DNA of 64,000 nt. It comes from Actinoalloteichus caeruleus DSM 43889. GTDB lineage: Bacteria; Actinomycetota; Actinomycetes; Mycobacteriales; Pseudonocardiaceae. Positions 1 through 64,000 of the stretch are shown piece by piece; the stretch's first letter is position 1, and every line of letters starts with the position of its first letter. The stretch spans positions 2,418,001 to 2,482,000 of the forward strand of contig NZ_AUBJ02000001.1 of the NCBI RefSeq assembly GCF_000429185.2, written 5' to 3'. The notes beneath the pieces were generated by a model. The model had not been told where the DNA came from and ran no database searches. It worked only from the letters and a program-made list of their open reading frames with translations. The position numbers were made by a program, and so were the translations under genes.

Positions 1-653
1 GTGTCCCCGTCCTTCTTCGCGGCCTCCACCTCGGCCATCATCGCCTCGGTCGCGTCGGCGTCGAAGCAACGCACCGGGTTCTCGTCGATGGCGGCGAGGT
101 CCTCCGGGCCGGGCAGCAGATCGCTGGTGGACTCGGCGGGGCCGATGGACAGCACGTGGCTGACGATCTCGACGCCCAGCGCCTGGCGGAGGAACTGCCG
201 GCACACCGTGCCGAGCACGGTCCTGGCGGCGGTCTCCCGTGCGCTCGCCCGTTCCAGGACGGGACGGGCCTCGTCGAAGCCGTACTTCTGCATCCCGGCC
301 AGGTCGGCGTGACCGGGGCGGGGCCGGGTCAGCGGCTTGTTGCGGGCGAGCCCGGCCAACACGTCCTCGTCGACCGGGTCGGGGGACATCACCTGTTCCC
401 ACTTCGGCCACTCGGTGTTGCCGATGCGCACCGCGACCGGGCCGCCCTGGGTCAGACCGTGCCGCACCCCGCCGATGATCTCGATGTCGTCGGCCTCGAA
501 GGACATCCTCGGACTGCGGCCGAAGCCGAGCCGACGTCGGGCGAGCTGCTCGTTCAGGTCGGTGGTGGTGACGCCCACCCCCGCCACCATGCCCTCGAGC
601 ACCCCGACCAGGGCGGGACCATGCGACTCACCAGCGGTCATCCAGCGCAACAC
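1..653 (-). CDS. aroC: Chorismate synthase (3' part outside window)
   Basis: Chorismate synthase converts 5-enolpyruvylshikimate-3-phosphate to chorismate, the last common step of aromatic amino acid synthesis. The minus strand reads from a GTG at 653; the next residues are [12 protein letters not shown], the usual N-terminus of the family. Also visible are [10 protein letters not shown] and the signature [16 protein letters not shown]. About 217 residues are present; the C-terminal half lies beyond base 1. The prepilin peptidase gene lies just upstream on the same strand and aroE is further upstream, a common actinobacterial neighbourhood. The start is chosen because it matches the usual 'xxLRWxTAGESHG' opening. 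Confidence 0.93.
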
Positions 654-716
654 GCGCCGATCCTGCCATGTCCGGCCTCGCTCACCCCTTCCGGGCGGCG
701 GGTGGGCGGTACGGGC

Positions 717-1358
717 TCAACCGAACACCGGCCAGGCCGTCACCAGCCACGCGCACCCGAGCATCGGCAGCCCGTGCGGCAGGGTGGCTCGCGGGCCGCA
801 CCCGACGAGCAGGGCCAGCACCCCCGCCAGCCCGGTCACCAGCACCGCGCCGAGCGCCCCGAGCAGCAACGCCGGCCAGGACACCGCAGCCAGCACGGTG
901 CCGGTGCTGGCTGCGAGCTTGACGTCCCCAAGGCCCAGTGCCCCGGGTGCGCACCGGTGCGCCACCAGGTAGAGACCGGTGAGCAGGATTCCCCCCAGCG
1001 CCGCGCGGGCGAGCATGTCGGGATCCGGGGCGAGGGCACCGGCGAACCAGACGACGACCAGGGCGGCGGGCACCGCGGGCAGGGTCAGCGCGTCGGGCAG
1101 CCGCCGGTCGGTGAGGTCGGTGGCGGCGAGGAGCACGGCGAGCCAGCCGAGGGCGAGTGGGACGGGCAACCACCACCAGGGCAGGTCGCCAGTGGCCGAC
1201 CGGAGCAGGGCCGCCGCCCACAACGCGGCGAGCGCGAGCTCGCACCACGGCGCTGGCACCCGGATCCCCCGGGGTGGCCGGCGGAGGAGCCGCCGGCCGA
1301 GGGTGGCGGCTCCCCCGCCCAGGGCCGCCCCCAGCGCGAGGTGGACGGCGAGGAGCAC
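717..1358 (-). CDS. A24-family prepilin peptidase (type IV leader peptidase)
   Basis: A membrane aspartyl protease of about 213 residues, expected to cleave and possibly methylate type IV prepilin-like leaders (Flp/Tad or competence pili). Two aspartate motifs are visible: DLTDRRLPD near residue 85 and GLGDVKLAA near residue 145, which carries the GxGD-type catalytic Asp. Several hydrophobic membrane segments surround them. It lacks the N-terminal Cys-rich cytoplasmic domain of the long proteobacterial enzymes, as is usual for short actinobacterial members. It sits between aroE and aroC in many actinomycetes; here the PTS and sdh genes separate it from aroE. No pilin genes are in the window. 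Confidence 0.85.
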   Translation of the reverse strand: MLLAVHLALGAALGGGAATLGRRLLRRPPRGIRVPAPWCELALAALWAAALLRSATGDLPWWWLPVPLALGWLAVLLAATDLTDRRLPDALTLPAVPAALVVVWFAGALAPDPDMLARAALGGILLTGLYLVAHRCAPGALGLGDVKLAASTGTVLAAVSWPALLLGALGAVLVTGLAGVLALLVGCGPRATLPHGLPMLGCAWLVTAWPVFG

Positions 1359-1414
1359 CGGCGCAGCCTCGCCGGTCCCGGCGTCCCGGGGCTATCCCAC
1401 GGAGGGGTGATTCC

Positions 1415-1870
1415 TCAGCGATTCCAGGTGAACAGGGCCGCACCGCTCTCGACGGTGCGGGGCACGACGAGGTCGGACAGGTCCTCCGCCGTCGCGTCCA
1501 ACGCGATCACCGGGCAGGTCGAGGAGTAACCGGCCTCCCGGACCGCGTCCGGTTCCCACTCGACGATCGGCTGACCGGCTCGCACCTTCTCCCCCTTGAC
1601 GACGCGCAGGGTGAAGCCCTCACCTCGAAGTTTCACCGTGTCGATCCCGAGGTGCACCAACACGCCCAGGCCGTCGTCACCGGCGATGACGAAGGCGTGG
1701 GGGTGCAGGGTGGCGACGGTGCCGCCGATCGGGGCGCGCACCTCGGTGGACTCGGGGTGGGGCTCGATGGCCACCCCCGGGCCCACCATCGCTCCGGCGA
1801 AGACCGGGTCCGGGACGGCGGAGAGCGGCACGACCTCCCCGGCGAGGGGGGCGGCCACCTGGAGGGTCAC
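1415..1870 (-). CDS. PTS sugar transporter subunit IIA (Crr-like, glucose family)
   Basis: A phosphocarrier of about 151 residues that takes phosphate from HPr-P and passes it to the IIB domain. The reading frame extends further upstream, but the GTG at 1870 is preferred: it overlaps the IIB stop by 4 bases (GTGA) and gives the usual N-terminus TLQVAAPLAGEVVPL. The family motif around the two histidines is visible as TLHPHAFVI and GLGVLVHLGIDTV; the second His is the phosphorylation site. It is translationally coupled to the IIB gene and divergent from the IIC gene, so together they form a complete enzyme II. No frameshift is seen. Confidence 0.92.
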   Translation of the reverse strand: MTLQVAAPLAGEVVPLSAVPDPVFAGAMVGPGVAIEPHPESTEVRAPIGGTVATLHPHAFVIAGDDGLGVLVHLGIDTVKLRGEGFTLRVVKGEKVRAGQPIVEWEPDAVREAGYSSTCPVIALDATAEDLSDLVVPRTVESGAALFTWNR

Positions 1871-2103
1871 AGCAGGTCCTCGATGTCGCTGGCGATGGTG
1901 TCGGCGTCCGGGCCGACGACGATCTGCACCGCGCCACCAGCGCGGAGCACGCCGTGCACGCCGAGCGCGCGCAACGCGGGCTCGTCGATCAGGGCCGCGT
2001 CCCGCACCTCGCACCGCAACCGGGTGATGCAGGGTTCGATCTCAACCACGTTGTCCGCGCCGCCGATCGCCGTGAGGATCGCGCTCGCCTTGTCCTGGGA
2101 CAC
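1867..2103 (-). CDS. PTS subunit IIB (glucose/N-acetylglucosamine type)
   Basis: A single-domain IIB protein of 78 residues. The phosphorylated cysteine is in the motif IEPCITRLRCEV (Cys about residue 25), the signature of the glucose-GlcNAc IIB family. The rest (VHGVLRAGGAVQIVVGPDADTIASDI) also fits. It starts with ATG at 2103, just after an intergenic region shared with the divergent IIC gene. In Streptomyces, separate IIB (nagF) and IIC (nagE2) proteins together import N-acetylglucosamine; the same division is inferred here. It is co-transcribed with the IIA gene. Confidence 0.93.
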   Translation of the reverse strand: MSQDKASAILTAIGGADNVVEIEPCITRLRCEVRDAALIDEPALRALGVHGVLRAGGAVQIVVGPDADTIASDIEDLL

Positions 2104-2212
2104 CTGTTGCCTCCTCGTGCCAGTGCCTGCCGTCAGGAGATCACGCGTGCCGCGTGAACGCCATGACGACCCGTGACGGACCGATCACTTTGATGGTTGA
2201 CACCCGATCACG

Positions 2213-2228
2213 GTGAGAGGATTCTCAC
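2213..2228. repeat. Short inverted repeat in IIB/IIC intergenic region
   Basis: Arms GTGAGA and TCTCAC are separated by GGAT. It lies 8 bases before the dre-like operator and next to a TTGACA hexamer (about 2197-2202). A second, similar palindrome (ACTCAC-ACGG-GTGAGT) is at 2284-2299. Either could be an additional operator; no regulator is assigned. Confidence 0.35.
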
Positions 2229-2235
2229 TCCACCG

Positions 2236-2251
2236 AGTGGTCTGGACCAGA
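2236..2251. promoter_or_regulatory. DasR-type dre operator (16 bp)
   Basis: The 16-mer AGTGGTCTGGACCAGA is close to the DasR-responsive element consensus (A-C/G-TGGTCTAGACCA-G/C-T): the core GGTCTGGACC is a near-perfect palindrome. It sits in the intergenic region between the divergent IIB/IIA and IIC genes, about 135 bases before the IIC start. DasR is the GntR-family repressor of GlcNAc PTS genes in streptomycetes, released by glucosamine-6-phosphate. The match supports GlcNAc as the substrate of this PTS. The consensus is known; regulation here is inferred. Confidence 0.7.
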
Positions 2252-2283
2252 CGGTAGCAAGCTGGCGCGGGCGGACAACCCTC

Positions 2284-2299
2284 ACTCACACGGGTGAGT
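2284..2299. repeat. Second inverted repeat upstream of PTS IIC
   Basis: ACTCAC and GTGAGT arms with a 4-base spacer (ACGG), about 87 bases upstream of the IIC start codon. It resembles the repeat at 2213-2228 in sequence and spacing, so the two may be a pair of sites for one protein. No further support. Confidence 0.3.
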
Positions 2300-2385
2300 C
2301 GGTGGCCGGGTGCCCCGCGAGGGTCAAGGCTCGGCGCAAGGTCAGTGACGACCGTGTGGAAGGTAGGGACTGTGGGAGGTAGGGG

Positions 2386-3753
2386 ATGAGCACCACGTCC
2401 GACACCAGGACCGCTGACTTCCGAACGAAGGCGTTCGGGGTCGCCCAGCGGCTGGGGCGCAGCCTGATGCTGCCGATCGCGGTGCTGCCGGCGGCGGCAC
2501 TGCTGGCGCGGCTGGGTTACCAGGACGGCTCGGGGCAGGGCCAGGGTGAACTGGTCGCCGCGATACCCGGGGAGTTCTTCGACCGGGTGGCGGCTGTCAT
2601 GGGGGCGGCCGGGAACTCGCTGTTCGACTACCTGCCCCTGCTGTTCGCGCTGGGGGTGGCCATCGGCTTCGCGAAGAAGTCGGACGGCTCCACCGCGCTC
2701 TCGGCCGTCGTGGGCTACCTGGTCCTGCACAACGTGCTCTGGGCCCTGCTGGACCCCGAGCTCACCGACGGCAAGAGTTTCAACAACGGGCCGTACGGCG
2801 TGCTCGGCGGCATCGTCTCCGGGCTGATCGCGGCCGGGCTCTGGCAACGCTTCCACCGCATCAAGCTGCCGACCTACCTGGCCTTCTTCGGCGGCCGCCG
2901 GTTCGTACCCATCATCACGGCCTTCACCATGGTGCTGGTCGGCGTGCTGATGGCGCTGATCTTCACCGGGTTCAACGCGGGTCTGACCTGGGTGGGCGAG
3001 GCGGTCGCCGGGTCCACGGTGGTGGGTGCGGGCGCCTACGGTGTGCTGAACCGGTTCCTGCTCCCGTTCGGCCTACACCACATCGGCAACTCCTTCGTGT
3101 GGTTCATCTTCGGTGACCACGAGGGCACCTCCGGCGACCTGAACAGGTTCTTCGCCGGCGACCCGACCGCCGGGACGTTCATGTCCGGCTTCTTCCCGAT
3201 CTTCATGTTCGCCCTGCCGGCGGCGGCGCTGGCGATCTACCACACCGCGCGGGCCTCCCAGCGCAAGCTGGTGGGCGGTCTGATGCTCTCGGCCGCGCTC
3301 GCCTCCTTCCTCACCGGCGTCACCGAGCCACTGGAGTACGCCTTCGTCTTCGTCGCCTGGCCGCTGCTGGTGGTGCACGCCCTCCTCACCGGGCTGTCGA
3401 TGGCCGTCACCAACGCGCTCGGTGTGCACCACGGCTTCGGGTTCTCCGCCGGTGCGATCGACTACGTGCTGAACTGGGGCATCGCCACCAGGCCCTGGCT
3501 GATCATCCCGATCGGGCTGGCGTTCGCCGTCGTGTACTACCTGGTCTTCCGCTGGGTCATCACACGGTGGAACCTCGCGACGCCAGGACGGGAGCGGGAC
3601 GAGGAACCGGAGGGCGCGGCGGCGTCCCCGCCCGACGAGGGCGAGCGGCCCACGCCACTCGCCGAGGGGGTGGCCGGCGGCGACGGGGCGAGCGCGCCGT
3701 CCACCACGACGCCCGCGAAGGGCGAGACCGGCCGCTCCCCCGCCACGGACTGA
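2386..3753 (+). CDS. PTS IIC permease, probably N-acetylglucosamine-specific
   Basis: A membrane permease of 455 residues of the glucose-GlcNAc PTS family. Visible features are the N-terminal LMLPIAVLPAAALLARLG, about ten hydrophobic segments, the conserved GVLGGIVSGLIAA, the loop LLPFGLHHIGNSF, and the sugar-binding motif TGVTEPLEYAF (Glu near residue 317) found in this family. The C-terminal 65 residues are hydrophilic, Pro/Glu/Thr-rich and not part of the domain; no IIB domain is fused. IIA and IIB are encoded divergently. The dre-like operator upstream suggests GlcNAc as substrate and DasR-type control. The ATG at 2386 follows the purine-rich stretch GGGAGGTAGGGG. Confidence 0.92.
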   Translation: MSTTSDTRTADFRTKAFGVAQRLGRSLMLPIAVLPAAALLARLGYQDGSGQGQGELVAAIPGEFFDRVAAVMGAAGNSLFDYLPLLFALGVAIGFAKKSDGSTALSAVVGYLVLHNVLWALLDPELTDGKSFNNGPYGVLGGIVSGLIAAGLWQRFHRIKLPTYLAFFGGRRFVPIITAFTMVLVGVLMALIFTGFNAGLTWVGEAVAGSTVVGAGAYGVLNRFLLPFGLHHIGNSFVWFIFGDHEGTSGDLNRFFAGDPTAGTFMSGFFPIFMFALPAAALAIYHTARASQRKLVGGLMLSAALASFLTGVTEPLEYAFVFVAWPLLVVHALLTGLSMAVTNALGVHHGFGFSAGAIDYVLNWGIATRPWLIIPIGLAFAVVYYLVFRWVITRWNLATPGRERDEEPEGAAASPPDEGERPTPLAEGVAGGDGASAPSTTTPAKGETGRSPATD

Positions 3754-3785
3754 CCCGTACACCGCGCCAACGGGTCACGCGGAAC

Positions 3786-3814
3786 GGCCCGCCGACCGTC
3801 GAGGTCGGCGGGCC
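3786..3814. terminator. Hairpin between PTS IIC and sdhB
   Basis: A perfect 12-bp stem (GGCCCGCCGACC with GGTCGGCGGGCC) and a 5-base loop. It lies between two convergent genes, 32 bases after the IIC stop and about 78 bases after the sdhB stop, so it can serve both. There is no strong T-tract, as is common in actinomycetes. Confidence 0.75.
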
Positions 3815-3892
3815 GCCCGCATCCACCGCACCGCGTGTCCCACCACCGCGCCGCGGGCCCACGCCGGCGCCCGAGCGGCACCGGCCGACCGG

Positions 3893-4650
3893 TCAGGCCG
3901 GCCGACCGCCCGCACCGCGCAGGGACGCTCGCAACACGTCCTGGTTGAACTGGGCGATGTCGGCCAGGGGGATCCCCTTGGGGCAGACCGCGGTGCACTC
4001 GCCGGTGTTGGTGCAGCCGCCGAAACCCGCCTCGTCGTGCGCGGCGAGCATGTCCAGCGCGCGGGTGTCCCGCTCCGGCGCTCCCTGTGGCAGCCGGCCG
4101 AGGTGGGTGACCTTGGCGGCGGTGAACAGCATCGCCGACCCGTTGGGGCAGGCCGCCACGCAGGCACCGCAGCCGATGCAGGCGGCCGACTCGAAGGCCT
4201 TGTCCGCGTCGGCCCGCGCGACGGGCGTCGCGTGCGCCTCCGGCGCGCTGCCGGTGGACACGCTCACGTACCCGCCGGCCCGGACCACCTCGTCGAGCGC
4301 GCCCCGGTCGACCACCAGGTCCCGCACCACGGGGAACGGCGCGGCCCGCCACGGTTCCACCACGATGGTGTCGCCGTCGGTGAACTCCCTCATGTGCAGC
4401 TGGCAGGTGGTCGTGGCCCGCCGAGGGCCGTGCGCCACCCCGTTGATGGTCAGCCCGCACATGCCGCAGATGCCCTCACGGCAGTCGTGGTCGAAGGCCA
4501 CCGGTTCCTCGCCCCGCAGCGTCAACCGCTCGTTGAGCACGTCGAGCATCTCCAGGAACGACATGTCGGGGCTGACGTCGTCGACGTCGTACTCCACCAG
4601 CCGGCCGGCGTCCTCCGACCCGGTCTGGCGCCACACACGCACGGTGAATC

Positions 4651-4654
<4 letters not shown>
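3893..4654 (-). CDS. sdhB: Succinate dehydrogenase iron-sulfur subunit
   Basis: The electron-transfer subunit of complex II, about 253 residues. The [2Fe-2S] site is visible as [10 protein letters not shown] followed by a later Cys (TTTCQLH). The C-terminal clusters are seen in [14 protein letters not shown], and in [14 protein letters not shown]. It ends the sdhC-sdhA-sdhB operon; its GTG start overlaps the sdhA stop by 4 bases. The type of SdhA, together with a single SdhC anchor, matches the second succinate dehydrogenase of actinobacteria rather than a four-subunit enzyme. Confidence 0.95.
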
Positions 4655-6593
<1,939 letters not shown>

Positions 6594-6597
<4 letters not shown>

Positions 6598-7331
6598 TCC
6601 ACCAGGCCGAACAGGACGGCGTACGGGACGGACAGGTAGCCGGCGGTCAACGCGACGGCCACCACCAGGGCGACGGTCCTGGCGAGCGGGCCGTGGCTGG
6701 CCCGCACCGTGCCCAGGCTCCGCAACGCGCTCCAGACGCCGTGCCGGACGTGGAGTCCGAGGGCCAGGATCGCGACCGTGTAGATGAGTACGACCCACCA
6801 CTGCTGGAAACCCGAGGTGACGTTGAGGAACGGTTCCTCCGGCACGCCGTGCGGGTTGAGCCAGCCGACGGTGAGGTCGAGGACGTGGTAGATGACGAAG
6901 AGGGCGATGATGACCCCGCCCCACCGCATGGTGCGCGCGGCGTAGCCGCCCTGGACCGGGGGGCGGTGGCGGTAGCCGGACGGTCTGGCCGCCCGCGCCC
7001 TCCTCGCGAGCTGGATGGCCGCCGTCATGTGCAGGAGCACGCTGACCAGCAGGACGATCCGGATGGTCCACAGCACTCCGCTCTCGCCGAGGACGGCCGA
7101 CCCCATCGCGCGCAGCCAGCGGGCGTAGGAGTCGAAGGCCGTCTCCCCGAAGAAGATCTTCAGGTTGCCGACCATGTGCGCCACGACGTAGAAGAAGAGG
7201 ATGAAGCCGGTGACGGCCATCACCGCCTTCTTGCCCACGCTGGAGGCCCAGAGCCGGCGGAGCGGACCGGATCGGCGCGGGCTCCGGGCGGCGCGGCCAG
7301 GCGTCGCTGCCTTACCACTGGTGAGGGTCAC
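6594..7331 (-). CDS. sdhC: Succinate dehydrogenase cytochrome b subunit
   Basis: The membrane anchor of complex II, about 245 residues with five hydrophobic segments. The segment [20 protein letters not shown] is typical of the Bacillus/actinobacterial SdhC family, and His residues in [22 protein letters not shown] and GLHVRHGV are candidate haem b ligands. The start is put at the GTG at 7331 rather than the ATG at 7397, because the longer form would swallow the promoter region shared with the divergent LysR gene. There is no separate sdhD, as expected for a single-anchor enzyme. Confidence 0.9.
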
Positions 7332-7390
7332 GGAGCGACGGTAGGACCAGACACCACGAGTCGTCCAATATATGGAGATTCTGCTGTTGG

Positions 7391-7403
7391 TAGCCATACG
7401 CTA
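7391..7403. promoter_or_regulatory. LysR-type operator (T-N11-A) between sdhC and lysR
   Basis: TAGCCATACGCTA has T-N11-A form with TAGC/GCTA arms. It ends 6 bases before the LysR GTG start in the 78-base divergent region, and is notably AT-richer than its surroundings. It fits an autoregulatory and sdh-activating site, but the assignment is by position and shape only. Confidence 0.45.
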
Positions 7404-7409
7404 TACATC

Positions 7410-8348
7410 GTGACCCTCCAGCAGCTCGTCTACTTCCTCGCGGTCGCCGAGACCCGCCATTTCACCCGGGCGGCGGACCAGTGCCACGTCGCGCAGCCCT
7501 CGTTGAGCAAGCAGATCCGCGCGCTGGAGGGCGAGTTGGGCGCGGCCCTGTTCCGCCGGTCGCGGGGGAACATCACCCTCACCCCGGCCGGGGAGGCGCT
7601 GCTCCCGCTCGCCACCCGCATCACCGCCGACGTGGACACGGCCCGCCGGGAGGTGGGCGAACTGGTGGGACTGCGCCGGGGGCGGGTCCAGATCGGCGCG
7701 ACCCCGAGCCTGTGCCTCACCGTGCTGGCCCCGGTGCTGCGGCGCTTCCACCAGAGCTTCCCCGGGATCAGGCTGGTGGTGGAGGAGGGCGGCTCGCAGG
7801 ACCTGATCCGGGAGCTGACCCAGGGCCGGCTCGACCTGGCCCTCATCATCACTCCCCCCGGCGGTACCGACCCCGCCCTGTCCACCACGGAGCTGCTGCG
7901 GGAGGAGCTGGTGGTCGCCTCGTCGGAGGCCAACCCGCTGCCGAGGCACCCGCTGGACGTCCGGGCGTTGGCCGACCACCCCATGATCATGTTCCGGCCC
8001 GGCTACGACCTGCGCACCGTCACGCTCGCCGCGTTCCGCGCGGCCGGCCTCGAACCGCGCATGGTGGTCGAGGGCGGCGAGCTGGACGCGGTCCTCCGCT
8101 TCGTCCAGGTCGGGCTCGGCGTCGCGATCGTGCCGAGCATGGTGCTGGCCGACCGCCCCGGGCTGCGCAGGACGCCGCTGGCCGCCCCCGGGCTGTCACG
8201 GACGGTGGCGCTGGCGCACCGGGGTGACACGGCGCCGACGCACGCCGCCCGCGCCCTGCGGGACACCCTGTTGGCGGTGCTCGCCGACACCGCCGCCGAC
8301 GGGCTGCTCGGGCCGGGGGTTCGGGTTCTCGACGGCGCGGTCGACTGA
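7410..8348 (+). CDS. LysR-family transcriptional regulator, divergent from sdhCAB
   Basis: About 312 residues from the GTG at 7410. The N-terminal winged helix-turn-helix is clear: TLQQLVYFLAVAETRHFTRAA followed by QPSLSKQIRALEGELGAALF. The rest is a periplasmic-binding-like effector domain. The layout (LysR divergent from sdhCAB) is conserved in many actinomycetes, suggesting that it senses a metabolite or redox cue and controls the dehydrogenase. The effector cannot be read from the sequence. Confidence 0.9.
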   Translation: MTLQQLVYFLAVAETRHFTRAADQCHVAQPSLSKQIRALEGELGAALFRRSRGNITLTPAGEALLPLATRITADVDTARREVGELVGLRRGRVQIGATPSLCLTVLAPVLRRFHQSFPGIRLVVEEGGSQDLIRELTQGRLDLALIITPPGGTDPALSTTELLREELVVASSEANPLPRHPLDVRALADHPMIMFRPGYDLRTVTLAAFRAAGLEPRMVVEGGELDAVLRFVQVGLGVAIVPSMVLADRPGLRRTPLAAPGLSRTVALAHRGDTAPTHAARALRDTLLAVLADTAADGLLGPGVRVLDGAVD

Positions 8349-8380
8349 CATCCCGGGCCGCGTCGGTGCCGGCCTGGGTC

Positions 8381-9265
8381 TCAGACGTCCCCGGGGGCCA
8401 GCGGGAGCGGCAGGGTGTTCCCGGTGGCGGCCCGCAGGGCGTCCCGCATCGCCTCCCTCGGCGCGACCCGGCCGGTGAACTGCTCGAACTGCCCGAAGGC
8501 CTGGTGCAGCAGCATGTCCAACCCGGTGACCAGACGCCCACCGGCGGCGGCGACGGCCGTGCCCACGGGGGTGGGCCACGGGGCGTAGACGACGTCGAAG
8601 AGCCACCGCGCCACGGCGAGGTGCTCGGCGTGCCGGTCGGCGGCCCCGGCCGGGACCGTCGAGACCACCAGGTCGGCCTCGGCGGCCAGCGCGCGCAGGG
8701 ACACCCGGTCGAAGGTGACGACCTCGACGTCGAGCCCGACCCGGCCCGCGCAGGCCACCGTCTCCTCGGCGCGGGCGGCGTCCCGCACCACCAGCGTCAC
8801 CCCGGACAACCCGAACTCCGCCACCGCCGCCACCGCAGCGTTCGCGGTACCACCCGCGCCGAGGACGAGCCCCGGGCCGCCGGCGGGCCGGTAGCCGGCG
8901 GCGCGCAACGCCCCGGTCACCCCGGCGACGTCGGTGCAGTCCGCCCGCCAGCGGGGGCCGCCGTCCTCCGCCACCACGGGGACGAGGGTGTTGGCCGCCC
9001 CGACCGCGCGGGCGGTGGCGGTGACCTCGTCGGCGAACCGGAGGGCCGCCCTCTTGCCGGGCATGGTCACCGACAGGCCCGCCCATTCCGGGCCGAGCCC
9101 GCGCACCAGGCCCGGCAACCGGACCTCGTCGCACTCGATGCGCCGGTAGCTCCACCCCTCCAGGCCGAGGGCCGCGTAACCGGCCTCGTGCAACACCGGG
9201 GAGAGCGAGTGCTCGACCGGGGAACCGAGCACGGCGGCGTGACGCGCCGCGTCACGAGCCGTCAC
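8381..9265 (-). CDS. aroE: Shikimate dehydrogenase
   Basis: NADP-dependent reduction of 3-dehydroshikimate to shikimate; about 294 residues. Visible are the substrate-binding GSPVEHSLSPVLHEAGY, the catalytic Lys region LSVTMPGKRAALRFAD, ANTLV, the cofactor loop LVLGAGGTANAAVAAV, and the C-terminal GLDMLLHQAFGQFEQFTG. The GTG at 9265 is chosen because it overlaps the mltG stop (GTGA); another GTG lies one codon upstream at 9268. It belongs to the alaS-ruvX-mltG-aroE run, a conserved actinobacterial gene string. Confidence 0.94.
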   Translation of the reverse strand: MTARDAARHAAVLGSPVEHSLSPVLHEAGYAALGLEGWSYRRIECDEVRLPGLVRGLGPEWAGLSVTMPGKRAALRFADEVTATARAVGAANTLVPVVAEDGGPRWRADCTDVAGVTGALRAAGYRPAGGPGLVLGAGGTANAAVAAVAEFGLSGVTLVVRDAARAEETVACAGRVGLDVEVVTFDRVSLRALAAEADLVVSTVPAGAADRHAEHLAVARWLFDVVYAPWPTPVGTAVAAAGGRLVTGLDMLLHQAFGQFEQFTGRVAPREAMRDALRAATGNTLPLPLAPGDV

Positions 9266-10476
9266 CACACCCCTGCCTCCTGTGCCCGCTGCACGTCCGC
9301 CTGGTGCTCGTCCAAGGTGTAGTTGAAGCAGGTGGTGCCGTCCGTCTCGCACTTCACGAAGTACATCCAGTCGCCCTCCTCGGGCTGGGCGGCGGCCTGG
9401 AGGGCCTCCACGCTGGGCGCGGAGACCGGCGTGGGCGGCAGCCCGAGGTGCTGGTAGGTGTTGTACGGGTTGGAGGTGTCGGCGCGTTCCTCCGGCCGCG
9501 TCCTGATCGCGGACTTGTTGTTCCAGTAGTTGACCGTCGAGTCGTACTCCAGCTTCTGCTGGTCGGCCTGGAGCCGGTTGTAGGTGACGCGGGCGACCTT
9601 CGCGAAGTCGCGCTCGACGGCTTCCTTCTCGTTGAGGGAGCCGATGATGAGCACCTCGTAGGGGGTGAAGCCGGTCTCGTTGGTCAGCTCCGGCATGCCG
9701 ATCGCCTGCATCGACTGCGCGGACCTGCTGATGACGTGGGTCAGGATCTCCTGGGCGTCCCAACCCGGCCGCACCGTGTACATGCCGCGCAGGATCAGGC
9801 CCTCCAACCGCCGTTCCGGCGCGGGCGCGGCCGACGCCGGGCCGACCGCCCACTCCGGCACGCCCAACTCGGCCAGGTCGGCGTTGGTGGCGACGTCCCA
9901 CAGCTCCTCGGTGGAGACGCAGGACTCGGCCCCGTCGGCCTCGTGGCAGCTCGCCTGGGCGAGCAGCGAGATGATGCCCGGGTCGACGTCGCCGTTGGGC
10001 AGGTCGACGTCGTGCAGCAGCTTGCCGCCCCGGATCTCGACCTGGCCGAGAGAGCCGCCGTCGAGCAGCATCGACACGGCCGCCTCGCCCGACATCTCCG
10101 AGCGCAGTTCGTAGAAGCCCGGCTGGACGCCCCGGGCCCGGGCGTCCTGCTCGGCGGCGACCGTGAAGGCGCGGACGCTGGCGACCACGCCCTCGTCGAC
10201 CATCGCCTGGCCGATCTGGCTCAGGTTCGCGCCCTCCGGCACCTCGACGATGACGCTGCCGCTGCCCTCGCCCTCGAAGTCCTCGTACCCCCCGATGCCG
10301 GACAGCTCCCGCACCCCGTAGTAGGCCCCCACGCCGACCACGCCGAGCAGCAGGACCGCCACGGCGAGGGTGACCACCGACTTCCTGTTCCGCCGCTTGC
10401 CCGCGCCGCCCCCTCGGGCGTCACTCGCGCGGTCCTCCTCGGCCTCGTCCTCGAACAAGCCCAGGTCATCGCTCAC
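9262..10476 (-). CDS. mltG: Endolytic transglycosylase MltG (YceG-like)
   Basis: 404 residues. MltG cleaves nascent peptidoglycan strands next to the membrane and sets glycan length. A cytoplasmic tail of about 33 residues precedes one membrane segment (about 34-53), followed by a LysM-like region ([24 protein letters not shown]) and the YceG catalytic domain. The catalytic Glu lies in SLNEKEA (E. coli has SIVEKE), and the hallmark [16 protein letters not shown] is present. It overlaps ruvX upstream and aroE downstream by 4 bases each. Confidence 0.93.
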
Positions 10477-11006
10477 GAGTTCTCCTCACAGGTATCCGGT
10501 TGGGGCCGGAGTGCCGCCGCACGCGCGTCCAGCCAGCCCTGCAGAATCTCCGTGGCAGCGGCCTGGTCGATGACCTGCCGCTGACGCCGCCCTCGGACCC
10601 CTAGATCGGACAACATGCGGGTCGCGCTGACGGTGGTGAGCCGCTCATCGGCCAGTTTCACCGGAACCGGTGTCACTCGCTCGGCGATCTTCGCGGCGTA
10701 GCGCCTGGCGTAGTCGGCGGAGGCGCCGTGGTCACCGGCCAGGGTCCTGGGCAGTCCGACGACCACCTCCACCACCCCGTGTTCCGCGACGAGCGCGCCG
10801 AGCTGGTCGATGTCCCGGTCCGCCGCCTCGTCGCGGGCCAGCGTGGTGAGCGGGGTGGCCAGCACCGGTCCGGGGTCGCTGAGCGCGAGGCCCACCCGGA
10901 CGGAGCCGACGTCGACCCCGAGGCGGCGCCCCGGTCCGGCGTCGGCGTGCCCCGGGCGGTCCGGGTCACCCGGCCGCCACCGCTTGCCCCGCTCCCGGCG
11001 GCTCAC
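10473..11006 (-). CDS. ruvX: Putative pre-16S rRNA nuclease / Holliday junction resolvase-like YqgF
   Basis: About 177 residues of the RNase H-like YqgF family. The N-terminal active-site motif [16 protein letters not shown] starts near residue 28; later family segments are [13 protein letters not shown] and [11 protein letters not shown], with the C-terminal acidic site in [11 protein letters not shown]. The frame is open far upstream, but the GTG at 11006 overlaps the alaS stop and follows the family. E. coli YqgF is linked to 16S rRNA 5' maturation; resolvase activity is unproven for most members. Confidence 0.9.
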
Positions 11007-13678
11007 CGATCGGCCACCGCACCGGCCAGCCCGACCCGCAGCGCGACGATCGCGTCCGGGATCCCGGCGGGACGCCCGCCGCCGCCCTGGGCCATGTCGG
11101 GCTTGCCGCCGCCCCGACCGCCGATGTGCTCGGCGAAGGAGGGGACCAGCTTGCCGGCGGCCACGCCGAGCTCGCGGGCACCGCTGGTGGTCGCCACCAC
11201 GAAGTTGGCCTTGCCGGCGGCCTGGTCCCCGGAGAAGAGGGCGACGACGCCCGGCCCGGCCCCCAGCCGGTTGCGCACCTCGGTGGCCAGGTTCCGCAGG
11301 TCGCCACCCGAGGCACCGCTGACCTCCCTGGCCACCAGGCGGACGCCGTGGACGTCCTCGGCGGCGGCCGCCCACTCCCCCGCCGAGGACAGCAGGGCCG
11401 CCGCGCGCAGCTTCTCCAGCTCCTTCTCGGCGGCCCGCAGCCGCTCGACCAGGTTCTCGACCCGGGCGGGCACGTCCTTGCTCGGGATCTTCAACATGCC
11501 GGCCACGTTCTGCACGAGGGCGCGTTCCCTGGCCATGAAGCGGAAGGCCTCGATCCCGACGTAGGCCTCGATCCGCCGGGTGCCCGAGCCGACGGAGGAC
11601 TCGCCGAGCAGGGCGACCGGGCCGATCTGCGCCGAGCGCTCCACGTGGGTGCCACCGCACAGCTCGCGGGACCACTCACCGCCGATCTCGATGACGCGCA
11701 CGGTCTCGTCGTAGGTCTCCCCGAACAGCGCCAGCGCGCCGAGCCGCTGCGCCTCGGGCATCGAGGTGTAGAGCACGTGCACCGGGAAGTCGCTGCGCAC
11801 CGCCAGGTTGGAGACCTCCTCGATCTCGCTGCGGGTCTCCGGGGAGAGCCCCCCTGGCCAGGCGAAGTCGAGCCGCAGGTACCCGGGCTTGTTGTAGGAA
11901 CCGCTCTGCAACGCCGAGGGGCCGAGCACCTCGCGCAGGGCGGCGTGCACCACGTGCGTGCCCGAATGGCCCTGCCGCGCTCCGACTCGCCACTCCGGGT
12001 CGACCTTGGCCAGCACCTGCTGGCCCTCGACCAGCTCGCCCCGGCGGACGCGCACCTGGTGCACCCACAGCTTGCGCGCCACCTTCTGGACGTCGACGAC
12101 CTCGAGTTCGAGGCCGTCGGCCACGATGGTCCCGGCGTCGCTCTCCTGCCCGCCGGACTCCGCGTAGAGGGGGGTGCGGTCGAGGACCAGCTCGACGATG
12201 TCGCCCTCGCCGGCGTGCCCGGTGCGCACGCCCTCGCTGAGCACCCCGAGGACGGTGGCCTCGCTCTCCAGCTCCTCGTACCCGGTGAACTCGGTCGCGC
12301 CCCGGTCCAGCAGCTCCCGGTACACCGAGCGGTCGCCGTGGCCGGTCTTGCGGGCGGCGGCGTCGGCCTTGGCGCGGGCGCGCTGCTCGGCCATCAACTT
12401 GCGGAAGCCGTCCTCGTCGACGGTGAGCCCGGCCTCCGCGGCCATCTCCATGGTGAGGTCGATGGGGAAGCCGTAGGTGTCGTGCAGCTGGAAGGCCTTG
12501 TCCCCGGAGAAGGTCGTGCCGCCGGCGGCCTTGGTCTCCCCCGCCGCCAGGTCGAAGATCTTCGACCCGCTGGCCAGCGTGGTGAGGAAGGTGTTCTCCT
12601 CGGCGCGCATGACCGCCTCGATGCGGGCGTAGTCGGTGGCCAGCTCGGGGTAGGCCGGGGCCATGGCGTCCCGCACGACCGCGCTGAAGTCGCCGAGCAC
12701 CGGGTCGGTGACGCCGAGCAGGCGGGCCGACCGCACGATGCGGCGGAGCAGGCGCCGCAGCACGTAGCCCCGGGCCTCGTTCCCGGGGGTCACCCCGTCG
12801 GCGATCAGCATGACGCCCGAGCGCGCGTGGTCGGCGATCACCCGGAACCGCACGTCGTCGACCGGGTTGGTCCCGTAGCGGCGCCCGGTCAGCGCCTCGG
12901 CCCGCTCGATCACCGGGCGGACCAGGTCGGTCTCGTAGACGTTGTCCACGCCCTGGAGCAGCGCGGCCAGCCGCTCGACACCGAGTCCGGTGTCGATGTT
13001 CTTGGCTGGCAGGGTGCCCAGGATCGGGTAGCCCTCCTTGCCCGGCCCCTCGCCTCGGATGTCCTGCATGAACACCAGGTTCCAGATCTCGACGAACCGG
13101 TCCTCGTCGACCACCGGGCCGCCGTCGGGGCCGTGGGCGGGGCCCCGGTCGTAGTAGATCTCGGAGCTGGGGCCGCAGGGTCCCGGCACGCCCATCGACC
13201 AGAAGTTGTCCTGCATCCCCCGCCGCTGGACGCGCTCCTCCGGCAACCCGGCGATCCGCTTCCACAGGCCGGCGGCCTCGTCGTCGTCGTGGTAGACGGT
13301 CACCCAGATGCGGTTCGGGTCCAGGCCGTAGCCACCGTCGGCCTCGGAACCCGTGACCAGGTTCCAGGCGTGCTCGATGGCCCCCTCCTTGAAGTAGTCG
13401 CCGAAGGAGAAGTTGCCGGCCATCTGGAAGAAGGTGTTGTGCCGGCTGGTCTTGCCGACCTCGTCGATGTCCCCGGTGCGCACGCACTTCTGGATGCTGG
13501 TCGCCCTCGGGTAGGGGGCGGTGGCCTCACCGAGGAAGTAGGGCTTGAACGGCACCATGCCGGCGTTGACGAACAGCAGGGTCGGGTCGTCGAGGATCAG
13601 CGAGGCGCTGGGGACGACGGTGTGGCCGGCGCGCTCGAAGTGGTCCAGGAAACGCTTGCGGATCTCGTGGGTCTGCAC
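11003..13678 (-). CDS. alaS: Alanyl-tRNA synthetase
   Basis: About 891 residues, full length. The GTG at 13678 gives the standard N-terminus [19 protein letters not shown]; the open frame upstream is not conserved. Class II core motifs are present ([36 protein letters not shown], and [11 protein letters not shown]). The editing domain shows the zinc motif [14 protein letters not shown] with CGGTHV. The C-Ala domain ends with [15 protein letters not shown]. It heads the alaS-ruvX-mltG-aroE operon, with DUF6167 and DUF948 genes upstream, the usual actinobacterial order. Confidence 0.96.
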
Positions 13679-13772
13679 GATCGGGTTCCTCGCGTGGTGC
13701 GGCGCCGCGGGCGCCGGTGGTCGGGACGGTCGGGGGCGGCGGAGGAGGACGGGCGGCGGTGGCCGCCCGGTC

Positions 13773-14156
13773 TCAGCTCTCCGCCCGACGCGCTCGTCCG
13801 CGCCCCGACCGGTCCACGGACCGGGCACGGACCGGCCTGGCCGCGTCCGCCGGAGCGAGTTCGCCGGCGACCGGGCGGAACCGCTCGGTGCGCGCCGAGT
13901 ACTCGAAGTCGACCCGGCGGGCGGTGGGGAGCCCGGTGCGCCGCTCGACGACGTCGGCCAGCTCACGCTCCCGCTCGTTCATGCCGGCGCGGACCTCCGC
14001 GCCGAAGGCACCGACCGCGCTCGCCAGCTCGCTGATCGCCTCGCCGAGGTTGGCGGCCACCCCGGCCGGGGTGGCCTGCCGCGCGGCGGCGGTCGCCCGC
14101 CTGCTCAGCGCCACGCCGGCGGCGATTCCGACACCGAACCAGAACATCCTGCTCAT
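13773..14156 (-). CDS. DUF6167 family protein
   Basis: About 127 residues beginning [21 protein letters not shown], a short hydrophobic N-terminus that may anchor it in the membrane, then an Ala-rich helical segment (about 25-60) and a basic tail. Genes of this family lie between DUF948 and alaS across actinomycetes; function unknown. Its ATG overlaps the stop of the DUF948 gene upstream by 4 bases, so they are co-translated. Confidence 0.8.
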
Positions 14157-14560
14157 CGACGCCCTCCCCGGCGGCCGGACCGACGGGACGGGCGGTCCTC
14201 CCCGGCCTTCTTCTTCCCGCGCCGACGAACCGCCTTGCTCACGCCGTAGGACAGAGCCGCCACCTTGACCAGCGGCCCACCGAGGGTCGCGGTGAACAGG
14301 GAACTCAGCGCGGAGACGTTGCCCGACACGGTACGCGCGTTCGAGGTGATGCCGTCCACTCGCTCCAACTGGGTGTTGACGTGGGTCAACGTGGTGTTGG
14401 CCTCGGTGAACAGGGGTTCGGACTGTTCGTGCGCCTTGCGGATGGCGATGGTCGCCTCGTCCAGCGTCCGCCCCAGCTTGACCAGCGGGATGGCCAGCAG
14501 CAACACCAGCAGCACGAACGCGCCGGCAGCCACGAGAGCGGCGATCTGGCCTGCCGACAC
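14153..14560 (-). CDS. DUF948 membrane protein
   Basis: About 135 residues. One strongly hydrophobic segment (about residues 3-27) is followed by a helical region with heptad-like spacing (LGRTLDEATIAIRKAHEQ and later THVNTQLERVDGI) and a very basic tail. This matches DUF948 proteins, which are found upstream of DUF6167/alaS in actinobacteria and resemble methyl-accepting-like coiled coils; function unknown. The GTG at 14560 is chosen because GGAGG lies 5 bases upstream; an open frame further upstream lacks conservation. Confidence 0.82.
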   Translation of the reverse strand: MSAGQIAALVAAGAFVLLVLLLAIPLVKLGRTLDEATIAIRKAHEQSEPLFTEANTTLTHVNTQLERVDGITSNARTVSGNVSALSSLFTATLGGPLVKVAALSYGVSKAVRRRGKKKAGEDRPSRRSGRRGGRR

Positions 14561-14781
14561 ACATGCCTCCTGGGAAATACGAGAAATGTTCGACAACGGG
14601 CGCCGAACGCCCGTCGGGTGAGAAGGCGCCACACTCCACCGCGCTCGTCCACGGGGACGGACGGCGAATCTCACGGGATCAGCGGTCAGGGTACCCCGTC
14701 CCGCCTCGGCGGCGGCCAGGAGTCCCCCGCCCGACCAAGATCAGCACGAGCGCTGGCTGAACGTGAGCCGCGACTCAGTTC

Positions 14782-14816
14782 TTGACAATGTTGATGTTGT
14801 GGTTAGCCTAACCTAA
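14782..14816 (+). promoter_or_regulatory. Siderophore operon promoter with DtxR/IdeR-type iron box
   Basis: TTGACA (14782-14787) and TAGCCT (14804-14809) form a -35/-10 pair with 16-base spacing. Overlapping the -10, TGTGGTTAGCCTAACCTAA (14798-14816) matches the 19-bp iron-box consensus TTAGGTTAGGCTAACCTAA at 16 of 19 positions, or 17 if position 10 is taken as S. A DtxR/IdeR/DmdR-family repressor with bound Fe2+ would block the promoter. It lies 59 bases before the decarboxylase start. Repression by iron is inferred. Confidence 0.85.
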
Positions 14817-14874
14817 CAACACGTACGGTGGCCGTTCGGTTACCTGAACGCCCTGATCACCCGCCGGAGGTTCC

Positions 14875-16410
14875 GTGCCCCAGGTCGCCAGAGCGTCCCT
14901 GCTGACCGTCCCGGCCCCACCATCGAGCCCGGAACCCTGGACGCGGTCCGATCCCGTGGCGGAGCTCCTCACCCACCTCACCGCCGTCCGCGAGGACGCC
15001 ATCCCACCCGGCCGACCGCTGCCGGCCGGTGATCCGGCCGAAGTGCTCGACACCGTCGACCGGCTGCTCGGTCCGCCCCAGCTGCCCGGACGCGGCATCG
15101 GCGAGGCCGCCGCCCTGCGCCGGCTCGCGATCGCGCTGTCCGGGTTCGGGGTCGACCTCCGCCACCCCAGGACCGCCGCCCATCTCCAGGCACCGAGCCT
15201 GCCGATCGCGGCCGCCGCCGACGCCCTGGTGTCCCTGGCCAACCCCTCCGTCGACACCTACGACTCCGGCCCGTCCGGGGTGGCCGTGGAGCGCTGGGTG
15301 GTGCGCACCCTCGCCGGGCTCGCCGGCCTCGGCCCCGCCTCCGACGGGGTGCTCACTCCGGGCGGGTCCCTGTCCAACCTGCTCGGCCTCCTGCTCGCCA
15401 GGGACACCGCCGCGGCCCGTCTGGGGATCAACACCCGGCAGGACGGGCTCGCGGCCCTCCCCGGCCCGGTCGTGTTCTGCTCCGAGCTCGCCCACTTCTC
15501 CCTGCACCGCGCCTGCGCGGCACTCGGCCTCGGTGAGGCCGCGGTGCACCCGGTCCCGGTCGACCGCCACCGGCGGATGCGACCCGAGGCGCTCGTGCGC
15601 GAACTCCGCGACCTCCCCGGCCGGCGGACCCCGGTCGCCGTCGTCGCCACCGCCGGGACCACGGACTTCGGGAGCGTGGACCCGCTGCCCGAACTCGCCG
15701 AGATCGCCGCCGACCACGACCTCTGGCTGCACGTCGACGCCGCCCACGGCTTCGGCACCCTCTTCTCCGAACGGCTCTCCCCCCTGCTGGCGGGCATCAC
15801 CGGCGCCGACTCCATCACCGGCGACCTGCACAAGCTGGGCTGGCAGCCCGCCCCGGCCAGCGTCCTGCTCGTCGCCGACGGCGCCTCCTTCGCGCCGCTG
15901 TCCCGGGAGGTCGCCTACCTCAACCCCTCCGACGACGCCGCCGAGGGGTTCGGCGGCCTGCTGGGCCACACCCTCCAGACCACCCGGCGACCCGACGCGG
16001 TGAAGATCGCCACCTCCCTGCTCGCCTACGGCCGGGCCCGACTCGGCGCGATGGTCGACCACTGCCACGACCTCGCCAACCACGCCCGGGGCCTGGTGGT
16101 CGCCGAACCCCGTCTCGAACTGCTGGCCGAGCCGACGATCAGCACCCTCCTCTTCCGCTACCTGCCCACTCCCGGCGTCGACGCCGACGCCGTGAACGCC
16201 GCGCTGCGCCGCGACCTGCTGCGGGACGCGCGGGCACTGGTCGGGCGGAGCGCCGTCACGCTGCACGGGGCCGAGACCGCACCGCTCACCAGCCTCAAAC
16301 TCACCCTGATCAACCCGGCCGCCGCCACCGAGGACCTCGACGCGATCCTCGCCGCCGTGCTCGACGCCGGAGAACGGGCCGAGGCCGCCTGGAAGGAGCG
16401 CTACGCATGA
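14875..16410 (+). CDS. PLP-dependent diamine-forming decarboxylase (siderophore)
   Basis: A 511-residue group II pyridoxal-phosphate decarboxylase, in the DesA/RhbB class. The PLP lysine is in ITGDLHKLGWQPA (Lys320), and the nucleotide-binding core LHVDAAHGFGTLF and TPGGSLSNLLGLLLARD fit. It should make the diamine backbone: 1,3-diaminopropane from 2,4-diaminobutyrate if RhbB-like, or cadaverine from lysine if DesA-like; the sequence alone does not decide. It is the first gene of an iron-box-controlled operon, GTG start with GGAGG seven bases upstream. Its stop overlaps the next ATG. Confidence 0.9.
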   Translation: MPQVARASLLTVPAPPSSPEPWTRSDPVAELLTHLTAVREDAIPPGRPLPAGDPAEVLDTVDRLLGPPQLPGRGIGEAAALRRLAIALSGFGVDLRHPRTAAHLQAPSLPIAAAADALVSLANPSVDTYDSGPSGVAVERWVVRTLAGLAGLGPASDGVLTPGGSLSNLLGLLLARDTAAARLGINTRQDGLAALPGPVVFCSELAHFSLHRACAALGLGEAAVHPVPVDRHRRMRPEALVRELRDLPGRRTPVAVVATAGTTDFGSVDPLPELAEIAADHDLWLHVDAAHGFGTLFSERLSPLLAGITGADSITGDLHKLGWQPAPASVLLVADGASFAPLSREVAYLNPSDDAAEGFGGLLGHTLQTTRRPDAVKIATSLLAYGRARLGAMVDHCHDLANHARGLVVAEPRLELLAEPTISTLLFRYLPTPGVDADAVNAALRRDLLRDARALVGRSAVTLHGAETAPLTSLKLTLINPAAATEDLDAILAAVLDAGERAEAAWKERYA

Positions 16411-18232
16411 CCGAACAGCCCGCCGGCACGGCCGTCGCCGACGATCACGCCCCCCGGCCATCGGAACCTCCCGGCCCCGACCCGCTGTGCGACCCGGACC
16501 CGGGCGTCGCGGCCGCGCACGCCCACCTGGAGGCCCTGCTGCGCTGCTGGGTGCGGGAGAAGGCGATCGCCGTACCGGCCACCGGGGAGTTGACCGTGCC
16601 GCTCCGGCGCGGCGGCCTCGTGCTGCGCGCCCCGGTGCTGCGCCGCTCACCCACCGAATGGCACCGCTTCGGGCCGGTCCGCCTCACCGGGACCTCAGGG
16701 GAGGACGCCGGCGAGGCCGACCCGGTCGTCGTCGCGGCCCTGCTCGCCGACGAGGCCGCCCGGGGCGAGGCCGGCCGGGACCCGGCCAGGGGCGGCGTCG
16801 ACCCCGGCGAGGTGGCCGACCTCGTGGCCCGGACGGCCGACTCGGTCATCCGCGTCCGGGGGTTCATCCGCCACCACCGGGAGCGCCCGACCGACGAGCG
16901 GGACGGCTTCCTGGCGGCCGAGCAGTCCCTGGTGCTGGGGCACCTGCACCACCCGGCGGCCAAGAGCAGGGACGGACTGGCCGAGGAGGAGGCGGCGCGG
17001 TACTCGCCGGAACTGCGGGGCTCGTTCCAGCTCCACTGGTTCGCCGTCGACGCCGACCTCGTCTCCCAGGACGCGGTCACCGGCTCGCCCGCGCTCGGCG
17101 GCCGCGACACCGCCGCGCTGCTCGCCGAGATCTCCGGCCTGGACACGCCCCCGGCCGGGTGCTCGTCCCCGCCCACCCGTGGCAGGCCGCCGTCGCGGTG
17201 CGCCGGCCACGGCTGGAGGCGATGGTGCGCTCGGGCCGCCTCGTGCCGCTCGGCGCCGCCGGCCGGCCGTGGTGGCCCACGTCGAGCGTGCGGACCCTCT
17301 ACCAGCCCGGCTCCCCCGTCATGCTGAAACTCTCGCTCGGGCTGCGGCTGACCAACTCACGACGCGAGTCGACCCGCACGGAACTCCGGCGGGGACTGGA
17401 GGTCCACCGGTTGCTCGACGCCGGCCACGGCGAGGCCACCGAGCGAGCCCACCCGCGCTTCCGGATCATCCGGGACCCGGGCTGGCTGGCCATCGACGAC
17501 CCAGGCCGACCGGGAGGCCCGGAGGTCACCGGCCTCGACGTCGCCGTGCGCGAGTCCCCGGAGGACATCGCCGAACACCGCTGCCTGGCCGGTCTGGTGG
17601 CTCCCCGACCGGGTTGCGGGCCCAGCCTGCTCGGCGGGCTGCTCGCCGGTCGCGGCCCGGCCGCGGCCCGGCGCTGGGTGGTCGACTACACCGACCGGGT
17701 GCTCGTGCCCATGCTGCACCTCTACGCCGTGACCGGTATCGGGTTGGAGGCGCACCAGCAGAACACCCTCGTCCGCCTCGACGGCGCCGGGGACGTCGTG
17801 GGCGGGGCCTTCCGCGACAACCAGGGTTACTACCTGGCGGCGTCCCGGCTGCCCTCGGTGCTGGCCCGCACCGGGAGCGAGGAGTCCACCCTCGCCGTCG
17901 TCGACGACCGCCTCGTCGACGACCGCCTGTCCTACTACCTCCTCCGCAACCAGGCGCTGGCCGTCGTCGGCTGCCTCGGGGAGGAAGGGCTGCTCCCCGA
18001 GGAGACGGGCCTGGTCCTGCTCGCCGACCGGCTGCGCGCCGCGCTGCCCGACCTGGCCGCCGCCGGGCCGGACGGCGACCGGCTGGCCCGGCGCTGGCTG
18101 GACACCGTCACCCTCCCCTGCAAGGCCAACCTGCTGACCCGGCTCCACGGCATCGACGAGGTCCTCGCCCCACTGGACGCCCAGTCGGTGTACCTGCCGG
18201 CCCCCAACCCGCTGACAGGAGCCACCCCGTGA
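16407..18232 (+). pseudogene. NIS siderophore synthetase (IucA/IucC family), frameshifted
   Basis: An NRPS-independent siderophore synthetase that joins citrate to a hydroxylated amine. The frame starting ATG 16407 runs to about residue 248 (DTPP), then loses homology; the rest resumes in another frame with VLVPAHPWQAAVAVRR and continues to 18232 with GLEAHQQNTLVRL and RDNQGYYL, which are IucA/IucC motifs. One extra C in the run CCCCC at 17148-17152 would restore one protein of about 608 residues, with DTPPGRVLVPAHPWQ across the join. Position and partners resemble RhbC. This could be a base-calling error or a true null; the truncated product would lack the active site. Confidence 0.85.
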
Positions 18233-18861
18233 GCAGTCCTCCCACCAGCCCGGCCCCCTCCGACACCTCCGTCCCGGACCGCACCGAGGTGCCGGCTCCC
18301 CCGGTCCCGGAGCTCGCCGGGCGCTGGCGACTGCGGGCGATGGCGTCCCCCGGCTCCGGTGCCCGCGCCGCCGAGGACCTCGACCTCGTCTACCAGTGGA
18401 TGCGCACGCCGCACGTCGCCGCGTTCTGGGCGCAGGCCTGGACCCGTCACCGCTGGGAACAGGAGATCGACGACCAACTCGCCGGTGCCCACTCGCGGCC
18501 GGTCCTGGCCCTCCGGGACGGCGTCCCCCTGGGGTACCTGGAGATCTACCGGGTGTGCCGCAACCGCCTGGCCGCCCATTACCCGTTCCTTCCCCATGAC
18601 GTCGGGGTCCACCTGGCGATCGGGGACCGCGCCCAGCTCGGCCAGGGCCTCGGCCGCGAGCTGCTCGTCGCGCTCGCCACCGCGGTGCTGGCGGAGGAAC
18701 CGGCCTGCCGCCGGGTGGTGGCCGAACCGGCCGTCGCGAACGTCGGATCGGTCCGGTGCTTCCTGGCCGCCGGGTTCCGCCACCTCGGTGAGATCACGCT
18801 GCCCGACAAACTCGCCGCCCTCATGGTGCGTCCCCGTTCCGAAGGAGACCTCCCCACGTGA
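18229..18861 (+). CDS. GNAT N-acetyltransferase of siderophore synthesis (RhbD/IucB-like)
   Basis: About 210 residues. It should acylate the N-hydroxylated diamine to give a hydroxamate. Family traits are YQWMRTPHVAAFWAQAW, the GNAT beta-bulge YLEIYRV, HYPFLPHDVGVHLAIGD, and the acetyl-CoA-binding GQGLGRELLVALATAV, as in RhbD and the acyltransferase half of mycobactin MbtK. The first 40 residues are Pro/Ser-rich and outside the domain. The GTG start overlaps the preceding stop (GTGA), so it is coupled to the frameshifted synthetase gene, and its own stop overlaps the next start. Confidence 0.88.
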   Translation: MSSPPTSPAPSDTSVPDRTEVPAPPVPELAGRWRLRAMASPGSGARAAEDLDLVYQWMRTPHVAAFWAQAWTRHRWEQEIDDQLAGAHSRPVLALRDGVPLGYLEIYRVCRNRLAAHYPFLPHDVGVHLAIGDRAQLGQGLGRELLVALATAVLAEEPACRRVVAEPAVANVGSVRCFLAAGFRHLGEITLPDKLAALMVRPRSEGDLPT

Positions 18862-20201
18862 GCACGTCCCCACCCCGGTCCACCGCTCCGCTGCCGGCCA
18901 GCACCGACCTGCTGGCGGTGGGGTGTGGTCCGTTCAACCTCGGACTCGCCGCCCTCGCGTCCACGGTGCACGACCTCGACCTGGTCGTCTGCGAGGAGCA
19001 CGACGAACTCAGCTGGCACCCGGGGCTGATGTTCGACGACGCGCTGCTCCAGGTCAGCTTCCTCGCGGACCTGGTGACCCTCGTCGACCCCGGGCACCCG
19101 TTGTCCTTCCTCCACTACCTCCGGGACCGGGGCCGGCTGTACCGCTTCTACGTGCGGGAACGCTTCCACCCGACCAGGCTGGAGTACCAGGACTACCTCC
19201 GCTGGGCCGCGGACCGGTTACCTGCCGTCCGGTTCGGGCACCGGGTGGAGACCGTGACCTGGGACGTCCGTTCCGGCCGCTTCGCCGTCGACGTCCGGGA
19301 CACCTCGGGAACCACCACCACGGTGCTGGCCCGGGACCTGGTCCTCGGGATCGGCACCGAACCCTCGATCCCCCCGGCACTCGCCGGACTCCCCGCCGAA
19401 CGTCTGGTGCACAGCGGGGACTACCTGCGCCGCGCCACCGCCGTCGACCAGGCGGGCAGGGTCACCGTGGTGGGCTCCGGGCAGTCCGGAGCGGAGGTCA
19501 CGCTCGACCTGCTGCGCAGGGCAACCGAGGCCCCGGCGGTGAGCTGGCTGACCAGGACACCCGTGTTCGCCCCGCTCGACTACAGCAAGCTCGTGCTCGA
19601 GATGACCACACCCGACTACGTCCGCTACTTCCACGGCCTGGACGGCGCGGTGCGGGACACCCTCGTCGCCGAGCAGTGGCGGCACTACAAGGGCATCTCG
19701 GAATCCACCCTGGAGGAGCTGCACGACGCGCTCTACCGGCGGCAGCTGCGCCCGGGATCCGCCGACGTGGAACTCCGTGCCGGCGTCGCCGTGCTCGGAG
19801 CCGAGGAGGACCCGTCCGGGGGTGTCGTCCTGACCTGCCACCACGCCGACACCGGCCGGGAGTTCCGGCACCGGACGGACCTGGTCGTCGCGGCGACGGG
19901 CTACCGGCACCGCCCCCCGAGCCTCCTCGACCCGCTGACGCCGGCGATCCGCACCGACCACGCGGACCGGCCGGTGGTGCGGCTCGACCACTCCGTCGAG
20001 CTCGCCCCCCACGTCACCGGGCGGGTGTTCGTCTCCAACGCCGACCTGCACAGCCACGGGGTGGCCGCGCCCGACCTGGGCATCGGTGCGGTGCGCAACG
20101 CGACCATCCTCAACGCCGTCACCGGCCGGGAGTGCTACCCCCCGCCCCGCGACACCGCGTTCACCCGTTTCGCCCCACCGACGCTCGACGGAGGTGCCTG
20201 A
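18858..20201 (+). CDS. FAD-dependent amine/lysine N-monooxygenase (siderophore)
   Basis: 447 residues of the SidA/IucD/PvdA family, which N-hydroxylate a primary amine using FAD and NADPH. Visible are the FAD motif LAVGCGPFNLGLAAL, the segment SWHPGLMFDDALLQVSFLAD, the NADPH motif VTVVGSGQSGAEVTLDLL, and the C-terminal LVVAATGYRHRPP. RhbE and DesB are the closest functional parallels, acting on a diamine. It overlaps the acetyltransferase stop by 4 bases and is followed by the second NIS synthetase. Confidence 0.92.
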   Translation: MSTSPPRSTAPLPASTDLLAVGCGPFNLGLAALASTVHDLDLVVCEEHDELSWHPGLMFDDALLQVSFLADLVTLVDPGHPLSFLHYLRDRGRLYRFYVRERFHPTRLEYQDYLRWAADRLPAVRFGHRVETVTWDVRSGRFAVDVRDTSGTTTTVLARDLVLGIGTEPSIPPALAGLPAERLVHSGDYLRRATAVDQAGRVTVVGSGQSGAEVTLDLLRRATEAPAVSWLTRTPVFAPLDYSKLVLEMTTPDYVRYFHGLDGAVRDTLVAEQWRHYKGISESTLEELHDALYRRQLRPGSADVELRAGVAVLGAEEDPSGGVVLTCHHADTGREFRHRTDLVVAATGYRHRPPSLLDPLTPAIRTDHADRPVVRLDHSVELAPHVTGRVFVSNADLHSHGVAAPDLGIGAVRNATILNAVTGRECYPPPRDTAFTRFAPPTLDGGA

Positions 20202-20202
20202 G

Positions 20203-22251
20203 GTGGCACGACGCACGACGGAGGGGACCACCGCCGGCTCGGCCCGGCCCGCCCCGGCCGCCGACCCGGCCGAACCCGGTTCGGGTTCCGCCGGGCGCTC
20301 CACCCCGGGCGTCCGGGGAACGCGGACACCGGACCGCGACGCGCCGTCGCCCCCCGGGGGCGCCGAGGGCACGTCGAGCGCCGCCCCGGAGGACGCCACA
20401 CGGAGGGACGGCCCTCCCGTGCCCCGGGACGACCGGCACCCGTCCCCACCGACCCGCACCGCCCTCCGCGCGGCGGCCTGGTCCAGGGCTTCCCGGGCCC
20501 TGCTGGCCAAGCTCATCGGGGAACTGTCCTTCGAGGACCTCCTTCGCCCCGCCCGCCAGGAGGACGGCGACCACCTCCTGGAGCTGCCCACCGCCACCTA
20601 CCTCTTCTCCGCCGACCGCACCGACTTCGGCGGGTGGTCGGTCTGCCCCGGGAGCATCCGCCGCCGGGCCACCGGCCTGCTCGGTGACCGGCTCACCCAA
20701 CCGGCGGAGGACGTCCAGCAGTTCCTGCTCGACGCGGCCCCCGTGATCGGGATGCCGCCGGCCACCCTGGCGAACTACCTGTCGGAGCTGACCGCGACGC
20801 TCACCGCCGACGTGGAGCTGGCGACGACGGCGCTGCCCGCGAGGACACTCGCCACCCTCGGCCACGCCGAAGTGGAGGGCCACCTCACCGGACACCCCTG
20901 GCTGGTGGCGAACAAGGGCCGGGTCGGATTCGCGGCCTCGGACCTGGCCGCCTACGCACCGGAGGCCAGGACCCCGCTGCGGCTGCCGTGGCTGGCCGTC
21001 CAGCGGGGGCTCGCCGAGTTCCGCGGCACCCCCGACCTCTCCGAGGACGGCGTGGTGGCCAGCGAACTCGACCAGGACACCCGCGAACGGTTCGCCTCCG
21101 TACTCCGCGACGCCGGCCTCGTCCCCGGCACCCACGTGTGGTTCCCGGTCCACCCCTGGCAGCTCGACCACGTGGTGCGCACCCTGTGGGCTCCGGAGCT
21201 GGCCACCGGGCGGATCGTCGAACTGGGCACGGCCCCCGACCGGTACCTGCCCACCCAGTCGATCCGGACCATGTCCAACGTGGACAGGCCGGACCGGCTC
21301 CAGGTGAAGCTGCCGCTGCGCATCCTGAACACCGCCGTCTGGCGGGGCATCCCGCCGCACTGCACCGTCGCCGCGCCCTCGGTGACGCGGTGGCTGCGGG
21401 GCCTCTGGGCCGCCGACGAGCGGTTCGCCGGCTGGGGGGCCACCCTCCTGGGCGAGGTGGCGTCGGTGACGGTGCGGCACCCACGGCTGAGCGCGGCCGG
21501 CGAGGTCCCCTACACCTGGTTGGAGACGCTGGGCTGCGTGTGGCGGGAACCCGTGGACCCGCTGCTCGGCCCCGACCAGGGCTGCTGGCCCCTCGCCGCG
21601 GTCCTGCACGTCGACCCGCACGGCGGCGACCTGGTGGGTGCCTACCTGGAGGCCGGTGACCACGACGTGGACGCCTGGGTGGCCGCGTTGCTGCGCGTGC
21701 TGCTGCGCCCGCTGCTCCACCTGCTCTACCGCTACGGGATCACCGTGAACCCCCACGGGGAGAACGTGCTGATCACCACCGACGCGCGGGGGCTCCCGAC
21801 CGGGGCGGTGCTCAAGGACCTCATCGACGACGTGAACGTGTCCCTCGACGCGGTCCCCGAGCGCGGCCCCGAACCCGATTCCCACGACAGGGTGCTCCCC
21901 AGGAAGCCGTGGCCCGTGCTGCGCCAGTACCTGGTGGACGCGCTGCTGGTCGGCGTCCTCCGCCCCCTGGCGGTCCTGTTGGAGGAGCGGCACGGCCTGG
22001 CGCGCCCCCGGCTGTGGGGGCGGGTGCGCGGCGAGATCGACGCCTACCGGCGGCGGTTCCCGGAACTCGCCGACCGGATCGAGGCCGGATCCCTGACGGT
22101 GCCGGAGTTCCCCCGGTACCCGCTCAACGGCGACCGCCTCGTCCAGACCGGGTACGCCGAACTCCCCTACCGGCACGCCATCCGCCCGAGGGGGACCGTT
22201 CCCAGTCCGCTGCGCGACGTGCCACCGCTCCCACCCCCCGACGGCTGGTGA
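20203..22251 (+). CDS. NIS siderophore synthetase (IucA/IucC family, RhbF-like)
   Basis: About 682 residues from the GTG at 20203, with GGAGG nine bases upstream. Roughly the first 80 residues are a disordered Pro/Gly/Arg stretch not expected in the family; the domain starts near RTALRAAAWSRASRALLAKL. Motifs include HPWLVANKGRVGF, HVWFPVHPWQLDHVV, LPTQSIRTMSNV, KLPLRILNTAVWRG, GITVNPHGENVLI and KDLIDDVNVSLD. It would complete the citrate-bis-hydroxamate. Start codons nearer the domain may be the real start. It is the last gene before a strong hairpin. Confidence 0.92.
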   Translation: MARRTTEGTTAGSARPAPAADPAEPGSGSAGRSTPGVRGTRTPDRDAPSPPGGAEGTSSAAPEDATRRDGPPVPRDDRHPSPPTRTALRAAAWSRASRALLAKLIGELSFEDLLRPARQEDGDHLLELPTATYLFSADRTDFGGWSVCPGSIRRRATGLLGDRLTQPAEDVQQFLLDAAPVIGMPPATLANYLSELTATLTADVELATTALPARTLATLGHAEVEGHLTGHPWLVANKGRVGFAASDLAAYAPEARTPLRLPWLAVQRGLAEFRGTPDLSEDGVVASELDQDTRERFASVLRDAGLVPGTHVWFPVHPWQLDHVVRTLWAPELATGRIVELGTAPDRYLPTQSIRTMSNVDRPDRLQVKLPLRILNTAVWRGIPPHCTVAAPSVTRWLRGLWAADERFAGWGATLLGEVASVTVRHPRLSAAGEVPYTWLETLGCVWREPVDPLLGPDQGCWPLAAVLHVDPHGGDLVGAYLEAGDHDVDAWVAALLRVLLRPLLHLLYRYGITVNPHGENVLITTDARGLPTGAVLKDLIDDVNVSLDAVPERGPEPDSHDRVLPRKPWPVLRQYLVDALLVGVLRPLAVLLEERHGLARPRLWGRVRGEIDAYRRRFPELADRIEAGSLTVPEFPRYPLNGDRLVQTGYAELPYRHAIRPRGTVPSPLRDVPPLPPPDGW

Positions 22252-22314
22252 CTCGTGGGGGCGCGACCGGGCCGGCCGGTGGGGCCGCTGGGCCCAGCGC
22301 TCCCCGGGCACGCC

Positions 22315-22353
22315 GACGCCCACCGGGCGGCGACTGTCGACCCGGTGGGCGTC
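22315..22353. terminator. Terminator at end of siderophore operon
   Basis: A perfect 13-bp stem (GACGCCCACCGGG with CCCGGTGGGCGTC) and a 13-base loop. It lies between the convergent synthetase gene (stop at 22251) and the sunset-domain gene (stop at 22364), so it may be bidirectional. Confidence 0.8.
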
Positions 22354-22363
22354 CTCGCGGCGC

Positions 22364-23212
22364 TCAGGCCGAGGTGGTCACCCGCCGCCTGGCGCGCCAG
22401 GCGGCGAAGCCGGCCCGCTCGGCGTCGTCGGCCGACCGGAACCAGATGTCCGCCTTGGTGCGGCGGTAGTAGGGCGAGTCCTCGGTGTGGTAGGTCATGG
22501 ACCGCTTCTTGGCCTTCACCGGGTAGCCCTCCGGGTGGCCGGTGGCATCGGCCTCCGCGAGCACCGAGTTCGGGTACGGGCCCGTCGAGGGCGTGTCCTC
22601 GCGTTCCGGGGTCGCCAGTTCGGTGCCGGCCGGGCCGTCCTCCTCCACGGACGCGTGCGCCCGGCTCCCGTTGGTCGCGGCCCGGCCGTTCAGGTCGGGG
22701 TCGGTCCGGGCGCTGGGCACCGACGTCGCGCCGCTGGCGGCCTCCGGTGCGCCGGCTCCGTCGCCCGCACCGGCCACGGCGGCGGCTCCGGCCCGCCGGT
22801 CGGATGTGCCCGGGGCACCGTTCGCGGACCCCACGGGCTCCTCCTCGGCGCGGTCGGCCGACGTCTCCTCCTGGTCGGCGACGACGATCACGGAGACGGG
22901 TACGTCCCGCAGCGCCTCCGCGTCCCGCTTCTCCCGCTCCGACACGTCCTCCGACCCGTCCTCCGGCTCCTCCAGCCCGTCGGCGGCCGGCCGGTCGGAG
23001 CCCGCCACGGGGGCGGCGTCCCGCTCGCCCTCGGAGAGCAGGTGGTCGAGAGGCGCCTGGTCCGTCGCCGAGGTGTTCTCGGCGTCGCCGGCCGCCGCCG
23101 CCCCGCTCGCCCGCCTCCGCATCGGGCGGAGCACGAGCAGCGTGACCGCGACCACCCCGAGCGCGAAAGAAACCAGGCACCACAGGAATATCTGGCTGAA
23201 CAGCCAGCCCAT
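22364..23212 (-). CDS. Membrane-anchored protein with C-terminal sunset-like domain
   Basis: About 282 residues. One membrane segment (about 4-28) is followed by a long low-complexity Ala/Glu/Gly region (30-230). The C-terminus holds the only ordered segment: GHPEGYPVKAKKRSMTYHTE, then DSPYYRRTKADIWFRSADDA and AGFAAW. This resembles the 'sunset' domain found at the ends of many actinobacterial envelope proteins. ATG 23212 is chosen over a longer frame, since the upstream part is not coding-like. It is convergent with the siderophore operon; no functional link is shown. Confidence 0.75.
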   Translation of the reverse strand: MGWLFSQIFLWCLVSFALGVVAVTLLVLRPMRRRASGAAAAGDAENTSATDQAPLDHLLSEGERDAAPVAGSDRPAADGLEEPEDGSEDVSEREKRDAEALRDVPVSVIVVADQEETSADRAEEEPVGSANGAPGTSDRRAGAAAVAGAGDGAGAPEAASGATSVPSARTDPDLNGRAATNGSRAHASVEEDGPAGTELATPEREDTPSTGPYPNSVLAEADATGHPEGYPVKAKKRSMTYHTEDSPYYRRTKADIWFRSADDAERAGFAAWRARRRVTTSA

Positions 23213-23842
23213 ACGCGTTTCCCTCCCTTGAGCACGATCACACCCGATCACCGGAAAGGTCCGCGCGATTCCCGACCGTGCCGATTCCCGGCCGGACCAC
23301 CGCGGGCTTCTCGGCTGTGGCGTGTCCTCTGGTTTCCACTGGTGGCCACGAACCACCGTTGGCGGCTGTCGTGCGCCGGGCCACCGTCAGCCCGCCCGGT
23401 CCGGTGGTCACCGTGTCGCCGCTGACCACCGCGACCTCGGGTTGTCCCGTCCGCTCGGGGACTACCCGCACTGGTCGGGCCGACGCACGGCTTGATCGCC
23501 AGCAGGTACTTCATACTTGACTGGCAGCGCCCATGCCAGCGCCAAGACCACAAGGTGTGAGTCCTCCGCCGAATTTCACCAATTCGAGCAAGGAGTTCCG
23601 CACTCCCGGTCAGAATTCTCCCCGCTGCATCCCGTACTTCTCACGAACAAGCGACAAGTCCGGTGGCAGCACTCGACATTCTCCGGATCGTGTCACACGC
23701 GGTGATCAACAACGGACACGCCCGGGTCGCCGGCCATGCGGACCAGCGACGGCCCGCGACACACCGCGCGGCCGGCCGCACTCGCCGGCCACCTCCGGAG
23801 CCCCGCACCCCCGGGGCCGCGCCCGCGACGACACGCACCGGT
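23213..23842. other. Long intergenic region without a supported gene
   Basis: 630 bases between the sunset-domain gene and the end of rarA. It is visibly richer in A/T than the flanks, especially at 23510-23720. Short open frames on both strands have no recognisable motif and no good start context. It probably holds the promoter of the sunset-domain gene and the 3' end of the rarA transcript. Confidence 0.5.
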
Positions 23843-25231
23843 TCACTGGCCGTCCCGGCCGGCTCCGTCCCCGCTCGACTCGTCGCCGCGCACCACCCGT
23901 CGCAGCCGGGGGACCCGGTCGGCGAGGGCCCGTTCCGCTCCCCGGGCCGCCGGCTGGTAGTAGTCGCGGCCGACGAGCTGGTCGGGCGGGTACTGCTGGG
24001 TCAGCACGCCCTCGGGCACGTCATGGGGGTACCGGTACCGCTCGGCGTGCCCGAGCCGAGCGGCGCCCGCGTAGTGCCCGTCGCGCAGGTGCGGCGGCAC
24101 GGCGCCCACCGCCCCCCGGTTCACGTCGGCCACCGCCGCGTCGATCGCCGTGATCACCGCGTTCGACTTCGGGGCGGTCGCCAGGTGGATCGTCGCCTGG
24201 GCCAGCGCGAGCCGTGCCTCGGGCATCCCGATGAGCTGCACGGCCTGGGCGGCGGACACGGCGGCGGTGAGGGCCGTCGGATCGGCGAGGCCGATGTCCT
24301 CACTGGCGTGCACGACCAGCCGGCGCGCGATGAAGCGCGGGTCCTCCCCTGCGGCGACCATCCTGGCCAGGTAGTGCAGCGCGGCGTCGACGTCCGACCC
24401 CCGGATGGACTTGATGAAGGCGCTGGTCACGTCGTAGTGCTGGTCGCCCTGCCGGTCGTAGCGCACGGCGGCCCGGTTCACCGTGTCCTCCACGGTGTCG
24501 AGGGTGATCGTGGCCTCCCCGACGGAGTCACTGGCCTCGGCGGCCGCCTCCAGGGCGGTGAGCGCCCTCCTGGCGTCGCCGCCGGCGAGGCGGACCAGGT
24601 GGTCCTCGGCGTCGGTGGCGAGCTCCAGCCGTCCCCCCAAGCCCCGTTCCTCGGCCAACGCCCGCCGGACGAGTTCGCGGACCGCCTCGTCCTCGAGCGG
24701 CCGCAGCTGGAGGACCAGCGACCGGGAGAGCAGCGGGGCGACCACGGAGAAGAACGGGTTCTCGGTGGTCGCGGCCACGAGCAGGATGATCCGGTCCTCC
24801 ACCGCACCCAACAGGGCGTCCTGCTGGGTGCGGGAGAAGCGGTGGACCTCGTCGATGAACAGCACCGTCCGCTCGGACCGCCGGCCGAGGCGACGCCGCG
24901 CCTCCTCGATGACCGCGCGCACCTCCTTCACCCCGGCGGAGAGCGCGGAGAGCGCGACGAACCGGCGACCGGTGGCGAGCGACACCAGGGAGGCGAGGGT
25001 GGTCTTGCCGGTGCCGGGCGGCCCGTACAGCATCACCGAGGCGGGAGCCCCGCCCTCGACCAACCGCCGCAGCGGCGCCCCCGGGTGCAGGAGGTGGTCC
25101 TGGCCCACCACCTCGTCCAGCGTGCGGGGTCGCATCCGCACCGGGAGGGGCGCGTTCGCCGCGACCGCCTCGTCGGCGTCCTGCTGGACCTGCGCCTCGA
25201 ACAGGCCCTCGTCGAAGAGTCCGTCTGCCAC
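23843..25231 (-). CDS. rarA: Replication-associated recombination protein A (RarA/MgsA)
   Basis: 462 residues of AAA+ ATPase acting at stalled replication forks. Walker A is [15 protein letters not shown] (about 70-84) and Walker B is [11 protein letters not shown]. The clamp-loader-like AAA core, sensor segment ([10 protein letters not shown]) and C-terminal MgsA tetramerisation domain ([20 protein letters not shown]) are all present. N-terminal MADGLFDE is usual for actinobacteria. It lies downstream of aspS and the kinase-like gene on the same strand, a conserved neighbourhood. Confidence 0.95.
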
Positions 25232-25294
25232 GGCGACGACGCTACCCGGCGACCCGGTCGGGTCGGTCCGGCGACCGCCGGGGGGACGCCGTGG

Positions 25295-26515
25295 TCAGCG
25301 GAAGGCCGGGTAGGTGGGCAACTGCTGGGTCTTGAGGCCGAAGTGCGCCCGGATGCCCTCCGCGACCTGCTCGGCGTGCTCCCGCATGGTGGGGCTGAGC
25401 CGCTCGTCCCCGGCGAGGCGCTCCCACTGCGTGAGCAGGGTGAGGTACCGCAGGATCGGGTCGCCGTGGTCGTTGGCGGCGGGGACGTCGGCGCTCCGCT
25501 CGTTGGCGATGCCCAACAGCTTCCAGGTGGTCAGCCAGGCCCACAGCAGCTGCGCCCTGAGCAGCCACGGCATCAGCACGGCGTCGTCGTCGAGCTCGGG
25601 CCACACGGCGCTGACCTCGGACCGCCACGCCGCGAGCATCGCCTGGGACATGCGAGCGGGGATCGCCGAGCCGCACCAGCAGGAGGCGAAGGGCACGCTG
25701 AGGTTGACCGCGTCCAGCGCGATGTCGCGCATGCAGCCGCCCTCGAAGTCGAGGAAGCGGACCCCGGAGCTGGTGACGACGCTGTTGTCCGGGCAGATCT
25801 CCGAAGGGCTGAACGCGCGGTAGCGGCCGCGCGCGAAGAGGCGGACCTCCTCACCCAACTCCGCCAGCACCGCGTCCGGGGTGTCGACGCCGACCGTCTC
25901 GGCCAGCAGGGTCGGCAGCTCGGCCAGCATCCGTTCGGAGTCCTCGACGGCGGCCGGCCGCGCCGGTTCGAGCCCGCCGAGCCGGCGGACCAGGGTGTCG
26001 AAGTCCGCTTCCCGCCCGGCCGTGCTGGCGTGGAGGCGACCGAGCCCCCTCGCCCAGGCGAGCAGGGCCGTCTCGGCGGCCCGGGTGTCCGAGCCCTCCA
26101 GCCGGTCGGTCAGGGTCGGGGCGCGGCCGAGGTCCTCCAGGATGACCAGCCGCTCGCTGGCGTCCTGACCGACGAGTTCCGGACCCACCCAGGTCTCGGA
26201 GGGCAGGGCGGTGAGCAACTGGCAGCTGGCCGCCTCGTGGGCGAAGGGGTCGGCGGCCGCCTCGGGCGCGGGGCCCTGGTAGTGCTTGATCACCAGCGAT
26301 CGGGGCAGCGAGAACGGGTTCTCGACCACCCTGACCCTGATCACCACAGCGCGGCCGCTGCCGCCCAGGTCCTCCGGGTCGCCCAGCCGCACCGGGGCTC
26401 CGAAGCGACGGGACAGCGCGGACTCAGCGGCGGCAACCGTTGGAGTCATCCCAGTGGTTTCTTCGGTTGTGCCGTCGACCGCCGTTGGCCGACCGACCGC
26501 AATCTCCAGACTCAT
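25295..26515 (-). CDS. Phosphotransferase-fold protein lacking the usual HGD catalytic motif
   Basis: About 406 residues with an aminoglycoside phosphotransferase/choline kinase-like fold. An N-lobe Lys candidate lies in LVIKHYQG and LVILEDLG is a typical hinge. The catalytic loop, normally HGDxxxxN, reads SPSEICPDN: His and Asp are replaced (PSE). The metal-binding DFE is kept (VRFLDFEGG). It may therefore be a pseudokinase, or one using Glu as base. The start is the ATG at 26515 with GGAAGAG upstream; an in-frame start also exists at 26548. Substrate unknown. Confidence 0.65.
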   Translation of the reverse strand: MSLEIAVGRPTAVDGTTEETTGMTPTVAAAESALSRRFGAPVRLGDPEDLGGSGRAVVIRVRVVENPFSLPRSLVIKHYQGPAPEAAADPFAHEAASCQLLTALPSETWVGPELVGQDASERLVILEDLGRAPTLTDRLEGSDTRAAETALLAWARGLGRLHASTAGREADFDTLVRRLGGLEPARPAAVEDSERMLAELPTLLAETVGVDTPDAVLAELGEEVRLFARGRYRAFSPSEICPDNSVVTSSGVRFLDFEGGCMRDIALDAVNLSVPFASCWCGSAIPARMSQAMLAAWRSEVSAVWPELDDDAVLMPWLLRAQLLWAWLTTWKLLGIANERSADVPAANDHGDPILRYLTLLTQWERLAGDERLSPTMREHAEQVAEGIRAHFGLKTQQLPTYPAFR

Positions 26516-26581
26516 CTCTTCCGACCCTACCGCTGTTCGGGTCCTCATTTGGCCACTCTGCGTAGTACATCAAGGTGAATT

Positions 26582-26616
26582 CGGGGTGTCCGGGCGTGTC
26601 GCACCCGGACACCCCG
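26582..26616. terminator. Terminator downstream of aspS
   Basis: A perfect 13-bp stem (CGGGGTGTCCGGG with CCCGGACACCCCG) with a 9-base loop, starting 6 bases past the aspS stop. It separates aspS from the kinase-like gene, which therefore probably has its own promoter. Confidence 0.8.
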
Positions 26617-26622
26617 CGTTCC

Positions 26623-28401
26623 TCATGCCTCCGCGGTCTTCCTGACCGGCTTCGCGTCAACACCGGCCTCCCGGCGCTGCTGGAGGGTGATGGGCGCCGG
26701 AGCCTGCGTCAACGGGTCGAAACCGCCTCCCGACTTCGGGAACGCGATGACGTCGCGCAGCGAGTCCGCGCCAGCCAGCAGCATGACGATGCGGTCCCAC
26801 CCGAAGGCGATGCCGCCGTGCGGCGGGGGGCCGAACTTGAAGGCGTCCAGCAGGAACCCGAACTTCTCCCGCGCGTCCTCGGAACCGATCCCCATGACCT
26901 CGAAGACGCGCTCCTGCACGTCGCGCTGGTGGATCCGGATCGAGCCACCGCCGATCTCGTTGCCGTTGCAGACGAGGTCGTAGGCGTAGGCGAGGGCGTG
27001 CTCCGGGTCCTGGTCGAACCGGTCGATCCACTCGGGGGTCGGCGAGGTGAAGGCGTGGTGCACCGCCGTCCACCGGCCGGAGCCGACGGCGACGTCGTCG
27101 GTCTCGTCGACGGACTCGAACATGGGCGCGTCGGTGACCCAGACGAAGGACCACGCGTCCTCGTCGACCATTCCCGTGCGGCGCGCGATCTCCAGCCTGG
27201 CCGCCCCCAGCAGCGCCCGGGCGTCGGAGGGCCGGCCGGCCGCGAAGAAGACGCAGTCGCCGGGAGCGGCGCCGACCGCCTTGGCCAGTCCCTCCCGCTC
27301 CCCGTCGGAGAGGTTCTTGGCGACCGGGCCACCCAGGGTGCCGTCCTCGGCGACGAGCACGTAGGCCAGTCCCTTGGCGCCGCGCTGCCTCGCCCAGTCC
27401 TGCCAGGCGTCGAGCTGGCGGCGCGGTTGGTCCGCGCCACCCGGCATGACCACGGCGCCCACGTAGGGCGCCTGGAAGACCCGGAAGGTCGTCTCCGAGA
27501 AGTACTCGGTCATCTCGGTCAGTTCGAGACCGAACCGCAGGTCCGGCTTGTCCGTCCCGTACCGCGACATGGCCTCGTGGTAGGTGATCCTCGGGATGGG
27601 CGTGGTGATCTCGTGGTCCGCCAGCTCGGCCCACAGCGCGGAGACGATGCGCTCGCCGAGCTCGATCACGTCCTCCTGCTCGACGAAGCTCATCTCGATG
27701 TCGAGCTGGGTGAACTCCGGCTGCCGGTCGGCCCGGAAGTCCTCGTCCCGGTAGCAGCGCGCGATCTGGTAGTAGCGCTCCACCCCGCCCACCATGAGCA
27801 GCTGCTTGAACAGCTGCGGGGACTGCGGCAACGCGTACCAGGAGCCGGGTTGGAGGCGGGCCGGGACGAGGAAGTCCCTGGCGCCCTCGGGAGTGGACCG
27901 GGTGAGGGTCGGGGTCTCGACCTCGACGAACCGCCGCTCGTCGAGCACGGAGCGGGCGACGCGGTTGGCCTCGCTGCGCAGCCGCAGCGCGCGGGCGGGA
28001 CCGGAACGCCGCAGGTCCAGGTACCGGTACCGCAGCCGGACCTCCTCCCCCGCCTCCACGTGCTCGTCGAGCGGGAAGGGCAGCGCGGCCGACTCGGACA
28101 ACACGTCCAGCTCGGTGACCGTGACCTCGATCTCGCCGGTGGGGATCTCGGGGTTCTCGTTGCCCTCCGGGCGGACGACGACCTCGCCGGTGACCCGCAG
28201 GCAGAACTCGGAGCGCAGGCGGTGGGCCCGCTCGGCCATCTCGCCCTCGCGGAAGACCACCTGGGCGACGCCGGAGGCGTCGCGAAGGTCGATGAAGATC
28301 ACTCCCCCGTGATCGCGACGGCGCGCCACCCACCCGGTGAGGGTGATGGTCTGGCCTACATGCTCGGCGCGCAGGGCGCCGGCCTCATGCGTGCGCAACA
28401 C
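26623..28401 (-). CDS. aspS: Aspartyl-tRNA synthetase
   Basis: 592 residues, the bacterial-type length. The OB-fold anticodon domain opens with [17 protein letters not shown] and [19 protein letters not shown]. Class II motifs are present: motif 2 around [20 protein letters not shown], the aspartate-binding [10 protein letters not shown], and motif 3 [18 protein letters not shown] insertion domain lies between. The motif set and length are those of standard bacterial AspRS; whether it also charges tRNA-Asn cannot be told here. Followed by a strong hairpin. Confidence 0.96.
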
Positions 28402-28732
28402 GAGTTCGGGTCTCCTTGTCCTGAGATGTGCGTAGGCTGGGTCGCCAGCCAGGTACGCCAGGGTGACCTCAAGAGGCTAGCCAATCCCCGACCACCGCCG
28501 TCGAGCAGGTTTCCCGGCCCACGGCCCGGCGACCGCGAATCGCCCGGCCCCCGCGCCGGCGACGGACCGCGGACCCCCGGCCCCGCCTGATCCGGCCGAA
28601 GCGTTCCGCCCCCCGAGTGAGGGGCCGATCGCCCGATCGCGCCGCGGCGGCGTCGTCCGTTACGACTAGTTGCAACACCGTCACAGCTTGCTCCGATGAA
28701 CAGGCGTTACCGACCCCTTGGAGGAGTCCGAC
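28402..28732. other. Divergent promoter region between aspS and a hypothetical gene
   Basis: 331 bases with no gene. The last 70 bases (28660-28730) are AT-richer than the rest and may hold the promoter of the plus-strand gene. No clear operator or T-box was found. Confidence 0.45.
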
Positions 28733-29227
28733 GTGACCGATGACAACAGGTCGAAGATCTGGATCCGCAGACACGGCTGGTGGCAACCGCCGCAGCCCTT
28801 CACCGAGGACAGCGGCTGGCACCTGTGGCCGGCGGGGCAGGTGCTGAGCCGGTCGCCGCTGTCGGTGATGACCCCCGGCTTCGAGTACTACGTGTGCGAC
28901 GGCGGCCCCTCCCGGCGCCGGGCCTTACGCCGGCTGGTCCGGGTCGGCAGCGTCTCCCCGCGTTTCGTCGTCACCTCGCTCGACGACGGGTTCGACCAGT
29001 TGGGCACCTTCTTCCGCGACCAGGACCGCACCCTCAGCGTCGACGGCTGGTACAAGGACCAGTACACGCGGGACAAGTTCCGCTCACCGAGGAACTTCCA
29101 CCTGTTGGCCTGGACCTTCGAGGTGGCCGAGACCGTCGCCGTTCCGCTCCCCTCGACGCTGCGGTTCGCCCCGAGCGGGTGGCTGAACCTGGAGCGCGAC
29201 GCGCTGTCGCCCGCCGAGGTGGGGTGA
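28733..29227 (+). CDS. Hypothetical protein, aromatic-rich
   Basis: 164 residues, not recognised. The GTG at 28733 has GGAGGA about 8 bases upstream. The protein is unusually rich in Trp, Phe and Tyr for its size (for example GWWQPP, GWHLWPAG and GWYKDQYTRDKF), has no signal peptide or membrane segment and no cysteine pair. The aromatic residues are spread evenly, and the third codon position is GC-rich as in neighbouring genes, so coding is likely. Probably a small cytosolic globular protein. Confidence 0.7.
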   Translation: MTDDNRSKIWIRRHGWWQPPQPFTEDSGWHLWPAGQVLSRSPLSVMTPGFEYYVCDGGPSRRRALRRLVRVGSVSPRFVVTSLDDGFDQLGTFFRDQDRTLSVDGWYKDQYTRDKFRSPRNFHLLAWTFEVAETVAVPLPSTLRFAPSGWLNLERDALSPAEVG

Positions 29228-29358
29228 CCGGGAGGGGCGAGCGCCCGGGGCGCGAGCACGGTTCCCGGCCGGCTTCTGGGTCGTGCGGGCGTCCTCCTGG
29301 CACGATCTCGCACCCATGCGCCAGGCGACGGCGGCACGCGGTCCCGGGCGGGAGGGGT

Positions 29359-30510
29359 TCACCCAGATCCGGCGCGCACCAGGTGGGTCATCACCGGCGC
29401 GTGCTCGCCCGGCAGGTCGAGGGTGGCGCTGACCTCACCCGCCGCCGCGTCGATCACGGAGATGCTGCTCTCCCGCGCGTTGAGCGCGAAGACCCGTCGC
29501 CCGTCCCCCGAGACGGCCAACGCGGTGGGTCCCGCTCCGACCGGGACGGCGGAGGCCGCGCCGGTCTCCCGGTCGACGGCGGAGACGGCGTCCTCGTCGA
29601 CGCGCACCGCGTAGACCGGGTCGTCGGGTCCCGCCGAGACCGCGGCGTCGCCGTGCGCGACCTCGGTCCGCGCCTCCCAGAGCACCTCGAAGGTGCCCGC
29701 GTCGAGGTCGCGGAGGAGCCGCTGGTCACCCTGGTCGACGAGGAGGAGCCGCCCACCGGTCGGGCGGAGCAGCGCCGCCGGCGAGGGCAGCCGGGCGGTG
29801 CCCACCGACAGCTCCGCCGCGTCGACGACCAGCACCTCGGGCGCGGCGGCGGCGGGCAACAGGGTCCGCCCGTCGTCCGTGCTGACCGGCCGCAGGGTGC
29901 GGACGCCGAGGTCGACCGTGCCGTGGAGCTCGCCCGTCGCCGCGTCGAGCACGGTCAGGGTGTCCCCGGCGACGGCCTTGACGACCAGCATTGACCCGTC
30001 GGAGGTGACGTCGAGGTAGAAGGCATCGCGGTCGCGGGCGGGGAAGGTGGCCACCACCCCACCGTCGGCGGTGTCGATCACGGTCACGACGGCCTGGGCG
30101 CCGGCGCGCGTCAGGGCGTAGACCCGGCCACCGTCCGGCGAGGCCGCCAGGTCGCTGGGCGGGGCGTCGACCGGGACCGTCCGCACGACGTCCCCGGCGG
30201 CCGGGTCGACCACCAGCACGGCGTCGGGGTTCGCCGAGCCCACGTAGAGGCGGTCGCCCCCGTTCCGCTGCTCGGGAAGGGCTGTGCCGTTCGTCCCGGC
30301 GGGAGTGGCGGCGGCCGGACGCCCGCCGGGGGCCGTCGGCGCGACGAGCGCGAGGAGCAGCGCGAGCGCGCCGACCGCGACCCGCCGCGCGGTGCGGAGG
30401 GGCCGCCTTCCCGGTGCGGGCGCGCCGCGACGGGCACGGGGCCGGGCGGTGTCGGCCACGGAGGTGGGGTCCGGGCGCGGGCGACGACTCGGAGCGGCGG
30501 AGCTGCGCAT
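29359..30510 (-). CDS. Secreted beta-propeller protein (YVTN/NHL-like repeats)
   Basis: 383 residues. A basic N-terminus is followed by a hydrophobic segment (about 43-60, VAVGALALLLALVAPTAPG), an export signal or anchor, although the n-region is unusually long. The rest is a string of repeats such as RLYVGSANPDAVLVVDPAAG, each with a 'D...G' turn, typical of YVTN-type propellers (about seven blades). Such proteins often scaffold envelope complexes; no catalytic site is visible. Same strand as the radical SAM gene upstream but 250 bases from it. Confidence 0.75.
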   Translation of the reverse strand: MRSSAAPSRRPRPDPTSVADTARPRARRGAPAPGRRPLRTARRVAVGALALLLALVAPTAPGGRPAAATPAGTNGTALPEQRNGGDRLYVGSANPDAVLVVDPAAGDVVRTVPVDAPPSDLAASPDGGRVYALTRAGAQAVVTVIDTADGGVVATFPARDRDAFYLDVTSDGSMLVVKAVAGDTLTVLDAATGELHGTVDLGVRTLRPVSTDDGRTLLPAAAAPEVLVVDAAELSVGTARLPSPAALLRPTGGRLLLVDQGDQRLLRDLDAGTFEVLWEARTEVAHGDAAVSAGPDDPVYAVRVDEDAVSAVDRETGAASAVPVGAGPTALAVSGDGRRVFALNARESSISVIDAAAGEVSATLDLPGEHAPVMTHLVRAGSG

Positions 30511-30766
30511 GGGGGTGTCCCTCCGGCTGGGTCACGGACGCGCGGGAAGTGAAGCAAGTTCGGACCGGTTCCGGCGAGCCGCCGCTCCGGTGGGATGCCG
30601 AACCTGTCCGGGGAACACTCCGGGCGGGTGACGGGCGAACGGACACGCCCGCGCCCGAGCCGGCGCTCCCGCCGGCGGAGCCCGGAGCTGGGTTCGGCCG
30701 CCGCCTCCTCGTCCCCGTCGGCGGCCGGCACGGCGCCCGGGTCCGGGCGCCCCGGAACGCGGTGGG

Positions 30767-31834
30767 TCAGAGGAGCGTGAGCTGGGTGGCGTGCTCCCGG
30801 CTCGGACGGCTGGGCGGGGCCGCCGACGACGTCGCTCCCGAGCCCCGGTGCTCCCCGGGCCGTTCACGGAGCAGGCCGTGGGCACGGGCGGCCAGCCGGA
30901 CCCGTTCGGCGACGACGCGCTGGTAGGCCTTCGGCGCGTACGCCCCGTCCCGGTACAGCCGTTCGTACCGCTCGACCAGTCCAGGGTGCTCCCGGGCCAG
31001 CCACGCCAGGTACCACTCCCGCGCCCCGGGGCGGAGGTGGAGCACCACCGGCGTCACGCTCGTCGCGCCAGCGGCGGCGATCGCGGCCACGGCGCTGTCG
31101 ATCCGCTCCGCCGAATCCCCCAGGCCGGGGAGGATCGGGGCCATCAGCACACCGCACCCCACCCCGGCGTCGGTCAGCCGGCGCACGGCGTCCAGCCGCG
31201 CTCGGGGGGAGGGGGTGCCCGGCTCCACCGAACGCCACAGCCGCTCGTCGAGGTGACCCACCGACATCGACACCGAGACGGAGGTGCGGCGGGCGGCGCG
31301 CTCGAGGAGGTCCAGGTCCCGCAGGAGCAGCGTGCCCTTGGTGAGGACGGAGAAGGGGTTGCCCGCGTCGGCCAAGGCTCCCAGGATGTCGCGCATCAAC
31401 CGGTAGCGGCCCTCCGCCCGCTGGTAGGGGTCCGTGCTGGTGCCCATCGCCACGTGCTCCCCCGTCCAGCCCGGTCTGGCCAGTTCCCTGCGGAGCACCT
31501 CGCCGGCGTTGACCTTGACGATGACCCGGGTGTCGAAGTCGTGGCCGGCGTCCAGGTCGAGGTAGGTGTGGGTCCGCCGGGCGAAGCAGTAGACGCAGGC
31601 GTGGGTGCACCCCCGGTAGGGGTTGACCGTCCAGCCGAAGGGCATCGACCCGCCCGGTACCCGGTTGAGGACGCTCCTGGCCATCACCTCGTAGAAGGTG
31701 ATGCCCGCGAACTCCGGCGTCGTGGTCTCGCGGAGGAACCCGTGGAGCCGTAGCGGCTGTTCCATGCCGGGGAGCACCGCCTCGCTCCGGGCCGCTCCGT
31801 CCGCCCGCTGTCCGTCCCATCGCACGGCGAGCAT
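30767..31834 (-). CDS. Radical SAM protein (spore photoproduct lyase-like, Rv2578c type)
   Basis: About 355 residues. The [4Fe-4S]/SAM motif is CTHACVYC (Cx3Cx2C) in NPYRGCTHACVYCFARR. Following segments GTSTDPYQRAEGRYRLMRDIL and VLTKGTLLLRDLDLL place it in the SplB-related family that includes M. tuberculosis Rv2578c. Substrate unknown. The ATG at 31834 is chosen because homologues open with a similar RWDGQR segment; an in-frame upstream start at 31861 exists. The last 50 residues are low complexity. It is divergent from the acyltransferase gene. Confidence 0.85.
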   Translation of the reverse strand: MLAVRWDGQRADGAARSEAVLPGMEQPLRLHGFLRETTTPEFAGITFYEVMARSVLNRVPGGSMPFGWTVNPYRGCTHACVYCFARRTHTYLDLDAGHDFDTRVIVKVNAGEVLRRELARPGWTGEHVAMGTSTDPYQRAEGRYRLMRDILGALADAGNPFSVLTKGTLLLRDLDLLERAARRTSVSVSMSVGHLDERLWRSVEPGTPSPRARLDAVRRLTDAGVGCGVLMAPILPGLGDSAERIDSAVAAIAAAGATSVTPVVLHLRPGAREWYLAWLAREHPGLVERYERLYRDGAYAPKAYQRVVAERVRLAARAHGLLRERPGEHRGSGATSSAAPPSRPSREHATQLTLL

Positions 31835-31882
31835 TCGAACACACATTCGAGCGACGGACAACGAGCACCCGGTTGCGACGCA

Positions 31883-31900
31883 TGTAAGATCTCACTTACA
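31883..31900. promoter_or_regulatory. Palindrome in the divergent radical SAM / acyltransferase region
   Basis: TGTAAG and CTTACA arms separated by 6 bases (ATCTCA), in an AT-richer patch 49 bases before the radical SAM start and about 124 bases before the acyltransferase start. The shape suits a TetR- or GntR-like operator. No such regulator gene is adjacent. Confidence 0.4.
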
Positions 31901-32023
31901 GGTGACACTCCACCAGTTCACCAGTCAGTCAAGCGAGGGCACCGGACCCGGGCGGTCGCGCACCGCCGGCCGAGGGGACTCGTCCTCCTCGTGCGCCCCT
32001 CACCGACCACCGGGAGCACCGAC

Positions 32024-33544
32024 ATGACCGATTCGCGTCTCCACTCGCCGGGAACGCTGAAGGACCACCGTGCCCGCCCGGCCGTCGGCGGGACGACATC
32101 CGACCCGGCCGAACCACCGCCGTTACCCGAGGACCGGGGCCGCACCGCCGGGCGACGGCGGGAACCGCCGATGAGCGCTCCGACACGGGCACGTCCCCGG
32201 CCTCACCTGCCCGCCCGGGACGTCAGGGCGGACGCGGGAGCCACCGCCCCGGGAGCCGCGCCACCCGCCGCGGGCATCACCGCCCTCCGACCATCGACGG
32301 CCAGGCCGGGCCGGGACCGCCTGGTGGACCTGCTGCGCGCCTGGGGAACGATCTGCGTGATCGTGATGCACTGGGTCATCCCGGAGGTGGCCTGGAACGG
32401 GCATCAGCTGGAGATCGGCAACGCCCTCGTCCACGGGTGGGGCTGGCTGGCCACCTGGGCGTTCCAGGTCATCCCGCTGATGTTCTTCGCCTCCGGCTGC
32501 GCCACCCACCTCCAGCTCAGCCGCCGCCCGCGCCCGACCCTGTCCTTCGTCCGGGCTCGGATCCGACGTCTGCTCCCGCCCGTCGCGGTGTTCGCCGCGT
32601 TCTGGATCGCCGCCGCCGTCGTGTTGCCCCTCATCGGGGTCCCGACGTCGGCCGCGCACTCGGCGGCGACGCTCGCACCGCAGCTCCTGTGGTACCTGGG
32701 CGTCTACCTGATCCTGCTGCTGCTGTCGCCGCTGCTGTTCCGCGCCTTCGCGCGGTTCGGCCACCGGCTGACCCTCGCGGTGGCCGCCGGCGCGGCGCTG
32801 GTCGACCTCGCGCGCTTCACCCTGGACCTGCCGGTGCTCGGCCTGATCAACATCGTGTTGGTCTGGGCGGTCCCGTACCTGCTCGGCTACGCCTACGCGG
32901 CCGGTCCGCTGACCACGATCCCCCGCGGCACGCTCCTGGTCGGCGCCCTCGGGAGCCTGGCCCTGCTCGCGCTGCTGGTGGCGGTTGGGCCCTACCCGGC
33001 CAGCATGGTCGGTATGCCGGGCGCCCCGCTGTCGAACATGAACCCGCCGACGGTCTGCCTGCTCGCCCTGACCGGGCTGCACCTGTCGCTCGCGCTGCTG
33101 TGGCGGCGACGCCTGGAACGGCTGGCCGCCCGCCCCACGGTGGCCGCCCTGGTCGGCTGGATCGGGCGGCACAGCATGACGCTGTACCTGTGGCACCTCA
33201 CCGCGATGTTCTTCGTCATCGGCGCTGCGCTGTTCGCGCTGGACCTGCACCTGCCCGACAGCTGGAGCACCCAGTGGTGGCTGACCCGTGCGCTCTGGTT
33301 CGGCGCGGCCGGCCTGGTCCTCGCCGTGCTGGTGCTGGCCTTTCGGCGCGCTGAGCTGCGCCGGCCCCCTCGGCCGGGGACCCGCCCCTCCCCCGTTCCC
33401 CTCTCCCCTGTTCTCCCCGCCCCGGTGGACCTCATCGGCCCCGAGCTGCCGTCGGCGGGAGGCGGCGCCGGGCTGCGAGCCCGGACCAACGCCGCACCCG
33501 CCGTCCAGCCGGTCCACAGCGCCCGCTGGGACCAGCGCCGGTGA
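32024..33544 (+). CDS. Acyltransferase-3 family membrane protein
   Basis: About 506 residues. After a disordered N-terminus of about 90 residues, an OafA/YrhL-like domain starts at RDRLVDLLRAWGTICVIVMHW with the His expected in this family, then ten or so membrane segments (such as LLWYLGVYLILLLLSPLLF, and IGRHSMTLYLWHLTAMFF). Such proteins O-acylate envelope sugars or secondary metabolites. The tail of about 60 residues is hydrophilic. The start could also be the ATG at 32171, which would remove much of the disordered part. Confidence 0.8.
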   Translation: MTDSRLHSPGTLKDHRARPAVGGTTSDPAEPPPLPEDRGRTAGRRREPPMSAPTRARPRPHLPARDVRADAGATAPGAAPPAAGITALRPSTARPGRDRLVDLLRAWGTICVIVMHWVIPEVAWNGHQLEIGNALVHGWGWLATWAFQVIPLMFFASGCATHLQLSRRPRPTLSFVRARIRRLLPPVAVFAAFWIAAAVVLPLIGVPTSAAHSAATLAPQLLWYLGVYLILLLLSPLLFRAFARFGHRLTLAVAAGAALVDLARFTLDLPVLGLINIVLVWAVPYLLGYAYAAGPLTTIPRGTLLVGALGSLALLALLVAVGPYPASMVGMPGAPLSNMNPPTVCLLALTGLHLSLALLWRRRLERLAARPTVAALVGWIGRHSMTLYLWHLTAMFFVIGAALFALDLHLPDSWSTQWWLTRALWFGAAGLVLAVLVLAFRRAELRRPPRPGTRPSPVPLSPVLPAPVDLIGPELPSAGGGAGLRARTNAAPAVQPVHSARWDQRR

Positions 33545-33739
33545 CGGCGGGCACGCTGCCCGGTCCGGACCTAGGATGAGCCGGCGGCGCTGATCGGTCC
33601 CGCGTCGCGGCCGACGCACCCCGGCGGTCCTCGGACCGCCCACGCGTGCCCAGGGGACGCGCCGCCACCGGCCCGACCAGCACGGAGGGGAGGACCCGGC
33701 GCTCCCGCCGCGCGAAGCGGCGGCCGTCGGCGAGTCTGG

Positions 33740-35860
33740 ATGAACGGCAACGGCGACCAGGACTGGTTCCGCTCGGCGGGAACCCCCGCCCCCGGCCGGG
33801 AGCACCCCCCGGAGAGCGCCACCGAACGCACCGACGAGCTACCACCTGTCGCCGGTTCCCCCCACCGGGACGGCCGGCCCAGGAGCAGTCGTCGACCAGC
33901 GGGTGCGGGCCACGGGCGAGGCGACCTCCCCGGCACGTCGGTGCCCGGCGGAACCGGTGAGACCGGGGAGACCGGGGAGACCGGGGAGCCGCCGTCCGCC
34001 CCACCGCCCGACCCGAGGCCGGGGTCCCGGTCCTCCACCGGCGCGGGGCGTGCCGAGGCGCCGACCTCAGCGCCGGGCGGCACCCGACGGGCCCGGCCCC
34101 GGCCGGACGACGGCTCCGAACCGGGTACGGCGCCACGACGTGAGCGGCGGGGCGCCGGGGCCGAGCGGGACCGCGCCGGCCGAGCCCGCCCAGGAGGACG
34201 GCCGGCGACCCCCGGTGGAGGGGCTGGCCGCGTCCGAGGGAGGCGGCCGGCGGAGGGGAACCCGGCCCCCGGTGGTGGCGGGGGCGGATCCGGCCCACCG
34301 CCGCAGGGCCCGCCCCCAGCCGGGCACGGACACGGGCACGGGCACGGGCCGAGCACCCCTGCCTCGCGCCGGGTCCGGCTGCTGCTGGCCTGGCTCCTCA
34401 CCCCGTGCCTGCTGGCCGCCCTGGGCGGCATGGTGTGGCTCTACCCCTCCGGGTACGAGTCGCCCAACCCCTCCGAACTGGGCTTCGGCGCCGAACCGGT
34501 GAACGGCGACATCACCGCCACGGCGGCGTCCTCGTGCCAGACGAGCCTGGCCGAACCCGGCGCGAACCCCCCACCTCCCGCGCCGCCGCCAGGAGGTGGC
34601 GACCAGGACTGCGTGCGGCTGGACGTGACCCTCACCAGCGGTGAGGGGGCGGGGCGGGTCATCACGCAGGTCCTGCCCGTCGAACCCGGCACCCCGCGCT
34701 TCGCGGTCGGGGACCAGGTGGTGCTCTCCTACGCGGGCAGCGAGCCGGACAACCCGATGTCCTACCAGGTCGTGGACTACCAGCGCGGGCCGGCGTTGGC
34801 CTGGCTCGCGGCGCTGTTCGCGCTGTCCGTCGTGCTGCTCGCCAGGTGGAAGGGACTGACCTCCCTCCTCGGACTGGCGCTCAGCTTCCTCGTGCTCGTC
34901 TTCTTCGTGCTCCCCGCGATCCTCGCCGGGCAGGACGCCGTCCTGGTCGGTGTCGTCGGCTCCGGCGTGATCATGTTCATCGTCCTGTACCTCGCGCACG
35001 GCTTCTCCGCCCGGACCTCGACGGCGGTGCTGGGCACGTTGCTCAGCCTCGGCCTGATCGCCCTGCTCGGGGTGTTCTTCGCCTCGACGACCCGGCTCAC
35101 CGGCCTGGACGACGAGACCACCAACCTCATCACCATCGTCGGCGGCAGCATCGACCCGCGCGGTCTCCTCCTCGCCGGTGCACTGATCGGCGCGCTCGGC
35201 GTGCTCGACGACGTCACCGTCACCCAGACCAGCGCGGTCTGGGAGCTCCGCGCCGCGAACCCCGCCCTGGGGTGGCGGCAGCTGTACGCGGCCGGGCTGC
35301 GCATCGGTCGGGACCACATCTCGGCGGCGGTGAACACGCTCGCCCTGGCCTACGCGGGTGCCGCGCTGCCGATGCTCCTCGCCTACTCGCTCTCCGGGAT
35401 CGACTTCGGCACGCTCGTCGGCGCCCAGGTGGTGGCGCAGGAGATCGTCCGAACCCTCGTGGGCAGCATCGGCCTGGTCGCCGCGGTCCCGATCACCACG
35501 GCGATCGCGGCCGTCGTCGCCTCCCGGGAGGACCCGCCGAACCCCGGCGACCGCACCCCCCGGTCCGACCCCGGCCCCGAGGACGGCGGCGGCACCGAGC
35601 AGGAGGACGGGAACGGGGACGGTCCCGCCGGCGGCACGTCGGACACCCGGGAGCGGACGGGGGAACGGGCGCCTTCCGAGGCCGGCGGTCGGCGCCGGCG
35701 CTCGGAACCGGACCACCGCCCCCCGTCCTCCTCCCCGGCGGAGCGACCGCCGCGGCGGGACCGCCGGGATCAGTCCAGGGCGGCGACGAAGCGGGCGACC
35801 GCGTCGGAGCCGATCCGCCGGGGCACCCGACCAGCCGGCACCAACGACGCCAGCTGGTAG
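33740..35860 (+). CDS. YibE/F-like multi-membrane protein with long disordered ends
   Basis: 706 residues. The first 210 are low complexity (Gly/Pro/Arg), including a GET triplet repeat and a His-Gly stretch before the first membrane segment (about 212-234). An extracytoplasmic part follows, then seven or so membrane segments with the YibE/F core: LYLAHGFSARTSTAVLGTL, TTNLITIVGGSIDPRGLLL, GALGVLDDVTVTQTSAVWEL. Family function is unknown. The tail of about 110 residues after VVASREDPP is disordered and its last 91 bases overlap the opposite-strand gene, so the true stop or a frameshift there should be considered. Confidence 0.8.
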   Translation: MNGNGDQDWFRSAGTPAPGREHPPESATERTDELPPVAGSPHRDGRPRSSRRPAGAGHGRGDLPGTSVPGGTGETGETGETGEPPSAPPPDPRPGSRSSTGAGRAEAPTSAPGGTRRARPRPDDGSEPGTAPRRERRGAGAERDRAGRARPGGRPATPGGGAGRVRGRRPAEGNPAPGGGGGGSGPPPQGPPPAGHGHGHGHGPSTPASRRVRLLLAWLLTPCLLAALGGMVWLYPSGYESPNPSELGFGAEPVNGDITATAASSCQTSLAEPGANPPPPAPPPGGGDQDCVRLDVTLTSGEGAGRVITQVLPVEPGTPRFAVGDQVVLSYAGSEPDNPMSYQVVDYQRGPALAWLAALFALSVVLLARWKGLTSLLGLALSFLVLVFFVLPAILAGQDAVLVGVVGSGVIMFIVLYLAHGFSARTSTAVLGTLLSLGLIALLGVFFASTTRLTGLDDETTNLITIVGGSIDPRGLLLAGALIGALGVLDDVTVTQTSAVWELRAANPALGWRQLYAAGLRIGRDHISAAVNTLALAYAGAALPMLLAYSLSGIDFGTLVGAQVVAQEIVRTLVGSIGLVAAVPITTAIAAVVASREDPPNPGDRTPRSDPGPEDGGGTEQEDGNGDGPAGGTSDTRERTGERAPSEAGGRRRRSEPDHRPPSSSPAERPPRRDRRDQSRAATKRATASEPIRRGTRPAGTNDASW
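33959..33985 (+). repeat. Three 9-bp tandem repeats inside the YibE/F-like gene
   Basis: GAGACCGGG is repeated three times in frame, coding Glu-Thr-Gly units in the disordered N-terminal region. Likely prone to copy-number change without frame loss. Confidence 0.8.
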
Positions 35861-36417
35861 AGGGGCCGGTCGGCGGCGGCCTCCCCACGCGCGTCGGCCC
35901 GGAGCTGGGCGATCAACAACTGGGACAGGACCAGCGCCCGGGTGTCCCCCGTGGCCGCGAGGGCGTCCGCGAGACGCCGCAGCTCGTACACGCCCAGTTC
36001 CCGGCCGCCGGAACCCGCGTAGAGGGCCACGGCCACGTTGACCAGCCGCCGCCGTGGTCCGCCCTGGACCAGGACGCCGATGGTCCGCACACCCCGCTGG
36101 TCGGCGACCAGCACCGTGATGTCGGTCAGCTCGGCCAGGTCGACGGTCCGCGTGCCCAGGGCGCGCACGGAGAGCTCCGAGCCCGAGAGCCAACACCGAC
36201 GGCGCGACTCCGCCCAGGCGAGGAGCAACAGCGGAACGGCGACGACCGCCGCCGCCACCAGACCGGCGGTGCGCCCCCCGACCAGGCCGAACAGGCCGCC
36301 CAGGGCGGCCCCGACGAGCACAGCGCCGATCCCGACCGACTTCGCCCGTTTGCGGAGGAACTCCGGCGGGAGCAGGTCGAGCGGGATGCGGTCGGTCTCG
36401 GCTGCCCGCTCACTCAC
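35770..36417 (-). CDS. Membrane protein with two N-terminal helices and a PH-like part
   Basis: 215 residues. Two hydrophobic segments (about 29-45 and 49-66) form a hairpin; the rest resembles small actinobacterial PH-domain-like membrane proteins ([23 protein letters not shown] and [13 protein letters not shown]). GTG start overlaps the hisS stop by 4 bases, so it is translationally coupled to hisS. Function unknown. Its 3' end overlaps the convergent YibE/F-like frame by 91 bases. Confidence 0.65.
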
Positions 36418-37676
36418 CCGGCCAACGCCTCCTTCACGGTGGTGAGCAGCTCGGCACGCCCGACGGCGCGCTGGGACCCGTCCCGGAGGTCCTTGAGCTG
36501 CACCTCGTCCTGCTCCAGGTCCCGGTCCCCCGCGACGACGGCCAACCGGGCCCCCGAACGCCCGGCGGCCTTCATGGCCCCCTTGAGCCCCTTGCCCCCG
36601 TAGGCGAGGTCGACCCGGACCCCGGCGCCGCGCAGCGCCGCCGCGATCCGCACCAGCTGCCGCTTCGCCGCCTGCCCCAGGGGGACGCAGTAGACCTCGC
36701 AGCGGGCCTCGTCCCCAACGGCCAGCCCCTCGGCGCGCGCCGCGAGCAGGGTCCGGTCGACCCCCAACCCGAAACCGATGCCGGACAGCTCCTGACCACC
36801 CAACTGGGCCATCAGGCCGTCGTAGCGGCCACCGCCGCCGATACCGGACTGCGCGCCCAGTCCGTCGTGGACGAACTCGAAGGCGGTCTTGGTGTAGTAG
36901 TCGAGGCCCCGGACCAGGCGCGGGTTCTCGGTGAACTTCACCCCCAGCCCGGTCAGGTGTTCCTTGACCTCCTCGTAGTGCTCACGGCACTCCGGCGAGA
37001 GGTGGTCCACCATCAGGGGAGCGTCGGCCAGCAGCTCCCGCACCTCCGGTCGCTTGTCGTCGAGCACCCGCAGGGGGTTGATCTCGGCGCGCCGGCGGGT
37101 CTCCTCGTCCAACGGAAGGGCCCGCAGGAACTCCTGGAGCCGCTCCCGGTACTCGGGGCGGCAGGTCGAGTCACCCAGGCTGGTCAGTTCCAGCCGGTAC
37201 CCCGTCAGGCCGAGCGCCCGGTAGCCCGCGTCGGCGACCGCGATGACCTCCGCGTCCAGCGCGGGGTCGTCCACGCCGATCGCCTCGACGCCGACCTGGA
37301 GCAGCTGCCGGTACCGGCCGGCCTGCGGGCGCTCGTAACGGAAGAACTGCCCCGTGTAGTACAGCTTCACGGGCAGCTGTCCCCGGTCCAGGCCGTGCTC
37401 GATGACGGCGCGCATCACCCCGGCCGTGCCCTCGGGGCGCAGGGTCACCGACCGGCCGCCCCGGTCGGTGAAGGTGTACATCTCCTTGCTGACCACGTCG
37501 GTCGACTCGCCGACGCCCCGCGCGAAGAGGGCGGTGTCCTCGAAGACGGGCAGCTCGACGTAGCCGTAGCCGGCGCGTCGCGCGGCTTCGGCGAGGGTGT
37601 CGCGGACGGTCAGCAGCGCGGCGGACTCCGGCGGCAGGTAGTCCGGGATGCCTCGGGGTGCGGTGAAGGCGGTCAT
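36414..37676 (-). CDS. hisS: Histidyl-tRNA synthetase
   Basis: 420 residues of class II synthetase. N-terminus [17 protein letters not shown] is standard. Motif 2 region is [18 protein letters not shown]; the histidine-specific motifs are [15 protein letters not shown] and GGGGRYDGL. Motif 3 is [14 protein letters not shown]. The C-terminal anticodon domain follows. ATG 37676 is used rather than the upstream in-frame start, as homologues begin here. It follows the MBL hydrolase gene after only 10 bases, a conserved actinobacterial pair. Confidence 0.96.
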
Positions 37677-37686
37677 GGTGTGCGGA

Positions 37687-38361
37687 TCACAGTCCTCTGC
37701 GCAGGAAGGGGTTGACGGCACGCTCGCGGCCGATGGTCGTGGTCGGTCCGTGGCCGGGCAGCACGGTCGTCTCGTCTGGCAGCGTCAACACCCTGGTCCG
37801 CAGGGTCGTCAGCATCCGCTCGTGGTCGCCGCCGGGGAGGTCCGTCCGCCCGATCGAACCGGCGAAGAGGGTGTCCCCCGACAACATCAGACGGTCCGGA
37901 CCGTCGCCTCCCGGCGGGCCGGTGTGGAAGCACACCGACCCGCCGGTATGGCCTGGCGTGTGGTCCACCCCGATCGACAGGCCACCGAACTCGAGGGTGG
38001 CGCCGTCCGCGAGGTCCCGGACCTCCGCCGGCTCGCTCATCTCCAGTCGCCCACCCAGCAGCGCGGCGACGTCCGGTCCGAGTCCCCGCAGCGGGTCGGC
38101 CAGCATCGGCCGGTCGTCGGGGTGGACCCACACCGGAACCCCGTACTCCTCGCAGATCGAGGCGGCGGAGTAGGAGTGGTCGAAGTGCCCGTGGGTGAGC
38201 AGCACCGCCAGCGGGGTCAGCCGGTGGGTGCGGAGCCGTTCGGCCAGCGGCTCCCCGACCTCCTGGCCGGGGTCGACGATGACGCAGCCCTCGCCCTCCG
38301 CCGGTGCCAGCAGGTAGCAGTTGGCCTGGAGCGGACCGGCCGGGAAGCCGACGACGAGCAC
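37687..38361 (-). CDS. MBL-fold hydrolase (glyoxalase II-like)
   Basis: About 224 residues. Metal ligands are in the motif [13 protein letters not shown] (HxHxDH), with later ligands in [26 protein letters not shown] and VLPGHGPTT. It likely hydrolyses a thioester, as glyoxalase II enzymes do; substrate unproven. The GTG at 38361 follows GGAGG with 7-base spacing; a longer frame upstream is not conserved. It is paired with hisS in most actinobacteria. Confidence 0.9.
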
Positions 38362-38556
38362 GCGAGAACCTCCAGCGGGGTGGTGTCCGTGGTCGCGTCG
38401 CGTGACGGTCCGGCACACCGTGTGAGCGCCGGGCAGCGCGGAGCGACCCGCCACAGCCTAGCCAACCGGTGTGGCCACCTCGGTTGGCATCTCGTCCCGG
38501 CTCCCGCTCCGGCCTCGACCCGACGACCCGGGTGGGTGCCGACGCGCCGGGGACGC

Positions 38557-38622
38557 GCGTGCGGTGTCACCGGCGAAGGCGTGCGGTGTCACCGGCGGAG
38601 GCGTGCGGTGTCACCGGCGGAG
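38557..38622. repeat. Three tandem copies of a 22-bp repeat
   Basis: The unit GCGTGCGGTGTCACCGGCG + AAG or GAG occurs at 38557-38578, 38579-38600 and 38601-38622; the copies differ at one base. It lies in the 606-base intergenic region between the MBL gene and the cyclophilin gene. The core GGTGTCACC is itself palindromic, so three identical protein-binding sites are possible. It is too short and lacks spacers for a CRISPR array. Confidence 0.85.
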
Positions 38623-38967
38623 GCACGGCACGAACCCGGTCCGGGTGGTGGCCCGCCACGACGTCGAGGAGGGGGCATGGCGGCGGCCCACCGGAGCCGG
38701 GCGCCACGGTCGCGACCGGCTCGGGGCCGTCGGCGGTCGGCGCAACGGTGCGGTCCCTCCCGGCCCGTCCCCCGACCTCCCGCCCCCGCCGGCCGGAGGT
38801 CGTCCGCCCCCGGCCCGGCGCGCTCCCCACCGCCCTGCCCGCGCCGCCACGGGTCGGAGTCGACTGCCCCGACCGCACCAGGCACGAACCTCTCACTACG
38901 CTCGTACGGCTTCTCGACATAGACTCACCGGCTGCCACCGCCGTGTCGATCCCTGGGAGGGAGCGAG
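38623..38967. other. Rest of intergenic region upstream of the cyclophilin gene
   Basis: 345 bases with no recognised gene, extremely GC-rich up to about 38890, then a short AT-richer stretch (38895-38950) that probably carries the promoter of the cyclophilin gene. Confidence 0.4.
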
Positions 38968-39813
38968 GTGCCGAGCAACGAGCAACGCCGCCAGGCAGCC
39001 AAACGCAAGCTGGAGCGCCAGCTGGAACGCCGGGCACAACGGGCCAAGCGCCGCCGCACGATCGGCGTCAGCGCCACCGTGCTGGGGACCGTGCTGGTCG
39101 TCGGTCTGGTCTACTTCCTGGCCACGATGGGCGGTGGCGACGACGAGCAGACCGCCTCGGACGCCACCGACCCCGCCACCAGCGGCGAACCCGAGATGCC
39201 CGAGGCGGTGACCACGGAGGGCCCCTGCGCCTACATCGAGGCCGAGCAGCCGCCCGTCGACGGCCTGCCCGAGGTCGGGATGCCGGAGGACCCGGACCCG
39301 ACGCCCTCGGAGGGCACCGTCTCGGTGACCCTCGGCACGAACGAGGGCGAGATCCCGCTGACCCTCGACCGTGAGCAGGCGCCGTGCACGGTGCAGAGCT
39401 TCCTGCACCTCGCGGAGAGCGGCTACTTCGACGCCTCCCCCTGCCACCGGCTGGTGGACAGCACCGACGCCCTCGAGGTCCTCCAGTGCGGCGACCCGAG
39501 CGGCACCGGCATGGGCGGCCCCGGGTACAACGTCCCGGACGAGATCGACCCGGAGCAGACCTACCCGCGCGGCACGCTGGCGATGGCCAACTCCGGCGCC
39601 CCGAACAGCGGCGGCAGCCAGTTCTTCATGGTCTACGGCGACTCCAACGCCCTGGGCCCGCAGTACACGGTGTTCGGCTCCATCGACGAGGGCGGGCTCG
39701 AGGTCGTCGACGAGATCGCGGCCGCCGGTCACGACGGCTCCATGGAGGCGCAGGCGGGCGGTGGCGCACCCAACACCGAGGTGACCATCGAGACCGTCAC
39801 CATCGCGAGCTGA
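38968..39813 (+). CDS. Membrane-anchored cyclophilin-type peptidyl-prolyl isomerase
   Basis: 281 residues from GTG. A strongly basic N-terminal helix (residues 6-31) precedes one membrane segment (about 32-51); the acidic linker and cyclophilin domain are then outside the membrane. The domain shows FLHLAESGYFDASPCHRLV, MGGPGYNVPDEI, and NSGGSQFFMVYGDS. The usual catalytic Arg region reads CHRLVD. The same gene order (relA, ppi, MBL, hisS) is found across actinobacteria. A strong hairpin follows. Confidence 0.92.
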   Translation: MPSNEQRRQAAKRKLERQLERRAQRAKRRRTIGVSATVLGTVLVVGLVYFLATMGGGDDEQTASDATDPATSGEPEMPEAVTTEGPCAYIEAEQPPVDGLPEVGMPEDPDPTPSEGTVSVTLGTNEGEIPLTLDREQAPCTVQSFLHLAESGYFDASPCHRLVDSTDALEVLQCGDPSGTGMGGPGYNVPDEIDPEQTYPRGTLAMANSGAPNSGGSQFFMVYGDSNALGPQYTVFGSIDEGGLEVVDEIAAAGHDGSMEAQAGGGAPNTEVTIETVTIAS

Positions 39814-39838
39814 GCCACCCGGACGAACGACGTCCCCC

Positions 39839-39870
39839 GAGGCCCGGCCGCCGCACGGCGGCCGGGCCTC
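39839..39870. terminator. Terminator after the cyclophilin gene
   Basis: A perfect 14-bp stem (GAGGCCCGGCCGCC with GGCGGCCGGGCCTC) with a 4-base GCAC loop, 25 bases past the stop. The next 266 bases to the relA stop hold no gene. Confidence 0.85.
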
Positions 39871-40136
39871 GTCGTGCCCGGGGGTCGCTCGCGCGGTGGT
39901 GCCGGCCGACGCGCCGGACGAGCCCGCCCTACCCACCAGGCGGGGGACGGAGCGACAGCCCGCCGGTCGTACCGGAAGGGGAGGGCCACCACCAGCGCCC
40001 CGCCTCCAGCGCGGGTCACGGCCGGGGCCGGGCGACAGGCCCGCCGGCATCCGCCGCGCGAGCCGGGCCGCGTTGGGGTGCCGCGCTCCACCGGCGGCGG
40101 GGTGCCCAGCACCGGGGAAGCGCGCGGGGCTCCCGC

Positions 40137-42452
40137 TCAGCCCACCGAGGTCACCCGGTAGACGTCGTAGACACCCTCGATGTTGCGCACCGCCTTGAGC
40201 ACGTGACCGAGGTGCTTCGGGTCGCCCATCTCGAAGGAGAAGCGGCTGACCGCCACCCGGTCGCGGGAGGTGGTGACGGACGCGGAGAGGATGTTCACCC
40301 GCTCGTCGGCCAGGATCTTGGTGACGTCGGAGAGCAGCCGGTGCCGGTCCAGGGCCTCCACCTGGATGGCGACGAGGAAGACCGAGGACGCCGAGGGCGC
40401 CCACTCCACGTCGACGAGCCGTTCGGGGGCCGCGCGCAGGTCGTCGGCGTTGGTGCAGTCGGTGCGGTGCACGCTGACCCCGCCGCCCCTGGTGACGAAC
40501 CCGAGGATCTCGTCGCCCGGGACCGGGGTGCAGCACCGGGCCAGCTTCACCCAGATGTCGCGCATCCCCTTGACCGTCACGCCGGCGTCCCCGGTGACCC
40601 GCCGCCGGTGCGGCACGGTGGAGGGCGTGGACCGCTCGGCCAGCTCCTCCTCGGCGTGCTCCTCGCCGCCCACCAGGGCCATCAACCGTTGCACGACGTG
40701 CTTGGCGGAGGACTGGTTCTCCCCGACGGCCGCGTACAGCGTGCTGATGTCGGTGTAGTGCAGCTCCCGCGCGACGGCGCCGATCGTGTCGGCCGAGACC
40801 AGCCGTTGGAGCGGCAGGCCCACCCGGCGGAGTTCCTTGGCGATCGCCTCCTTGCCGGTCTCGATCGCCTCCTCCCGGCGTTCCTTGGCGAACCACTGCT
40901 TGATCTTCGCCTTGGCCCGGGGCGAGGAGACGAACGACAACCAGTCGCGGCTGGGTCCCGCGCCTTCCGCCTTCGAGGTGAAGATCTCGACGACCTCACC
41001 GTTCTCCAGGGTCCGCTCGAGCGCGACCAGCCGCCCGTTCACCCGGGCACCGATGCAGCGGTGCCCCACCTCGGTGTGCACGGCGTAGGCGAAGTCGACC
41101 GGGGTCGAGCCGGTCGGCAGGGTGACGACGTCCCCCTTGGGGGTGAAGACGAAGATCTCGCGGGCCGCCAGGTCGTACCGCAGGGACTCCAGGAAGTCGC
41201 CGGGGTCGGCCGCCTCCCGCTGCCAGTCCAGGAGCTGCCGCATCCAGGCCATCTCGTCGACCTCGACGGCCTTGCCCCGATGGGTGCCCTTGGTCTCCTT
41301 GTACCGCCAGTGCGCGGCGATGCCGTACTCGGCCGTCCGGTGCATCTCGTGGGTCCGGATCTGCACCTCCAGCGGTTTCCCGTCCGGACCGATGACCGTG
41401 GTGTGCAGCGACTGGTAGACGCCGAAGCGCGGTTGGGCGACGTAGTCCTTGAAGCGCCCGGGCATCGGCTGCCACAGCGCGTGCACCACGCCCATCGCCG
41501 CGTAGCAGTCGCGGACCTCGTCGACCAGGATGCGCACCCCGACCAGGTCGTGGATGTCGTCGAAGTCCCGTCCCCGGACGATCATCTTCTGGTTGATCGA
41601 GTAGTAGTGCTTGGGGCGGCCCTCGACCTTGGCGCCGATGCGGGCCAGGTCGAGGTTGGCCGACACCTGCTGGATGACCTCCCGCAGGTAGGTGTCCCGG
41701 GACGGGGCGCGGTTGGCGACCAGGCGGACGATCTCGTCGTACTTCTTGGGCTGGAGGATCGCGAAGGCGAGGTCCTCCAGCTCCCACTTCACGGTCGCCA
41801 TGCCGAGCCGGTGGGCCAGCGGGGCCAGGACCTCCAGGGTCTCCTTGGCCTTCCTGGCCTGCTTCTCCGGCGGCAGGAAGCGCATCGTCCGCATGTTGTG
41901 CAACCGGTCGGCCAGCTTGATGACCAGCACCCTCGGGTCGCGGGCCATCGCGATGACCATCTTGCGGATCGTCTCGGCCTCGGCGGCCGCTCCCAGCTTG
42001 ACCTTGTCGAGCTTGGTCACGCCGTCGACGAGGTGCGCCACCTCGTCACCGAAGTCCGCGCTCAACCGCTCCAGGGAGTAGTCGGTGTCCTCCACCGTGT
42101 CGTGCAGGAGCGCGGCGACCAGCGTCGTGGTGTCCATCCCCAGCTCGGCCAGGATCGTGGACACGGCCAGCGGGTGGGTGATGTAGGGGTCGCCGGACTT
42201 GCGGCGCTGGGAGCGGTGCTTCTCCTCGGCGACGTCGTAGGCGCGCTGCAACAGCGCCAGGTCGGCCTTGGGGTGCAGCTCGCGGTGGACGGTGGCCAGC
42301 GGTTCCAGCACCTGCTTGACGGAGGAGGACCGTTGCGCGGTGATCCTCCTGGCCAGCCGAGCCCGGACACGTCGGGTCGCCGACGGCTGCCGGTTTCCCG
42401 TCGCGGGGACGGCCGCCGTGGTCGCACGCTCGACGTCCTGACTCAACGGCAC
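40137..42452 (-). CDS. relA: (p)ppGpp synthetase/hydrolase RelA (RSH)
   Basis: 771 residues, a long RSH protein of the stringent response. The N-terminal HD hydrolase domain has [18 protein letters not shown] and [12 protein letters not shown]. The synthetase domain has [19 protein letters not shown] and [13 protein letters not shown] ([19 protein letters not shown]), zinc-finger/RIS ([14 protein letters not shown]) and ACT domains follow. An intact HD suggests both activities. In actinobacteria it follows secD-secF-apt; here those genes are missing and yajC lies directly upstream. Confidence 0.95.
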
Positions 42453-42731
42453 GCTCCAGGCTCTTCTCGACGTTCTGCTCGGCCCGCCTGCCGGCGGTCC
42501 GCCCGCTTGTGCCCCGAAGCACCTCCGGACACTGAGAATAACGCCGGGGCTGGCCGAGGTCTTCCGCCAGGTCGGACTCGCCGACGAACGGTCCTCACCA
42601 GGCGGCGGGACGCCCGGGCGTCACCCTCGTGCCGCGACCCGACGAACGCCTGTCGGCCTCCCACCGTCGGTGGAAGGCCAACCACGGGCGTCTCCTGGAG
42701 AACCCGGGCCCGACGAGCCCGGGCAACCGGG
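42453..42731. other. Intergenic region where secD, secF and apt would be expected
   Basis: 279 bases between yajC and relA. No remnant of SecD, SecF or adenine phosphoribosyltransferase is readable in any frame. It contains a hairpin just after yajC and presumably the relA promoter. Confidence 0.7.
42703..42723. terminator. Hairpin just downstream of yajC
   Basis: Stem CCCGGGC with GCCCGGG (7 bp) and a 7-base loop, beginning 8 bases past the yajC stop. It argues that the ruvCAB-yajC transcript really ends here. Confidence 0.6.
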
Positions 42732-43151
42732 TCAGTCGTCCTTCTTGCCGTCCTTGGCGCCGACGGAGGTCGTGGCCTTCTCGGCGTCCGAACCGTCCTT
42801 GTCGTCGGCCAGCTCGCTGGCCAGGCCGTTGGTCTCGGGCAGCCCGACGGTCTCGTCGGTGGACTCGCTGGTGGCCTCCGAGGCCTCGGCCGGCGGCTGC
42901 ACGCGCTCACGGACGGCCGCGCGCACCCAGGTGGTCACCACGCCGGGGGCCACCTCCAGGCCGATCGTCTCGTCATCGCTGGTGTCCGCGACGGTGGCGT
43001 AGAGCCCCGAGGTGGTCATGACCTTGTCGCCGACCTCCAGCGAGCCCTGGAGCTGCTGCATCTCCTGCATGGCCTTCTTCTGCTTCCGGCTCGCCAGGAA
43101 CAGCGGCAGCACGATGAGCAGCAGGAAAAGCGGAAGGATGAAGGATTCCAT
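42732..43151 (-). CDS. yajC: Preprotein translocase accessory subunit YajC
   Basis: About 139 residues. One membrane segment (ILPLFLLLIVLPLFLAS) is followed by the conserved cytosolic part (RKQKKAMQEMQQLQGSLEVGDKVMTTSGLYATV), as in YajC, which associates with SecDF. The C-terminal 60 residues are acidic and disordered. Of two adjacent ATGs the second (43151) has better spacing from GGAGA. It lies downstream of ruvB as usual, but the secD and secF genes that should follow are absent. Confidence 0.92.
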   Translation of the reverse strand: MESFILPLFLLLIVLPLFLASRKQKKAMQEMQQLQGSLEVGDKVMTTSGLYATVADTSDDETIGLEVAPGVVTTWVRAAVRERVQPPAEASEATSESTDETVGLPETNGLASELADDKDGSDAEKATTSVGAKDGKKDD

Positions 43152-43311
43152 CATTCTCCGTTCGGGGACGCCCACGCGGGTTGACACGTCCGATTGTTCG
43201 GGTTTGCGATTCCCAGTGTGCCAGTCCCCGAGAGGTCCTCCGCGTTCCGCCCCTTACCGGGAGCACACACTCCGTTCGTGCGCGTGCACCGAATCGCCGT
43301 GCGTCACCACT

Positions 43312-44433
43312 CTAACCCTCGCCGCCAGGGGCGGTCCGCCCCGCGGTCTGCGCGGCCGCCGCGTCCTCCGGCGGGAGCAGGCCCAGGTGTTCCCAGGCCG
43401 CGGCCGTGGCGACCCGGCCGCGGGGGGTCCTGGCGAGCATGCCCGCCCGCACCAGGTACGGCTCGCAGACCTCCTCGACCGTCCCCGGCTCCTCCCCGAC
43501 GGCGACGGCGAGCGTCGAGACCCCGACCGGGCCTCCCCCGAAGGACCGCACCAGGGCGGTGAGCACGGCCCGGTCCAGCCGGTCCAGTCCCAGTTCGTCG
43601 ACGTCGTACACCAGCAGGGCGGCCCGCGCGGTCTCCACGGTGACGGCGCCGTCCGAACGGACCTCCGCGTAGTCGCGGACCCGGCGGAGCAGCCGGTTGG
43701 CGATCCGGGGCGTGCCCCGTGAGCGCCCGGCGATCTCCCGGGCGCCGTCGGGTCGGAGGTCGACCCCGAGGATGCTGGCGGAACGGGTGATGATCCGCTC
43801 CAGCTCCGCCGGGGAGTAGAACTCCATGTGGGCGGTGAACCCGAAGCGGTCCCGCAGGGGACCGGTGAGCGCCCCCGACCTGGTGGTGGCGCCGACCAGG
43901 GTGAACGGCGCGATCTCCAGCGGGATGCTGGTGGCGCCCGGCCCCTTGCCGACGACCACGTCAACCCGGAAGTCCTCCATCGCCAGGTACAGCATCTCCT
44001 CCGCCGGCCGGGCCACCCGGTGGATCTCGTCGATGAAGAGCACGTCGCCCTCGGCCAGGTTGGAGAGCATGGCGGCGAGATCCCCGGCCCGCTCCAGGGC
44101 GGGCCCCGAGGTCATCCGCACCGAGGCGCCCAGCTCCGCCCCGATGATCATCGCCATGCTGGTCTTGCCGAGTCCGGGCGGCCCGGAGAGCAACACGTGG
44201 TCGGGAGGGGCACCCCGGTTCCTGGCCCCGGTCAGGACGAGCTCGAGCTGCTCGCGCACCCGGGGCTGCCCGACGAACTCCGGCAGCGACCGGGGCCGCA
44301 GTGTGGCCTCGACATCCCGGTCCCCGGGTTCCGCGCTGGTCGACAGCGCGTCCTCGCCGCCCCGCTGACCGGCCCCCGTTCCGCCGGAGCCGACGTCGAG
44401 GTCCGCCCAGTCATTCGCCCAGTCGTCCGTCAC
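43312..44433 (-). CDS. ruvB: Holliday junction branch migration helicase RuvB
   Basis: 373 residues of AAA+ motor. N-terminal tail of about 45 residues is acidic; the core opens with [20 protein letters not shown]. Walker A is [16 protein letters not shown], Walker B is [11 protein letters not shown], sensor 1 is [10 protein letters not shown], and the C-terminal winged helix shows [20 protein letters not shown]. It works with RuvA and RuvC in recombination repair. GTG or ATG at 44433; ruvA ends 43 bases upstream. Confidence 0.96.
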
Positions 44434-44476
44434 GTCACCGCCCCGTCGTCCTCACGTCGTCCCACCTGGCCACGCC

Positions 44477-45079
44477 TCACCGCTTGCGCCCCAGCAGCGC
44501 GAGGGACTTCCGCAGGATCCCGGAGGTGTCCCCGCCGCCGTCGGTGGCCAGCACCTTCTCCACCGCCTGCTCCGCCTGCTTCGCCGTGAACCCGAGACCG
44601 ACCAGGGCCTCGACCACGTGGGTGCGCCGCTGGCCGGCGTCCGGCGCCGCCGCCCCGTCCCCACCGCCGGCGGGAGCCACCGGGCCGAGCTTGTCCCGCA
44701 GCTCCACGACGAGGCGCTCCGCCCCCTTGCGGCCGATGCCGGGCACCTGGGTGAGGGTGGTCAGGTTGCCCTCGGACACCGCCGTGCGCAGCTGGTCCGG
44801 TTCCAGCACCGCCAGCATGGCCAGCGCGAGCCGGGGACCGACGCCGGAGACGGTCTGGAGCAGTTCGAAGAGCTCCTTGACCTCGTCGGTGGGGAACCCG
44901 TACAGCGTCCAGGAGTCCTCCCGGATGACGAGGCTGGTCACGAGCTCGACCTGTTCGCCACGTCGCAGCCCGGCCAGCGTGGTCGGGGTGGTGCGCACGG
45001 CGAGCCCGATCCCGGAGACCTCGACGACGGCGTGGTCGAGACCGACGGAGCGCACCGTTCCGCGTACCGAGGAGATCAC
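44477..45079 (-). CDS. ruvA: Holliday junction DNA helicase subunit RuvA
   Basis: 200 residues. Domain I starts [20 protein letters not shown]; the helix-hairpin-helix motifs are [17 protein letters not shown] and [16 protein letters not shown]. The C-terminal domain III ([20 protein letters not shown]) contacts RuvB. It starts 4 bases after the ruvC stop, in the standard ruvC-ruvA-ruvB order. Confidence 0.96.
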
Positions 45080-45083
45080 CGGC

Positions 45084-45647
45084 TCATTCCTTCCTCCTGG
45101 CCGCCGCCAGCCTGGCCCGGTGGGCCTTGGCGAGCTGGGCCGCCTGGGCCTGGGCCTGGGCCAGCCGCGCGGACACCGGGCCCCGCCACAGGTGGCAGAT
45201 CGCCAGTGCCAGGGCGTCGGCGGCGTCGGCCGGCCTGGGCACCTCGGTGAGCCGCAGGATGCGGGTGACCATGGCCCCGACCTGCTTCTTGTCCGCCCGA
45301 CCGGAGCCGGTCACGGCGGCCTTGACCTCGCTGGGGGTGTGGAACACGACCGGGAGGGAACGGCGGGCCGCCGCGAGGGCGACGACGCCGCTGGCCTGCG
45401 CGGTGCCCATCACCGTGCGCACGTTGTGCTGGCTGAACACCCGCTCGACGGCGACGGTGTCGGGTCGGTGCGCGTCCAGCCACCGTTCGACGGCGTCGGA
45501 CACGGCCAGCAGCCGCTCCGGGAGTTCCGCGTCGGCGGGCGTGCGCACCACGTCGACGGCCACGAAGCGCACGGCCCGGCCGTGGCCACCGTCGACGACA
45601 CCGATCCCGCACCGGGTCAGGCCGGGATCGACGCCGAGCACCCGCAC
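45084..45647 (-). CDS. ruvC: Crossover junction endodeoxyribonuclease RuvC
   Basis: About 187 residues. The first catalytic Asp is in [17 protein letters not shown], a Glu is in [12 protein letters not shown], and the C-terminal acidic pair is in [14 protein letters not shown]. It resolves Holliday junctions. The GTG at 45647 is chosen because it gives the standard N-terminus VRVLGVDPG with a GGGAGGCGAGG site just upstream. Confidence 0.95.
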
Positions 45648-45867
45648 GCCTCGCCTCCCGCCGGTCGGCCCGCCCTCCGGTGCCGGTGGCCACCCGGCCA
45701 CCGCCCGGCCTGGGGCGGACGAACATCAGTTCGAGCGATCAGGCTACCGGTTCGAGTGGATCACGCCGCGAGCGGCGCGCCCGCCCGCCTCCCACCGGCG
45801 GTCCGATCCGCCGCCGCCGTGCGAGGGGCTCGGAGGCCGGTTCCCCGGCGCCCGGAGCGGGCGCGGC

Positions 45868-46775
45868 TCACCCCGGTGGTTGGCAGCGGGGGCACCACAG
45901 GCTGGATCGTCCGGCGGTGCGGCTGTGCTCGAGGGTGGTGCCGCAGACCGGGCAGCTGGCGTCCGGTTGGTCCCGCAGCCCGGTCAACCAGCCCTTCTTG
46001 TCGGGAACCCGGCCGGCCTTGACCGCCTGCGGGAGCAGCCGCCGCAGCTGGCGGTGCAGCGTCCGCCGCTGGGAGGGGTCAGGCGGGCCAGGCTGCGGTC
46101 CGGGTGGATGCCCGCGCGCCACAACATCTCGTCGGCGAGCAGGTTGCCGATACCGGCCAGGACGCCCTGGTCGATCAGGGCGGCCTTGACGGCACGTCGG
46201 GACGGGGGCAGGCGGGCGTCGAAGTCGCGGAAGTCGAGGGTGGCGGCGTCCGGCCCCTGGCCGGCGAGCAGCTCGTCGACGCCGCGCTCGTCCTCGGCCA
46301 GCCAGATGCCCTGGAGCTTGCGCTGGTCGCGGAAGCGCAGCTCACCCTCGTCGAGGACGATCCGCACCCGGTCGTGGCGGTGACCGCGCCGGCGGTCGGG
46401 AGGCGCCTGCCAGCGCAGCGACCCCGTCATCCCGAAGTGCAGCGCGAGGACGGGGCCCCCAGGCACCCGTCCGGCCCCTGCCACGCCGTCCCCGTCGACG
46501 GGGGCGGGGGCGGGAACGGCCGGGTTCCCGTCGGCGGGCGCGGCGGGCCGGTCCTCGCCGGTCGGCGCGGCGTGGTCCTCGAAGCGCAGCAGCAGCCACT
46601 TGCCGTGCCGATCCGCCCGGGCGAACCGACGCCCGCGCAGGGCGGCGGCGAGCTCCTGGGGAGAGGCACCGTGCAGGATCGCGGCGTCGAACACGACGAC
46701 ATCCCGGACGGGCCGGCCCAGGGCGTGTTCCACGACGACGCGACGGAATCCCTCGACATCGGGCAGCTCAGGCAT
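45868..46775 (-). pseudogene. Fpg/Nei-family DNA glycosylase, frameshifted
   Basis: An oxidised-base glycosylase. ATG 46775 gives MPELPDVEGFRR, with the catalytic Pro2 and Glu3. The core (LALHFGMTGSLRW, FRDQRKLQGIWL, IGNLLADEMLWRAGIHP) reads well until LARLTP, then the frame is lost. The rest resumes in another frame as SQRRTLHRQLRRLL and ends with the zinc finger CPVCGTTLEHSRTAGRSSLW-CPRC. One extra base in the G run at 46075-46078 (plus strand) would restore about 302 residues. Either a base-calling error or a real loss of the zinc finger. Confidence 0.85.
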
Positions 46776-46955
46776 CGCAAGAAGGCTGCCACGTGCCGTG
46801 CCGGGTGTCGACACCGGCCGACCGGCACCGCCGGTGGCCGCCCGGGCAGGTGGCGCGCGTGCGCGGAGGTGAGGGGGCGGCGTTCCCGCGGGCGCACCCG
46901 GAGGGCACGGCCGGCCCGGGGGTGCCCGGAGCCGTCCGGGGGTGCGGCGGGCCCG

Positions 46956-47459
46956 TCAGGGACCGGTCTCCCCCGGCACCCAGCTCTCGGGGCGGCCGCT
47001 GTCGGTGAGCACCGGCTGGTACTGGGCGAACCCACCCGGCGCGTCCGGTTGCCACGGCCAGGACCCGTCCGGCGCGGCGACGATCATCTGGAGGGCGGGG
47101 AAGGTGCCCTTGCGGTTGAGCAGGAAGGCGTGCCCGAAGTACTCGGCGTAGAAGCCCCGGTGCACCCGTTCGAAGGTGACGGGCAGGTCCTTGAGGAACC
47201 GTTCGTAGCACCGGCCCGGGACGAAGTCCTCCCCCGCGCGGGCCCGCTCCGAGTATGTGCTGAGCACCGCGTGGGCGACCTTGGGCGGCAGGCCGATCAC
47301 CACGACCTCCGGCATGCCGCAACTGCGGTAGACGCCGACGGTCTGGGCGAAGGGCGGCGCGTTCCGCTCCTCGGCGACGTGCACGATCGCGACGCCGTCC
47401 TCCTCGGCGGCGGTCCGCAGCCTCCGTCGGAGCTCCTGGTCATCGGCCACGAAACGCAC
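46956..47459 (-). CDS. DUF4262 family protein
   Basis: 167 residues. The segment FAQTVGVYRSCGMPEVVVIGLPP is the hallmark of DUF4262, followed by PVTFERVHRGFYAEYFGHA. It is cytosolic, with no membrane segment. Function unknown. It lies alone between fpg and yebC and is an insertion into the conserved yebC-ruvC order. Confidence 0.75.
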   Translation of the reverse strand: MRFVADDQELRRRLRTAAEEDGVAIVHVAEERNAPPFAQTVGVYRSCGMPEVVVIGLPPKVAHAVLSTYSERARAGEDFVPGRCYERFLKDLPVTFERVHRGFYAEYFGHAFLLNRKGTFPALQMIVAAPDGSWPWQPDAPGGFAQYQPVLTDSGRPESWVPGETGP

Positions 47460-47593
47460 CTCCGGGCGGGACGTCGCGCTACTTCTCCCGTCAGCGCGAC
47501 CCTACGGGACGCCCCACCGGGGCTGGGAGGAAGCCCTCCGCGTCGCGGGGAGCCGTCACGACCTCCGGAGCGGGCCCGGGCCCGGACACCCGG

Positions 47594-47616
47594 GACCGGG
47601 CCGCCCTGGCCCGGTC
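47594..47616. terminator. Terminator downstream of yebC
   Basis: Stem GACCGGGCC with GGCCCGGTC (9 bp) and a 5-base loop, 1 base past the yebC stop at 47618 on the minus strand. Confidence 0.7.
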
Positions 47617-47617
47617 G

Positions 47618-48367
47618 TCAGCCGACCTCGGCCATCACCTCGTCGGAGACGTCGAAGTTCGCGAAGACGTTCTGCACGTCGTCGCAGTCCTCCAGCGCGT
47701 CGATGAGGCGGAACACCTTGCGGGCGCCCTCGGCGTCCAGGGGCACCGTGGTGGAGGGCAGGAAGCTGGCGTCGGCCGAGTCGTAGTCGATCTCGGCCTT
47801 CTGCAGGGCGGTCCGGACCGCCACGAGGTCGCCGGCCTCGGCGACGATCTCGAAGCTCTCCCCCAGGTCGTTGACCTCCTCCGCGCCCGCGTCCAACACG
47901 GCGAGGAGGATGTCGTCCTCGGAGAGACCGTTCTTGGGCGCGATCACCACACCCTTGCGGTTGAACAGGTAGGAAACCGAACCCGGGTCAGCCATCGAAC
48001 CGTTGTTCCTGGTCATCGCCGTCCGCACCTCACCAGCGGCGCGGTTGCGGTTGTCGGTGAGGCATTCGACGAGCACGGCGACACCGTTGGGGCCGTAGCC
48101 CTCGTACATGATGGTCTGCCAGTCGGCCCCACCAGCTTCCTCGCCCGCGCCCCGCTTGCGCGCCCGCTCGATGTTGTCGAGGGGGACGGAGTTCTTCCGC
48201 GCCTTCTGGATGGCGTCGTACAGGGTGGGGTTGCCGTCCGGGTCCCCTCCCCCGCTGCGGGCCGCGACCTCGATGTTCTTGATCAGCTTGGCGAACAGCT
48301 TGCCACGCTTGGCGTCGAGGGCGGCCTTCTTGTGTTTGGTCGTGGCCCACTTGGAGTGGCCGCTCAT
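47618..48367 (-). CDS. YebC/PmpR family regulatory protein
   Basis: 249 residues. The N-terminus [21 protein letters not shown] is near invariant in the family, as is [21 protein letters not shown]. Members act as DNA-binding regulators (PmpR) or, in recent work on several bacteria, aid translation of proline stretches. Gene order pdxS-pdxT-yebC-ruvC is conserved in actinobacteria; here it is interrupted twice by accessory genes. Strong hairpin follows. Confidence 0.95.
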
Positions 48368-48485
48368 CTCTCCTCCGTCTTCGTCGCGATGCGTCTTCCT
48401 GCGCTCCGGGCGCTGCGTGGAGCCGTGACGATCCTACTGGTCGCCGGGACGAGGCGAGTCGCCTCCGGTCGGGCGCGGCCGGGGG

Positions 48486-49136
48486 TCAGGCCTCGCGCAC
48501 GGTGCGGACGAACAGCTCGTGCACCCGGCCGTCCCGGCCGTCGGCCGCGAGCAGTTCGGGGTGGAAGGCGGTGGCCAACGCGTTGCCCTGGCGCACCGCG
48601 ACCACCCGCCCGGCGGCGGGGCCGGCGGCCGGGATCTCGGGGACCCTGGCCAGCACCTCGACCCGGTCACCCACCGACTCCACCCAGGGGGCCCGGATGA
48701 AGACGGCGCGCAGCGGTGCCGGTTCCGCGTCCCCGCCCGACCCGAGACCGGCGAAGTCGAGGTCGGCCTCGAAGGAGTCGACCTGGCGACCGAAGGCGTT
48801 GCGCCGGACCACCATGTCGATGGCACCGAGGGTGTGCTGTCCCTCCCGCCCGTCGAGGACCTCCTGGGCCAGCAGGATCATGCCGGCGCAGGACCCGTAG
48901 ACCGGCAGCCCCGCCGCGACCCGGTCGCGGAGCGGTTCCAGCAGTTCGAAGGTCTCCAGCAGACGGCTCATCGTGGTGGACTCCCCGCCGGGGAGCACGA
49001 GGCCGTGCACCTCCGCGAGTTCCTCGGCGCGGCGCACCGGGCGCGCCACGACGTCCTGCTCGGCCAGCGCGAGCAGGTGCTCCCGCACGTCGCCCTGGAG
49101 TGCGAGCACCCCGACGACCGGCTGCGCAATCGACAC
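48486..49136 (-). CDS. pdxT: Pyridoxal 5'-phosphate synthase glutaminase subunit
   Basis: About 216 residues, a class I glutamine amidotransferase. The oxyanion motif is [15 protein letters not shown], the nucleophile is Cys in [12 protein letters not shown], and the His/Glu pair is in TAFHPEL. It supplies ammonia to PdxS. The GTG at 49136 has GGAGG 8 bases upstream; the ATG at 49151 is a weaker choice. Normally adjacent to pdxS, it is here separated from it by azlC/azlD and an XRE regulator. Confidence 0.94.
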
Positions 49137-49245
49137 GGAGAAGACCTCCAAGCTGGGAAAACACTCGACGTCACATCTTAGGTACTCACCCGGTCGGCGG
49201 AAGGCGCGGGTGAGCTCGGTACGGGCGGGACGGGGGCCAGCCGGT

Positions 49246-49554
49246 TCAGGGCAGTCCGAGCAGCCGGAGGCCCGCCGCCGTCCCGGCCGCCGCCAGCACG
49301 ACCACGACGAAGGGGGCTCGGCGCCAGGCGAGGAGTCCGCCGACCGCGACGCCGATCGGCCGGGCCCAGCCGGCGAATCCCGGCCCCTCGGTGAGCGCGG
49401 CGGTGGCCATCAGGGCGGTCAGCAGTGTCGTCGCCGCCACGGCCAGTCCCCGCCGCGCGGCCTCCGACAGCCGTACCCGGTCGCGCAGGAGCGGGCCGGC
49501 CACGCGGAAGGCGTAGGTGCCGACCGCGAGCAGCACGATCGTCGTGACGGTCAT
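49246..49554 (-). CDS. azlD: Branched-chain amino acid exporter small subunit AzlD
   Basis: About 102 residues with four hydrophobic segments; opens [21 protein letters not shown] and contains ALMATAAL. This is the AzlD partner of AzlC in branched-chain amino acid export. Its ATG overlaps the azlC stop by 4 bases. The longer in-frame start at 49608 would run into azlC. The pair is not part of the usual pdx neighbourhood. Confidence 0.82.
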
Positions 49555-50257
49555 GGGGACTCCCTCCTCGCCCAGCGGGGCAACGGCAGCAGCAGGGCGA
49601 CACCGCACAGGGCCAGCAGGACCGGAACGCCGGCGGGGAGCAGCGGAGTGGTGAGCACGGCGACCGCCCCGCCGACGAGGGCCGCCCGGCGGGTGGCGGC
49701 GTCCCGCAGGGAGGGCAACAGCAACGCCAGCAGCGCCGCGGGGAACGCGGCGTCCACGCCGAAGACGGCGGGGTCACCGACGGCGCCGCCGATCAGGCCG
49801 CCGAGCACCACGGCCGGCTGCCACACGACGAAGAGCGTGATCCCGGAGATCCAGAAGACCCGGCGCGCCCGGTCCGGATCCCGCTGGGCCATCGCGAAGG
49901 CCACCGACTCGTCGATGATCAGGTGGCTGCCGACCAGCTTCGCGGCGAGTCCGCGCCCGAGGAGGTGGCCGATGGCCAGGCCGAAGGGCAGGTGGCGGGC
50001 GTTGAGGATGAGCCCGGCGGCGAGCGCGGCCAGCGGAGCGCCCCCGCGGCCACGACGCCGACGGCCATGAACTGTGAGCCGCCGGCGAACACGAGCAGGG
50101 ACATCAGGACCGCGAGCCAGATCGACAGACCGCTGGCCACCGCGATCGCGCCGAAGGACAGGCCGACGACGCCGACGGCCACCGCCATCGCGGCGATGTC
50201 CCGACGTGCCTCCGGCTCCAGGACCGGGCCGCGTCGACGGGTCCACGGGCTCACCAC
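49551..50257 (-). pseudogene. azlC: Branched-chain amino acid permease AzlC, frameshifted
   Basis: The N-terminal part reads RRDIAAMAVAVGVVGLSFGA, then VLMSLLVFAGGSQFMAVGVV in one frame; the rest (PLAALAAGLILNARHLPFGL, then WISGITLFVVWQPAVVLGG) is in another. One extra base in the CCCCC run at 50041-50045 (plus strand) joins them as AAGGAPLAALAAG, giving about 235 residues. GTG start is at 50257 or 50254. AzlC-AzlD export branched-chain amino acids. Without the C-terminal frame the protein would lose most membrane helices. Confidence 0.83.
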
Positions 50258-50292
50258 GGGGCCCGCCTCACTAACCTGAACAGGAGGAGATC

Positions 50293-50308
50293 GTTCGTCA
50301 CAACGAAC
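50293..50308. promoter_or_regulatory. Operator candidate between azlC and the XRE-cupin regulator
   Basis: GTTCGT and ACGAAC arms separated by CACA, 23 bases before the regulator start and 36 bases before azlC. The half-site GCGAAC recurs just downstream. The position fits autoregulation and control of azlCD by the divergent XRE protein. Confidence 0.55.
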
Positions 50309-50330
50309 AATCGTACAAAGGAGCGAACGA

Positions 50331-50906
50331 ATGGCCGAGGCCCTCCGAGGAACGGGCGACGCCCCACCCCTCGCGACCATCGCCAGGGCGCTGCGCAGGG
50401 AACGACAACGCGCGGGGATGTCCCTCTCCGAGCTGGCCCGCCGGGCCGGCGTCGCCAAGTCCACCCTGTCCCAGCTCGAAGGCGGCGGCGGGAACCCCAG
50501 CGTCGAGACCCTGTGGGCGCTGGGAGTGGCCCTGGGGGTGCCCTTCAGCCGGCTCGTCGAGCCCGCGGCCCCCAGGGTCCGCGTCGTCCGGGCCGGTGAG
50601 GGCCCGGTGGTGCGGTCGGAGACGGCTCCCTACCAGGCGGTCCTGCTGGCCTCCTGCCCACCGGCAGCCCGGCGCGACGTCTACACCATCACCCTGGAAC
50701 CCGGGAACTCCCGCGAGGCCGACCCCCACATCCCGGGCACCGTCGAACACCTGGTGGTGAGCAACGGCCGCCTGCGCTGCGGCCCCCACGACGACGTCAT
50801 CGACCTGGGCCCCGGCGACTACGCGAGCTTCCCCGGCGACGTGCCGCACCACTACCAGGCGTTGGAACCCGGGACCAGCGCGGTGCTGATCATGGAACAC
50901 GTCTGA
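50331..50906 (+). CDS. XRE-family regulator with C-terminal cupin domain
   Basis: 191 residues. The helix-turn-helix (about 14-70) reads LRRERQRAGMSLSELARRAGVAKSTLSQLEGG. The C-terminal cupin (about 110-185) has EHLVVSNGRLRCG and LGPGDYASFPGDVPHHYQAL. Such regulators often sit beside AzlCD-type exporters and control them in response to a small ligand. ATG follows AAGGAG at good spacing. Divergent from azlCD with a palindrome between. Confidence 0.9.
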   Translation: MAEALRGTGDAPPLATIARALRRERQRAGMSLSELARRAGVAKSTLSQLEGGGGNPSVETLWALGVALGVPFSRLVEPAAPRVRVVRAGEGPVVRSETAPYQAVLLASCPPAARRDVYTITLEPGNSREADPHIPGTVEHLVVSNGRLRCGPHDDVIDLGPGDYASFPGDVPHHYQALEPGTSAVLIMEHV

Positions 50907-50950
50907 GGGACCGGGAACCGGTCCACCCCCTCCGACCGCGAGCCGTCGAC

Positions 50951-50988
50951 GCGCGACCTGGACCCACCACCGGCGGATCAGGTCGCGC
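50951..50988. terminator. Terminator downstream of pdxS
   Basis: Stem GCGCGACCTG with CAGGTCGCGC (10 bp) and an 18-base loop, between the convergent XRE-cupin gene and pdxS (stop at 50997). Confidence 0.6.
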
Positions 50989-50996
50989 CGACGACG

Positions 50997-51929
50997 TCAC
51001 CAGCCGCGGCTGGCGTACCGCCGCTCCTCGGGCAGGTCGCTGAGGTTGATGCCGACGATCGCCTCGCCCAGGCCACGCGAGACCTTGGCGACGACGTCCG
51101 CGTCGTCATGGAAGGTGGTGGCCTTCACGATGGCCTCCGCGCGCCTGGCCGGGTCGCCGGACTTGAAGATCCCGGACCCGACGAACACGCCCTCGGCGCC
51201 GAGCTGCATCATCATCGCGGCGTCGGCCGGGGTGGCGATGCCGCCGGCGGTGAACAGCACGACCGGCAGCTTGCCCAGCGACGCCACCTCACGCACCAGC
51301 TCGACCGGCGCCCGCAGCTCCTTGGCCGCCGCGTACAGCTCCTCCTCGTCCAGCACCGTCAGGCGGCGCAGGTCGGCACGGATCTGCCGCATGTGCCTCG
51401 TCGCCTCGACGACGTTGCCCGTCCCGGCCTCCCCCTTCGACCGGATCATCGCCGCGCCCTCGGCGATCCGCCGCAGCGCCTCGCCCAGGTTGGTGGCACC
51501 GCAGACGAACGGGACCGTGTAGGCCCACTTGTCGATGTGGTGCGCCTCGTCGGCCGGCGTGAGGACCTCGGACTCGTCCACGTAGTCCACACCGAGGGAC
51601 TGGAGGACCTGCGCCTCGGCGAAGTGACCGATGCGGGCCTTGGCCATCACCGGGATGGACACCGCGTCGATGATGCCGTCGATCATGTCCGGATCCGACA
51701 TCCTCGCCACGCCACCCTGCGCGCGGATGTCGGCGGGCACCCGCTCCAACGCCATCACCGCGACCGCGCCGGCGTCCTCCGCGATCTTCGCCTGCTCCGG
51801 GGTGACCACGTCCATGATCACACCGCCCTTGAGCATCTCGGCCATGCCCCGCTTGACGCGGGCTGTCCCGGTCACCGGCGCCGCCTGCTCGTTCGTGGGG
51901 TCCGTCGTCGTGCTGTCAACCGAGCTCAC
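50997..51929 (-). CDS. pdxS: Pyridoxal 5'-phosphate synthase lyase subunit
   Basis: 310 residues, TIM-barrel synthase of vitamin B6 in the DXP-independent route. Highly conserved: [20 protein letters not shown], with the catalytic Lys in [13 protein letters not shown], then [38 protein letters not shown]. The N-terminal 20 residues are variable. It works with PdxT, encoded 1.8 kb downstream on the same strand rather than adjacent. Confidence 0.96.
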
Positions 51930-52208
51930 TGCCTCGCGCCTTTCGCGTCACCCGGCACCGGGGGCCAGGCCACCGGCACCGCGTCTTACCTGGTCGGCGT
52001 CATCGTACGTCCGACGTGGCCTACCAAGGTGGCCAGTTCGACCGCGTTTCGGCAGACCACTCGGGGGTGCCGGCCCGCCCCGGGCAGCAGCGCCAGCCCC
52101 GGCACGGGACGCCGGTCGACGGCGCGCATTCGTACCGGCCCGGCGGGTAACCGACCGGGAGGGACAGCCGGCGGGGCGCGCCCGCCCAACGGGTCGGAGG
52201 TGCGGACG

Positions 52209-54201
52209 ATGGCACACAGGCGATCGGGAGAGGGCCGGCGGCCCGCCACCCCGCCGGTGGACACCACACGGATCCGCGACGTCGTCCTCGTCGGCCCGTC
52301 GGGCGGCGGGAAGACCACTCTCGTCGAGGCCCTGCTCGCGGCCACCCGCACCATCCCCAGGGCGGGTTCGGTGGACGAGGGCACCACCGTCACCGACCAG
52401 GACGGGCTACCCGGACTACCTCGGCCAGGTCCGGGCCGGGCTCCGCGCCGCCGACGCCGCCCTGTTCGTCCTCGGCGCCAACGGCGGTGTGGACGAGGCG
52501 ACCACGCGGTTGTGGCGGGAGTGCGCCAGGGCCGGAACACCGCGAGCGGTGGTCATCACCCAGCTCGACCACCGGAGGGCTGACCCGGAGCGGGTGCTGG
52601 CGGAGTGCGCCCGGGCCTTCGGTCCCGGCGTCCTCCCCCTGTACCTGCCGGTCACCACCCCCAGTGGGGAACCGGCCGCTCCGCACCCGGTCCTCGCCCG
52701 GGCCGACACCCGGGGTGGCGGCCGGATCGGCCTCCGGGATCCCGCCGCGGCCCACCGCGAACTCATCGAGGCCATCATCGCCGAGAGCGAGGACGAGGCG
52801 CTGATGGAGACCTACCTCCTCGGCGAATCCCCCACCCAGGACCAGCTGTTCGACGACCTGGCGCGGGCGGTGCTCACCGGGGACCTCCACCCGGTCATCC
52901 CGGTCTCCGCCACCCGGGGGGTCGGCCTGACCGAGTTGTTGGACGTCGTGGCACGCGTCCTCCCCTCCCCGGCCGACCGGGAGTGCCCCGAGGTCACGGG
53001 GGCGGACGGCGCACCGGAGACGGTCCCGTGCGGCGACCCGGACGGCCCGCTGCTGGCCGAGGCGGTGGGCTCCTTCGCGAACACCTACCTCGGACCGGTG
53101 ACGCTGCTCCGCGTCTTCTCGGGCACGCTCCATCCCGACGACCGGGTGCGCGTCGCCGGTCACGGCCTGGACGGGGCGGGCCGCCCCGAGCACGCGACCA
53201 CCGAACGGGTCGGCCGGATCCACTCGCCGCTGGGCACCGAGCTCCGGGAGACCGGCCACTGCGCGGCCGGCGACATCTGCGCCGTGACCAGACTGGCGAA
53301 CGCGGAGACCGGCGACACGGTCTCCGCCTCGGAACGCCCCCTCACCATCCGCCCCTGGGCCCTGCCGGAGCCGCTGCTACCGATCGCCGTCGCGGTGGCC
53401 GACCCGGCCACCGAGGACCTGCTCGGCAGGAACCTGTCCCGGGTGGCGGCGGCCGATCCCGGGCTACGGATCGAACAACACGAGGACACCCACCAGCTCG
53501 TGCTCTGGTGCACCGGCGAAGGGCACGCCGACCTGGTCCTGGCCCGTCTCGGGGTGGGGGACGTGGACCTGCGCGTCGAACCGGTGCGGGTCGCGCTCCA
53601 CCAGACCTTCGCCGGCCCCGCGCGCGGGCACGGCCGGCACGTCAAGCAGACCGGAGGCCACGGCCAGTACGCCGTCTGCGACATCGAGGTGGAACCGCTG
53701 CCCCGGGGCGCGGGCTTCGACTTCGAGGACCGCACCGTGGGCGGGTCGGTTCCGCGCCAGTTCGTCCCCAGCGTGGAGCGGGGCGTCCGCGCGTTGATGG
53801 CTCGTGGCCTGACCGAAGGCGTGCCCCTGGTGGACGTGCGGGTCACCCTGCTGGACGGACGGGCGCACAGCGTCGACTCCTCGGACGCGGCGTTCCAGGC
53901 CGCGGGCGCGCTCGCGCTCCGCGACGCGGCGAACAAGGTCGCCCTCCCCCTCCTGGAACCGGTCGACGAAGTGGCCATCCACACCCCCGACGACTGCCTC
54001 GGCTCGGTGCTCGGGGACCTCGCCGCACGCCGGGCCCAGGTGCTCGGGACCGATCCCGCGCCGGAGGCGGGCTGGACCGTCGTCCGGGCCGAGGTCCCGG
54101 CGGCCGAGCTGAGCAGGTACCTGGTGGAACTGAACCAGCTGACCTCGGGACGGGCCGACTTCAGCCGCGCGTTCTGGGGCTACGAGGCGCGGGGCGCCTG
54201 A
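52209..54201 (+). pseudogene. EF-G-like GTPase (EF-G2 type) with internal deletion and frameshift
   Basis: An EF-G-like factor of the actinobacterial EF-G2 group. ATG 52209 has GGAGG upstream and reads VVLVGPSGGGKTTLVEALLAA (P-loop) to GTTVTDQD; the frame then fails. From about 52405 another frame gives GYPDYLGQVRAGLRAADAAL, then the rest of G, domain 2, and HVKQTGGHGQYAVCDIEVE (domain 4) to GYEARGA. Compared with family members, about 30 codons are missing between these parts, including switch I and the Asp-Thr-Pro of G3; the loss is 2 mod 3. GTP hydrolysis would be abolished. Either a decayed gene or an assembly fault. Confidence 0.83.
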
Positions 54202-54545
54202 GCCGGGCTGGACCGCGACGGCCACCCCCGCCCGCCGAACGCCGGGAGACCCGGCCGAGGAGGTCACCGGTGGAGACCGACGACGCCGCTCCGGGTGTCG
54301 ACCGCGGCGAGGAGGACTCGTCCGCGCGACCGCTCGGTTGCGCGAGGAAACACCGGCCGAACGCCCCCGGAGCGGGTCACACCAGCGCCGTCCCGACCGT
54401 CGACCACCACCCCCGGCCGCTCCGGTGTCGACCACCCGCGTGACACGATCGGAACCATCGAGCCGCTCCCCCCGTCCGATCGGGCACCTACCATCACATC
54501 GGGCGCCCCACGGTCGAGTGGGCGGTGCGCCGTCGGGGGAAGACC
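54202..54545. other. Intergenic region upstream of the TIGR04222-type gene
   Basis: 344 bases with no supported gene. Bases 54440-54500 are less GC-rich and may carry the promoter of the next gene. No hairpin or operator stands out. Confidence 0.4.
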
Positions 54546-55418
54546 ATGACTCAGACCTGGGGCATCAGCGGGCCGGCGTTCCTGGCCCTGTACGCGGTCC
54601 TCCTCCTGTTCGGGCTGCTGCTGGGCCTGGCGATCCCCCGCTGGAGCCGGAGGACGGCGGCGGTGGGGCCGCCGCCCGAGGTGGACGCGCACCGCCTCGC
54701 CTACCTGGCCGGCGGCGCGAGGCGCCTCACCGACACGGTCACCGCCGGACTCATCGCCGACGGCGTGTGGCGCGTGTCCCGGGGCGGGCGGCTGCACGCC
54801 ACCGGCGCGACACCCACCCACCGGCTGCACCTCGCCGCCGTCGAGGTGTCGACGGGCTCGGGCCGCGAACGGCGGCGGCTCAGCCCGGTGGCCCTGATGG
54901 GCACCGTCGCCGCACGGGAACTGCTCACCGACCTCAGGGACCGGGGGTTGGTGGTGCCCTCCGGGCGGCACGCCCTGCGCCTGCTGGCGATGGTCCCGCT
55001 GGACCTGGCCCTGGTCCTCGGCGTCCTCCGCCTCGTGACCGGCGTCAACGCGGGCCGCCCCGTCGGCTTCCTCATCGGGCTGGTCGTCGTGAACCTGGCG
55101 CTGGTCGCGCTCGTGCTCCTCCGAGCACTCCGGGCGCCGGACCGCACCCCGTTGGGGGAGGCCGTCGTCGCCGAAGCACGTGGCCGGTTCCCGGGCGGCA
55201 CGCCGACGACCTCCGCCCGGAGCCGTAGCGGGTCGGCCGCCGGGCCGGCCGCCCTGACCTCGGTGGCGCTGCTCGGCTTCGCCGGCCACCCGGATCCGGA
55301 GGTGCGCGACGCGTTGCACACCGCGAGTACCTCCTCCGGTGGCGGCGGAGGGAGCTCGCACTCCTGCGGCGGCGGCGGTGACAGTGGCGGCGGCGGTGGT
55401 GGTGGCTGCGGCGGGTGA
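54546..55418 (+). CDS. TIGR04222-type membrane protein with Gly/Ser/Cys-rich tail (candidate MNIO substrate)
   Basis: 290 residues. Membrane segments at about 9-30, 145-164 and 172-194; between the first two is a conserved soluble part (EVDAHRLAYLAGGARRLTDT and RLHATGATPT). The body has no cysteine. The last 33 residues are nearly pure Gly/Ser with Cys274 in SSHSCGGGG and Cys288 in the final GCGG. Proteins of the TIGR04222 type with such tails lie next to DUF692 enzymes in many actinomycetes. The tail is thus a plausible modification target. ATG 54546 is preferred over an upstream GTG, having GGGGA before it. Confidence 0.82.
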   Translation: MTQTWGISGPAFLALYAVLLLFGLLLGLAIPRWSRRTAAVGPPPEVDAHRLAYLAGGARRLTDTVTAGLIADGVWRVSRGGRLHATGATPTHRLHLAAVEVSTGSGRERRRLSPVALMGTVAARELLTDLRDRGLVVPSGRHALRLLAMVPLDLALVLGVLRLVTGVNAGRPVGFLIGLVVVNLALVALVLLRALRAPDRTPLGEAVVAEARGRFPGGTPTTSARSRSGSAAGPAALTSVALLGFAGHPDPEVRDALHTASTSSGGGGGSSHSCGGGGDSGGGGGGGCGG

Positions 55419-55494
55419 GCGCCATCTCGGCCCTGGGCAGAAGACCCGGTGACCTGCCCGGAGGCGGTGGGACGATCACCCTGGAGGAGGACAC

Positions 55495-56370
55495 GTGAGG
55501 ACGTCACCCAACACGCCGGAGGAGCCGGCCCCCCGGATCGGCATCGGATGGCGCCCGGAGATCGACCTGACCGTCGAACGACTCCCGGGCGTGGACTTCG
55601 TCGAGGTCGTCGCCGAGAACCTCAGCCCCACCGAACTCCCGGAGTCCATCGAGGTCCTGCGCCGCCGGGGCACCCCGGTCATCCCGCACGCGGTCACGCT
55701 GTCACTCGCCGGGGCCGAACCCGTCGATCCGCGGCGGGTCCGGCACCTCGCCGAGCTGGGCGAGGCGCTGGACGCCCCCGTGGTCAGCGACCACATCGCC
55801 TTCGTCAGGGCCGGCGGCCTCGACGTCGGCCACCTGCTCCCGCCGCCCAGGACGAGGGACGCGCTGGACGTCCTGGTCAGCAACGTCAACGCGGTCCAAC
55901 GCGACCTCCCCCGACCGCTGGCCCTCGAGAACATCGCCGCCCTCCTCGACTGGCCAGAACGGGAACTCAGCGAGGAGCACTTCCTGACCGAACTCGTCGA
56001 ACGCACCGACTGCCTGCTGCTGGTCGACCTGGCCAACCTCCACGCCAACGCGCACAACATCGGAACGACCCCCTCGACGTTCCTGGACACCCTGCCCTGG
56101 GAACGCCTCGCCTACGCGCACGTCGCCGGCGGGGTGTGGCGGGACGGCCTGTACCACGACACCCACGCCCACCCGGTGCCCCGCGAGGTGCTCACCCTGG
56201 TCCGGGAGCTGGCCGCACGCGCACCCGCGCCACCCTGGGTGATGGTGGAACGCGACGACGCCTACCCCACCGACGCGGAGTTGGCCGACGAACTCGCCGG
56301 GATCCGGGCCGCCGCCCTCGCCGGCACCGCCACCCGGTCCCCCGCACGACGGGCCGACGATGACCGCTGA
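55495..56370 (+). CDS. DUF692 / MNIO multinuclear non-haem iron oxidase
   Basis: 291 residues, TIM-barrel of the DUF692 (MNIO) family, which use two or three iron ions to rewrite cysteines in peptides (TglH, MbnB and others). Candidate metal ligands visible: His65 in VIPHAVTLS, Asp99-His100 in VVSDHIAF, Glu145 in LALENIAAL, Asp178 and His183/187 in LLVDLANLHANAHNIG, His209 in AYAHVAGG, Asp222 to His226 in HDTHAHP, Glu252 in VMVERDD. GTG with GGAGG upstream. It lies 76 bases after the Cys-tailed membrane protein and overlaps the next gene by 11 bases. Product unknown. Confidence 0.9.
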   Translation: MRTSPNTPEEPAPRIGIGWRPEIDLTVERLPGVDFVEVVAENLSPTELPESIEVLRRRGTPVIPHAVTLSLAGAEPVDPRRVRHLAELGEALDAPVVSDHIAFVRAGGLDVGHLLPPPRTRDALDVLVSNVNAVQRDLPRPLALENIAALLDWPERELSEEHFLTELVERTDCLLLVDLANLHANAHNIGTTPSTFLDTLPWERLAYAHVAGGVWRDGLYHDTHAHPVPREVLTLVRELAARAPAPPWVMVERDDAYPTDAELADELAGIRAAALAGTATRSPARRADDDR

Positions 56371-56779
56371 CCCCGGGCAGCGGCGCGAAGCCGGGCGGGC
56401 GCTCCCCTCCGACCCGCCCACCCCGGAGGAACCGCTGACGGCACGGCGCGCCGAGCTCGCCGCCCGGCAACGGGCGCTGGTGGCGGCGCTGCTCGGCACC
56501 GGTCCCGTGCCACCGGGGTTCCCGCCGGACCGGATCGCGGCGCAGGCGAGGGCGCTGGTCGCCAAACGCACGCGGGTCGCGGGCCGTCTCCGCCCCGACC
56601 TGGTCGCGGCCCTGGGGGATGCCTTCGCCGACCTGTTCGCCCGTTACGCCGAGGACCACCCCCGCGAGGTGGGGGTCGGCGCCCGCGAGGACACCCGGAG
56701 GTTCCACCGCTGGCTCGTCCGCGAGGGCGCCGTGCCCAGGAGGTGGACGCTCTCCCGGCTCCTCCGCCGACATCGCTGA
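56360..56779 (+). CDS. Small SCO6045-like protein, probable MNIO partner
   Basis: 139 residues. The core RRAELAARQRALVAALLGTG, then VPPGFPPDRIAAQARALVAK and GDAFADLFARYAEDHP is helical and resembles the start of the DUF2063-type partner proteins that recruit substrate to MNIO enzymes; a similar protein (SCO6045) lies beside DUF692 and TIGR04222 genes in Streptomyces. The basic C-terminus RWTLSRLLRRHR is unusual. It overlaps the MNIO stop, so is translationally coupled. The partner role is inferred. Confidence 0.7.
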   Translation: MTADPGQRREAGRALPSDPPTPEEPLTARRAELAARQRALVAALLGTGPVPPGFPPDRIAAQARALVAKRTRVAGRLRPDLVAALGDAFADLFARYAEDHPREVGVGAREDTRRFHRWLVREGAVPRRWTLSRLLRRHR

Positions 56780-56972
56780 CCCGCCGCCAGGCGTGACCGA
56801 GCAGCGGACGAGGGGCCCGGGCCTCCCACCTCACCGGCGCCGTCGGCGGAGTCCGCACGACCGGGCCGCCGCGACCCCCGTCGGCGACACGCCGGTCGCC
56901 CGCGACAGCGGCCCCCGAACCGGTGCGCCAGCACGGCCGCCAGGGCACGCCGGGACGCCGACGCCGCGGGTG

Positions 56973-57977
56973 TCAGTGGACGGTCCGGGTCCGGCCGTCC
57001 CACTCCCCGGCGAGCACCTCCGGCAACATCTCGGCGAGCCGCACCGGGTAGACCGTCACGTCGGAGGCGGCCAGCTCGTCCAGGTCCCACCACCGGTGCC
57101 GCAGGACCGTCCGCCGTTCCAGGTCCGAGAACCCGGAGGTGTCCGGGGCGAGCTGGTCGGCGATCCGCAGGAGGAAGTACCACTCCTCGGTCTCCGTCTC
57201 CTGCTCGTCGAAGCTGTAGACGGCGTACCGCCGCCACACCGGTCCGACCAGCGCCGCCGGGGCGACGGCGAGCCCGGTCTCCTCGGTCAGTTCCCGCGCG
57301 GCGGCCGTCCGGGGGTTCTCACCGTCCTCCACGCCGCCACCGACGGTGTACCAGAACGGCGCGGTCGGCCGGACCGGGTCGATCCCCTCGAAGAGCAGCA
57401 GCCGGTCGTCGGGGTCCACGAGCAGCACGCGGGCGGCCGGGCGCAACCGCAGGCTCGCCGTGCCGGCGGCGTCCATCCCGCCCTCGGGCTCGGCGATCTC
57501 GAAGTAGGTCGGCGGTGGGGCGCCACCCGCCAACCGCAACCACCGCACGGCCCGGTGCCGGCGCAACGCCAGCGTGTCGCGCACCGCGTCGTTGTGCACC
57601 CGCCTGGCCAGGATCACCCGCAGCTCGGCCTCCTCGAGCTCGGCGCGCAGCCCCGGGGACAGCGCGACCCGGTCCCACTCGGCCAGCAACCGCCCGACCG
57701 CGTTCTCCTCGTCCTCCCGCCGGTCGCGGTCGGCCGTCTCCGCCCGGTCGGCCGCGGTGCGCAGCCGGGTCGCCAACGCCTGGTCCGGGCACACCTCCGC
57801 CACGGCCCTGGCCACCACGGACCGGCGCGCCAGGGCCGAGTCCACTGCGGCCCACGCCGCGTCGGTGCGGACGTGCAGCCGGTTCAGCCGGTTCGCGACC
57901 AGCACCGACCACCCACCGAGCACCACCAACGACACCAGCAGCACCAGCGCCAGGGTGAGCAGCGTGGTCACCGTCAT
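56973..57977 (-). CDS. Nudix hydrolase with N-terminal LemA-like membrane part
   Basis: 334 residues. One membrane segment (about 6-26) and a LemA-like helical part (NRLNRLHVRTDAAWAAVDSA) make the first 150; the Nudix domain follows with the Nudix box in GGGVEDGENPRTAAARELTE plus ETGL, that is G-x5-E-x7-REL-x-EE-x-G. Such genes accompany pimA in actinobacteria, but the substrate is unknown. Overlaps the pimA stop by 4 bases, so it is at the end of the PIM operon. Confidence 0.85.
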   Translation of the reverse strand: MTVTTLLTLALVLLVSLVVLGGWSVLVANRLNRLHVRTDAAWAAVDSALARRSVVARAVAEVCPDQALATRLRTAADRAETADRDRREDEENAVGRLLAEWDRVALSPGLRAELEEAELRVILARRVHNDAVRDTLALRRHRAVRWLRLAGGAPPPTYFEIAEPEGGMDAAGTASLRLRPAARVLLVDPDDRLLLFEGIDPVRPTAPFWYTVGGGVEDGENPRTAAARELTEETGLAVAPAALVGPVWRRYAVYSFDEQETETEEWYFLLRIADQLAPDTSGFSDLERRTVLRHRWWDLDELAASDVTVYPVRLAEMLPEVLAGEWDGRTRTVH

Positions 57978-59119
57978 CCGGCCCGCTCCCCGTCCGCCTC
58001 GGCGACGCGCCGGGGGTCCGCGGCCATCGCGGTCTCGTAGACCCGCATCACCTGCCTGGCGACGACCGGCCAGTCGAAGGTCTCCACCTGCCGTCGCCCC
58101 TGGGCGGCGATCCCCGCCCGGTGGTCGTCGTCGTCGAGCAACCCGGCCAGCTCCCCGGCCAACGCGCCGGCGTCACCCACCGCGTGCAGCACCCCCGCAC
58201 CGCCACCCGCGAGGACCCGGCGGAACGCGTCCAGGTCACTGGCGAGCACCGCCGCGCCGGCGGCCATCGCCTCGGTCAGGATGATGCCGAAGCTCTCCCC
58301 CCCGGTGTTGGGCGCGCAGTAGACGTCGACGCTGCGCAGAGCCCGGGCCTTGGTCTCGTCGTCGACCTGGCCGAGCAGGTCGATCCGGGAGGCGAGCACC
58401 GGCCCGGCCGCCCGGAGCAGTTCCTCGCCGTCCCCCCGGCCCACGACCAGCAGCCGCAGGTCCGGCCGGTCGGGTGCGATGCGGCGCAACGCGTCGAGCA
58501 GGATCGGCATCCCCTTGCGGGGCTCGTCGAAGCGCCCCACGAAACCGACCGTCCCCCCGGCTCGTGGATAGCCGGCCAACGGGGCCGCCTCGGAGAAGAA
58601 CCCGACGTCCACCCCGTTCGGGATGAGCACCGCGTCCCCACCGAGGTGCTGGACCTGCACCCGCCGCGCCAGGTCGGACACGGCGATGCGGGCGGTGATC
58701 TTCTCCAGGAACGGCCGCAGCACACCCTGGAACGCCGTGAGCGCCCGCGACCGGGGCGTGGAGGTGTGGAAGGTCGCGACGATGGGCCCGTCGGCCACCA
58801 TCAGCGCCAGCAGCGCGAGGCTCGGCGCCACCGGCTCGTGCAGGTGCAGCACGTCGAACTCGTGTTCCCGCACCCAGCGCCGCACCCGGGCGAAGGACCT
58901 CGGCCCGAACGACAGCCTGGCCACCGAACCGTTGTAGGGGATGGCCAGCGACCGACCGGCGGAGGTGACGAACTCGGGGAGTTCTGCGTCCTCGGCCGCC
59001 GGGGCCAGCACGTCGACCTCGTGCCCCAGGCCGCGCAGCGTCGCGGCGAGGTCCGCGACGTGGGCCTGCACCCCGCCGGGCACCTCCAGCGAGTACGGGC
59101 AGACGAGTCCCACCCTCAC
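57974..59119 (-). CDS. pimA: Phosphatidylinositol alpha-mannosyltransferase
   Basis: 381 residues, GT4 glycosyltransferase that adds the first mannose to phosphatidylinositol. N-terminus RVGLVCPYSLEVPGGVQAHV is typical of PimA; also visible are LHLHEPVAPSL, the donor-binding GFVGRFDEPRKGMPILLDAL and ESFGIILTEAMAAGAAVLAS. The GTG at 59119 overlaps the acyltransferase stop by 4 bases and is preferred over a much longer open frame. Part of the pgsA-acyltransferase-pimA run that makes phosphatidylinositol mannosides. Confidence 0.93.
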   Translation of the reverse strand: MRVGLVCPYSLEVPGGVQAHVADLAATLRGLGHEVDVLAPAAEDAELPEFVTSAGRSLAIPYNGSVARLSFGPRSFARVRRWVREHEFDVLHLHEPVAPSLALLALMVADGPIVATFHTSTPRSRALTAFQGVLRPFLEKITARIAVSDLARRVQVQHLGGDAVLIPNGVDVGFFSEAAPLAGYPRAGGTVGFVGRFDEPRKGMPILLDALRRIAPDRPDLRLLVVGRGDGEELLRAAGPVLASRIDLLGQVDDETKARALRSVDVYCAPNTGGESFGIILTEAMAAGAAVLASDLDAFRRVLAGGGAGVLHAVGDAGALAGELAGLLDDDDHRAGIAAQGRRQVETFDWPVVARQVMRVYETAMAADPRRVAEADGERAG

Positions 59120-60105
59120 GGTCGCGGCTCCTTCACGGTCTCCCGACCGGTGCGCGGCGCCACCCGCGCGTCCCCCGGCTCCGCCCGCCGGCCGCGTGCC
59201 CGCAGGTCGGACAGCCACAGGGGCTGGAGCATGTGCCAGTCCTCGGGATGGCGGCCGATCTCCTCGGCGAACGCGTCCGCCACCGCTTGGGTCGCCCCGG
59301 CCACCCCGGCCGCGCCGCCCGCCGCCGCCACCGGCCGCGCGAACCGCAACCCCCAACCAGACGGGGTGAACCAGGTGGTCGCGGGCAGGAGGGTGGCCCC
59401 GGTGCGGGCCGCGAGCCAGGCCGGCCCGGCCGGCATCCTGGTCCGCTCCCCGAAGAAGTCGACCGGCACGCCCCCACTGCTGAGGTCCCGGTCGGCCACC
59501 AGGCACACGAGCCCGCCCGCACGGAGCCGCTCCAGCATGGTCATCATCGTGCGACGCCCACCATCGGCCGGCAGGATCTCGAACCCGAGCGACTCCCGGT
59601 AGGCGACGAACCGCTCGTACACGGATTCGGGGCGCAGCCGCTCGACGACCGTGGTCAGGCCCCCGTAGCGGTGGGCGGCCCACAGGCCAGCCATGTCCCA
59701 GTTCCCGCTGTGGGGCAGCGCGACGACCACCCCGCGCCCGGCGGACATCGCCTCGTCGAGGGCCGAGGGGTTCTCGATACCCCGGTCGAAGGTCCGGCGG
59801 ACGGCGGCGTGGTCCACGGCCGGCAACTGGAACGCCTCCCGCCAGTACCGCGCGTAGGAACGCATCGCCGTCCTCACCAGCCGCGCGAGCTCCGCCGGTC
59901 CCGCGTCGGGCACCACCCGGCGCAGGTTGCGGGCCAGCTGCCGGACCCCCCGGCCCCGCCGTTCGAAGGCCAGGTCGGCACCGAGGGTGAACAGCCGGTC
60001 GGCGAGAGGTGGCGGCACCGTCCGGACGAGCGCCCAGCCGGCCCCGTAGCCCCTGTCGGCCAGGGCGGCCCGCCAGTCGGCCCCCCGCGCGACCGTGTCA
60101 CTCAC
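59116..60105 (-). CDS. Phosphatidylinositol mannoside acyltransferase
   Basis: About 329 residues of the LpxL/HtrB-like lysophospholipid acyltransferase family. The catalytic HX4D is in VVALPHSGNWDMAGL; further segments are FEILPADGGRRTMMTM and LVADRDLSSGGVPVDFFGE, and WHMLQPLW near the end. The PIM-specific acyltransferase of mycobacteria is Rv2611c (PatA). The GTG at 60105 overlaps the pgsA stop by 4 bases. Confidence 0.92.
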   Translation of the reverse strand: MSDTVARGADWRAALADRGYGAGWALVRTVPPPLADRLFTLGADLAFERRGRGVRQLARNLRRVVPDAGPAELARLVRTAMRSYARYWREAFQLPAVDHAAVRRTFDRGIENPSALDEAMSAGRGVVVALPHSGNWDMAGLWAAHRYGGLTTVVERLRPESVYERFVAYRESLGFEILPADGGRRTMMTMLERLRAGGLVCLVADRDLSSGGVPVDFFGERTRMPAGPAWLAARTGATLLPATTWFTPSGWGLRFARPVAAAGGAAGVAGATQAVADAFAEEIGRHPEDWHMLQPLWLSDLRARGRRAEPGDARVAPRTGRETVKEPRP

Positions 60106-60713
60106 GCTGCGTTCTCCTTCGCGGATCGGTACACGGCGACCAGCCGCTGCACCACCGTAATCACCGAGAGCACCGCGAGGAGCCACAATGACGCGGGCAG
60201 CACGTAGGGAACGCCAAGACCGTGCAGTCCGACACCGACGAGTCCGAAGGTCAACCGTTCGGCGCGCTCCACCAACCCCCCGTCGGCGTTCAGCCCGGAC
60301 GCCTCGGCCCGCGCCTTGACGTAGGAGATGACCTGCCCGCTGACCAGGGACACCAGGGCCAGCGCCGCGAGCGTCGTGTCCTCGGCGAGGACGAAGCAGT
60401 ACCAGGTGATCGCGGCGAACAGCGCGCCGTCGGCGATCCGGTCGCAACAGGAGTCCAGCACCGCGCCGAACCTCGTGCCACCACCGTTGGCCCTGGCCAT
60501 CGCCCCGTCGAGCAGGTCGAAGAGCACGAACAGCGTCACGACGAAGGCGCCGAGGAAGAGGTGACCGGTCGGGATCAGCCAGAGCGCGCCGACGACGGTG
60601 CCGACCGTGCCGAAGACCGTGACCGCGTTGGGTGACAGGCCCCGCCGCACCAACCACGCGCCGACCGGGTCCGTCAGCCGCGACACCGGTGCGCGGGCGA
60701 AGATGTTGAGCAT
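60102..60713 (-). CDS. pgsA: Phosphatidylinositol phosphate synthase (CDP-alcohol phosphatidyltransferase)
   Basis: 203 residues. The family motif DG-x2-AR-x8-G-x3-D-x3-D is present in DLLDGAMARANGGGTRFG with AVLDSCCDRIAD. Membrane enzyme; in actinobacteria the gene in this place makes PI-phosphate from CDP-diacylglycerol and inositol phosphate. First gene of the pgsA-acyltransferase-pimA-Nudix run. Confidence 0.92.
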   Translation of the reverse strand: MLNIFARAPVSRLTDPVGAWLVRRGLSPNAVTVFGTVGTVVGALWLIPTGHLFLGAFVVTLFVLFDLLDGAMARANGGGTRFGAVLDSCCDRIADGALFAAITWYCFVLAEDTTLAALALVSLVSGQVISYVKARAEASGLNADGGLVERAERLTFGLVGVGLHGLGVPYVLPASLWLLAVLSVITVVQRLVAVYRSAKENAA

Positions 60714-61027
60714 CGCAGGAGGTAGTCCAGACCTGTTAGCAGGGAAGACCGTCGCTCCAGCCTAACGAGCCGGCCTCGGCGAGCGATCGGCAGCAGACCT
60801 CTCCCTATATAGCAGCACCGGCGCGGGGACGACCACCCATCGAACAGGACGGCCCCGAGGACGAGCGGCACCGGCGCCTCCCACTCCGGTCGAGCCCGGG
60901 CCAGGAGGCATGCGTTCCGTGACGGCGGGCACCCTACGAGGAGGACACGCGCACACGACGGCCCGCCCACCCGTCCCGCCGACCGCGGGACACCAGCGGG
61001 TCGTCACCGAGGGACCGGGAGGTCAAG
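60714..61027. other. Divergent promoter region between pgsA and the dehydrogenase gene
   Basis: 314 bases. An AT-rich patch (CTATATAGCAG at about 60803-60815) stands out and could hold a -10 element for pgsA or the dehydrogenase. No gene is supported. Confidence 0.45.
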
Positions 61028-62161
<1,134 letters not shown>

Positions 62162-62177
62162 GGACGCTGCCCCGGGG

Positions 62178-62723
62178 TCAGGCCGTGCGCCGCCAGGCCT
62201 CCGCCAACAGCGACCGGGTCTCACCGAGCAGTTGGGGGAGCACCTTGGTGTGCCCCACCACCGGCATGAAGTTGGCGTCCCCTCCCCACCGGGGAACGAC
62301 GTGCTGGTGCAGGTGGGCCGCGATGCCGGCACCGGCGACCGCCCCCTGGTTCATGCCCAGGTTGAACCCGTGGGGCGCCGAGGCCGCCCGCACCACCCGC
62401 ATCGCCCGCTGGGTGAACTCCGCGAACTCGACCGTCTCCGCCGAGTCCAGGTCCGTGTAGTCCGGGATGTGCCGGTAGGGCAACACCATCAGGTGCCCGG
62501 GGTTGTACGGGTACAGGTTGAGCACGGCGAACACGGTGCGCCCCCGCGCGATGACCAGGCCGTCCTCGTCGGCCAGGCCGAGCACCCGGCAGAAAGGGCA
62601 CCCGGCCTCGTCATCACCACCGGGTTTGTCCGCGCCCCGGATGTAGCTCATCCGGTGCGGCGTCCACAGCCGCTGGAGCGGGTCGGGGACCCCGACGCCC
62701 CGCTGCTCCTCGAACTCGGTCAT
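62178..62723 (-). CDS. HIT-family nucleotide hydrolase/transferase
   Basis: About 181 residues. Cys pair GCPFCRVLG, and the HIT motif [13 protein letters not shown] with the catalytic middle His. Typical members act on diadenosine tetraphosphate (Rv2613c in M. tuberculosis is an Ap4A phosphorylase). ATG at 62723 overlaps the thrS stop by 4 bases, as is usual. Confidence 0.92.
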
Positions 62724-64000
62724 CCAGCCGCCCCCGCCGGCTCGAAGGTCTCGGCCGTCGGGGAGCTGTTCTCCCGGCGCCCGATCCAGTCGGCGATGGC
62801 GGCGACGGCGGTCGCCACCGGCACCCCGTTGAGCTGGCCACCGTCGCGGAACCGGAAGGACACCGCGCCGTTCTCGACGTCGTTCGCTCCCGCCAGCACC
62901 ATGAACGGCACCTTCTGGGTGGTGTGGTTGCGGATCTTCTTCTGCATCCGGTCGTCGGAGGTGTCCACCTCGACCCGCACGCCCCTGCTCCGCAGCTCCT
63001 TGGCCACCCCGAGCAGGTGCTCGACGTGGTCGGAGGCGATCGGGATCCCCACCACCTGCACGGGGGCGAGCCATGCGGGGAAGGCGCCCCCGTAGTGCTC
63101 GGTGAGCACCCCGAAGAACCGCTCGATCGACCCGAACAGCGCGCGGTGCACCATCACCGGGCGCTGCCGGGACCCGTCCGGCGCCGTGTACTCCAGGTCG
63201 AAGCGGTCGGGCAGCTGCATGTCCACCTGGATCGTCGACATCTGCCAGGTGCGACCCAGGGCGTCGCGGGCCTGCACGGAGATCTTCGGCGCGTAGAACG
63301 CCGCGCCGCCCGGGTCGAGGACCAGTTCCAGACCGGAGGCCTCGGCCGCCGCCCGCAAGGCGTCGGTCGCCCGCTCCCAGTCCTCGTCCGAACCGACGTA
63401 CTTCTCCTCGTTCCTGGTCGACAGCTCGAGGTAGAAGTCGTCCAGCCCGTAGTCGCGCAGCAGGTCGAGCACGAAGGTCAACAACGACCGGATCTCGTCC
63501 TGCAGCTGGTCGGGGGTGCAGTAGATGTGCGCGTCGTCCTGCGTCATCCCGCGCACCCGGGTCAGCCCGTGCACCACACCGGACTTCTCGTAGCGGTAGA
63601 CGGAGCCGAACTCGAAGAGCCGCAGCGGCAGCTCCCGGTAGGAACGCCCGCGCGAGCGGTAGATCAGGTTGTGGAACGGGCAGTTCATCGGCTTGAGGTA
63701 GTAGTCCTGCCCCTGCCGGCGCACGACACCGTTCTCGTCCCGCTCCTCGTCGAGGTGCATGGCCGGGAACATGCCGTCCCGGTACCAGCCCAGGTGACCG
63801 GAGGTCTCGAACAGCGCGCCCTTGGTGATGTGCGGCGAGTAGACGAACTCGTAGCCGCCCTCCTCGTGCCGCCGGCGCGAGTAGTCCTCCAGTTCCCGGC
63901 GCACCAGCCCCCCCTTGGGGTGGAACACCGGCAGACCGGAGCCGACCTCGTCCGGGAAGCTGAACAGGTCCAGCTCGGCACCCAGCCGGCGGTGGTCCCG
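62720..64000 (-). CDS. thrS: Threonyl-tRNA synthetase (N-terminal part outside window)
   Basis: The C-terminal 426 residues are present; the TGS and editing domains lie beyond base 64000. Class II features: [20 protein letters not shown], the zinc Cys in [13 protein letters not shown], motif 2 [19 protein letters not shown], zinc-binding and aminoacylation [20 protein letters not shown] (motif 3). The anticodon domain ends [12 protein letters not shown]. The frame is open at the window edge. Followed by the HIT gene with a 4-base overlap. Confidence 0.95.

Follow-up and report, generated by a model that had tools for sequence, protein, structure and literature searches.

A three-gene locus of Actinoalloteichus caeruleus joins the cysteine-bearing tail of a TIGR04222 membrane protein to an MNIO enzyme and its probable partner: a candidate protein-modification unit

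The window, by which we mean the entire 64,000-nucleotide stretch of the Actinoalloteichus caeruleus DSM 43889 genome that was analysed, contains a run of three genes, referred to here as A, B and C (Table 1), that very probably constitute a single unit. The first-pass annotation of this DNA had described the same three genes, and their presence, their coordinates and their location on one strand were all borne out. Upstream lies an EF-G-like gene and downstream a NUDIX gene on the opposite strand; we left both out of the unit because only the cluster containing gene A and that containing the MNIO enzyme and its partner recur widely. When the ORFs of at least 90 aa from 33 loci picked by hand were clustered at a single threshold, the gene A cluster was found at 27 and the MNIO and partner cluster at all 33 of them, and the next commonest neighbour cluster occurred at 9 of the 33 loci, the window locus not among them. 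Three annotated examples from the lesser neighbour clusters were SelR, a histidine kinase and a protein without a family. The genome to which the window belongs holds one PF05114 match and one TIGR04222 match over the cut-off, and a tblastn search for gene A in plasmids returned no match.

Table 1. Features of the three-gene locus (positions in the window)
Feature	Position	Strand	Basis
Gene A, TIGR04222 membrane protein, 290 aa	54546-55418	+	NCBIfam match, translation
Parts of gene A: helix 1 (residues ~13-30), GPP34-like domain (~45-140), helix hairpin (~150-196), Gly/Ser tail with Cys274 and Cys288			
Cys/Gly tail of gene A, proposed substrate, residues ~263-290, ending in GGGCGG	55332-55415	+	
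Gene B, MNIO (DUF692, PF05114) enzyme, 291 aa	55495-56370	+	Pfam match, invariant ligand positions
Gene C, DUF2063-like probable MNIO partner (PME-type 2), 139 aa	56360-56779	+	Overlaps the end of gene B

The product of gene A matches the NCBIfam model TIGR04222 with 112.9 bits (cut-off 43). Its only cysteines are those at positions 274 and 288, both within the Gly/Ser tail, exactly as had been noted from the translation before. Starting at an alternative in-frame GTG (54525) would lengthen the protein by seven residues; we kept the ATG at 54546 since it is preceded by a GGGGGA motif and coincides with the onset of conservation in the relatives. Read from this ATG, the N-terminus appears by eye as an uncharged segment followed by a helix and then by RWSRR, and no Sec signal peptide was recognised in it, the upstream GTG start being possible. 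The AlphaFold2 model of the protein has a mean pLDDT of 83.6, with values of 61, 51 and 48 for the blocks of the tail.

Judged from profile comparison, the TIGR04222 domain is distantly related to the GPP34/GOLPH3 family without belonging to it: alignment with an actinobacterial GPP34 profile gave an E-value of 1.4e-6 over 88 columns (0.68 for the reversed control), and gene A had no Pfam match to PF05719 (GPP34) at E 1. A structure search with the gene A model placed GOLPH3 (3kn1) first (Z 7.0, 158 aligned residues, 5.1 A) and Vps74 (4tu3) fourth (Z 6.2, 147 aligned residues, 5.3 A), with unrelated membrane proteins at ranks two and three (Z 6.5 and 6.4). As unrelated proteins interleave at similar Z-scores, the structural match alone decides nothing, and the profile comparison carries more weight; Foldseek with the TIGR04222 model gave no significant match and listed neither GOLPH3 nor Vps74. 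GPP34 and GOLPH3 proteins are cytosolic, whereas TIGR04222 proteins add membrane helices and a tail. Neither name appears in the available text of the study that has treated TIGR04222 proteins in this context (Antoine et al. 2025; PMC12452194), and a literature search on GPP34 in actinobacteria listed, to judge by the title, only work on a different topic. A second relation is to DUF2207: TIGR04222 matches within the DUF2207_C domain of the DUF2207 protein from the window's genome (E 1.1e-5). DUF2207 proteins possess an extra N-terminal domain, and the one in this genome is devoid of a Cys tail.

Gene B starts with a GTG codon preceded by GGAGGAGGA, and its product matches PF05114 with 252.8 bits (cut-off 25). 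The residues His65, His100, Glu145, Asp178/Asn181, His209, Asp222, His224 and Glu252 are invariant in all 57 MNIO proteins that we aligned, that of the window included, and this invariance supports the full set of candidate iron ligands that had been proposed at the outset. We take these positions to be the metal ligands, by analogy with MbnB and TglH. The nearest NCBIfam model is that of the bufferin maturase MNIO_BufB (181.9 bits, below its cut-off of 310), and bufferins carry Cys-derived thiooxazoles (PMC12452194). Both points speak against a chemistry in which no heterocycle is formed and the tail cysteines of gene A are used instead for carbon excision, C-terminal cleavage or cross-linking, so that a peptide is released or capped. 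We consider this other outcome unlikely, but it draws some strength from the varied reactions that MNIO relatives perform on Cys and other residues (PMC10214503, PMC10880893, PMC13174530), from the frequency with which the tails end in CGG, and from the fact that the BufB, HvfB (140.3 bits, cut-off 360) and ApyH models all match gene B below their cut-offs.

The start of gene C overlaps the end of gene B by 11 bases, which makes translational coupling of the two genes plausible. Gene C had initially been described as a coupled, small helical protein resembling SCO6045; the overlap and the all-helical predicted model (pLDDT 88.7) are in keeping with the coupled and helical parts of this description, and neither Pfam nor NCBIfam returned a family so named when searched with gene C. 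Gene C itself matches no Pfam or NCBIfam family above cut-off, and no Pfam family at E 0.1. Used alone, it matched 45 ORFs in the fetched loci at E < 1e-3, and a profile iterated from it and built on the same 57 MNIO loci (54 chosen for a nearby TIGR04222 gene, three added) detected the partner domain at every one of these 57 loci that were first examined. In 32 of them the domain is fused to the C-terminal side of the MNIO enzyme in one open frame, and in the other 25 it is encoded in a separate frame just downstream. Outside the profile set, the domain was found at 16 of 20 further MNIO loci without a linked TIGR04222 gene, these 20 having been drawn from 29 other MNIO places of which the remaining nine were left out. 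Of 80 named loci, 78 likewise had it, and the two without it (our loci L227 and L239) end at a contig edge; as the named loci partly overlap the 296-genome sample introduced below, L254 and G194 for instance having equally long contigs, the two sets were kept separate and not summed.

Profile comparison of the partner with DUF2063 gave E-values of 5.2e-4 with 31 sequences and 1.8e-4 with 145 domains, against 0.057 to 0.9 for eight control comparisons with reversed or unrelated profiles. PF09836 was weakly matched by 9 of 31 gene C relatives (best E 0.0059), and no other family was matched by more than one; the relative at L188 reached 15.3 bits where the DUF2063 cut-off is 27.2. Gene C is also 44% identical to a 115-aa partner in Saccharothrix sp. 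NRRL B-16314, the strain that provides the 115-aa PME-type 2 model A of Antoine et al. (PMC12452194), and from the matching strain and length the two proteins appear to be the same. With its position directly after the MNIO gene, no DUF2063 match over cut-off and a remote relation to DUF2063 and NGO1945, gene C has the features of a PME-type 2 protein. Structures were less informative: among the PDB matches of the partner model obtained with Foldseek and VIA-align, no MNIO-partner structure (3DEE and 8HI7 included) was listed and the best Z was 2.9, and a PDB sequence search with the partner alignment gave nothing meaningful (best E 0.5). Being DUF2063-like, the gene C family very probably represents the MNIO partner, and the sequence evidence points the same way for gene C itself. 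The pairing of gene C with the MNIO enzyme is thereby strengthened by its occurrence at 57 of 57 loci, 32 of them fused, and by its DUF2063 relation. As a man-made fusion of HvfB and HvfC is active in another system (PMC13419390), we read the natural fusions as evidence in favour of a physical complex.

The association with TIGR04222 was assessed in a sample of 296 genomes of the class. TIGR04222 genes occurred in at least 109 of these genomes, in 84 of them over the cut-off (up to nine first-look candidates per genome were scored, so weak genes may be missed), and MNIO genes in 76. Among 107 TIGR04222 places, counted over the cut-off only, with weaker rows dropped and the split rows of genomes G162, G017 and G087 joined, 62 lie no more than 6 kb from an MNIO gene. 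The strand is shared in each of these 62 cases, and the MNIO gene is downstream in 36 and upstream in 26 of them. Conversely, 54 of 86 MNIO places (after joining the split rows of G177) are linked to TIGR04222. The linkage is far beyond chance, and a genome-wide check that had been suggested as a way to overturn the three-gene idea did not overturn it.

The cysteines of the tail follow the enzyme. By a rule of our own, we assigned to a Cys class those TIGR04222 proteins that have a Gly/Ser-rich stretch and whose final 80 residues contain at least two Cys flanked by Gly/Ser; an MNIO gene was present in the genome for 49 of 50 Cys-class and 35 of 57 other TIGR04222 proteins (Fisher p 2e-6), counts in which the rule misplaces the second gene of G221 and G114:C445 as tailless despite their tail Cys and the damaged gene of G034 as Cys class. 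Cys-class tails adjoin an MNIO gene in 42 cases, have one only elsewhere in the genome in seven and lack one in a single genome (G067), where the contig ends on the downstream side; the corresponding numbers for the remaining tails are 20, 15 and 22. Across 33 genera, Cys tail and MNIO occur together in 22 and are both absent from nine, with one genus having MNIO only and one the tail only (Fisher p 2.5e-6), so that the predicted covariation of tail cysteines with MNIO is seen in both genome and genus counts. Under a stricter rule of three or more flanked Cys, which the two-Cys tail of the window fails, a tail ORF was found at no more than 41 of 77 MNIO loci, which counts against the idea, versus 2 of 44 TIGR04222 loci without MNIO; of the two exceptions, L111 belongs to a genome whose MNIO gene is on a different contig, and L134 is situated at a contig edge. 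We also considered that Cys tails might be chance products of GC-rich repeats and rejected this explanation on the same strict-tail counts.

Sequence comparison further indicates that the Cys/Gly tail is a module, a recurring element not tied to TIGR04222. GGGCGG forms the end of 18 of 50 Cys-class tails and CGGCGG that of three more. The same tail is present on eight single-helix carriers of 83-119 residues (L165-L168, L175, L176, L179, L182), seven of which are encoded between MNIO and partner, on a ninth from Embleya (L243), and on two carriers, L173 and L174, which are roughly 450 residues long and for which no helix is predicted; carriers other than TIGR04222 proteins were found at 10 of the 20 MNIO loci without linked TIGR04222. 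A Pfam scan of two of these proteins, one helix-less (L174) and one single-helix (L166), found nothing. Antoine et al. describe further Cys-rich precursor groups, adjamnio-I with 8-21 Cys among them (PMC12452194), and some of the carriers may overlap with these. The initial proposal that the substrate is the tail of an integral membrane protein thus holds in so far as the tail recurs and covaries with the enzyme, and needs widening in so far as the tail also occurs on single-helix and on two helix-less carriers. As unrelated proteins beside an MNIO enzyme and its partner share the same tail, this points to the tail being the part that is modified, and the sequence data make it probable that the tail cysteines serve as the substrate of the MNIO enzyme.

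A minority of loci deviates from this pattern. Cys-class TIGR04222 proteins are present at 40 of the 54 linked loci, and the other 14 have a tailless one as their only such neighbour: L120 and 13 loci of a family (f18) whose named relatives seem to belong to Streptomyces. This family contains 17 tailless TIGR04222 genes, four of which adjoin a tailed one. At tailless loci the MNIO enzyme retains its ligand positions and may act on something else. No hidden Cys-rich gene was recognised by eye at three of the Streptomyces-like loci and in the gaps of five, and the gap gene at the two loci tested encodes DUF4142. That tailless TIGR04222 genes of this family adjoin intact MNIO-partner fusions is what favours an MNIO enzyme that modifies a different free or small substrate, with the tail as a mere metal- or protein-binding Gly/Cys segment used under the same conditions. 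We hold this to be rather improbable, as the tails covary with MNIO across genera and are found again, within the same operons, on unrelated carriers, and as no other gene is widely common in the 33 clustered loci (among ORFs of at least 90 aa, shorter genes lying outside the clustering). Modification of the tail itself is the reading that we follow below.

Antoine et al. place the TIGR04222 tails in the periplasm (PMC12452194); from the distribution of charges we predict, on the contrary and with good confidence, that they face the cytoplasm, a location that fits a cytoplasmic enzyme. Among the 177 of 209 TIGR04222 proteins with three clear helices (the other 32, whose helices are weak, were dropped, and start codons were assigned by rule), the balance of Lys/Arg indicates a cytoplasmic tail in 174, with means of 0.66 before and 3.18 after helix 1, 0.68 between helices 2 and 3 and 3.21 after helix 3. 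The values for gene A, read from its ATG, are 0, 3, 1 and 3 and are in line with this; the GTG start would place four more basic residues outside helix 1. The topology reading depends in part on the choice of start codon. Helix 1 is missing from 23 of the 209 proteins, 20 of them Cys-tailed; no clear in-frame helix was found upstream in the 19 from named loci (highest value 1.08), and in 16 of 16 with a clear hairpin the outer flanks are more basic than the loop. In these proteins, a cytoplasmic N-terminal domain followed by a hairpin would leave the tail inside. In all nine single-helix carriers the side that bears the tail contains 4-7 Lys/Arg and the opposite side 0-1. Inspected by eye, the DUF2207 protein of the window's genome starts with a signal-like segment, after which an outside domain and a single helix precede DUF2207_C. 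Set against these charge patterns, the Cys-tailed proteins without helix 1, the two carriers without a predicted helix and the DUF2207 arrangement, we judge it quite improbable that modification of the tail in the cytoplasm precedes or accompanies insertion and that the tail is then exposed on the outside in the manner of a bufferin, even though the published placement was stated from predicted topology, bufferins are exported by Sec (both PMC12452194) and the GTG start of gene A would put four basic residues before helix 1.

The operon, the linkage of the families, the covariation, the partner fusions, the interchangeable carriers and the charge-based topology are all features of the sequences, and from them we infer a complex, a modification, its chemistry and a metal-related role. 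The MNIO enzyme and its DUF2063-like partner would assemble into a complex in the cytoplasm. This complex would recognise the Gly/Ser-rich, Cys-bearing tail at the C-terminus of the TIGR04222 protein and oxidise the cysteines within it, which in gene A are Cys274 and Cys288. As the tail is predicted to face the cytoplasm, neither export nor a signal peptide would be needed, and the TIGR04222 anchor would keep the modified tail attached to the membrane on its inner side. The likeliest product would be a Cys-derived heterocycle such as a 5-thiooxazole, and the likeliest role the binding or sensing of copper or another soft metal at the membrane. Taken as a whole, from the complex through the oxidised and tethered tail to the metal role, this is the explanation that we favour on balance. 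Its chemical part is more tentative, a heterocycle of the thiooxazole kind having in our estimation somewhat less than an even chance, and the role in soft-metal handling is more speculative still; gene context lends copper no support, with no neighbour beyond 9 of the 33 loci.

A more general proposal, which we put forward as nearly but not quite evenly balanced, is that a Cys/Gly/Ser C-terminal tag would single out otherwise unrelated proteins, cytoplasmic as well as membrane-bound, to be oxidised by the MNIO-partner complex, in many cases a single fused chain, yielding anchored, cytoplasm-facing arrays of heterocycles with no released peptide. If true, such a portable tail would constitute a system for the post-translational modification of proteins across actinomycetes, not a classic RiPP pathway. 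MNIO products in the literature examined are peptides; if full-length proteins were modified at the inner face of the membrane, the family would engage in protein modification as well. The natural MNIO-partner fusions provide ready-made single-chain enzymes for an assay.

The system had been regarded as uncharacterised in the first-pass annotation, and this view has to be given up, as its central idea has already been published as a prediction. Antoine et al. report more than 3,500 TIGR04222 proteins and propose subsets of them as MNIO substrates via Ser/Gly/Cys tails (PMC12452194); elsewhere in the literature, the TIGR04222 domain is also named in a bacteriocin cluster. According to Antoine et al., 10% or more of the clusters have a PME-type 2 partner and many are seemingly partnerless, and they pose the question whether and how TIGR04222 proteins are modified where a recognised partner gene is lacking (PMC12452194). 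This question would have a simple answer, as the partner is present in the loci that we examined and is often fused to the MNIO enzyme. The window locus resembles the published clusters in both protein families, in the tail cysteines as proposed substrate and in its PME-type 2 partner (PMC12452194), and our loci differ from them in the presence of a partner at all 57 loci first examined (32 fused), in the predicted cytoplasmic location of the tail and in the other tail carriers. What we add to the published prediction is that nearly every locus has a partner, in many cases fused to the enzyme, that the tail occurs on exchangeable carriers, that it is predicted to face the cytoplasm and that the TIGR04222 domain is related to GPP34.

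With bufferins and captophorins, which are copper-binding peptides containing thiooxazoles (PMC12452194, PMC12668002), the unit shares an MNIO enzyme and a DUF2063-type partner acting, as we propose here, on cysteines, and BufB provides the MNIO model nearest to gene B. Unlike them, it has by eye no Sec signal peptide and no DUF2282-type precursor, and the substrate would be the tail of a protein. The partner differs as well: gene C encodes 139 aa, compared with 255-267 aa in eight DUF2063 partners that we fetched, and it probably corresponds to such a partner without its RRE half.

The TIGR04222 gene that adjoins the MNIO gene encodes a protein without the Cys tail, the Gly/Ser-rich C-terminal stretch proposed as MNIO substrate, in four genomes (G063, G106, G116 and G086). 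A second TIGR04222-like gene is present in each of these genomes at a distant place, its product carrying one cysteine close to the C-terminus; the surroundings of this single residue are Gly-rich in most of them. A tailless TIGR04222 protein is likewise encoded in the Streptomyces-like loci of family f18 (L074, L076, L085, L087 and L093), which have kept the MNIO-partner fusion and in which one further gene separates this fusion from the TIGR04222 gene. This intervening gene encodes a DUF4142 protein in both loci tested, L087 and L093 (2/2).

Tandem arrays of two to four TIGR04222 genes ahead of a single MNIO gene occur at L185-L188, L193, L194, L201, L207 and other loci, and some of them pair Gly-type with Ser-type tails as neighbours. 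Genome G034 (L139 and L177) carries, just after a TIGR04222 gene with a Cys tail, an apparent partner remnant without an adjoining MNIO gene, and a partial MNIO match lies together with a partner gene at a separate place; this set looks like a decaying system.

Among the recurring neighbours, a gene for SelR (methionine sulfoxide reductase B) flanks 9 of the 33 hand-picked loci, the window being outside these nine. The NUDIX protein of the window possesses an additional N-terminal part of about 170 residues, which, as judged by eye, resembles LemA.

Coordinates of neighbouring and distant genes
Feature	Location	Strand	Remark
NUDIX protein	window 56973-57977	(-)	Pfam: NUDIX only
SelR gene (example)	L184:2546-3043		
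Second TIGR04222-like gene	G063:C8		
Second TIGR04222-like gene	G106:C27		
Second TIGR04222-like gene	G116:C1:4159414		
Second TIGR04222-like gene	G086:C12:327663
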